From NCBI RefSeq assembly GCF_000710465.2, contig NZ_JAIZ01000049.1, positions 1-36,721 of the forward strand: a stretch of DNA of 36,721 nt, in the 5' to 3' direction. Origin of the DNA: Kitasatospora sp. MBT63. Its GTDB lineage: Bacteria; Actinomycetota; Actinomycetes; Streptomycetales; Streptomycetaceae. A program made the translations under genes and the position numbers. The notes beneath the pieces are model-generated. The model searched no databases, was not told where the DNA came from, and saw only the letters and a list, made by a program, of their open reading frames with translations. Positions 1 through 36,721 of the stretch are shown here, piece by piece (within the stretch, counting starts at the first letter, position 1; each line of letters starts with the position of its first letter).

Positions 1-37
1 AAGAGTCAGCTGCTCTAACCAACTGAGCTAGCGGCGC
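1..37 (-). tRNA. tRNA-Lys (anticodon CTT), 5' half only
   Basis: Read on the minus strand from 37 down to 1, the sequence has a 7-nt acceptor strand (GCGCCGC), TA at positions 8-9, a D-stem GCTC/GAGC, an anticodon stem strand GCTGA, and ends with the CTT anticodon at the window edge. The 3' half lies outside the window, so folding of the acceptor and T arms cannot be checked. The D-arm and anticodon context are those of a lysine tRNA decoding AAG. Confidence 0.9.
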
Positions 38-166
38 CTGCTGACGTGGAAGACTTTAGCAGCGGCCGGGCGCGGAACCAAAATCGAATACGGCCGCCCG
101 GGCACCCGGGGTTCAACGGGCGTTGCGCCGCCCGTCACCCCGCCGCCTTGACCATGGCCGCCGCGC

Positions 167-757
167 TCACCGCAGCGGGGTGGGCGCCGGAAGCCCGGCG
201 GGCGGCACCCCGTCGGCAGCCCCGGAGCCGGCCCCGCTGCCGTGGGCGGCCCGGGCGGCCCGCACGCAGGCCCAGAGCACCACGGCGGCGCCGGGCAGCC
301 ACGGATCCTGGGTGTCCGGCGCGACGATCCACCGCCCGGGGCCCTGCCCGGGGGAGTCCGGAGCGTTCAGCATCCGCTGCACCGGCGGCACCGTCACCGC
401 GTCGCCCTGCCCGTGGCAGAGCAGTGGCGGCACGTCCCGGGCCCACTCCTCCCAGGCCAGCAGTGAGCGCAGCCGGGCCGCCGCGCCCGGCTGCACGAAG
501 AGCAGGGTGCGCCCCCGGAAGGAGGCCACCGGACCGCAGCCCGGCCCGGAGGCCCACAGCTCGTCGAGCACCCGGCGGCCGAACAGCGCCGGCATGCTGA
601 TCACGTCGAAGACCCTGCCGCAGGGCAGCACCGCCGGCGCCCACGGGCGCGACTCCCACAGGGCGCGCATGCTGCGCGGGTACTCGCTCGCCGAGGCCAG
701 CCAGGTCTCCCCGGCGACGGTGACGTACTCCACGGATTGATACGTCCAGATGTCCAC
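167..757 (-). CDS. small conserved protein, possibly primase/polymerase-like
   Basis: 196 residues from a GTG start (reads M-D-I-W-T-Y). No clear Shine-Dalgarno site is visible, so the start is tentative. The central part has a run of the type AVLPCGRVFDVI...FGRRVLDELW...GPVASFRGR.LLFVQPG, followed by WEEWA and an LLCHGQGDAVTVPP segment. This resembles the N-terminal part of bifunctional DNA primase/polymerase-like proteins that actinomycete genomes carry as short stand-alone forms. No complete catalytic Asp/His set can be shown, so polymerase activity should not be assumed. The last ~25 residues are Ala/Gly/Pro-rich. It is the first gene after tRNA-Lys and stands alone. Family placement is from memory of the pattern, and a plain hypothetical protein is the fallback. 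Confidence 0.6.
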   Translation of the reverse strand: MDIWTYQSVEYVTVAGETWLASASEYPRSMRALWESRPWAPAVLPCGRVFDVISMPALFGRRVLDELWASGPGCGPVASFRGRTLLFVQPGAAARLRSLLAWEEWARDVPPLLCHGQGDAVTVPPVQRMLNAPDSPGQGPGRWIVAPDTQDPWLPGAAVVLWACVRAARAAHGSGAGSGAADGVPPAGLPAPTPLR

Positions 758-943
758 GGCAGCAGCCTGGCCCGCGCGGCGAGCCGCGCGCGCGGGAAGT
801 GACGTTCGGCGGACAAATCGGGGGGTGACGGCGTACCCTTCCCGGCCGCATATGCCAGTGGCGATTCGAACTGGTCGACGGACCGCCCCCGGCCCGGCGC
901 GGAACCGCTTCTCCCGCAGGTCAGGGGTGGTACGGGGACGGGC

Positions 944-1342
944 TCAGAGCTGCTCGCCGCGGCGCTGCAGCCCGCGGCCGTACTCGACCATCCGGGCCGC
1001 GTAGTCCGGGGTCCAGTCGGCGCGGGCGCCGATCTCGGCCGGCGTCAGGGCGTCGAAGCGCCGCGGATCCGCCAGCTGGGCCGCGGCGAGTGCCTGGAAG
1101 TCGGTGGCCCGCTCGGCGGCCGCGCGGAAGGCCACGGTCAACTCGGTCGAGCGGCGCAGGAGTTCGGTCGGGTCGTCGATCGACTCCAGGTCGAAGAAAC
1201 GCTCCGCCTCGGGTTCGGCGGCCTGCGGTTCGAAGATCAGCTGGGCCGGACGCAGCCGGCGGGGTGCGGTGCCGCCCTGATCCTGGGCGGCCGGTGCGGG
1301 CACGCCGCTGCGGTCGGACGCCGGTGTACGGGGATCGGGCAT
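944..1342 (-). CDS. hypothetical protein, 132 aa
   Basis: The start is an ATG with a strong ribosome-binding site: GGAGGAG at 1348-1354 on the minus strand, 5 nt upstream. The first ~35 residues are Pro/Ala-rich and probably disordered. Residues ~45-130 look mostly helical and acidic (FFDLESIDDPTELLRRSTEL, then ATDFQALAAAQLADPRRFDALTPAEIGARADW, then a tail with RMVEYGRGLQRRGEQL). There are no cysteines and no membrane segments. I do not recognise a named domain. The LTPAEIGARADWTPDYAARMVEYG stretch could be a small helix-turn-helix-like or protein-interaction unit, but this is a guess. It lies ~180 nt downstream of the nuclease/helicase operon on the same strand and could be co-transcribed with it. 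No terminator is obvious between them. Confidence 0.7.
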   Translation of the reverse strand: MPDPRTPASDRSGVPAPAAQDQGGTAPRRLRPAQLIFEPQAAEPEAERFFDLESIDDPTELLRRSTELTVAFRAAAERATDFQALAAAQLADPRRFDALTPAEIGARADWTPDYAARMVEYGRGLQRRGEQL

Positions 1343-1521
1343 GAACGCTCCTCCAGATGGTCGGCCGACCCGGGGGCCGGCCGGTCGGGACCGGGCCGCC
1401 GTCCATTGTCACTCCGCGGCCACCGGTAGCGGAACGGTGCGCGTGCGGTTGCTATTCCCCGTTTCGGGTGGCGCGGGCGCCGCCGCACGCCCCGGGGCGC
1501 CGCCGCCCGCCCGCTCTCCCC

Positions 1522-2937
1522 TCAGAGCCGGACGCGGTGCTCCGCCAGGTGCGCCAGCACCGCGTGGTTGGCCTCCCAGCCGTCGGGGAACTTCACCGCC
1601 ACCCCCAGCTGGACCGGCTCGGTGGACGGGTGCTCGTCCAGCAGCTCCGCGATCCCGGCCCGGGCCACCACGATGCAGGCGTGCCGGTGGCGGGAGGCCA
1701 GCACGCACAGCCGCCCGGTCTCCAGGTGGAACGCGGTGGCGTCCGGCCGCCCGGACAGCGGGTGCAGCACCACCGTCACGTCGTACTCGCGGCCCTGCAG
1801 CCGGTTGGCGGTGTCCACCGTCACCGCGGGCCCGGCCGCCGGATCCACCGGCACGCCGAGCCCGGCCAGCGCCGCCCGGACCGCCGCCGCCTGGTCGCGG
1901 TGGGCGGTGCCGACCGCGATCCGGCCCGCCGTGAGCGGCGTCGAACCCTGTTCGGAGTGCGCGGACAGCTCCCGGTCCAGCAGCCGCCGGACGGTCGCCG
2001 CGACCGCCGCCACCGCCTGCGGGTCGGTCCGTACGGTGTGCCGGGCCGGCAGCTCCAGCAGCGCCCAGCCGTGCTCGGCCGCCTCGTCGATCGCGGCGTC
2101 CACCGCGGAGCCGTCCGCCCGCACCCCGGGGGTCAGCCGCCGCTCGCCCGCGCCGGTGCCCGAGCGGAACGGCGTGTAGGGGTAGAACGCCGAGGAGATC
2201 AGCGGCGCCGCCGTCGCCGGCAGCCGCCAGGACACCGGCAGCCGGTGCGGCCGGATCGCCGGGTTGTGCGCGAGCAGGGTGACCACCGCGCTGCCGGACG
2301 GGTCGTACGACAGCCCCGCCCACTGCTCGGTGCCGACCACCGTGAACGGGTCCAGCTGGCCCGGATCGCCGACGAACAGCGCCCGTTCGAACAGCCGGGC
2401 AACCGCGAGCAGCGCGTCCGAGCGCATCTGGTACGCCTCGTCGACGATCGCGTGCCGCCACGGGTCGGTGTCCTTCACCCACTGCCACTTCGCGGCGGTC
2501 GAGATCACCACGTCCAGCTCCAGCAGGTCGCCGGCCTTGGCGGAGGCGGTGACGTTGCCGTGCCGCAGCGCCTCCGGGGCGGGCCGGGAGTCGGCGGCGT
2601 GCAGCCGGCCGATGGTGAGGTCCGGGCCCTTCTCGGCGAGCCGGTCCACCAGGTCGTCCACCTGGCTGTTGGTCTGCGCCACGATCATCAGCCGCTCACC
2701 GGCCGCGACCAGCTCCCGGGCGGCCCGCACCACCAGGGTGGACTTGCCCGCCCCCGGCGGGGAGTCCACCACCACGCCGCGCGGCGCGCCGGGCACCGGG
2801 TGCACGGTCTCGGCGAGGATCGCCGCGACGGCGGCGTCGGCGGCCGCACCGGGCGGGACGGGCCCGTCGGGCCCGGCGCCGGGGCCGGGGACGCCGAACA
2901 GGACCGGAGGTTGATGGACGGTCATGGCGGTGGTCAT
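1522..2937 (-). CDS. SF1 (UPF1/Dna2-like) ATP-dependent helicase
   Basis: 471 residues. The ATG overlaps the stop of the upstream gene by 4 nt (ATGA, 2934-2937), which decides the start. Superfamily 1 motifs appear in order: Walker A SPPGAGKST (59-67); motif Ia VAQTNSQVDDL (87-97); a Q/S-T patch ISTAAKW (145-151); motif II VDEAYQM (165-171; DEAY instead of DEAD); motif III GDPGQLDPF (190-198); motif IV SWRLP (236-240); motif V VDTANRLQGREYDVTVV (374-390); motif VI LASRHRHACIVV (413-424). This is the UPF1/Dna2 layout, so a 5'-3' nucleic-acid translocase is expected. It is the last gene of a three-gene operon that also has a Cas4/AddB-type nuclease. Dna2 and AddAB combine the same two activities, so the encoded proteins may form a helicase-nuclease complex. 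That coupling is inferred from gene order, not shown. Confidence 0.85.
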   Translation of the reverse strand: MTTAMTVHQPPVLFGVPGPGAGPDGPVPPGAAADAAVAAILAETVHPVPGAPRGVVVDSPPGAGKSTLVVRAARELVAAGERLMIVAQTNSQVDDLVDRLAEKGPDLTIGRLHAADSRPAPEALRHGNVTASAKAGDLLELDVVISTAAKWQWVKDTDPWRHAIVDEAYQMRSDALLAVARLFERALFVGDPGQLDPFTVVGTEQWAGLSYDPSGSAVVTLLAHNPAIRPHRLPVSWRLPATAAPLISSAFYPYTPFRSGTGAGERRLTPGVRADGSAVDAAIDEAAEHGWALLELPARHTVRTDPQAVAAVAATVRRLLDRELSAHSEQGSTPLTAGRIAVGTAHRDQAAAVRAALAGLGVPVDPAAGPAVTVDTANRLQGREYDVTVVLHPLSGRPDATAFHLETGRLCVLASRHRHACIVVARAGIAELLDEHPSTEPVQLGVAVKFPDGWEANHAVLAHLAEHRVRL

Positions 2938-4514
2938 TCCCACTCTTCGGAGCCGACGGGTGAACTCTGCCCGGCGCCCGGCGGGCCGCCGTGCGTCCAC
3001 GGGGTGTCGTCCGGTTCGGGCAGCGGCGCGGACTGACGGGCAGTCAGCTCGAACAGGGTGAACACCACCCGCTCGCCGACCTCCGGCACGGTACCCGGCT
3101 CCGGCTCCTTCTTGCGGCCCATCCCGGACAGCAGCCGCACCGTCACCTCGCCCGGCGCCGCCGCGACGATCTCCGCCCGCTGCGCGGTCGGCGGGCCGCC
3201 GGCCCGGTGCACCTCGCGGCCCGGATCGGCGTGCGGACGGTCCGGGGTGGCGAGCGTCACCAGCGGCCGGGGCTTGGGGGAGCGGCCCGAGGTGTCGTAC
3301 TCCGGGACCACCTCCGTCACGGTGCCGCTGAACGCCTCGCCGGCCAGCCGGTGCCCGGCCATCGCCAGCGGATCGTCCAGCGCCTCCTGGATGTCCAGCC
3401 GGGCCTGCTCCCGCTCGCGCTGGGCCAGCTTGCGGGCGGCGGTCACCGCGTCGTCCCGGCGCGGCTGGGGCGGCTCGCCGGCGGCCACCCGGTCGCGGTG
3501 GCCGGTGTACGACCAGCGGTCGCCCTCCCAGCGCTCGGGCAGGTGGGCGGCGGGCGGCAGGCCGCGCAGCAGGTCCAGGCCCTGCCACAGGTCCCGCCAG
3601 GTGGGCAGCAGCTCGGCCTCCAGCGCCTCGTGCAGCCGCTCCAGGGCCCGCTTGACGTGCAGGGCTGCCCGGTCGGTGTCGGCCGGAGCGGCCTGCCGGA
3701 GCGCGGCGAGCGCCGCGTCGTGGCGGGTGATCGCGGGCGCCAGCACCTGGGAGTCGAAGCGGGGGTCGGTGAGCGGGCCGGCCGGCGGGTGCAGCAGCCG
3801 GCCGTCCCCGTCGCGCCCGGTCTCGGCGCGCTCCGCCGCCTCGGCGCCGGTCAGCCCGTCGGGCGGGTGGTGCCAGGCCAGCTGGGCGGCCAGGTGCTGG
3901 TCCTCCAGGTGGCTCTGGCCGGTGGCCCAGTGCCGGGCCAGCAGCCCCGTCATCGGCAGCAGCATGCTGCTGCCCGGGACCTGGGCGCGCTCGGCCAGGT
4001 GCGTCAGCCACCGGCCCAGCAGCGGGACCTGAGGGGGCGCCGGGTACGGTCCCGGGTCCGCGTCCTCGGCCGTCCGCCGGAACCGGGTGGACCGCCCGAG
4101 CAGGGCCAGGTGCCGCACCGCGCCCGGGTTGGGGACGATCAGCTGCGGGGCGTCCGCGCACAGCTCGCGGACGACGGGGATCTTCTCGCCGGACTCCGGA
4201 TCCTTCTCGGACCCCTCGATCTGTTCCACCGCGTCGGCGAACGACTCGAGGTAGGGCAGCAGTTCGCCCGCGAAGGCGGCCAGGAAATCGAAGCGCTGGG
4301 TGCGGTTGAGCGGCTGCGGCACGATGAACAGGCGCGGCGCCAGCCGGTCGGTGCCCAGCAGCACCGCCAGCGGCGCGCCCTCCTCGCCGGCCGCCGCCAC
4401 CGGCACGACCACCATCGGGCGCTCGGACAGGTGCCGGTGCCGGACGGTGGCCAGCGGCTCGGCCCGGCCGCTGCGGACCGCCTCCAGCCGGGCGAGGGTG
4501 TTGAGCAGGCTCAC
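2934..4514 (-). CDS. uncharacterised middle subunit of nuclease-helicase operon
   Basis: 526 residues. A GTG start at 4514 overlaps the stop of the nuclease gene (GTGA, 4511-4514), and its own stop overlaps the helicase start, so the protein should be made in fixed ratio with both. The N-terminal ~90 residues are beta-like ([34 protein letters not shown]). The middle is helical and rich in Ala/Leu/Arg ([33 protein letters not shown]). The C-terminal ~130 residues again look beta-rich ([39 protein letters not shown]) and could be an OB- or SH3-like nucleic-acid-binding fold. There are no Walker motifs, Fe-S cysteines or membrane segments. I do not recognise the family. From context it is likely an adaptor or DNA-binding subunit of the nuclease-helicase pair. 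Confidence 0.8.
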
Positions 4515-5818
4515 CGGACCGGCCTCCCCAGCGCCTCGGCCCGCAGCGCCGCCGCGTACGCCAGCCGGGCGGCGGCCTCGTCGGCGTCGCTCCCCGGGTC
4601 GGCGTCGCTCCCCGGGTCGGCGTCGCTCCCCGGGTCGGTCGGGCCGCCCGGATCCGCGCCGCCGTCCCGCTCGCGGGAGGCCGGCGCGGGAACCGGGATC
4701 GGGACGGGGACGGGGGAGCCGGTGCCCTCGGCCGCGGCCAGCGCCTCGCCGACCGTCCGGATCGAACCCAGCTCGCCGCGCACCCCCCGCCCGAGCTGCT
4801 CCACCGCGTCCGCGCATCGGGCCTGCGCCCGGCAGTGGAAGCCGAGTTCGCAGGCCGACAGGCAGTCCGGGCTGTAGGCGGCGGGCACCGCGGCGACCGC
4901 GGCGGCCAGTTCCTCGGCGGGCCGGGCGGGGGCGCCGGTGCTGTCCGGGGCCAGGTCGAAGGTGGTCCCGGCGGGCAGCGCGCCGAGCAGCTGGTCGATC
5001 CTGGTCAGCCGGGCCAGCTGGCGCCGGGTGGTCGCCAGTTCGCGCCGGACGTCGACGGCCGCGGCGGTCGGCCGGTTGCTGAAGTCCTGCGGGCAGACCA
5101 GCAGCACGGTCAGCGCCGGGCTGCCGGGGAACTCGTCCACCTGGTACGGCCCGGCGGCGGCGCTGCGGCCGGCCAGCAGCGCGGCCGTCTCCTGGAGCGC
5201 CAGCACGTAGACCGCGGCCTGCCGGGCGGCCGCGCCGACCTTGGCCGGGTCGGCGACGCTGTCCAGCACCGGGAAGGACTTGATCTCCACCACGGTGCAC
5301 CGCCCGCCGTGCACCACCACCGCGTCCGGTTCCAGGTAGGCGAGGCTCCCGGCCACGGTGAGCCGCAGCATGGGGTGGTCCAGCAGCGTCCAGCCGTCGA
5401 GGTCGGCGGCCGCGGCGGCGAGCACCTCCCGGGTGCGCTCGGCCCGCACCGCCGGGGTGGCCCGGGGCAGCAGGTCGGGCACGGTGGGCGGGGTGCCGCC
5501 CTCGGGTGGCAGGCCGAGCAGCTGGCGCAGCGGGCCGAGCAGCGCCGCGTAGCCGTCGTCCTTGAGCCTGGCCTCGAACACGTTGCCGCGGGCGATGGCG
5601 AAGGGGGACTGGCCGAACGGTGCGGGGCGGCCCAGCTGCTGGGCGACGGCGGCCTTGTCGACACCGGCGGCGTCGAGCACGGCCCGGCGGCGACAGCCGG
5701 GGTTGGCGGCCAGGGCGGCGAGGGCGCGGGCGTCGAGGCTGCGCTGGGGCGTCGGTCCGCGCAGTTCGGCGAGCCGTCGCGCCAGGGGGTCGGCCTGCGC
5801 AGGGTGCGAGACGTTCAT
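4511..5818 (-). CDS. Cas4/AddB-like PD-(D/E)XK nuclease with Fe-S cysteine pattern
   Basis: 435 residues from the ATG at 5818; an in-frame GTG at 5851 would add 11 residues, and neither has a good Shine-Dalgarno site. RecB-type nuclease motifs are visible: RGNVFE (77-82), EPDAVVV (163-169, D165), VVEIKS (176-181, E178 and K180) and the QxxxY motif RQAAVY (Q200, Y204). A lone Cys42 together with C319-x3-C323-x5-C329 matches the cysteine layout that holds a [4Fe-4S] cluster in Cas4, AddB and Dna2 nucleases. Cys335 is extra. The protein should cut single-stranded ends. It is the first gene of the operon, upstream of and overlapping an unknown protein and an SF1 helicase. Near the C-terminus is a Pro/Arg-rich linker and three copies of a six-residue Asp/Ser/Pro/Gly repeat. 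No cas1 or cas2 lies nearby, so this is not a CRISPR gene. Confidence 0.85.
4580..4633. repeat. three 18-bp tandem repeats inside the nuclease gene
   Basis: Three identical copies of gtcggcgtcgctccccgg start at 4580, 4598 and 4616. They encode the repeated acidic SDADPG segment near the C-terminus of the nuclease. The length is a multiple of three, so the frame is kept. Confidence 0.95.
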
Positions 5819-6064
5819 GGTGCGGCCCAGTGTCGCACCCGGCACCGACAATCCGGGCGCTCCCCCCCGCGGGGGCGGCCGCCCGGCCGTTCGGGGACCC
5901 GGCCGCGTCCGGTGCCGGACCTGGGCCGGACCCGGGCCGGACCGGCGTCGTCCGGGTCCGGAGGACGCCCCTACCCGCCGGTAGTCGGCCGGTGCGAGAT
6001 CATGAGGAGGGGGCCCTCAACGGCGAGCCAGGCCGCCGCGTACCAAGCCGCGAGGAGAAACCGC
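5819..6064. promoter_or_regulatory. divergent intergenic region, nuclease operon / histidine phosphatase
   Basis: This 246-nt stretch separates two divergent starts, so it must hold promoters for both. I cannot fix a convincing -35/-10 pair for the minus-strand operon. On the plus strand a purine-rich GAGGAG at 6052-6057 serves as the ribosome-binding site of the phosphatase gene, 7 nt before its ATG. Confidence 0.5.
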
Positions 6065-6703
6065 ATGCCAGCCCGAATCGTGCTCGTCCGCCATGGTGAG
6101 ACCGCGTGGTCGGCCACCGGCCAGCACACCGGCCGCACCGACGTCCCGCTCACCGAGGAGGGCCGCGCGATGGCCCGTGCTCTCGGTGCCCGGCTGGCCG
6201 AGGCGCCGTGGAACGGCCTCCCCGAGGCCGTCGTCTACACCAGCCCGCTGTCCCGGGCCCGGGAGACCTGCGAACTGGCCGGCTTCGGCGACCGCGCCAT
6301 CGACCGGCCGGAACTGCTCGAATGGGACTACGGCCAGTACGAGGGCCGTACCGGCCAGGACATCCGCGCCACCGACCACCCCGGCTGGCTGATCTGGCGC
6401 GACGGCGTGCCCGGCGGCGAGAAGCTCTCCGAGGTGGCCGCCCGGGTCGACAGCCTGATCGAGGACCTCAACTCCCGGCACGGGCTCCCGCATCCGGACA
6501 CCACCACGATGCACGCAGCCGACTGCGAGGTGGTGCTCTTCGCCCACGGCCACCTGCTGCGGATCCTCACCGCCCGCTGGCTCGGCCTGCCGCCGGAGTA
6601 CGCCCAGCGCTTCAAGCTCGGCACGGCCTCGCTGTCGGTGCTGTCCTGGGAGTACGGCCTGCCTGCGGTGGAGATCTGGAACGACCACAGCCACCTCGAC
6701 TGA
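6065..6703 (+). CDS. histidine phosphatase family protein
   Basis: 212 residues; the ATG at 6065 has GAGGAG 7 nt upstream. The N-terminus carries the signature [12 protein letters not shown], whose His is the phosphorylated nucleophile. [14 protein letters not shown] supplies the conserved Arg, [12 protein letters not shown] the acid/base Glu region, and [13 protein letters not shown] the second catalytic His. The length is typical of the cobC/GpmB-like branch. The substrate cannot be read from sequence: options are a phosphosugar, alpha-ribazole phosphate or a mutase substrate, and no cobalamin genes lie nearby. It stands alone between a divergent operon and a convergent regulator gene. Confidence 0.93.
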
Positions 6704-6717
6704 CCACCGCCGCGCCA

Positions 6718-6769
6718 CCGGTCCGCCCCGGGCGGCTGGCCCCGGCCCGGGTGCCAGGGGACGGACCGG
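6718..6769. terminator. candidate bidirectional terminator
   Basis: Between the convergent phosphatase and regulator genes, CCGGTCCG (6718-6725) pairs with CGGACCGG (6762-6769), and a second CTGGC.../...GCCAG stem nests inside. There is no T-tract on either side, which is usual for this group. Confidence 0.5.
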
Positions 6770-6787
6770 CCGCTTCGGCGGGGGTGC

Positions 6788-8173
6788 TCAGGCCGCCGCG
6801 ACGGCGGTCCGGTAGGACTCCAGGAACCGCTGCACCTCCGGCACCCGCCGGTGCTCCACCAGCCGCCCGGCCGTGTGCGCGAGCATCCCCCGGATCCGGG
6901 CCGAGCGGACCTGCGCCAGCAGCCCGGTGGCCGCGTCGGCGTGCTCGGCGGCGCCCCGCAGGTCGCCGCGCCCGAGCCGGTCGTGGGCCAGCTCGGCGGT
7001 GTAGAGCGCCCGGTTGCGGACGAAGTGCGGCTGCTGGAGCGCTATCGCCTGCCGGGCCCGCTCGCTCGCCAGGTCCCACTCACCGAGCGCCGCCCGGCAC
7101 TGGGCCTCCAGGCCGGCCAGCTCGGCCTCGCCGAAGAACGACATCCACTCCGGGTCGGCGCCCGACCCGCCGCGGTCGAACAGCGCGTACGCCCTGGAGA
7201 GCGCCTGCTCGCAGGCGGCCCGGTCCTGCAGCAGGGCCCAGCCACCGGCCTCCCGCATGGACAGCAGCGAGAGCAGGCGGGCGGAGCCCAGCCGCCGGGC
7301 GGCGGCCTGCCCGGCCTGGGCCGCGCGCAGTGCCTCCCGCGGCCGGCCGGCGTCCCGGGCCAGAAAGGCGCTGTTGCAGAAGACATGGGCCTCCAGCGCC
7401 GCGTCGCCCGCCATCCGGGCGGTGGCCAGTGCCTCCGAGTAGAACGAGCGGGCGTCCATCAGCCGGTTCGAATCGTGCGCCAACCAGCCCACCGAGATGG
7501 CCAGTTCACCGGCCCCGGCCTGGAGCCGGCGCTCGGTGGCGGCACTGTGGACGCTGTCGTTGAGCAGCAGGTAGGCGTTGCGCAGCGACTGCCCGGCCCG
7601 CTCGAACAAGGTGTCGCCGCCGACGGCGTCGTCGAGCAGCCTGATCTCCCGTACGGCCTGCTCCACCCCCCGGACCTCCGCGGCGCCCACCTTGCGGGGG
7701 GCCGGCAGGTCCGGCCGCGGGTCGAACGGCGGCGGGGCCGCGGCCTGCGCGGGGCCGTCCAGGCCGAGCGCAGCCGCGAGGGCGGTCGGGCCGCCGCTCA
7801 GGAATGTCCGGCGACGCACGTCGTCGTTCTCCTCATCGGGCCGGTGCAGGTCGTCGAGCGGGGGCGGTGCGGCCGGTCCGCCCCCGGTGGCCCGGCGGCG
7901 GACCGCGGTCCGCGGGGCGAAGCCTAGGTCCGCCAGGGAACGTCCCGGCCACATGTGGCGGAACACTCGCTCGTACGCGTAGTTGGGACAGCGGATCTCA
8001 CCCGCCTCGACCCGCCCGACGTAGCGCGCGTCGCAGGACACGTGCTCGCCGATCTCCCGCGCCGCCCGGCGCACCGCGGTGGCGAACTCCCCGGGGGAGA
8101 GGTCGCCGCGCAGCTCGCGCATGACGGTGTTGGGGGCCGCGGGCGCGGGCCCGTCCGGTCGGGTCGCTGTCAT
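6788..8173 (-). CDS. HTH transcriptional regulator with helical-repeat (TPR-like) C-terminus
   Basis: 461 residues. The chosen ATG at 8173 has GGAG 9 nt upstream. The in-frame extension beyond it has no site and poor codon use. Residues ~25-80 form an XRE-like DNA-binding unit (LSPGEFATAVRRAARE..HVSCDARYVGRVEAGEIRCPNYAYERVF), where CDARYVGRVEAGE is the recognition-helix region. After a Pro/Ala linker come roughly 280 residues of paired Ala-rich helices (ALATARMAGDAALEAHVFCNSAFLARDAGR, then ALGEWDLASERARQAIA) typical of TPR sensor domains, which in related streptomycete regulators bind peptides or partner proteins. An internal RRRTFLSGG looks like a Tat motif but is not N-terminal. Target genes are unknown. 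The divergent primase-like gene at 8518 is one candidate. Confidence 0.85.
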   Translation of the reverse strand: MTATRPDGPAPAAPNTVMRELRGDLSPGEFATAVRRAAREIGEHVSCDARYVGRVEAGEIRCPNYAYERVFRHMWPGRSLADLGFAPRTAVRRRATGGGPAAPPPLDDLHRPDEENDDVRRRTFLSGGPTALAAALGLDGPAQAAAPPPFDPRPDLPAPRKVGAAEVRGVEQAVREIRLLDDAVGGDTLFERAGQSLRNAYLLLNDSVHSAATERRLQAGAGELAISVGWLAHDSNRLMDARSFYSEALATARMAGDAALEAHVFCNSAFLARDAGRPREALRAAQAGQAAARRLGSARLLSLLSMREAGGWALLQDRAACEQALSRAYALFDRGGSGADPEWMSFFGEAELAGLEAQCRAALGEWDLASERARQAIALQQPHFVRNRALYTAELAHDRLGRGDLRGAAEHADAATGLLAQVRSARIRGMLAHTAGRLVEHRRVPEVQRFLESYRTAVAAA

Positions 8174-8517
8174 GCTGCGCTCCGTGGTCGTGCACCGGGA
8201 GGTGTGCCGGGTGTGCCGGGTGATCCGGGTACGCCGGGCGGGGGCCGGGTGGTGCGGGTGACCTCCCGGTGTCGGCAAGACAGTACCCGCCGTCACGCAC
8301 CGGTTACTGCGGGTTGCCGCGCAATCTCCGGGCAATAGCGGACATATCGCTCCGGTGTGCCGGTATCCGCCATGAAATGCCATGCCTTGCTGTACGCCAC
8401 CCCGTGGCCTCGGACGCCCTCCGTGCGTTGTCCTGATACGTGGAAGCCCCCGTCACCCGCCCCCACCCGACCGAGTGACCCGGCTTCCGACCTGACGAGG
8501 TGACAGCAGGAGGGCTC
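8174..8517. promoter_or_regulatory. 344-nt divergent intergenic region
   Basis: It lies between the HTH regulator and the primase-like gene. The stretch 8320-8410 has lower GC than its surroundings and includes an imperfect palindrome AGCG-GACATAT-CGCT at about 8336-8350, a possible operator for the neighbouring regulator. No confident -35/-10 pair was found. AGGAGGG at 8509-8515 is the ribosome-binding site of the plus-strand gene. Confidence 0.4.
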
Positions 8518-9039
8518 ATGGCCATCGGAGTGCCCCACCATCGACGTCTGGCCACCCAGTGGGTCCTGCCCGGCGTGGCCCCCGCACTCCTGCCGGAGGC
8601 CCCGGGCGGTGAGCGGGCGGCCCTCGGCGGGGGCGGAGCGGGATCCGTCCGTCCGGCGGTCTGCCAGGGTGCCACTGCGGGCCGGCCGTCCAAGTCGCCC
8701 CGCTCCCCGGTCCGGTACGACCTGGTGACGGTCTCGGTCCGGCACGGCCTGGAGACCGTCGACATCCTCCGGCTCCGCCGTGCCTGCGGGGCAGTGCTGC
8801 AGACGGCGGGCGGCTCGGCCATCGCCTTCCTGGTCCCGGCCGGCACCGCCGACAGCTGGCACCTGCCCGGCAGCTCCTGTACCGCCGGCGCCTCCGTGCT
8901 GGCCCCCTCCGATCCGCGCTGGGTGATCCCTCCGACCGGCCCCGAGGGTCCAGCCAGGCCGACCGATGCGTGGGTGCTGCGCTCGGCGCTCTGCGAGGCC
9001 GCCTGCACGCTCACCGCAGGCGGCCTCGGGCCGTTCTGA
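8518..9039 (+). CDS. small primase/polymerase-like conserved protein
   Basis: 173 residues. The ATG at 8518 is favoured over the in-frame GTG at 8500 because AGGAGGG lies just upstream. The first ~60 residues are low-complexity. The conserved part begins at YDLVTVSVRHGLETVDIL and continues with GGSAIAFLVPAGTADSWHLPGSSC..GASVLAPSD..WVIPP, ending with ALCEAACTLTAG. The pattern of a hydrophobic strand, LVPAGTA-x-W-x-LPG-x-C and a Pro-rich PP turn matches a short protein family common in streptomycetes and often labelled bifunctional DNA primase/polymerase-like. No catalytic residues can be assigned. It is 89 nt upstream of the spermidine-synthase-like gene and may share its transcript. The protein at 167-757 looks distantly related. 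Confidence 0.7.
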   Translation: MAIGVPHHRRLATQWVLPGVAPALLPEAPGGERAALGGGGAGSVRPAVCQGATAGRPSKSPRSPVRYDLVTVSVRHGLETVDILRLRRACGAVLQTAGGSAIAFLVPAGTADSWHLPGSSCTAGASVLAPSDPRWVIPPTGPEGPARPTDAWVLRSALCEAACTLTAGGLGPF

Positions 9040-9128
9040 CCCCGCCCGCGGTGAACGTGCAGGCGGCACCGCCGGACGGCGGGCGGACGGCGGTCACCCC
9101 CCGCCCGCGGTCGGCAGATAATGGCCGC

Positions 9129-10076
9129 ATGGGACGCAGCAGGGCCGGCAAGGCTTCGAACAGGGCCGATCAGGCCGGTACCACCGCCACCACCGGCGCA
9201 TCGCCCGGTGCGTCCCCCGGCGCGCCCGGCGGCCGCACCCACGCGCAGGGTCCGCTGGTCCGCGCGGTCGACTCCGGCCACGCCGAGCTGCGCCCCGACC
9301 GGGACCGCCCGCGCGCCTGGCAGCTGCTGCTGGACGGCGCACCCCAGTCGCTCGTAGACCTCGACGACCCGGCCCACCTCGGCTTCGAGTACCAGCGCAG
9401 GCTCGGCCATGTGATCGACCTCGCCGGCCCGCCCGGCCGTCCCGCCACCGTGCTGCACCTGGGCGGCGGAGCCCTCACCCTGGCCCGCTACGTCGCCGCC
9501 ACCCGCCCGCGCTCCCGCCAGCAGGTCGCCGAGATCGACACCGCGCTCACCGAACTGGTGCGCGCGGAGCTTCCCTTGGAGCGGGGCTGGCAGATCAAGG
9601 TGCGCGGCTCGGACGCCCGCTCGGTGCTCGAACGGACCCCGGAGGGCTCGGCCGACCTGGTCATCGCGGACGTCTTCGCCGGAGCCCGGGTGCCGGCCCA
9701 CTGCGCCACGGTGGAGTTCGCCGCGCTCGCCGCGAAGGCCCTGGCCCCCGGCGGCCGGTTCGCCGTCAACATCACCGACGGCTCGACGCTGCCCTTCGCC
9801 CGGAGTCAGGCCGCCACCCTGCTCGCGGTCTTCCCCGAGGTCTGCCTGGTCGCCGACCCGGCGGTGCTGCGCGGCAAACGGTTCGGCAACCTGATCCTGC
9901 TGGCCGGCCACCAGCCCCTGCCGCTCACCGAACTGGGCCGACGGGTGGCCTCCGACTCCTACCTCGGACGGATCGAGCACGGCCGCGCCCTGACCGACTT
10001 CACGGCCGGGGCCGCCCCGGCGACGGACGCCACGGCGGCCCCGTCACCCACCCCGCCGCCCGGCGTCTTCAGCTGA
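9129..10076 (+). CDS. spermidine synthase-like (SAM-binding Rossmann) protein
   Basis: 315 residues. The first ~40 are Ala/Gly/Thr-rich. The Rossmann core begins at TVLHLGGGALTLARYVA (glycine-rich loop), followed by QQVAEIDTALTELV (acidic residue for the ribose hydroxyls), GSDARSVLE (adenine-side Asp) and SADLVIADVFAG. This is the polyamine aminopropyltransferase fold. True spermidine synthases have an Asp pair of the DSxDP type at the last motif; here it is ADVFAG, so the polyamine-binding catalytic Asp appears to be missing. Such proteins are usually annotated spermidine synthase-like, and the actual reaction is unknown. The C-terminus is Ala/Pro/Thr-rich. It probably forms a two-gene transcript with the preceding primase-like gene. 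Confidence 0.85.
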   Translation: MGRSRAGKASNRADQAGTTATTGASPGASPGAPGGRTHAQGPLVRAVDSGHAELRPDRDRPRAWQLLLDGAPQSLVDLDDPAHLGFEYQRRLGHVIDLAGPPGRPATVLHLGGGALTLARYVAATRPRSRQQVAEIDTALTELVRAELPLERGWQIKVRGSDARSVLERTPEGSADLVIADVFAGARVPAHCATVEFAALAAKALAPGGRFAVNITDGSTLPFARSQAATLLAVFPEVCLVADPAVLRGKRFGNLILLAGHQPLPLTELGRRVASDSYLGRIEHGRALTDFTAGAAPATDATAAPSPTPPPGVFS

Positions 10077-10101
10077 CGGACGGGTGGGCGGGCAGCCGGG
10101 G

Positions 10102-10155
10102 TGCTCGGTGCGGGGTGCCCGGTCCGGGATGCTCGGTGCGGGGTGTCCGGTCAGG
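10102..10155. repeat. imperfect direct repeat, 28-bp period
   Basis: Two 26-nt copies, at 10102-10127 and 10130-10155, begin tgctcggtgcggggtg and differ at two positions. They lie in the gap between two convergent genes. No function is evident. Confidence 0.85.
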
Positions 10156-10182
10156 TGGTGACGGGTCCGCCGTGGTGCCGTG

Positions 10183-11181
10183 TCAGTGGCCGCGGGGCAG
10201 GCCACGGTGCTTGTACGTGGCGGCGCCGGTCAGCAGCAGTCCGGCGACGATCGGTACCAGCACCGCCATCCCGCTCTCCGCACCACCCCGCCGGCCCGGG
10301 GCGGCGGCGAGGGCCAGTTCGTCCGTGGGAGCGTCCTGCCCGTCCAGGCCCTGGGCGACGCCGGGGGGGACCGCCGTGACCGCCCGCCCCGACGGGAACG
10401 CCCCCGCGTGGCCGGACCCCGGGAGCGACACCGCGCCCGGATCCGGCACCTCGGTCCCCAGGTCCTCCTCGGGGCCGGACGCGTCCGGACCGCCGAGGCC
10501 GCTCCCGGCGACCGGCACCACGGGCAGCGGCGCAGCCGTGTCGGCCCCCTCCTCCTCGCTGCCCGCCGGGTGGGAACGGGACGCGCGGGCCGGGACGTCG
10601 GCCCGGCTCTGCGGCGGCACGGCGGGAAGCAGCACGGTCGCGATGGCGAATGCGTCGGGCACCGTGGTGGCCTGGCCGGGCAGGGGGAGTCCGCCGGCCC
10701 GGATCCGGTCCTGCAGCACCTGCTCCACCGGCTGCGCCGACCGGTCCAGGACCGGTGCGACGGTATCGGTCAGCCCGTCGAGCAACGCGCCCGCCGGGGC
10801 GTCCGCGTGGGCGGAGCGGCGCTCGGTGTCGGTCGTGGCGTGCGCGGCGGTGCTGAACCCGAGCCCCAGCCCCCAGACTTGGGCGAGTACGGCGCCACCT
10901 GCGGCCAGCGTCCGGGCCGTGGAGCCCGCCCTCGCCCCGGGCAGCCGCCCGGCCACGCCGCCCGCACGACCGATGCCGGCGCGGGCGGGGCGGGTGCGGG
11001 CGGGTCCGGTGAGGTCAGCGGGGCCGGTGGGGCCGGCGTCGAGCCCGCTACGGCCGGTGACGCCGAGGTCCGCCCCGCTGCCTCCGGTGGCGCGAGGACT
11101 GCCGACGGCATCCGGAGGCGGGGGCTTCGCATGATTGGCTCGCACGTGAGGGGAGAACGAGCGGACAGGGCCGAAGGTCAC
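10183..11181 (-). CDS. membrane-anchored exported protein of unknown function
   Basis: 332 residues as read from the upstream-most ATG. A start further in is possible, because a signal-peptide-like stretch occurs only at about residues 88-115 (TLAAGGAVLAQVWGLGLGF then STAAHA, a plausible cleavage site). The mature part is Pro/Ala/Gly-rich and acidic. The C-terminus has a single membrane helix (GMAVLVPIVAGLLLTGAATY) followed by a short basic tail, KHRGLPRGH. This architecture (signal, disordered extracellular region, one C-terminal helix, positive tail) fits a surface protein anchored by its tail, and the KHRGLPRGH ending recurs in streptomycete membrane proteins. There is no LPxTG sortase signal. 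Function is unknown. Confidence 0.75.
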   Translation of the reverse strand: MTFGPVRSFSPHVRANHAKPPPPDAVGSPRATGGSGADLGVTGRSGLDAGPTGPADLTGPARTRPARAGIGRAGGVAGRLPGARAGSTARTLAAGGAVLAQVWGLGLGFSTAAHATTDTERRSAHADAPAGALLDGLTDTVAPVLDRSAQPVEQVLQDRIRAGGLPLPGQATTVPDAFAIATVLLPAVPPQSRADVPARASRSHPAGSEEEGADTAAPLPVVPVAGSGLGGPDASGPEEDLGTEVPDPGAVSLPGSGHAGAFPSGRAVTAVPPGVAQGLDGQDAPTDELALAAAPGRRGGAESGMAVLVPIVAGLLLTGAATYKHRGLPRGH

Positions 11182-11429
11182 GCCCGGCGGTGACTCTGCG
11201 TCAGCATCGGCGCGTGTTCGACGGTCACCACGGCGCCGTTCCGCGCCCCGGGGTGCACCGAGCCGGATGGGAAGGCCTGGACGTTCCCGGATGTCCTGGC
11301 GGGCGGCCGGCGCCCCCGAGGGTCGATTTCCGGCCGATCTGGCAGCCCTTCGGACAGGCGGCGTACTCCCGGCAGCGGTGCCTCAGCTCCCCGCCGCCCG
11401 AGGCCCGATTCCTGCTGCCCGGTCGCGCG

Positions 11430-11485
11430 GTCCGACCCGCGCCGTCCGACCCGCGCGGTCCGACCCGCGCCGTCCGACCCGGGCG
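11430..11485. repeat. four 14-bp tandem repeats
   Basis: Copies of gtccgacccgcgc[c/g] start at 11430, 11444 and 11458, and a degenerate fourth copy starts at 11472. They lie in non-coding DNA between two minus-strand genes. Confidence 0.95.
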
Positions 11486-11596
11486 GGTGTGCTCCCGGCC
11501 GCGGCCGTACGCACCGGCCCCTCCGGACCGGCGGCGCCTGCCCCGCGCCCTGCCGCCCCTGCTGGGCGTACGGGGCGGGGAGCGGCCGTAGCGCGG

Positions 11597-11645
11597 ACGC
11601 TCCGGAGGGCCCTGGCCGTGCTGCCAGTGGCGGCCCCCGGAGCGT
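11597..11645. terminator. candidate terminator of the thioesterase gene
   Basis: ACGCTCCGG (11597-11605) plus GGGCC pairs with GGCCCCCGGAGCGT (11632-11645) with a single bulge. It lies 17 nt after the minus-strand thioesterase stop and has no T-tract. Confidence 0.55.
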
Positions 11646-11661
11646 CAGGCGCGGACGCGGC

Positions 11662-12108
11662 TCAGGAGTTGGGGCGCAGGGTCCACGTGATGGTCATCAC
11701 ACCGGTGACGTCGCCGTCGGCACGGGTGATCTCAACGGTGACCGGGAAGACCGGGCGCTCGCCCTTGTCCAGCTCCGCCACCACGTCGGCGATCGGCCGG
11801 CCCAGCGTGGCCGTCGCGGTGACCACGCCCATCGCGAGCTTCTTGTACGCGATCTCGGCGTTGACGGCCAGCGGCACGGCGCGGGACAGCTGGTCCCCGA
11901 AGGCGGCGAGCACGATGCAGCCGCTCGCTGACTCGGCCAGGGTGAACATCGCACCGGCGTGCGGACCGCCGACGTGGTTGTGGAAGGCGGGCTGATCGGG
12001 CAGCTGGAGCACGGCCCGCTCGGGGGTCGTCTCCAGGTACTCGATCTTGAGCGTGTGAGCCATGGGGACGGTGGAGTCGAGCAGCTGCCCGATCGAAGGT
12101 GTGGTCAT
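11662..12108 (-). CDS. hotdog-fold thioesterase (YiiD_C/DUF4442-like)
   Basis: 148 residues from the ATG at 12108; an in-frame ATG at 12138 has no ribosome-binding site. Hotdog features are AFHNHVGGPHAGAMFTLAESASG (the HxGGxHAGA loop before the central helix), then alternating strands VPLAVNAEIAYKKLAMGVVTATATLG and PVFPVTVEITRADGDVTGVMTITWTLRPN. This is the acyl-CoA thioesterase/DUF4442 group, which hydrolyses or binds acyl-CoA; the substrate is unknown. A TAACAT box 7 nt before the ATG suggests a leaderless transcript. It lies downstream of tRNA-His on the same strand but is separated from it by a strong terminator. Confidence 0.85.
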   Translation of the reverse strand: MTTPSIGQLLDSTVPMAHTLKIEYLETTPERAVLQLPDQPAFHNHVGGPHAGAMFTLAESASGCIVLAAFGDQLSRAVPLAVNAEIAYKKLAMGVVTATATLGRPIADVVAELDKGERPVFPVTVEITRADGDVTGVMTITWTLRPNS

Positions 12109-12115
12109 GGCAGCA

Positions 12116-12121
12116 ATGTTA
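12116..12121 (-). promoter_or_regulatory. -10 box of leaderless thioesterase promoter
   Basis: TAACAT on the minus strand is followed by 7 nt and then the ATG at 12108, so transcription is predicted to start at or next to the A of the start codon. No clear -35 is seen. Confidence 0.5.
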
Positions 12122-12196
12122 CTAGTGGGTAGCTTCATCGGGGAGGGGTGCCCGCACGTGGAGTTGGTGCCGGCCGGTCTGTGTACGCGGAAACGC

Positions 12197-12235
12197 CAGA
12201 GGGCCCGATCTCGTGAAGAGATCGGACCCTCTGGT
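12197..12235 (-). terminator. strong stem-loop terminator after tRNA-His
   Basis: A 17-bp stem (12197-12213 with 12219-12235) with one A/C mismatch and a 5-nt loop begins 6 nt past the 3' end of tRNA-His. Read in the tRNA direction it is followed by CGTTTCC, a very short T-run. Confidence 0.85.
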
Positions 12236-12241
12236 CGATGG

Positions 12242-12315
12242 GGTGAGTGACGGGACTCGAACCCGCGGCCACCTGGACCACAACCAGGTGCTCTACCAAC
12301 TGAGCTACACCCACC
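12242..12315 (-). tRNA. tRNA-His (anticodon GTG)
   Basis: The minus-strand sequence folds as a full cloverleaf: acceptor GTGGGTG/CACTCAC, D-arm GCTC/GAGC, anticodon stem CCTGG/CCAGG around TTGTGGT, and T-arm with GTTCGAG. G at position -1 (12315) faces C73 (12242), the pair unique to histidine tRNAs. The 3' CCA is not encoded. It follows orn on the same strand, as at adpA-orn loci of other streptomycetes. Confidence 0.97.
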
Positions 12316-12361
12316 ATCTGTCCGGGGCGTTCCCGCTCCGACAGGAAGAACTCTACAGGAT

Positions 12362-12401
12362 CCGGAAGGGTGCTCGCGCCAGGGTTTCGCACACCCTCCG
12401 G
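12362..12401 (-). terminator. candidate terminator of orn
   Basis: An imperfect stem (CCGGAAGGGTG at 12362-12372 with CACACCCTCCGG at 12390-12401) lies between the orn stop and tRNA-His. The bulges make it weaker than the tRNA terminator. Confidence 0.4.
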
Positions 12402-12414
12402 ACCGGAGGGCTGG

Positions 12415-13026
12415 TCAGGGCGTCGGCAGCTGGTGCCTGGTCGCGATGGCCCGGGCGGTGTCCCCGTCCGGCCCGGGCTGCTCGACGAACACGGCCTCGC
12501 GGTAGTAGCGGAGTTCGGCGATGCTCTCGCGGATGTCCGCGAGGGCCCGGTGGTTTCCGCCCTTCTGCGGGCTGTTGTAGTAGGCGCGCGGGTACCAGCG
12601 GCGGGCCAGCTCCTTGATCGAGGAGACGTCCACGATCCGGTAGTGCAGGTACCCCTCGAGCGTCGGCATGTCCCGGGACAGGAAGCCGCGGTCGGTCGCG
12701 ACCGAGTTCCCGCACAGCGGCGTCTTGCCGGCCTCGGGCACGTGCTCGCGGATGTACGCGAGCACCAGCTCCTCGGCCTCGGCCAGGGTGACACCGTCCT
12801 CCAGCTCGGCGAGCAGGCCGGAGGAGGTGTGCATGGTGCGCACCACCTCCGGCATGGTCTCCACCGCCTCGGCGGGCGGGCGGATGACGACCTCCACGCC
12901 CTCGCCGAGGATGTTCAGTTCCGAGTCGGTCACCAGCGCGGCGACCTCGACCAGGGCGTCCCGGTCGAGGTCGAGGCCGGTCATTTCACAGTCGATCCAT
13001 ACCAAGCGGTCATTCACGCCACTCAC
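12415..13026 (-). CDS. orn: oligoribonuclease
   Basis: 203 residues. The GTG at 13026 overlaps the adpA stop by 4 nt (GTGA). It is a DEDDh 3'-5' exoribonuclease that degrades 2-5-nt RNA fragments, including pGpG from cyclic di-GMP turnover. The motifs are WIDCEMTGLD (D12, E14), CGNSVATDRGFL (Asp of motif II), and NHRALADIRES (catalytic His and final Asp); RRWYP and AYYNS segments are also typical of Orn. Length is normal. The overlap predicts translational coupling to adpA. In S. griseus and S. coelicolor the orn homologue (ornA) also lies directly after adpA, and its loss affects growth and development. A second GTG three codons in is a possible alternative start. Confidence 0.97.
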   Translation of the reverse strand: MSGVNDRLVWIDCEMTGLDLDRDALVEVAALVTDSELNILGEGVEVVIRPPAEAVETMPEVVRTMHTSSGLLAELEDGVTLAEAEELVLAYIREHVPEAGKTPLCGNSVATDRGFLSRDMPTLEGYLHYRIVDVSSIKELARRWYPRAYYNSPQKGGNHRALADIRESIAELRYYREAVFVEQPGPDGDTARAIATRHQLPTP

Positions 13027-15653
13027 CCTACGGCGCGATCACGCGTGGCGGAGAGCGGTCGGGCCGTACGGGCGTGCGGAGCCTCGTCGCGTTCGGCCTG
13101 CTCGTCGCCCGCACGCGGCGCCGCCTCCGGACCCGGGACGCCGGTGACCGCCCCGTCGTCCTCGTCCGGATGGGGAGCGGCCGGTCCCGGGCCGCCGTCC
13201 GGACGGTGGCCCAGACCCTGGTCGCGGGCGCTCGGCTGGTCCTGGCCCTGGTCGTCGGCGACCGCGTGCTCCACGGCCCTGCCTTCGCCCCTGCCTTCGC
13301 CCCTGCCTTCGCCCCTGCCCCTGGTCCGGCCGTCGATCCCGCCGCCCGCCCGGTCTTCGCCGCCGCGGTTGCTTCCGCGGTCGTCGGACCGGTCGTCCGA
13401 GCGCCGGTCGCCCGGCCGCAGGTCATCCCGTCGCAGATCTTCCCGTCGCTGGTCCTCCCGACGCTGGTCCTCCCGGGGACCGGTGTGCAGGCCGGTCCGA
13501 GGGTCGAACCGTGGACCGAGCCGTCCCGGACCCGGGGCGTCGGGCGCGAGCCCGCCGGTACGGCCTAGCGGACGTTCCAGGGGCCGTTCGAGCGGGCGCT
13601 CGCCCACCCGGTCCGCGCTGCGGTCGGCCCCCCGGTCCGGTGCACGGTCCGGCATGCGGTCCGGGAGCCGGTCGGAGCTGCGGACCGGACGCCCGCCGGT
13701 GGAGGACGGACCCGGCTGGGGCGGGACCATCGGGCGGACACGGTTGCGCGCGCCCGCCGGCGATCCCGCGGGCTGTCCGGAGGCCGCGGCGCCGTGGATG
13801 CCGGGCGCGCCCGGGAGCCCCTGGCCGCCCTGGCCGCCGGGGGCGTTCGACGGCGCCCCGAGGTACCCCGACGTGCCCGCCTGGGCACCCGGTCCGCTGT
13901 ACCCGCCCGCCATGCCCTGACCGCCCGTCACGCCGCCCTGGCCTGCCGCGGCCAGGCTCGGAGCCGGACGGTCACCGGGCAGCCCCTGCGCCGGGACCAG
14001 GCCGGACGGTGCCGGCCGACGGGCCCGGTAGGTGGTCCGGTACGCGGCCGGTGACACGCCCAACTGGCGCCGGAAGTGCCCCCGCAGGGCCACCGGCGAC
14101 CGGAAACCGCAACGGCGCGCGACATCGTCCACCGACAGGTCGGACGTCTCCAGCAGCCGCTGGGCCTGCAACACCCGCTGGGTGATCAGCCACTGCAACG
14201 GCGCACTGCCGGTGAGCGTGCGGAACCGCCGGTCGAAGGTGCGCCGGCTCATGTACGCGCGCGCGGCCAGCACCTCGACGTCGAACTGCTGGTTGAGGTT
14301 CTCCAGTGCCCAGGTGACCACCTCGGCCAGCGGGTCGTTGCCGATCTCCTCAGGTAAAGACTGATCGATGTACTGGGCCTGACCGCCGCCGCTGCGCCGG
14401 TTCGGCACCACCAGACGGCGGGCCAGGGCGTTGGCCGCCTCGGTGCCGTGGTCGCTGCGGACCACGTGCAGGCAGAGGTCGATGCCGGCCGCCGTCCCCG
14501 CGGAGGTGAGCACGTCCCCGTCGTCGACGAAGAGCTCGCGCGGGTCGACATGCACGCGCGGGTACCGCTTGGCCAGCGTCGGCGCGTACATCCAGTGCGT
14601 GGTGGCCGGACGGCCGTCGAGCAGGCCGGCCGCCGCGAGGACGAACGCGCCCGTGCACAGGCCGATGATCCGGGCGCCCTCGTGGTGCGCCTTGCGCAGG
14701 GCGGTGATCGCCTCGGCCGGCGGCGGCTGGGAGATCGACCGCCAGGCCGGGACCACGATGGTGCCCGCCCGGGCGAGCGCCTCCAGCCCGTACGGCGCGG
14801 TCAGGGTGAGGCCGCCCGTGGTGGTCAGCGGGCCCTCCTCACCGGCGCAGACCAGCAGCCGGTAGCGCGGCACCCCGGCGTCCTGGCGGTCCACGCCGAA
14901 GACGGAGAGCGGGATGGAGCTCTCGAAGATCGGCGCGCCGCTGAAGATCAGCACCGCCACCGTCTCCCGGCGGCGTCGACCGGAGAGCTTGCGGGGGGCG
15001 GGGCCGGAGAGCGGGACGGGTCCGTTCGTCCCCGTGCCGCCATTGCCGCCGGCGAGGGCGGTGCCGGAGCCGGTGGTGGCGCCGCCTCCGTTACCGACTC
15101 CACCCGGACCGCTCAGGGCCGACGAGGAGACAGCGGAGCCGGTGGGCAGGCCGGTGGCGGCCGGCCCCGGGGTCCCGTACGGACCGGCCGGGTGGCCCAG
15201 GGAGGTGCCGTAGCCGCTGCCGCCGCCCATGCTGCCGGTGGTTCCGCCGCTGAGAGCCGTGCCGTTGGACGGCGGTCCGGACGGCAGGCCGGGCCCGGCG
15301 CCGCGCGGGGTAAGGTGCGTGGACGGAGCGTACGCCGCCGAGGCCCGCACGCCGGACGGGAACTGGCCGTGCGTCAGGCCGGAGCCGGTGCCGAGCCCGG
15401 TGTTGATGCTTGCGCTGTGAGCGGGGCCGGGGCCGGGGCCGCTTCCGGTGCCGAGGACTGAGCCGGTGGCTGCGGTCGGGGCGGCGGGCGAGGTGGCGGA
15501 ATCGGCGGGACGGTAGCCGATCTGACCGCCGGTCGGGTGGCCGGGACTCGCCGGGGCGACCCGATTCGGCCTGGACGCACCAGTTCTGGAGGCCCGGCCC
15601 GGGAGACTGGTCGACGGCTGGCCGCTGTCAGGACCCGTGTCGCTCCTGCTCAC
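13023..15653 (-). CDS. adpA: AdpA, AraC/XylS-family master developmental regulator, with long extensions
   Basis: About 876 residues from the GTG at 15653 (a TTG at 15662 is also possible). The core matches AdpA: KLSGRRRRETVAVLIFSG opens a DJ-1/GATase1-like dimerisation domain (~residues 225-400, with GLCTGAFVLAAAGLLDGRPATTHW), followed by an AraC-type DNA-binding domain (~445-545, with ARAYMSRRTFDRRF and RCGFRSPVALRGHF). A TTA leucine codon at 14355-14357, in the linker before the DNA-binding domain, makes translation depend on the bldA tRNA, as known for adpA. Typical AdpA is ~400 residues. Here ~220 Gly/Ser/Thr-rich residues precede the core and ~330 follow it, ending in Arg/Asp/Glu-rich repeats. 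The GTGA overlap with orn supports this frame to the end. The exact start is uncertain. Confidence 0.93.
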   Translation of the reverse strand: MSRSDTGPDSGQPSTSLPGRASRTGASRPNRVAPASPGHPTGGQIGYRPADSATSPAAPTAATGSVLGTGSGPGPGPAHSASINTGLGTGSGLTHGQFPSGVRASAAYAPSTHLTPRGAGPGLPSGPPSNGTALSGGTTGSMGGGSGYGTSLGHPAGPYGTPGPAATGLPTGSAVSSSALSGPGGVGNGGGATTGSGTALAGGNGGTGTNGPVPLSGPAPRKLSGRRRRETVAVLIFSGAPIFESSIPLSVFGVDRQDAGVPRYRLLVCAGEEGPLTTTGGLTLTAPYGLEALARAGTIVVPAWRSISQPPPAEAITALRKAHHEGARIIGLCTGAFVLAAAGLLDGRPATTHWMYAPTLAKRYPRVHVDPRELFVDDGDVLTSAGTAAGIDLCLHVVRSDHGTEAANALARRLVVPNRRSGGGQAQYIDQSLPEEIGNDPLAEVVTWALENLNQQFDVEVLAARAYMSRRTFDRRFRTLTGSAPLQWLITQRVLQAQRLLETSDLSVDDVARRCGFRSPVALRGHFRRQLGVSPAAYRTTYRARRPAPSGLVPAQGLPGDRPAPSLAAAGQGGVTGGQGMAGGYSGPGAQAGTSGYLGAPSNAPGGQGGQGLPGAPGIHGAAASGQPAGSPAGARNRVRPMVPPQPGPSSTGGRPVRSSDRLPDRMPDRAPDRGADRSADRVGERPLERPLERPLGRTGGLAPDAPGPGRLGPRFDPRTGLHTGPREDQRREDQRREDLRRDDLRPGDRRSDDRSDDRGSNRGGEDRAGGGIDGRTRGRGEGRGEGRGEGRAVEHAVADDQGQDQPSARDQGLGHRPDGGPGPAAPHPDEDDGAVTGVPGPEAAPRAGDEQAERDEAPHARTARPLSATRDRAVG
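13278..13313. repeat. three 12-bp tandem repeats in the adpA tail
   Basis: Three identical copies of cctgccttcgcc encode an EGRG repeat in the C-terminal tail of AdpA. They keep the reading frame. Confidence 0.95.
14355..14357 (-). promoter_or_regulatory. TTA (bldA-dependent) codon in adpA
   Basis: On the minus strand the in-frame triplet TTA encodes Leu in D-Q-S-L-P-E-E. TTA is read only by the developmentally controlled leucyl-tRNA BldA in streptomycetes, and this position between the two AdpA domains matches the known conserved site. Confidence 0.95.
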
Positions 15654-16359
15654 CCTGCTCAAGGCGCTCCAGCCCCCTCGGTGGTGTGGTGTGGTGGTGC
15701 CGCGCTGCTCGCCAAGATCGAATCTACTTGGTGGACCGTTGCCGTTGTGACAAGTTCACCATCCGACGCTATGTCGACATGGCAATTTGGCGCGATGCAT
15801 TCGATCACGAAGCGTGGCACCCGTCGACCCCCCTGTGAAGGGGGCGGGCGCAATGGTGGCTGGTTGTCACACGACCGATCACCCGCCGTCGCCGACCGCC
15901 ACCCCTCTGTCATCGGCTTGGGCTGCGGCTTTGTCCAAGCGGAAGGGGGTGTCTGCAGATTGACTGAAAATAGGCGGTGGGAGACAGGGGCGCGCAGGCC
16001 ATTCACGCGCGCCTCCTGAGGCCTGACGACACAGGGGTTCCGCCGTAGGCGCAAGAGTCGGAGCGGCGGGGTTGGCGTCCGAGCTCACGCACGGTTCCCG
16101 GCAGGACCCGTGGGGCGGACAGGTGGCCGGGCGCGACGGCCTCACCGTGCCGCGTGCCGGGCACGATGAACGCGCCGTGGGGCGCCGTGGGGCGCCGGGA
16201 GTCGCCGGGAGCCTGGGGAGTGGTGACCGCGGGCGCGCGGGTGCGCGGGTGCGCGGGGTGCAGGCGGTGCTCTGCGGCGGCGGCTGCCGGTGAGGTGCGC
16301 TGCAGTGGCCGGCTGACGGGCCGGCCGGTGCCCGCCCGTGAGCCCGTTATCGTCGGGCC
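15654..16359. promoter_or_regulatory. ~700-nt divergent region upstream of adpA
   Basis: No convincing gene. The part 15715-15810 is clearly less GC-rich than the window average, as expected for the adpA promoter zone. TGGCGCGATG at 15788-15797 fits the published AdpA-site consensus TGGCSNGWWY at 9 of 10 positions, which would agree with the autoregulation known for AdpA. Possible -10 boxes on the minus strand include TAGATT near 15720 and TAGCGT near 15770, but spacing to a -35 is poor for both. The right end carries the GNAT promoter. Confidence 0.5.
16348..16353 (+). promoter_or_regulatory. -10 box of leaderless GNAT promoter
   Basis: TATCGT is followed by 6 nt (CGGGCC) and the ATG at 16360. 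The gene has no Shine-Dalgarno site, so a leaderless transcript is likely. Confidence 0.5.
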
Positions 16360-17214
16360 ATGGAGATACCGGGCCGGCTCGAACTGGCCAACGACAACGC
16401 GGCCGCGTTCCAACTCGCCCAGGCCGAGGCCCGGGGGTGGCTCGCTCTCCGGCGTCCCGGGTTCGCCGCGGTCCGGCCGGACCGCGGCCCCGAGCAGGTG
16501 GAGGCCGACCGCGTCGTGGTGACCCGGCCGTACGCCGACCCGAGCGCGCTGGAAGCCGAACTCGTGGAGCTCTTCAAGGAGTGGGACACCGGCCACCTCT
16601 GTCTCGAGGACCCGTACGGGCGCCTGGACCTCTCCCGTTTCGGCTGCGAGGCGGCGCGAGGGAAGCCGGTGATGGCCCGCCCGCCAGGTCCGCCCGATTC
16701 CGATGTCGATGCCGACGCCGACGCTGGCGCCAATGCTGACGCCGGCCGGCGCCGCTATCCGGCCGACGTCGGCCTGACGGTCCATGAGGTGATCGGCGTG
16801 GACGACCTCGCGGAGGCCGAGCGCACCGTGGTCCACGGCTTCCCCGAACTCGCCCGGTTGCCCTGGCAGCGCGGCGGCCTGTTCCCGGCCGCGCTGCTGG
16901 AACGTCCCGGCTACCGGGTCTGGCTGGCCCGGCGCGGAGGTACGCCGGCCAGCGCCTGCGTGACGTACGCCGACGGAGCGGCCGTGGGCGTGTACTGGGT
17001 CGCCACACTCCCGGAACACCGCTCGAAGGGAGCCGCCGGAGCCGTCATCGGCCAGGCCCTCGCGGCCCACCCTGACCGGCTCGCCACTCTGACGGCCACC
17101 GAGTCGGGCGAACCGCTCTACCGCCGGATGGGCTTCCGGGAACAGGGCGTGAGCCGCTGGTGGCGCTACCCGCGGACCGTTCCCGCGGCGTCATCGGCCG
17201 CGGGCCCGAGGTAG
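16360..17214 (+). CDS. GNAT-family N-acetyltransferase
   Basis: 284 residues. The C-terminal ~130 residues are a GNAT domain: GVYWVATLPEHRSKGAAGAVIGQAL contains the acetyl-CoA pyrophosphate loop (R/Q-x-x-G-x-G/A type, here RSKGAAG), followed by LTATESGEPLYRRMGFREQG, the usual final strand and helix. The N-terminal half (EIPGRLELANDNAAAFQLAQAEARGWLALRRPG...) may be a degenerate first GNAT domain or a binding domain. The two parts are joined by an Asp/Ala repeat linker at ~110-127. The substrate is unknown. The gene is divergent from adpA and has no operon partner. Confidence 0.85.
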   Translation: MEIPGRLELANDNAAAFQLAQAEARGWLALRRPGFAAVRPDRGPEQVEADRVVVTRPYADPSALEAELVELFKEWDTGHLCLEDPYGRLDLSRFGCEAARGKPVMARPPGPPDSDVDADADAGANADAGRRRYPADVGLTVHEVIGVDDLAEAERTVVHGFPELARLPWQRGGLFPAALLERPGYRVWLARRGGTPASACVTYADGAAVGVYWVATLPEHRSKGAAGAVIGQALAAHPDRLATLTATESGEPLYRRMGFREQGVSRWWRYPRTVPAASSAAGPR

Positions 17215-17404
17215 GTGGACTCGACGTAGCCCGACGTAACTCGACGTAGGCGGTCTGCGTGGCGATCGGCATCGCCACCCGCGTCCTGATCGACCGGAGG
17301 CCGGAGCAAGCACGCTCCGGGCACCCCGGACCGGTGCGGTGGCCGGCTGACTCGGTACCGGTCCCGGTCCCGGTCTCGCTCCCGGTCGCCGGCCCGGTCC
17401 CGAT
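17215..17404. other. convergent gap with short repeats
   Basis: The 190 nt between two convergent genes hold three CGACGTA[GA] copies near 17222-17248 and a run of GGTCCC/GGTCTC units at 17355-17400. No gene or clear terminator was found. Confidence 0.5.
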
Positions 17405-18334
17405 CTATGCGGGCTGGGCGGCCTGGCGGCCCTGGGCGGTCTGCGGCAGCTGTGTGGTCTGGGGGAGCTGCGCGGTCTGGGGAAGCTTCAGCGGACGGGG
17501 GAGCGGCGTGGCCGGTACGCCGGGGATGCCCGGGATGACCTGCGTCTCCGGTCCCACGCCCTGGACGCCCTGGGCGACACCCTGGACGATCCGTGCGGCA
17601 CGGGCCAGTTGGGGCCGGAGCCGGGGTCGGGCCGGTGTCCGGGCAGCCCGGGAGCCGACCGCGGTCGGGGCGTTGCGCGCGGTCAGGACCATCCCGACGG
17701 CCTCGGGCAGCCCGCGGGCCTTCAGGGTCGGCCGGTACCCCTGTTCGCTCCAGGGGCGCCCGTGGTGCAGCCAGACGCTGCGCAGCCCCGTCGCCTCCGC
17801 GCCCGCGATGTCCGCCGGTGCATGGTCACCCACCATCCACGTTTCGGCGACCCAGTCGGCCATCGGCGGTACGCCGCATCGCTGTGCGGCGATCTCGAAG
17901 ATCAACGGGTCGGGTTTGACGCAGTTCGCCTCCTCCGAGATCACCCAGCCGTCGACGAGGGCGGAGAGCCCGGTACGCCGGATCTTCTCCAGCTGCGGGC
18001 GGGTGCCCCCGTTGCTGACGATGCCGAGTGTCCAGCCTGCCGAGCGGGCGGCCCGGAGGGCTTGGACGTGTGAATCCGGACAGGCGATATGGGAGTTGAT
18101 TCCCCGGCGATAGTGGGCAAGAAGAAGGTCGAGCGAGTGGTCGAGTCCGTAACGGCGTTTGGTGGCACCCAACACCGTCTCCCGGGGCACGTAGCCGCTC
18201 CCGTCGATGGTGGACATCCACTCGATGTCGGTGGCCGGCAGGCTGTGCTCGGCCAGGAAGTCCTGTGCCCAGGATCGGTAGGCGGCGTCCCTCGGGAGGA
18301 GCGTGTTGTCGAGGTCGAACAGGAGCAGCGACAT
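17405..18334 (-). CDS. HAD-superfamily hydrolase
   Basis: 309 residues from the ATG at 18334; an ATG at 18343 is also possible. HAD motifs: LLFDLDNTLL (nucleophile D7 and D9), LGIVSNGG (motif II Ser), CVKPDPLIF (motif III Lys) and MVGDHAPADIAGA (motif IV Asp), with a helical cap domain between motifs I and II. It should be a phosphatase acting on a small phosphorylated metabolite. The substrate is not readable. The last ~95 residues after ARGLPEAVGMVL are an Ala/Arg/Pro/Gln-rich tail ending in LPQTAQ-like repeats, which the catalytic fold does not need. Confidence 0.9.
   Translation of the reverse strand: MSLLLFDLDNTLLPRDAAYRSWAQDFLAEHSLPATDIEWMSTIDGSGYVPRETVLGATKRRYGLDHSLDLLLAHYRRGINSHIACPDSHVQALRAARSAGWTLGIVSNGGTRPQLEKIRRTGLSALVDGWVISEEANCVKPDPLIFEIAAQRCGVPPMADWVAETWMVGDHAPADIAGAEATGLRSVWLHHGRPWSEQGYRPTLKARGLPEAVGMVLTARNAPTAVGSRAARTPARPRLRPQLARAARIVQGVAQGVQGVGPETQVIPGIPGVPATPLPRPLKLPQTAQLPQTTQLPQTAQGRQAAQPA
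17441..17488. repeat. 18-bp degenerate tandem repeat in the HAD tail
   Basis: Two full copies (17441-17458, 17459-17476) and a partial third encode the repeating LPQT[A/T]Q hexapeptide at the C-terminus of the HAD protein. Confidence 0.85.
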
Positions 18335-18860
18335 GCGCAGCATGCTGCCAGTGACGAACCGTATGCATCTGGCAATTGCCAACGGGCGGCCCGAAATGCA
18401 GGGGAATGGCCGGATCGAGTCGACACTGTGTGACGGGAGGGATACGCGGGTCGGGTGGGGCGAAAGGGTTCAGGACGGATCGGCCGCGGGGGCAGGCGGA
18501 AGGGACAGGACGCAGGGGGATGACGGTCGGGTCACGTTGTGTGTATGTCCTGTTGCGTGCGGGCGACTGTTCGGTCAAGCTCCAGGGAACCTTCTCTCCG
18601 TTCGGGGCTCGGTACCGCCTCCGGCTCCGGTCGGCGGAGGGGGCGCGTTCGGTTCGGCGTGCACCCCGCCATTGGCGGGATCGTCCGCCGGATCCGGTCT
18701 CCGGCGCTGGGCCGGAGCCCCGGCTCGTCGTACTCTGAAAGGAACAGGTCGCATTCAGTGGTGCTCGGCGTGGACCGGCGCGATGCCGCGGAGTGGATCT
18801 GTTGTCGGGGCCGTTCAGGCCTCTCCTGTCGGCCCGCCTCAGTGTGAAGAGCTTTGAGCC
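18335..18860. other. 526-nt divergent intergenic region
   Basis: It lies between the HAD hydrolase and the universal stress protein. Open frames on both strands give Arg/Ser-rich translations without family features, so no gene is called. It should hold both promoters; AAAGGAACAGG near 18737 looks like an isolated ribosome-binding site but has no matching long frame. The USP start itself is uncertain and could lie further right. Confidence 0.45.
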
Positions 18861-19637
18861 ATGGTTGGTTTTGAGCCTCCCGGATCCGCCCCTGCGGATG
18901 CCGCCGCGCGACGGGTCGATGACTCCGTACCGAGCCCCAGGGCGCCCCGGTGGCTTGCCCTGGCATGGGTGCGTGAGCTCGTCCGGTTGGGTCGGACGAA
19001 CCGGGTGACGTTGAAGGGACAGGTGTCGGGGCGGCAGCGGGTGTCAGGGATGCCGGCGCCCCGGGCGGAAGCCGTACGCCGCGACGGCGCCGGCGACGCC
19101 GCACAGACCGGCGGTGCCGGGGCCGTGCCAGGACGGCGGACCGATGCCGGTCCGGTCGGCGGCCCGATGGACGGGGAGCCGGGCGTTCAGGAGCAGGCCG
19201 CGCGGGAACTGGATCCGGCCTTCCAGCACGGCGTGGTCGTCGGCTTCGACGGATCGTTGTCGAGTGAGCGTGCGCTGGCCTACGCCGTCGGCATGGCCAG
19301 GCGCTCACAGTGCGGGCTGGTGATCGTCCATGTGGCCAACCGGCTGCCGGCCACGGTCTGGGCGGGATGCGAGCCGCCGGTCTTCGTGGATCTACCCGAC
19401 CACCGCACCGAGATCCTGGGGTTGGAACTCGCCTGTGCCGACTTCCTGGCCGGCGTGCCGTGGATCCTGGTCGAGCGTGGTGGGGACATCTGCCATGAGA
19501 TCGAGGAGGTCGGCCGCGAGTACGCCGCCGACGCGATCGTCGTCGGCAGCACCCACGGGCTGCTGGGCAAGCTGTTCGGATCGGTGTCGAGCCGGCTGGC
19601 CCGCAGGGCCAACCGGCCCGTCATCGTGATCCCCTGA
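18861..19637 (+). CDS. universal stress protein (UspA family) with N-terminal extension
   Basis: 258 residues as read from the ATG at 18861. The Usp domain covers ~122-258: HGVVVGFDGSLSSERALAYAVGMARR (first strand and ATP-site Asp), a middle strand LVIVHVA, IEEVGREYAADAIVVGSTHGLLGKLFGSVSSRLARRANRPVIVIP at the end. The nucleotide loop reads GSTHGLLGKLFGSVS, slightly shorter than the textbook G-x2-G-x9-G(S/T), so ATP binding is likely but not certain. The ~120 residues before the domain are Ala/Gly/Arg-rich and lack a recognisable fold. Internal starts (for example the Met at residue 64 or 103) are quite possible. Its role is stress or dormancy signalling by family. Confidence 0.85.
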   Translation: MVGFEPPGSAPADAAARRVDDSVPSPRAPRWLALAWVRELVRLGRTNRVTLKGQVSGRQRVSGMPAPRAEAVRRDGAGDAAQTGGAGAVPGRRTDAGPVGGPMDGEPGVQEQAARELDPAFQHGVVVGFDGSLSSERALAYAVGMARRSQCGLVIVHVANRLPATVWAGCEPPVFVDLPDHRTEILGLELACADFLAGVPWILVERGGDICHEIEEVGREYAADAIVVGSTHGLLGKLFGSVSSRLARRANRPVIVIP

Positions 19638-20030
19638 CGGGGTGTCGGCGCCGACGGACGCACCGCCGAAGTAGGCGGTCCGGCGCCTGACCGGCCGGCC
19701 GGCAGCGCGTTGATCTCTCCGGCCGCCTGCCCGGGTGCCGCCCGGGTCGCCTCCGGTCGCCGACCGGCGTCAGGGTATAGCGGCTGGTGAGAGTGAGGGC
19801 GGAATCGGCCACGGGATCGAGCGTGCGGCCGGCGTGGCCGCGCACCGGTCGGCGGGTCGGTTGGATCGGTGGAACGGGCGGACTGGTTGGCGGGTCGGCG
19901 GGTCGGTGTGGCCCCCCGGGGCCGACCTGATGGCCGGCCCCGAGGGGGCGTGCCTCCGACAGCCGGTTGCCCCCGGTGGATGGGCTCCCGGCAGCCGGTC
20001 GGCGACGGATGTCCTTACCGGCAAGCCGGT
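19638..20030. other. 393-nt convergent gap
   Basis: Between the stress protein and acdH, which converge. It contains repeated GGCGGGTCGG units around 19850-19905 and the putative liu terminator. No gene is supported. Confidence 0.55.
19912..19948 (-). terminator. candidate terminator of the leucine-catabolism operon
   Basis: CCCCCCGGGGCCG (19912-19924) pairs with CGGCCCCGAGGGGG (19935-19948) around a 10-nt loop, about 80 nt past the acdH stop. Confidence 0.6.
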
Positions 20031-21221
20031 TCAGTACTTCATGCCCAGCTCGCGCGCGATGAGCATGCGCTGCACCTCGGAGGTACCCTCGCCGATCTCC
20101 AGGATCTTGGAGTCTCGCCAGAACCTGGCGACCGGGAACTCGTTCATGAAGCCGTAGCCGCCGTGGATCTGGGTGGCCTCGCGAGCGTTGTCGACGGCGG
20201 CCTCGGACGCGTACAGCTTGGCGATCGCAGCCTCCTTCTTGAACGGCTCGTTGTGCAGCAGCCGGGAGGCGGCGTCCCGCCAGGCCAGGCGGGCGGTGTG
20301 GGCGCGCATCTCCATGTCGGCAAGCTTGAACTGGATGACCTGGTTGGCGCCGATCGGGCGGCCGAAGGCTCGGCGCTCGCCGGCGTACTTGAGTGACTCG
20401 TCGACACATCCCTGCGCCAGGCCGGTGGACAGGGCTGCGATGGCGATGCGGCCCTCGTCGAGGATCCGCAGGAACTGGGCGTAGCCGCGGCCGCGCGGGC
20501 CGAGCAGGTTTTCAGCGGGGACACGGCAGTCGGTGAAGGACAGTTCGCGGGTGTCGGAGGCGTTCCACCCGACCTTGGAGTACTTCTTGGACACCTGGAA
20601 CCCCGGAGTTCCAGTGGGCACGATGATGGACGAGATCTCGCGGCTTGGCGAGGACTCCGTGCCACCTTCACTCGAACGAGCGATCGGTTCGGTCAGGGCG
20701 GTCACCGTGACCAGCCCGGTGATCTCGGTACCGGAGTTGGTGATGAAGCACTTGGTGCCGTTGATCACCCACTCGTTGGTGGCCTCGTCGAAGCGGGCCG
20801 TGGTGCGGGTCGCGCCGGCGTCGCTGCCGCCCTCGGGCTCGGTGAGGCCGAAGGCGCCGAGCATCTCGCCCGAGGTCAGCTTGGGCAGCCAGGTCCGCTT
20901 CTGCTCCTCCGTGCCGAACCGGTAGATCGGCATCGCGCCGAGCGAGACCGCGGCCTCCAGCGTGATGGCCACCGAGGAGTCCACCCGGGCCAGTTCCTCC
21001 AGCACCAGGCCGAGCGCGAAGTAGTCGCCGCCCATGCCGCCGTACTCCTCCGGGAAGGGCAGGCCGAACAGGCCCATCCGACCCATCTCCCGGATGATCT
21101 CGTACGGGAACTCGCCCTGCTCGTAGAAGTCGCCGATCTTCGGCGCCACCACGTCCTGGGAGAACTCTTCGACGGTGCGGCGCAGTTGCTCGTACTCGTG
21201 GTCCAGTCGGTGGTCGAGCAT
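20031..21221 (-). CDS. acdH: acyl-CoA dehydrogenase (AcdH-type, branched-chain)
   Basis: 396 residues; the ATG has AGGAGG 6 nt upstream (21228-21233). It is a flavoprotein that oxidises short branched acyl-CoAs (isovaleryl-CoA from leucine) to the enoyl-CoA. Family features are MGLFGLPFPEEYGG, the FAD-binding signature GAFGLTEPEGGSDAGATRT, WNASDTRELSFTDCRVP, RRAFGRPIGANQVIQFKLADM and the C-terminal IHGGYGFMNEFPVARFWRD followed by EIGEGTSEVQRMLIAREL. The Glu in EGTSE is at the catalytic-base position used by medium- and short-chain enzymes; isovaleryl-specific enzymes place it elsewhere, so breadth of substrate is possible. It is the last gene of the liu-type operon. The symbol follows the S. 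coelicolor homologue in the same context. Confidence 0.93.
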   Translation of the reverse strand: MLDHRLDHEYEQLRRTVEEFSQDVVAPKIGDFYEQGEFPYEIIREMGRMGLFGLPFPEEYGGMGGDYFALGLVLEELARVDSSVAITLEAAVSLGAMPIYRFGTEEQKRTWLPKLTSGEMLGAFGLTEPEGGSDAGATRTTARFDEATNEWVINGTKCFITNSGTEITGLVTVTALTEPIARSSEGGTESSPSREISSIIVPTGTPGFQVSKKYSKVGWNASDTRELSFTDCRVPAENLLGPRGRGYAQFLRILDEGRIAIAALSTGLAQGCVDESLKYAGERRAFGRPIGANQVIQFKLADMEMRAHTARLAWRDAASRLLHNEPFKKEAAIAKLYASEAAVDNAREATQIHGGYGFMNEFPVARFWRDSKILEIGEGTSEVQRMLIARELGMKY

Positions 21222-21482
21222 GGGGATCCTCCTGGGATCGGGCCGATGAGGCCGAGGTGAGGGAGATTCGGTGGGAGGCCGGAGGGTCCGGCGCGGACCG
21301 GTCGGTCCGGGGCGGGCCGGTGGCCGTTGCCGGGTCGGCGGGGTCAGCCGTCGGGCCCGACCGTGGTGTTCAGCTGTCGGTCCGGGGCCCGGACGCCGGG
21401 GTGGCCGGCGTCCGGGGGAGCACCCGGGGCGGAAGTGCGGGTTGTGACGGTCGCGGACCCGGCCGGGCTCGGTCGGCCGGGC

Positions 21483-22550
21483 TCAGTCGCCCGGGCCGAG
21501 CAGGGCGCGGACGGTCCGCGACTGGCTGGGTCGGCCGAGCTGCCGGGCCATCCAGCCACTGGTCGCGACGAGGGAGGTCAGGTCGACCCCGGTCTCGATG
21601 CCCAGGCCGTGCAGCATCCAGACCAGGTCCTCGGTGGCGAGGTTGCCGGTGGCGCTCTTGGCGTACGGGCAGCCACCAAGGCCGCCCGCCGACGCGTCCA
21701 CCACCGTCACGCCGCTCCTGAGCGCGGCGAGGGTGTTGGCCAGCGCCTGGCCGTACGTGTCGTGGAAGTGCACCGCGAGCCGCTCGATCGGCACGCCGAC
21801 CCGCACGAACGCGGCCAGCAGGCCCTGCACCTGGCCCGGGGTGGCCACCCCGATGGTGTCGCCGAGGCTCAGCTCGGTGCAGCCGAACTCGAGCAGCTGC
21901 AGACCGTGGCGGACCACCTGCTCGGCGGCCACCGGGCCCTCCCACGGGTCGCCGAAGCACATCGAGAGGTAGCCGCGGACCGGCACCCCGGCCGCGGTGG
22001 CCCGCTCGACGACCGGCCGGAACATCGCCATCGCCTCGTCCGCGGACCGGTTGAGGTTGCGCCGTGCGAAGGTCTCGGTGGCGCTGGCGAAGACCGCGAC
22101 GTCGGAGACCTGGTGCTCGAACGCCCGGTCCAGGCCGCGCTCGTTCGGCACCAGCACCGGCAACCGGAGTCCCGGGTGCTTCCCGGGCAGGTCGGCCAGC
22201 CGGGGCATCAGCTGTTCGGCGTCGGCCAGCTGGGGCACCCACTTCGGGTGGACGAAGCTGGTCGCCTCCACGGTGCGGAGCCCGGCGGCGGCGAGCCGGG
22301 CGATGAACTCGGCCTTCACCTCCAGCGGCACCAGGGCGCTCTCGTTCTGCAGCCCGTCGCGCGGCCCGACCTCGTGGATCCGTACCCGGGCCGGCAGTGT
22401 CGGGTCGGTCACCGGGTCGGGCAGACCGAGTTCGAGCACGCCCGGCTCGCGGCCGCCGTCCCCCGCCGCGGTGGTACCGGCGTCCGCAGCGGTCGCCGCC
22501 TGCGCGGTGGCGGTGTCCGGCGCGGGCTCGTGCTGCGCCTGCGCCGTCAC
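21483..22550 (-). CDS. hmgL: hydroxymethylglutaryl-CoA lyase
   Basis: 355 residues. The GTG start overlaps the accA1 stop by 4 nt (GTGA, 22547-22550). It cleaves HMG-CoA to acetoacetate and acetyl-CoA, the last step of leucine breakdown. The TIM-barrel starts at RVRIHEVGPRDGLQNE (metal and substrate residues R-D), ATSFVHPKWVPQLADA follows, then LSLGDTIGVATPGQV, HFHDTYGQALAN (metal-binding His pair) and the lyase signature GGLGGCPYAKSATGNLATED with the catalytic Cys. About 45 Ala/Thr-rich residues precede the domain. A 261-nt gap separates it from acdH, so acdH may have extra signals of its own. Confidence 0.95.
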   Translation of the reverse strand: MTAQAQHEPAPDTATAQAATAADAGTTAAGDGGREPGVLELGLPDPVTDPTLPARVRIHEVGPRDGLQNESALVPLEVKAEFIARLAAAGLRTVEATSFVHPKWVPQLADAEQLMPRLADLPGKHPGLRLPVLVPNERGLDRAFEHQVSDVAVFASATETFARRNLNRSADEAMAMFRPVVERATAAGVPVRGYLSMCFGDPWEGPVAAEQVVRHGLQLLEFGCTELSLGDTIGVATPGQVQGLLAAFVRVGVPIERLAVHFHDTYGQALANTLAALRSGVTVVDASAGGLGGCPYAKSATGNLATEDLVWMLHGLGIETGVDLTSLVATSGWMARQLGRPSQSRTVRALLGPGD

Positions 22551-24868
22551 GATGCCACCTCCACGGGTGAACCTGCCTGGGCGGCTGCGGCGTCCTCGGG
22601 CGCCGTCACCACGGCGAGCAACTCGTCCATCGCGACGGTGCCGCCCGCGGTGGCCCGGAGTTCGCTGACCGTGCCGTCGTAGGGGGCCGCGATCACATGC
22701 TCCATCTTCATCGCCTCCAGGACCAGCAGGGCCTGCCCGCGCTTGACCTGCTCGCCGACGGCGGCCTTGACCACCGTCACCGTGCCGGGCATCGGCGCGG
22801 TGAGGGCGCCGTGCTGGGTGGCGCCGGCGGCGGTGCGCTCGGCGACCGGGTCGTAGGGGTGGACCGCCGCGGCGTCGCCCGCCAGACCCAGCCAGCGGAC
22901 CGGGTGAAACGGCGCGTTGTCAGTGGTGTGTGCGAACGTCGTCTGCAACCCGTCGACGGTGACGGTGAGCCGGTGTCCGGCACGGGTGGCCCGGGCGCGC
23001 CGGATCGGTCCGTCGCCGAGCCGGACGTCCAGGTCAGCGCCACCGCCTGACGGATTGTCAGTGGCGTCTGCAAGGGTGGCCGCGGTGCTGGGGCGGACCT
23101 GGACGGTGACCGGGTCCCGGCCCGGCAGCCGGAGGTGGTGGGTGGTCCAGGCGGCCTCGCCGCCCATGCGCCACCCGGACGGAAGGGAGAACGGATCGGT
23201 CCAGCCGCCGCCCGCCGTGGCGGGGTCGAGCTCCAGTTGCCGGGCCAAGGCGGCGGCGTGGAGGAGCAGTTCCACCGCAGTCGCCTCGGAGGCCGGTGTT
23301 TCGGGGCCGGGCGCTTCGGATCCGGCCGCGGGTGACGGCTCGTTCGAGCCACCCCGAGCGTCGGTGGAAGTGCCGGCGTCGGTGTCGGTACCGGTGGAAG
23401 TGCCGGCGTCGGTGTCGGTCTGGGCGTACGGAGAGGCCAGCAGTACAGGGGTCTGCTGGGTGGTCCGTTCGACCAGTCCGGTGTCCAGGTGCCCGGAGAC
23501 GACGTCCGGGTGTGCCAGCAGGCGCCGGAGGAAACCGGTGTTGGTCGTCACGCCGAGGATCTCGGTGTCGGCGAGTGCGGCGCGCAGTCTGCGCAGCGCG
23601 GTCGGGCGGTCGGGCCCGTACGCGATGACCTTCGCCAGCATGGGGTCGTACAGGCTGCCGATCTCGGTGCCGGCCGTGACACCGCTGTCCACCCGGATGC
23701 CTTCGCCGGTCGGCTCGCTCAGGTACAGGATCCGGCCGCCGGTGGGCAGGAAGTCGCGGTCGGGGTCCTCGGCGCAGATCCGGGCCTCGACGGCGTGGCC
23801 CAGGAAGGAGACGTCCGTCTGCTCGAACGGCAGCGGCTCGCCGGCGGCGACCCGAAGCTGCCACTCCACCAGGTCCAGCCGCTGGGGGTGCGCGGTGTCC
23901 GCTCCCACGGCGATGGCCAGCTCGGTGACCGGGTGCTCGACCTGGAGCCGGGTGTTCATCTCCATGAAGAAGAAGTCCATGACCCCCTCGGGGGCGGGCC
24001 GGTCCGGGTCCAGGCCGGGCACGATGAACTCCACCGTGCCCGCCCCGGTGTAGCCGCAGGCCTCGGCTGCCCGGACGGCGGCCTCGCCCATGGCCGCGCG
24101 GGTCTCCGGGTTCAGAAGGACGGAGGGTGCCTCTTCGATCAGCTTCTGATGGCGGCGCTGCAGGCTGCACTCGCGCTCGCCGAGGTGGACGGTCCGGCCG
24201 TGGGTGTCGGCCAGGACCTGGACCTCGATGTGCCGTGGGCGGTCGACCCAGCGCTCCAGCAGCAGGGTGTCGTCGCCGAACGCGGTGCGGGCCACCCGGC
24301 GGGCCGCCGCGAGCTCGGCCGGGAGGTCGGCGGGGTCGCGGACCAGTCGCATGCCCTTGCCGCCGCCACCGGCGGACGGCTTGAGCAGGACGGGGTAGCC
24401 GATCTCGTCCGCCGCCCGGGTCAGGTCCTCGTCGGTCGGCGAGCCGCCCTGGCTGCCCGGGACCACGGGCACGCCGGCGACCCGGACGGCCTCCTTGGCG
24501 TTGATCTTGTCGCCCATCAGCTCCACCGCACCCGGCGGCGGGCCGATGAACGCCAGCCCGGCCTCGGCGCAGGCCCGGGCGAAACCCGGGTTCTCCGCGA
24601 GGAACCCGTACCCGGGGTGGACGGCCTGGGCACCGGTCCGCCGGGCCGCGGCCAGGATCTGGTCGGTGCGCAGGTAGGTCTCGGCGGCCGAGCTGTCGCT
24701 GCGGTCCGTCGGTCCGAGGCGTACGGCCAGGTCGGCGGCGCGGACGTGGGGCGCGTCGGCGTCCGCGTCGCTGTGGACCGCGACCGACCGGACGCCGAGC
24801 CGCCGCAGTGTGCGGATCACCCGCAGGGCGATCTCGCCCCGGTTGGCGACGAGAACGGTGTCGAACAT
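22547..24868 (-). CDS. accA1: methylcrotonyl-CoA carboxylase alpha subunit (biotin carboxylase + BCCP)
   Basis: 773 residues; ATG with AGGAGG 10 nt upstream (24879-24884). It carboxylates its own biotin with ATP and bicarbonate. Domains: biotin carboxylase N-terminus (FDTVLVANRGEIALRVIRT), ATP-grasp with KPSAGGGGKGMRLV and FFMEMNTRLQVEHPVTE, C-terminal biotin carboxylase domain, a BT-like connector, and a BCCP domain whose biotin-accepting Lys is K721 in LEAMKMEH. Between the carboxylase and the connector lies a Thr/Asp/Gly/Ser linker built from a 30-bp DNA repeat, which helps make the protein longer than usual. It works with AccD1, and position in the liu operon points to 3-methylcrotonyl-CoA as substrate. 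Confidence 0.93.
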   Translation of the reverse strand: MFDTVLVANRGEIALRVIRTLRRLGVRSVAVHSDADADAPHVRAADLAVRLGPTDRSDSSAAETYLRTDQILAAARRTGAQAVHPGYGFLAENPGFARACAEAGLAFIGPPPGAVELMGDKINAKEAVRVAGVPVVPGSQGGSPTDEDLTRAADEIGYPVLLKPSAGGGGKGMRLVRDPADLPAELAAARRVARTAFGDDTLLLERWVDRPRHIEVQVLADTHGRTVHLGERECSLQRRHQKLIEEAPSVLLNPETRAAMGEAAVRAAEACGYTGAGTVEFIVPGLDPDRPAPEGVMDFFFMEMNTRLQVEHPVTELAIAVGADTAHPQRLDLVEWQLRVAAGEPLPFEQTDVSFLGHAVEARICAEDPDRDFLPTGGRILYLSEPTGEGIRVDSGVTAGTEIGSLYDPMLAKVIAYGPDRPTALRRLRAALADTEILGVTTNTGFLRRLLAHPDVVSGHLDTGLVERTTQQTPVLLASPYAQTDTDAGTSTGTDTDAGTSTDARGGSNEPSPAAGSEAPGPETPASEATAVELLLHAAALARQLELDPATAGGGWTDPFSLPSGWRMGGEAAWTTHHLRLPGRDPVTVQVRPSTAATLADATDNPSGGGADLDVRLGDGPIRRARATRAGHRLTVTVDGLQTTFAHTTDNAPFHPVRWLGLAGDAAAVHPYDPVAERTAAGATQHGALTAPMPGTVTVVKAAVGEQVKRGQALLVLEAMKMEHVIAAPYDGTVSELRATAGGTVAMDELLAVVTAPEDAAAAQAGSPVEVAS
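23363..23422. repeat. two 30-bp tandem repeats in accA1
   Basis: Two near-identical 30-bp units (23363-23392 and 23393-23422) encode a repeated T-D-T-D-A-G-T-S-T-G linker in the biotin carboxylase subunit. Confidence 0.95.
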
Positions 24869-24965
24869 GGGAGGTGTTCCTCCTGGTCGAGGAGAGCCGC
24901 CTGGGTGTGGCGGCCGGGGTGGGGCAGCGAGGGTGTGCGGTTCGGGTTCGGTCGGTCCGGACGGT

Positions 24966-24999
24966 CCAGGCAGTTCGGGCGACCCAGGCAGTTCGGGCG
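24966..24999. repeat. short direct repeat between accD1 and accA1
   Basis: ccaggcagttcgggcg occurs at 24966-24981 and 24984-24999 in the 154-nt gap. No regulatory role can be assigned. Confidence 0.85.
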
Positions 25000-25022
25000 G
25001 TACGGCCGGGGACGGCCGCCGG

Positions 25023-26780
<1,758 letters not shown>

Positions 26781-26841
26781 CCCAAGAGCTCCCTTGCCCT
26801 CGGAGCCGAAGAGGTGGGCGGACGGAGGTGCCCGCGCCCCC

Positions 26842-26871
26842 ATGTTAATGACCGTTAACTCCTGCCGTCAG
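26842..26871 (-). promoter_or_regulatory. accD1 operon promoter
   Basis: On the minus strand, -35 CTGACG (26866-26871) and -10 TAACAT (26842-26847) are separated by 18 nt, a good match to the TTGACN/TAnnnT housekeeping consensus. Transcription would start near 26835, about 55 nt before the accD1 ATG. Confidence 0.65.
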
Positions 26872-26888
26872 GTTAACCGGCGATAACC
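26844..26888. promoter_or_regulatory. two palindromic candidate operators of the TetR-type regulator
   Basis: Palindrome 1 is GTTAA-n6-TTAAC (26844-26859) between the -35 and -10 of the accD1 promoter. Palindrome 2 is GGTTA-n8-TAACC (26871-26888) over the -35 regions of both divergent promoters. AT-rich dyads of this kind in a GC-rich genome, next to a TetR gene, are likely repressor sites; binding would shut off both directions. Confidence 0.6.
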
Positions 26889-26902
26889 CGGCTGTCTACG
26901 AT
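26873..26902 (+). promoter_or_regulatory. promoter of the TetR-type gene (leaderless)
   Basis: -35 TTAACC (26873-26878), 18-nt spacer, -10 TACGAT (26897-26902), then 7 nt to the ATG at 26910. The mRNA is predicted to begin at the start codon. Confidence 0.6.
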
Positions 26903-26909
26903 GGGCGGC

Positions 26910-27557
26910 ATGTCGAACGCCCCAGCCGCCTCCGGGCTCACCCGTCGCGATCAGATCCGCAAGGAGGCCGCCCGGCTGTTCGCGGCCCGCGGCTTCCTCG
27001 GGGTCGGGGTCGACGAGATCGGCAAAGCCGTCGGCATCAGCGGCCCCGGCCTCTACCGCCACTTCGCGGGCAAGGACGCCATGCTCGCCGACCTGCTGGT
27101 CGGGATCAGCGAGCGGCTGCTGGACGAGGGCCGCCGCCGCGCCGCCCAGGCCGACGGCCCCGTCGCCGTACTGGACGCCCTGATCCGCGGCCACGTCGAC
27201 TTCGCGCTCGACGACCCGGATCTGATCACTCTGCACGACCGCGAGCTGCTGCACCTCAAGGAGGACGACCGGCGGCGGGTGCGCCGGCTGCAGCGCAAGT
27301 ACGTGGAGCTCTGGGTGGAGATCGTCCGCGAGGCGTACCCGAGCCTCGCCGACCCCGGGGCCGAGCCGCTGGCCAGGGCCGCCGTGCACGCGGTCTTCGG
27401 GCTGCTGAACTCGACCCCGCACAGTGCCGGGTCCAGCCAGGCCCAGCCGGACCGTTCGGCCCTGCCGCGGGACGGCATGGCGACCCTGCTGCGCGGTCTG
27501 GCCCAGGGGGCGTTCGCGGCGGCCGCCGACGCCGCCGGGAGCCCGGCCGCAGCCTGA
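26910..27557 (+). CDS. TetR/AcrR-family regulator of the liu operon
   Basis: 215 residues. The ATG at 26910 fits the leaderless promoter; the ATG at 26901 overlaps the -10 and is less likely. The N-terminal DNA-binding domain is typical: RRDQIRKEAARLFAARGFLGVGVDEIGKAVGISGPGLYRHFAGKDAML (recognition helix SGPGLYRHF). The C-terminal ligand domain is all helical (ALIRGHVDFALDDPDLITLHDRELLHL). In S. coelicolor a TetR gene sits in the same divergent place beside accD1. The ligand is probably an acyl-CoA or leucine-derived intermediate, which is inference. The last ~20 residues are Ala-rich. Confidence 0.93.
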   Translation: MSNAPAASGLTRRDQIRKEAARLFAARGFLGVGVDEIGKAVGISGPGLYRHFAGKDAMLADLLVGISERLLDEGRRRAAQADGPVAVLDALIRGHVDFALDDPDLITLHDRELLHLKEDDRRRVRRLQRKYVELWVEIVREAYPSLADPGAEPLARAAVHAVFGLLNSTPHSAGSSQAQPDRSALPRDGMATLLRGLAQGAFAAAADAAGSPAAA

Positions 27558-27914
27558 GCCCCGCACCGCCCAACCGCCCTGCACGCTCCCCGCAAAGGCT
27601 CCTCACGCCCCCGTCGCCCCTCGGGCGCCCCTGCGGCGTCGCGACCTTCGCGCGGCGGCGCGACCTTCCTGCGGCGTCGGCACATCGGCCGGCCCACCCT
27701 GGCGTCGACCGCGCCGGACGGCGCCGGCGGTCGGCAGATCTAGGACCAACGGGGGATCCGGCCGAGGCCGCCCGTCCGCTGCGGCGGGGCGGCCGGGCGG
27801 GGCATGGTGGGAGGGCGGGAAGGAACCGCGGCCACCGGTCGTTGAGCCTGCCGTCCGTTCATCTCGTTCGACCGCGATGGACGCCCCACCTGCGAATGGT
27901 TAGCATCCCTAAAT
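27558..27914. other. 357-nt intergenic region before the ABC exporter
   Basis: No convincing gene on either strand. It includes short GCGACCTTC[GC] repeats at about 27640-27670. The last ~60 nt drop in GC and hold the exporter promoter: TAGCAT at 27901-27906 with TGGACG 17 nt upstream. Confidence 0.5.
27901..27906 (+). promoter_or_regulatory. -10 box of the ABC exporter promoter
   Basis: TAGCAT lies 8 nt before the ATG, with a fair -35 (TGGACG) 17 nt further upstream. No ribosome-binding site precedes the ATG, so a leaderless or near-leaderless transcript is likely. Confidence 0.5.
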
Positions 27915-30900
27915 ATGCCTGAGAATCAAGGTTCCACCGCGGAGATATCCCGGCGAAACGGCAGGACCAGCGAGAACACCGGCAGCAGCCGCCACGGGCA
28001 CGCAGCCACCGGGCGGCCGACGCCGTCCACCGGGCAGCCGAAGCCCTCCCGCGGGACCCCGGCCCCGTCGCCGACCGCGCCCGCTTCCCGGGCCGGCGCG
28101 GGGTGGCTGCGACGCCTGTCCGGCTACTGCTGGCACTACCGCCGCAACGTTCTGCTGGCGTTCGGCGCCTCGCTCCTCGGCATGGCGGTGACCGCGGTCG
28201 TCCCGCTGGTCACCAAGCTGATCATCGACGACGTGATCACCGCGCACACCCGGCCGCTCGCCCCCTGGGCGATCGTGCTGGTGCTGGCCGCGCTGCTGGT
28301 CTTCGTCTCGACCCAGGTGCGCCGCTACTACGGTGGCCAGCTCGCACTGGACGTCCAGCACGAGATGCGGGCCGACCTGTTCCGCTCCCTCACCCGTCTG
28401 GACGGTGCCCGGCAGGACAGGCTCGACACCGGCCAGGTGGTCGGCCGGGCCACCTCCGACCTCCAGCTGGTCAACGGGCTGCTGTCGATGCTCCCGATGA
28501 TGACCGGCTACCTGCTGATGTTCGGGATGTCCCTCGGCGTGATGCTGTGGCTCTCGCCGCCGCTCACCCTGATCGCCCTGGTGATGGGCCCCGTGCTGTG
28601 GTGGCTCAGCACCCTGAGCCGCAAGCGCCTGTTCCCGGCCACCTGGGCCGCGCAGCAGGAGGCCGCCGCGGTCGCCGGCGTGGTCGACGCGGCCGTCGGC
28701 GGTGTCCGGGTGGTCAAGGGCTTCGGCCAGGAGGCCCAGGAGCGGACCAAGCTGGAACGGGTGTCCCGCGACCTGTACGCGGCCCGGCTCCGTTCGATCC
28801 GGCTGAACAGCCGCTACACCCCGGCCATGCAGGCCGTACCGGCGCTCGCGCAGGTCGCCGTGCTCGCGTTGGGCGGCTGGCTCGCGGTCCGCGGCAACGT
28901 CTCGCTCGGCACCTTCGTCGCCTTCTCGACCTACGTCGCCCAGCTGACCGGCCCGGTACGGATGCTGGCCATGGTGATCACCGTCGGCCAGCAGGCCAGG
29001 GCCGGTGTCGAGCGGGTGATGCAGCTGGTCGACCAGCAGCCGAAGATCAAGGAACGCCCGGATGCCCACGCGCTCGACCCCGCGCTCGCCGCGCCCGGCA
29101 CCCCCGCCCTCGAACTGGCCGGCGTCGACTTCCACTACGACCACGAGCACGACGAGCACGACGAGCACGACGAGCACGACGAGAACGACGAGAACGAGGA
29201 TCGCGAGGAGCCCGAGCCCGACGGTCACGACGGTCACGACGACGGCCTCGCGTCCGCCGGGCCCGCGCGCAGCGAGCAGGCGGCACGGAAGGCCGAGCCC
29301 GTCCTGCACCGCCTCGACCTGAGCGTCGCCCCCGGCGAGACCGTCGCCCTGGTCGGTGCCTCCGGTTCGGGCAAGTCCACCGTGGCGCAGCTGGTCCCGC
29401 GCTTCTACGACCCGGTCGCCGGTGAGATCCGGCTCTTCGGGCACGACCTGCGCGAGCTGACCCTCGACTCGGTCCGCTCCACCGTCGGCATCGTGCCGGA
29501 GGACAGCTTCCTGTTCTCCGACACCGTCCGGACCAACATCTCCTACGGCCACCCGGAGGCCACCGAGGAGCAGATCACGGCGGCCGCCCGGGCCGCCCAG
29601 GCGGACGGCTTCATCGGCGAACTGCCCGACGGGTACGACACCAAGGTCGGCGAGCAGGGCCTCACCCTCTCCGGTGGTCAGCGCCAGCGGATCGCCCTGG
29701 CCCGCGCGATCCTCAGCGACCCGCGGATCCTGCTGCTCGACGACGCGACCTCGGCCGTCGACCCGCGGGTGGAGGCGGAGATCCACGAGGCGCTGCGCAG
29801 CGTGATGGAGGGCCGCACCACCCTGCTGATCGCGCACCGGCGCTCGACCCTCCAGCTCGCCGACCGGATCGCGGTGCTCGACCGCGGCCGCCTGGTCGAC
29901 CTCGGCACCCACGACGAGCTGGAAGAGCGATGTCCGCTGTACCGGGCGCTCATCACCGACCCGGACGCGCTCGCCGAGCCGGAGCCCCCGCTCGACGACG
30001 CCGCCGACCCCGCAGGCGCCGCAGCCCCCGCCGACCAGGCCGGAACCCCGGCTGCTTCCACCGGCTCGGCCGCCCCGGCCGAGTCCACCGGCCCCGCCGC
30101 CCGGGCCCCGCGCGGTCCGGCCGGTGCCACCCCCGACCTGCTCGCCAAGGTCGCCGCCCTTCCTCCGGCCACCGACACACCGGAGGTCCCGGTCGCCGCC
30201 GCCGAGGCCGGCGACCCGGACTTCAGCCTCCGCCGGCTGCTCGCCCCGTTCCGGCGTCCACTGGCGCTGGCGCTGGCGCTGGTCGCCCTGGACACGGCGG
30301 CCGGTCTGGCCATCCCGATCCTGATCCGGCACGGCATCGACGACGGTGTGACCAAGGCCGCAATGTCCGGGGTGGCGGTCGCCGCGCTCGCCGCGCTGGT
30401 GATCGTGCTGCTCGACTGGCTGGTGCAGACCACCGAGACCAGGATCAGCGGCCGGACCGGTGAGCGGGTGCTGTACACCCTGCGGCTCAAGATCTTCGCC
30501 CACCTCAACCGGCTCGGGCTGGACTACTACGAGCGTGAGCTGACCGGCCGGATCATGACCCGGATGACCACCGACGTCGACTCGATCTCGACCTTCCTGC
30601 AGACCGGCGTGGTCACCGCGGTGGTCAGCCTGCTGACCTTCTTCGGCATCTTCGTCGCGCTGCTGGTCATCGACGCCGGGCTGGCCCTGGTGGTGTTCGC
30701 CGTGCTGCCCCTGCTGGTGGTGGCCACCCTGGTGTTCCGCAAGAAGTCGGCGGCCCAGTACCAGATCTCCCGTGACCTGATCAGCACCGTCAACGCCGAC
30801 CTCCAGGAGAACGTCGCCGGGATGCGGATCGTCCAGGCGTTCCGCCGCCAGGACATCAACACCGACCGGTTCGTCGCCAACGGACTCGCCTACCGGGACG

Positions 30901-31967
30901 CCCGGGCCCGCGCGCAGCTCTACATCTCGCTCTACTTCCCGTTCGTCCAGTTCCTGTCCAGCGTCGCCGCCGCCCTGGTGCTGATCGTCGGCGCCTCCCG
31001 GGTGGAGGCGGGCACCCTGACCATCGGCGCCCTGGTCGCCTACCTGCTCTACATCGACCTGTTCTTCGCACCGGTCAACCAGCTCTCCCAGGTCTTCGAC
31101 GGCTACCAGCAGGCCGCAGTCGGCCTCGGCCGGATCCGCGACCTGCTGCGCACCCCGACCAGCACCCCGCAGGCCGAGCGGCCCGTTCCGGTGGCGGACC
31201 TGCGCGGCGAGATCGAGTTCGCCGGGGTCGGCTTCGCCTACAACGGCGGTGGAGAGGGCAACCCGCAGGTGCTCACCGGCATCGACCTGAGGATCCCGGC
31301 CGGGCAGACCGTCGCTCTGGTCGGCGAGACCGGCGCGGGCAAGTCGACCCTGGTCAAGCTGGTCGCGCGGTTCTACGACGCGACGGTCGGCACGGTCCGG
31401 ATCGACGGCTGCGACGTCACCTCGTACGACCTGGAGCAGTACCGGCACCGCCTGGGCGTCGTCCCGCAGGAGGCGTACCTGTTCGCGGGCACCGTGCGCG
31501 AGGCCATCGCGTACGGCCGGCCCGAGGCCACCGACGCCGAGATCGAGGAGGCCGCACGGGCGGTCGGCGCGCACGAGATGATCATGCGGCTGGTCGACGG
31601 CTACGGGCACCCGGTCGCCGCCCGCGGCCGCAACCTCTCGGCCGGGCAGCGCCAGCTCATCGCGCTGGCCCGGGCCGAACTGGTCAACCCGGACCTGCTG
31701 CTGCTCGACGAGGCGACCGCGGCCCTGGACCTGGCCAGCGAGGCCGCCGTCAACCGGGCCGCCGAGCGGCTCAGCGGCGGACGCACCACCCTGGTCATCG
31801 CCCACCGGCTCAGCACCGCCGAACGCGCCGACCGCGTGGTGGTGCTGGACCACGGCCGGGTGGTGGAGGACGGCACCCACAGCGAACTGCTCGCCCTCGG
31901 CGGCACCTACACCCGCCTGTGGGAGGCGTTCATCGCGGACGGCCACCCGGCACCCGTCGGCACCTGA
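27915..31967 (+). CDS. fused two-module ABC exporter (TMD-NBD-TMD-NBD)
   Basis: 1350 residues, two complete half-transporters in one chain. The order is a Pro/Ser/Thr-rich tail (1-60), TMD1 (~65-370), NBD1 (~400-690), an Ala/Pro linker (~690-765), TMD2 (~770-1075) and NBD2 (~1098-1345). NBD1 has Walker A GASGSGKST (~480), signature LSGGQRQR (~585) and Walker B ILLLDDATS (~605), where Asp replaces the catalytic Glu. NBD2 has GETGAGKST (~1137), a weaker signature LSAGQRQL (~1241) and intact LLLLDEATA (~1261). Paired across the dimer this gives one degenerate and one active ATP site. In NBD1 the A-loop is followed by a ~40-residue insert with seven His and many Asp/Glu. The cargo is unknown; lipids or drugs are usual for the fold. 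Confidence 0.93.
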   Translation: MPENQGSTAEISRRNGRTSENTGSSRHGHAATGRPTPSTGQPKPSRGTPAPSPTAPASRAGAGWLRRLSGYCWHYRRNVLLAFGASLLGMAVTAVVPLVTKLIIDDVITAHTRPLAPWAIVLVLAALLVFVSTQVRRYYGGQLALDVQHEMRADLFRSLTRLDGARQDRLDTGQVVGRATSDLQLVNGLLSMLPMMTGYLLMFGMSLGVMLWLSPPLTLIALVMGPVLWWLSTLSRKRLFPATWAAQQEAAAVAGVVDAAVGGVRVVKGFGQEAQERTKLERVSRDLYAARLRSIRLNSRYTPAMQAVPALAQVAVLALGGWLAVRGNVSLGTFVAFSTYVAQLTGPVRMLAMVITVGQQARAGVERVMQLVDQQPKIKERPDAHALDPALAAPGTPALELAGVDFHYDHEHDEHDEHDEHDENDENEDREEPEPDGHDGHDDGLASAGPARSEQAARKAEPVLHRLDLSVAPGETVALVGASGSGKSTVAQLVPRFYDPVAGEIRLFGHDLRELTLDSVRSTVGIVPEDSFLFSDTVRTNISYGHPEATEEQITAAARAAQADGFIGELPDGYDTKVGEQGLTLSGGQRQRIALARAILSDPRILLLDDATSAVDPRVEAEIHEALRSVMEGRTTLLIAHRRSTLQLADRIAVLDRGRLVDLGTHDELEERCPLYRALITDPDALAEPEPPLDDAADPAGAAAPADQAGTPAASTGSAAPAESTGPAARAPRGPAGATPDLLAKVAALPPATDTPEVPVAAAEAGDPDFSLRRLLAPFRRPLALALALVALDTAAGLAIPILIRHGIDDGVTKAAMSGVAVAALAALVIVLLDWLVQTTETRISGRTGERVLYTLRLKIFAHLNRLGLDYYERELTGRIMTRMTTDVDSISTFLQTGVVTAVVSLLTFFGIFVALLVIDAGLALVVFAVLPLLVVATLVFRKKSAAQYQISRDLISTVNADLQENVAGMRIVQAFRRQDINTDRFVANGLAYRDARARAQLYISLYFPFVQFLSSVAAALVLIVGASRVEAGTLTIGALVAYLLYIDLFFAPVNQLSQVFDGYQQAAVGLGRIRDLLRTPTSTPQAERPVPVADLRGEIEFAGVGFAYNGGGEGNPQVLTGIDLRIPAGQTVALVGETGAGKSTLVKLVARFYDATVGTVRIDGCDVTSYDLEQYRHRLGVVPQEAYLFAGTVREAIAYGRPEATDAEIEEAARAVGAHEMIMRLVDGYGHPVAARGRNLSAGQRQLIALARAELVNPDLLLLDEATAALDLASEAAVNRAAERLSGGRTTLVIAHRLSTAERADRVVVLDHGRVVEDGTHSELLALGGTYTRLWEAFIADGHPAPVGT
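29145..29198. repeat. six 9-bp tandem repeats in the exporter gene
   Basis: Four exact GAGCACGAC units (29145-29180) followed by two GAGAACGA[C/G] units encode the Glu-His-Asp repeat inserted in NBD1. Confidence 0.97.
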
Positions 31968-32083
31968 GCCCCGTCGGCCCGGCCGGCCCGCCCCTACCCC
32001 CGGTGGGTACGGGCAGACCGGCCAACGGTCGACCAGCACTCGACCAGTGGTCAGGCGGCAATCGGGTAGCGGTCGGGTAGCGG

Positions 32084-32962
32084 TCAGGCGGCGATCAACG
32101 AGGTCAGCAGCGACCCCGGGCGCATCCCCTTCGGGAGGTCGCTGACCTGGCCGTCACCCACCTCGACCACCCGCCATCCGCCGCCGTCCGCGCGCTGGGC
32201 CAGGTCGGTGGTGATGAAACGGCAGCCGAGCCGGCGGACCAGCGGCCGGACCTCGGACAGATCCGGTTCGGGCTCCAGCTCGGGAACGTCCGGGTGCGGC
32301 CCGACCAGCACCGGTTCGCCGTCCACCCACCAGACCCGGGCCTCCTGGGTGCGGCCCGCCTCGTCGCGCGCGAACTCCTCGTACCGCCGCAGCACCACCC
32401 CGCCCGCCAGGAACTCGCCCTGCAGCTCGACGAAGCGCCCGACCACCCGCCCGAGCCCCTCCAGGTCGGCGAGGTCCGGAACGTAACAGGCCTCGTCCCA
32501 CTCGTGCTTGCGGGACTTCACGTAGTCCTTCACCACCGCCGGACCCCGTCCGCCCAGCAGCTCGGCCGCCGCCGCGAGCGCCCGGCTGTCCGGTGCGCCA
32601 CCCGGGATCCAGGTGCTCGCCGGCGTCACACCGTCGAACACCTCGTACCAGCCGGGCAGTTGGTGCGCATCCGCATAGCCGGCCGGGGTGGTCAGCAGAC
32701 TGCAGTCCCGGGCGGCGAGCGCCTCGCCGAGCGCCGCGTACGCCGCGACCGGCATCATCCACCCCCGGTACCAGAGCGGCCCCTGCCCGGGCGGGACCCG
32801 CCGGACGGCCTGCTCGGCGTCGCCCGCGAGCAGCGCGTCATGGTCGACCAGGACGCTCTCGCCGCCCAACTCCCTTACCTGCTGCGCCTCCCAGACGTAG
32901 TGCGGGTCGGGGCGGCGCGGTGCGAGCGGGTCCGCCGGAAAGAGGATCGAGGGTGCCTGCAT
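32084..32962 (-). CDS. ATP-grasp domain protein
   Basis: 292 residues from the ATG at 32962. Features of an ATP-grasp ligase-like fold: N-terminal SILFPADPLAPRRPDPHYVWEAQQVRELG (pre-grasp), GPAVVKDYVKSRKHEW (ATP-binding Lys region), RFVELQGEFLAGGVVLRRYEEF, a central EARVWWVDGEPVLVGP strand pair and a C-terminal WRVVEVGDGQVSDLPKG with the metal-ligand Glu/Asp. It probably joins a carboxylate to an amine or thiol, but no biosynthetic partners lie beside it, so the substrate is unknown. It is divergent from the Nudix gene. Confidence 0.85.
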   Translation of the reverse strand: MQAPSILFPADPLAPRRPDPHYVWEAQQVRELGGESVLVDHDALLAGDAEQAVRRVPPGQGPLWYRGWMMPVAAYAALGEALAARDCSLLTTPAGYADAHQLPGWYEVFDGVTPASTWIPGGAPDSRALAAAAELLGGRGPAVVKDYVKSRKHEWDEACYVPDLADLEGLGRVVGRFVELQGEFLAGGVVLRRYEEFARDEAGRTQEARVWWVDGEPVLVGPHPDVPELEPEPDLSEVRPLVRRLGCRFITTDLAQRADGGGWRVVEVGDGQVSDLPKGMRPGSLLTSLIAA

Positions 32963-32969
32963 GTGGATC

Positions 32970-32975
32970 AGGGTA
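32970..32975 (-). promoter_or_regulatory. -10 box of leaderless ATP-grasp promoter
   Basis: TACCCT on the minus strand, 7 nt before the ATG at 32962, with CTGTCA 17 nt further upstream as a fair -35. Confidence 0.5.
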
Positions 32976-33080
32976 CGGCGGAACCGCCGTGCTGACAGGG
33001 CGGTTCCGGTCCGGTGGGACACGCGCCACAGCCACCGAAACCGGTCGACACGCCCCGGCGGCGGCTGTCAGGGTGGCCCG

Positions 33081-33629
33081 ATGCGCATTCCGCGGCTACG
33101 GCCGAACCGGCTGGTCCGGCGCCGGCCCCGGCAGGCGGCCCGGACGGCCGTCCTCGACCCGCAGGGCTGGGTCTTCCTGCTGCGCTCCGACAACAGCGAG
33201 GTCGGCGTGCACTGGAACATGCCCGGCGGCGGCCTGGAGGAGGACGAGTCCCCGCAGGACGGCGCGCGCCGGGAACTCCACGAGGAGACCGGCTGGACCG
33301 ACCTGGCACCCGGCCCGCTGCTGTGCACCTGGGAGCACGACTTCACCTGGCACGGCATCCCCGTCCGGCAGCACGAGCACATCTTCCTCGGCCGGGGCCC
33401 GCGCAGGCAGCCGGCCGGCGACCTGAGCGCCGTCCACCGGACCGACGGGATCCTCGACTGGCGCTGGTGGAGCCCCGCCGAGCTGGCCCGCGCCGACGCC
33501 GGACCGTTCTGGCCGCCGAACCTGCCTGCGCTGCTGGACACCGTGCGCCCGGACTGGTCGAACGGCCTCGCGCCGACCGAACCGGTCCACCTCGGGTACG
33601 TCCCGAACGGGCCACCGCGAGGGCGCTGA
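33081..33629 (+). CDS. Nudix hydrolase
   Basis: 182 residues from the ATG at 33081; the frame is open further upstream but codon use and domain layout favour this start. The Nudix box is complete: G50-x5-E56-x7-R64-E65-L66-x-E68-E69-x-G71 with the spaced acidic residues that bind Mg2+. Preceding strands TAVLDPQGWVFLLR and HWNMPGG and following WEHDFTWHGIPVRQHEHIFLGR complete the fold. It hydrolyses a nucleoside diphosphate linked to another moiety; specificity is not readable. The C-terminal WWSPAELARAD segment is common in this family. Confidence 0.92.
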   Translation: MRIPRLRPNRLVRRRPRQAARTAVLDPQGWVFLLRSDNSEVGVHWNMPGGGLEEDESPQDGARRELHEETGWTDLAPGPLLCTWEHDFTWHGIPVRQHEHIFLGRGPRRQPAGDLSAVHRTDGILDWRWWSPAELARADAGPFWPPNLPALLDTVRPDWSNGLAPTEPVHLGYVPNGPPRGR

Positions 33630-33721
33630 CATCGCGGCCCCGCCGCGACCCCGCCGCGGACGGGCTGCTGATCGGCAGCGGGCGGCCAGGCGGCGGATCG
33701 GCCGGGTGGGGCCCGCTGGTC

Positions 33722-34678
33722 TCAGAAGTTCCGGGGCCGGCGGTTCTCGGCCTTCCAGCCGTGCAGGTCGAGCTCCCGGTCGTGCAGCGCGTCGGGATTG
33801 ATCAGCACCGACAGCCGCACCCCAGCCAACTGCTCGAACACGAGCCCGGTCGCGGCCAGCAGCAACTCGGTCGGCACCGACACCACGATCGCGGCCCGCC
33901 ACGAGGGCAGCACCACCTGGCTGGTCCCACGGCCGGCCCGCACCAGGGTGGCGGCCACCCGCAGCGGCGGCCGGCCGCTCGACTGGGCCGCCACCTCCAG
34001 ATGGGCGGGGGAGGCACCGATCAGCACCCCCAGCGGCGCGCCCGCCTTCACCGCGGCGGTCCCGTCGGTGGTCCCGTCAGCCGTCCCGTCGGCCGTCCCG
34101 TCCTGGACCGGCGACCCCACCGACGCCTCGGCGGGGCCGTAGTCCGCCACCGGCCCGGCCGCCCGCGCGCCGTTCTCCGGGGACCCCGGCTGCGGATGGA
34201 TCCGGCTCAGCCGGCGCGAGGGCGTCGGCCGCCGCAGCCGCCGCAACTGCCCGCCGACGGCCTCCGCACCCACCCGCGCGCCCGTTTCCGGTCCGTACTC
34301 CGCCACCGGCCCGGCCGCACCCGGCCCCGCACCCGGCCGCGCGCCCCGGTCCGCCGTCGAGCGGTGGTCCGGTGGCGGGAGTTCCCGCGACAGATCCACC
34401 CCGGCGGCCTCCAGCAGACGGCGCACCTCCGCCTCCGGCTGGTGACAGGCAGCGGCCAACTCCCCAACGTCCGCGCCCCGTTCGTAGGCCGTCCGGAGCC
34501 GGGCACCGAGCGCGCCGAGCAGCTTGGCGGCCGTCCGCGCCTCGACGTCGGCGCTGCCGGCCGGCAGCGCGTCACCGGCCTGCCAGAGCTCCGGCCGGTC
34601 GCGTACCGGTCCGTCAGCTGACGGCCGGTCGGGCTGGGCAGGTTCGGACGTGGACCTGGTCCGGTCGAGCGTGGTCAT
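33722..34678 (-). CDS. uncharacterised protein with HTH-like N-terminal segment
   Basis: 318 residues; the ATG has GGAGGG 9 nt upstream. Residues ~47-95 are helical (TAAKLLGALGARLRTAYERGADVGELAAACHQ, then PEAEVRRLLEAAGVDLS) and resemble a short helix-turn-helix used to sense or bind DNA. The middle is Pro/Gly/Arg-rich with four tandem DGT[A/T] units. The C-terminal ~100 residues look beta-rich (PLRVAATLVRAGRGTSQVVLPSWRAAIVVSVPTELLLAATGLVFEQL). There is no membrane segment. I do not recognise the family; the N-terminal HTH plus a conserved C-terminal module would fit a transcription-associated protein, but this is inference. Confidence 0.7.
   Translation of the reverse strand: MTTLDRTRSTSEPAQPDRPSADGPVRDRPELWQAGDALPAGSADVEARTAAKLLGALGARLRTAYERGADVGELAAACHQPEAEVRRLLEAAGVDLSRELPPPDHRSTADRGARPGAGPGAAGPVAEYGPETGARVGAEAVGGQLRRLRRPTPSRRLSRIHPQPGSPENGARAAGPVADYGPAEASVGSPVQDGTADGTADGTTDGTAAVKAGAPLGVLIGASPAHLEVAAQSSGRPPLRVAATLVRAGRGTSQVVLPSWRAAIVVSVPTELLLAATGLVFEQLAGVRLSVLINPDALHDRELDLHGWKAENRRPRNF
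34059..34106. repeat. four 12-bp tandem repeats
   Basis: Units gtcccgtc[nnnn] start at 34059, 34071, 34083 and 34095 and encode the DGTA/DGTT repeat of the preceding hypothetical protein. Confidence 0.95.
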
Positions 34679-34806
34679 CGGTTACGGGCCCTCCGTGTGC
34701 GGGACACCGACGATCCTGCCCCACAAGCCGTGACGGGCCAAGGGCGCCCCGGCCCCACGGCACACCACCGGCAGAAAACCCCCACCGCCGCCGCCCGCCC
34801 CCGGCG

Positions 34807-34812
34807 TAGCAT
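34807..34812 (+). promoter_or_regulatory. -10 box of the trpS leader transcript
   Basis: TAGCAT is followed by 7 nt and the leader-peptide ATG at 34820, so the transcript is predicted to begin at that ATG. The -35 is not convincing. Confidence 0.5.
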
Positions 34813-34819
34813 CGGCGGC

Positions 34820-34867
34820 ATGAAGCCCCCGCACCTCGCTTCCAGCCTGAGCTGGTGGCCGTCCTAG
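34820..34867 (+). CDS. trpL: Trp-Trp leader peptide of trpS attenuator
   Basis: A 15-residue peptide, MKPPHLASSLSWWPS, followed by TAG. Two consecutive Trp codons (34853-34858) sit inside the first arm of the adjacent hairpin, the classical arrangement for ribosome-mediated attenuation: scarce charged tRNA-Trp stalls the ribosome there. The gene downstream is tryptophanyl-tRNA synthetase. Its length, codon content and secondary-structure context make a chance ORF unlikely. Confidence 0.88.
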   Translation: MKPPHLASSLSWWPS

Positions 34868-34914
34868 GACGGCCACCCCTTCAGCACGACCAGGGCCGTC
34901 CGCTCGGACGGCCC
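34854..34914 (+). promoter_or_regulatory. four-segment transcription attenuator of trpS
   Basis: Four complementary segments built on one 8-mer: segment 1 GGCCGTCC (34857-34864), segment 2 GGACGGCC (34867-34874), segment 3 GGCCGTCC (34894-34901), segment 4 GGACGGCC (34906-34913). 1:2 extends to an 11-bp stem (34854-34864/34867-34877) that includes the second Trp codon. 3:4 is the terminator (34893-34901/34906-34914, loop GCTC). 2:3 is the antiterminator that forms when a ribosome stalled at the Trp codons masks segment 1. Confidence 0.88.
34893..34914 (+). terminator. attenuator terminator hairpin
   Basis: Perfect 9-bp GC-rich stem GGGCCGTCC/GGACGGCCC with a 4-nt loop, followed by TGTTACAT, a poor T-run typical of high-GC actinomycetes. 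Confidence 0.8.
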
Positions 34915-35002
34915 TGTTACATCTCCTGACGGACAGGTCCCCGACCGCCGCGGACGGCCGCACCCACCCCGCGCCCGCGCCCGTCACCGGAGGTCCACCC
35001 CC

Positions 35003-36013
35003 GTGCACACCGTCGAATCCGTCCGCCGCAGCCCGCACGCCCACCGTGTCCTCACCGGCGACCGCCCCACCGGCCCGCTCCACCTCGGGCACTACTTCGG
35101 CACCCTCCAGAACCGCATCCGCCTCCAGGACGCCGGGGTCGAACTCTTCCTGGTGATCGCCGACTACCAGGTCCTCACCGACCGGGACGTCGCCGACCGC
35201 CCGGCCGAGCACGCCGAGAACCTGGTGCTCGACTACCTGGCGGCCGGAGTCGACCCCCAGCGGGCCACGGTCTTCACCCACAGCTCCGTCCCCGCGCTCA
35301 ACCAACTGCTGCTGCCCTTCCTCAGCCTGGTCAGCGTCGCCGAACTCGGCCGCAACCCGACCGTCAAGGACGAGATCGCACACTCCCGGCAGTCCGCCGT
35401 CAGCGGCCTGATGTTCACGTACCCGGTCCACCAGGCGGCCGACATCCTGTTCTGCAAGGCCGACCTGGTCCCCGTGGGCCAGGACCAGCTCCCGCACCTG
35501 GAAACCACCCGCACCATCGCCCGGCGCTTCAACGACCGCTACCGGACCGGCCTGTTCCCCGAACCCGAGGCACTGCTCTCCACCGCCCCCCTGCTCCCGG
35601 GCACCGACGGCGGCAAGATGAGCAAGAGCCGCGGCAACGCCATCGCGCTGGGCGCCACCGAGGACGAGACGGCCCGGCTGATCCGCGGCGCCACCACCGA
35701 CGCCGACCGGCACATCGGCTACGACCCCCGGAACCGGCCGGGAGTCGCCGGCCTGCTCCAGCTCGCCGCGCTCTGCCAGGACCGCGACCCGCACGACGTG
35801 GCCGCGGAGATCGGATCCGGCGGCGCCGCCCGGCTCAAGGCCACCGTCACCGAGGCGGTCAACGAGCACCTGCGCCCGCTGCGCCGCCGACGCGCCGAAC
35901 TCGCCACCGACCGGGGCCACCTGAGGGCCGTCCTCGCCGCCGGCAGCGAACGGGCCAACGCCGTCGCGAACGCCACCCTCGACGAAGTACGGGCCGCCAT
36001 GGGCTCGCTCTGA
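35003..36013 (+). CDS. trpS: tryptophanyl-tRNA synthetase
   Basis: 336 residues; the GTG has GGAGG 9 nt upstream (34989-34993). It charges tRNA-Trp. The class I motifs are HLGH (27-30, in RPTGPLHLGHYFG) and KMSKS (205-209). QDQLPHLETTRTIARRFNDRY and FVIADYQVLTD-type segments (here LVIADYQVLTDRD) and SVAELGRNPTVKDEIAHS mark the subgroup with a long substrate loop, distinct from the housekeeping form with HxGN. Streptomycetes often carry such a second TrpRS that resists indolmycin-type inhibitors; in S. coelicolor an auxiliary, antibiotic-resistant enzyme is known to be controlled by ribosome-mediated attenuation. The leader found here fits that role, but resistance is not shown by the sequence. 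Confidence 0.94.
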   Translation: MHTVESVRRSPHAHRVLTGDRPTGPLHLGHYFGTLQNRIRLQDAGVELFLVIADYQVLTDRDVADRPAEHAENLVLDYLAAGVDPQRATVFTHSSVPALNQLLLPFLSLVSVAELGRNPTVKDEIAHSRQSAVSGLMFTYPVHQAADILFCKADLVPVGQDQLPHLETTRTIARRFNDRYRTGLFPEPEALLSTAPLLPGTDGGKMSKSRGNAIALGATEDETARLIRGATTDADRHIGYDPRNRPGVAGLLQLAALCQDRDPHDVAAEIGSGGAARLKATVTEAVNEHLRPLRRRRAELATDRGHLRAVLAAGSERANAVANATLDEVRAAMGSL

Positions 36014-36100
36014 CGCGCCCGGGACGCCGAGGCCGCGGAGTCCGCCGGAGTCCGTGGGGCACGGGGGAGGCGCCGCGAATTCCGGCCCGCCTACGGGGGA

Positions 36101-36106
36101 TAACGT
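36101..36106 (+). promoter_or_regulatory. possible -10 box of LD-carboxypeptidase gene
   Basis: TAACGT lies 36 nt before the ATG at 36143. No good -35 is visible, so confidence is low. The gene has its own ribosome-binding site, GGAAGGG at 36129-36135. Confidence 0.3.
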
Positions 36107-36142
36107 CATCGGCAGTGCACCGACGACCGGAAGGGCCTGTCG

Positions 36143-36721
36143 ATGGTTCAGCTACCGTCCCCGCCGGCCGACCGCGGCCCCCGACCGCGCCACCTGGTCC
36201 CCGGTGACCAGGTGGCGCTGGTCGCGCCCAGCGGCCCGGTCGACCCAGCCCGGCTGGCACTCGGCACCCGGATCCTCCGGTCCTGGGGCCTGCGGCCGCG
36301 CCCCGCACCGCACCTCCTTGACCGCCACCCTGTCCTCGGCCACCTCGCCGGCACCGACGCCGACCGCGCGGCCGACTTCCAGCAGGCCTGGCTCGACCCC
36401 GGAACGGCGGCGGTCTTCTGCGCCCGCGGCGGCTACGGCACCCAGCGCATGGTCGAGCTGATCGACTGGGACGCGCTGCGCGCCGCACCTCCCAAGATCC
36501 TGGTCGGCTTCAGCGACGCCACCGTCCTGCACGAGGCGGTCGCCCGGCACCTGGGCATCCCCACCCTCTACGGACCCATGCCCGGCGCCGTCTCCTTCTC
36601 CGCCGACCCCCCGACCGCCGAGCACCTGCGCCGCACCCTGTTCGAGCCCGCCGGCACCACGGTGCTGACCTCCCGCACCGCCGCCACCCTCGTCCCCGGC
36701 CGGGCCCGCGGCACCACCGCC
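36143..36721 (+). CDS. LD-carboxypeptidase (peptidase S66), 5' part
   Basis: 193 codons are inside the window and the gene continues past the edge, so the stop is not seen; S66 enzymes are usually ~300 residues. The ATG has GGAAGGG 7 nt upstream. It cleaves the L,D-bond of tetrapeptide stems during murein recycling. Signatures: LVPGDQVALVAPSGPVDPARL (start of the fold), AAVFCARGGYGTQRMVELID and KILVGFSDATVLHEAV, where the Ser in GFSD is the nucleophile; the His and Glu partners lie beyond the edge. It lies 129 nt after trpS on the same strand but likely has its own promoter. Confidence 0.9.
   Translation, partial: MVQLPSPPADRGPRPRHLVPGDQVALVAPSGPVDPARLALGTRILRSWGLRPRPAPHLLDRHPVLGHLAGTDADRAADFQQAWLDPGTAAVFCARGGYGTQRMVELIDWDALRAAPPKILVGFSDATVLHEAVARHLGIPTLYGPMPGAVSFSADPPTAEHLRRTLFEPAGTTVLTSRTAATLVPGRARGTTA

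Follow-up and report, generated by a model that had tools for sequence, protein, structure and literature searches.

Eukaryotic Dna2, a single protein in animals and yeast, carries an Fe–S RecB-type nuclease, a barrel and a UPF1-type helicase on one chain. AddAB and AdnAB likewise combine a nuclease with a helicase acting on DNA ends; AddB has an Fe–S nuclease, and the helicases of both systems are UvrD-like. Cas4 nucleases, whether CRISPR-associated, solo or helicase-linked, have a C-X2-C cysteine spacing. In archaea an operon links Mre11–Rad50 with HerA and NurA, a helicase and a nuclease from families unrelated to those described here. In the accessible parts of three sources, COG2251 is described as a PD-(D/E)XK-like domain, an RNase H-like domain and AAA repeats (PMC3985635), AdnAB is given as the main helicase–nuclease of Streptomyces (PMC5869714), and Cas4-like nucleases are found fused to or beside UvrD or COG1205 helicases, with no UPF1-type trio described in that part of the Cas4 family survey (PMC5704561). 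We found no description of the operon reported here, or of its linkage to SbcCD and Wadjet, in the portions of the literature searched.

The stretch analysed (the window) comprises 36,721 nucleotides from Kitasatospora sp. MBT63, which has a genome of 9.85 Mb and relatives in Kitasatospora and Streptomyces. Three genes lie on its minus strand: A (4511..5818; 435 residues), a RecB/Cas4-type PD-(D/E)XK nuclease by motif conservation and model matches; B (2934..4514; 526 residues), a middle protein without a known family; and C (1522..2937; 471 residues), the core of a UPF1/Dna2-type SF1 helicase that lacks an N-terminal 1B domain. Re-reading the frames gave the same lengths and the same 4-nt overlaps on the minus strand (GTGA at 4511–4514 for A/B and ATGA at 2934–2937 for B/C, read directly) as the first-pass annotation. 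The start of A is uncertain, as a TTG at 5851 is possible; invariant columns begin at about residue 15. A gene for a small protein, E (944..1342, minus strand), adjoins the trio and is a candidate member only. Among the ten window ORFs tested there was no cas1 or cas2 beside the trio and nothing convincing for other cas, transposase or restriction genes, which had also been the earlier impression. Our favoured reading, held with moderate confidence, is that the trio makes up a Dna2/COG2251-type helicase–nuclease split over three chains, which processes DNA ends in its core form and destroys foreign or broken DNA in its accessory form.

The nuclease, the helicase and the middle protein

A belongs to the RecB/Cas4-type nuclease family, with nuclease activity predicted. 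Its nuclease core (residues 143–256; 5051..5392, minus strand), delimited by the strand and helix order of the model and by conservation, holds D165, E178, K180, Q200 and Y204 at the positions originally reported, and these are kept in 94, 90, 89, 96 and 93, respectively, of 98 distinct A sequences. One or two of the misses at each site are gaps, and every true replacement is in a D-type locus (see below). Four presumed Fe–S cysteines, C42 (5693–5695) and the C319, C323 and C329 of a C-X3-C-X5-C stretch (residues 319–329; 4832..4864, minus strand), are each present in 96 of the 98 sequences; the other two are gaps, and no cysteine is ever replaced. A has the fold of Cas4 and, as had been proposed, its cysteine layout, but with C-X3-C in place of the Cas4 spacing. 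The model (mean pLDDT 75, pTM 0.69; cysteine region below pLDDT 50) is most similar to Cas4 (PDB code 7mi5; Z = 10.2, 181 residues aligned, 4.7 Å), with further matches to RecE (Z = 9.0), AddAB (8.9), lambda exonuclease, EXO5, MGME1 and the nuclease of Dna2 (5ean residues 25–397; Z = 7.2, 195 aligned, 5.9 Å). Foldseek alone gave one match below E = 0.001, to MGME1. Pfam returned nothing for A, a PDB profile search gave only designed repeat proteins, none of them credible, and among the known defence systems of PADLOC 2023 A matched Cas4 alone (E = 0.04–0.08) and B matched none.

C is a member of the UPF1/Dna2-type SF1 helicase family, again with its activity predicted. Its Pfam matches above cut-off are AAA_11 and AAA_12, with no UvrD model among them, so that C is UPF1-like, unlike the helicases of AddAB and AdnAB. 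A phmmer search with C found DNA2 and SMUBP2, residues 58–209 aligning with Dna2 651–809 (sequence numbering; E = 1.6e-4). The SF1 motifs noted at first pass are present: across 96 distinct C sequences, ten of 11 key residues never vary where they are aligned, and the eleventh, S66, is serine in 93 and threonine in three. Only 59 residues stand ahead of Walker A in C, compared with at least 158 in 20 of 23 actinobacterial UPF1-like frames (those with a recognisable motif among 30 loci with matches; lengths were taken from the frames, some of which are truncated at the edge of the locus), which is consistent with a missing 1B domain. The RecB-like nuclease–UPF1-type helicase proteins of COG2251/TM0106 (TIGR03491) resemble the trio in having a nuclease, a middle part of similar length and a helicase, and C matches ten such fused proteins strongly (hhalign probability 99.4%), whereas A and B do not match them significantly (1.3 and 0.6%). 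They differ in being one chain; fused proteins of 1131–1308 residues with this domain order occur in other actinobacteria. TIGR03491 had no match in A, in the host genome or in any of 21 relatives. The label PLuB, considered for C, was rejected: the NCBIfam PLuB_AAA match lies far below cut-off, and the literature searched yielded nothing on it.

The first-pass annotation had left B unplaced. This still holds at the level of families, since nothing was matched in Pfam or PADLOC and nothing relevant in NCBIfam, and B did not turn out to belong to an unrelated metabolic family; at the level of fold, the model suggests a placement for the C-terminal part. Residues 359–506 (2997..3440, minus strand) are modelled as a long helix and a β-barrel that resemble the stalk and 1B domain of UPF1/Dna2-type helicases. 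The four top structural matches are all UPF1-type: IGHMBP2 at Z = 9.0 (4b3g; 122 aligned, 6.5 Å) and 8.8, SETX at 8.3 and Sen1 at 8.0. Dna2 follows at Z = 7.0–7.2 (B residues 390–491 against 5ean 475–569: Z = 7.0, 85 aligned, 3.0 Å), and unrelated barrels, flavin reductases and ATPase barrels, reach 7.0–7.7. The B model has a pLDDT of 68 and a pTM of 0.59; the barrel is modelled at 69–87 and the helix before it at about 35–45, so that the helical part of the match falls within a low-confidence stretch. Foldseek alone gave nothing for B below E = 0.001, a PDB profile search gave no credible match, and hhalign against UPF1-like proteins reached 11.9% at best, in the wrong place and not significant. 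The idea of a split Dna2 had been set down before the fold of B was searched. As B appears to end in a 1B-like barrel, it probably completes the motor of C. Residues 1–355 lie outside this placement; for an RNase H-like N-terminus there was a single match, to Orn (Z = 7.8, below the noise level of the tool), and Pfam found no PF13482 within B.

Part by part, the trio thus seems to correspond to Dna2, with nuclease, apparent barrel and helicase in the same order, but on three frames rather than one chain and with weak similarity; the part matches rest on middling models, and profile comparison does not support that of B. The bacterial trio appears to encode as separate proteins the parts of a machine like Dna2, and each part could be removed separately.

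Conservation and the core copy

B was found in 147 of 150 Streptomycetaceae genomes and 51 of 60 genomes of the order, in 70 of 394 of the class by profile search (only three candidates per genome were scored, so second copies may be undercounted) and in 14 of 396 of the phylum by single-sequence search. Three plasmid records contain B, one of which, at 11.9 Mb, is evidently a chromosome; no relatives were found in 50,697 phage records or in IMG/VR scans. All three genes are held by 91 of 96 first-batch loci, in the order A-B-C and on a shared strand in every one of the 91. Exact 4-nt overlaps were counted at A/B in 52 and at B/C in 22 of 73 distinct loci, approximate numbers because starts were chosen by script. 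Two genomes of one other genus are the exception, with A and B together and C about 37 and 50 kb away; other genes lie in between, and in the one genome of that genus inspected they include those for DarT and a macrodomain protein (L156:6243-8008). Apart from this genus the genes are kept together, and the conserved order supports the earlier view of an operon that pairs a RecB/Cas4-type nuclease with a UPF1/Dna2-type helicase, its products probably forming one complex.

The presence of B in nearly all genomes of the family identifies the window copy as part of the core gene set and not as a passenger of a defence island. In core loci A-B-C is followed by E, with neighbours common across Streptomycetaceae. 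E is present in 15 of 16 labelled core loci of the family (the contig of the 16th stops there) and lies on the opposite strand in three loci; no locus was seen to hold both E and the gene D described below. An earlier proposal of a stand-alone anti-phage system therefore misfits the window copy, and only a patchy sister lineage adjoins SbcCD or Wadjet genes. Upstream of the trio, a gene for an NsdA-family TPR regulator (window 6788–8383) is kept in ten other compared loci. Further along (12415–15653), an AraC-type regulator with a DJ-1/PfpI domain precedes a frame that by eye is oligoribonuclease-like; this is the gene order of adpA-ornA and assigns the trio to the core chromosome. The crude gene caller often chose wrong-strand frames in this GC-rich DNA and gene maps were therefore built on HMMs; short loci were omitted from one or both structure alignments (L010, L021, L032 and L038) or from that of B (L023).

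The D-type lineage

What is new here is a second, patchy lineage, in which a fourth gene, D, stands directly ahead of A, and its linkage to SbcCD and Wadjet. We mapped 36 D loci, 35 of them with A-B-C. Of 384 genomes of the class 25 have a D match; 20 of these are strong and all beside a B match, and the remaining five, at E = 2e-31 (with a stop) or weaker, are excluded from the D loci. In the family, D occurs in 22 of 313 genomes, all inspected, and D-A-B-C in 21. Genes for SbcCD (Mre11–Rad50) lie divergently upstream in 12 of the 36 D loci, with 108–147 bp between matched ends, and Wadjet genes lie downstream in five (at 80–438 bp from C in four of them and at 2.4 kb in the fifth); neither SbcCD nor Jet genes were found in a set of 22 mapped loci that lack D. 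The SbcCD arrangement recalls the archaeal Mre11–Rad50–HerA–NurA operon in joining SbcCD to a helicase and a nuclease, but here the link is found in a third of D loci only. In three of the 12 SbcCD-linked loci (L080, L114 and L115) the next gene after C encodes an SF2 helicase with HA domains. L115 (G139:C1:6200-26100) combines Wadjet, the HA helicase, D-A-B-C and SbcCD at about 26 kb or less from the end of a single-contig 8.9 Mb genome. The seven SbcCD loci known when the C tree was made form, together with L104, one supported group (99/96); the B tree has weaker deeper forks, and the two trees are broadly similar. The plasmid loci L043 and L044 are near-identical, the sbcCD of L043 being broken up, and hence the D loci are not all independent.

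The conservation of the nuclease residues, which holds elsewhere, breaks down in this lineage. D165, E178 or K180 is lost in nine of the 35 D-type loci (L079, L103, L196–L199, L202, L207 and L208), while the cysteines of A and the helicase motifs of C are kept; in L209, Y204 alone is changed. SbcCD is absent from all nine. Nuclease activity is thus not always needed in D-type loci; the cutting there may fall to a different nuclease, or A may have a structural role.

Proposed action and alternative readings

We infer that A, B and C bind one another. In the mechanism that we propose, C would be an ATP-driven motor (domains 1A and 2A) travelling on single-stranded DNA, B would contribute the 1B barrel required by motors of this kind, bracing C and probably scaffolding the complex, and A would be the Fe–S nuclease that cuts the strand fed to it by C. 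UPF1-type motors have 5'–3' polarity, which C would be expected to share. Coupled translation would give matched amounts of the three proteins. The role inferred is DNA-end processing, as housekeeping for the core copy and as foreign-DNA destruction for accessory copies. In Streptomycetaceae the core copy most probably works beside AdnAB, trimming DNA ends, flaps or the strands of stalled forks; a near-universal, unannotated helicase–nuclease in this industrially important family would be a further DNA-end processor next to AdnAB. For the accessory copies, which have D and in many cases SbcCD and Wadjet as well, the likeliest task is the destruction of foreign or broken DNA. With SbcCD they would mirror Mre11–Rad50 passing ends to Dna2; Wadjet cuts closed circles, and next to it A-B-C would clear DNA that Wadjet has already cut. 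A bolder extension, which we offer tentatively, is an actinobacterial counterpart of the eukaryotic end-resection pair, in which SbcCD is coupled genetically through D to a split Dna2, sometimes with Wadjet so that Wadjet-cut circles are degraded, with the ubiquitous core copy at work in Streptomycetaceae, whose chromosomes are linear, and some accessory copies having turned into nuclease-dead motors. The accessory lineage offers a direct route to how Mre11–Rad50, a Dna2-like machine and Wadjet cooperate.

The whole family could instead be mainly immune, against plasmids or phages, with the Streptomycetaceae copy a domesticated or permanently retained immune set. The Wadjet and SbcCD neighbours of D-type loci and the patchiness of D in the family speak for this, as does a copy located some 15 kb from one end of a genome assembled as a single contig, Wadjet being reportedly enriched at Streptomyces chromosome ends (PMC10482375). 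We nevertheless consider it unlikely in view of the near-universal B, the lack of SbcCD and Jet genes in the 22 mapped loci without D and the absence of relatives from the phage collections.

UPF1-type helicases often act on RNA or RNA–DNA hybrids, so the complex might do the same, with A trimming RNA, and the best barrel matches of B (IGHMBP2, SETX and Sen1) are indeed RNA/DNA helicases. Yet A is nearest to DNA nucleases (Cas4, RecE, AddAB and EXO5) and the accessory partners SbcCD and Wadjet work on DNA, which makes an RNA substrate quite improbable. We give equally little credence to three co-expressed proteins with separate jobs and no stable complex, A being mainly a DNA-binding Fe–S protein: such an arrangement would suit the broken catalytic sites beside retained cysteines and the genus in which C is separated from A-B, but it sits poorly with the conserved 4-nt overlaps, with the broad agreement between the trees of B and C, and with the absence from the helicase of a 1B domain that B appears to carry. 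The split helicase–nuclease remains our preferred reading.

D itself matched no family, and a PDB profile search gave coiled coils only. A D homologue at L210:9064-12418, where A, B and C were not found, lies between an HU-like gene and one for a 720-residue protein without a Pfam match. By eye, the D proteins (L044:9971-10816 and relatives) resemble a coiled coil with a winged-helix-like segment after it.
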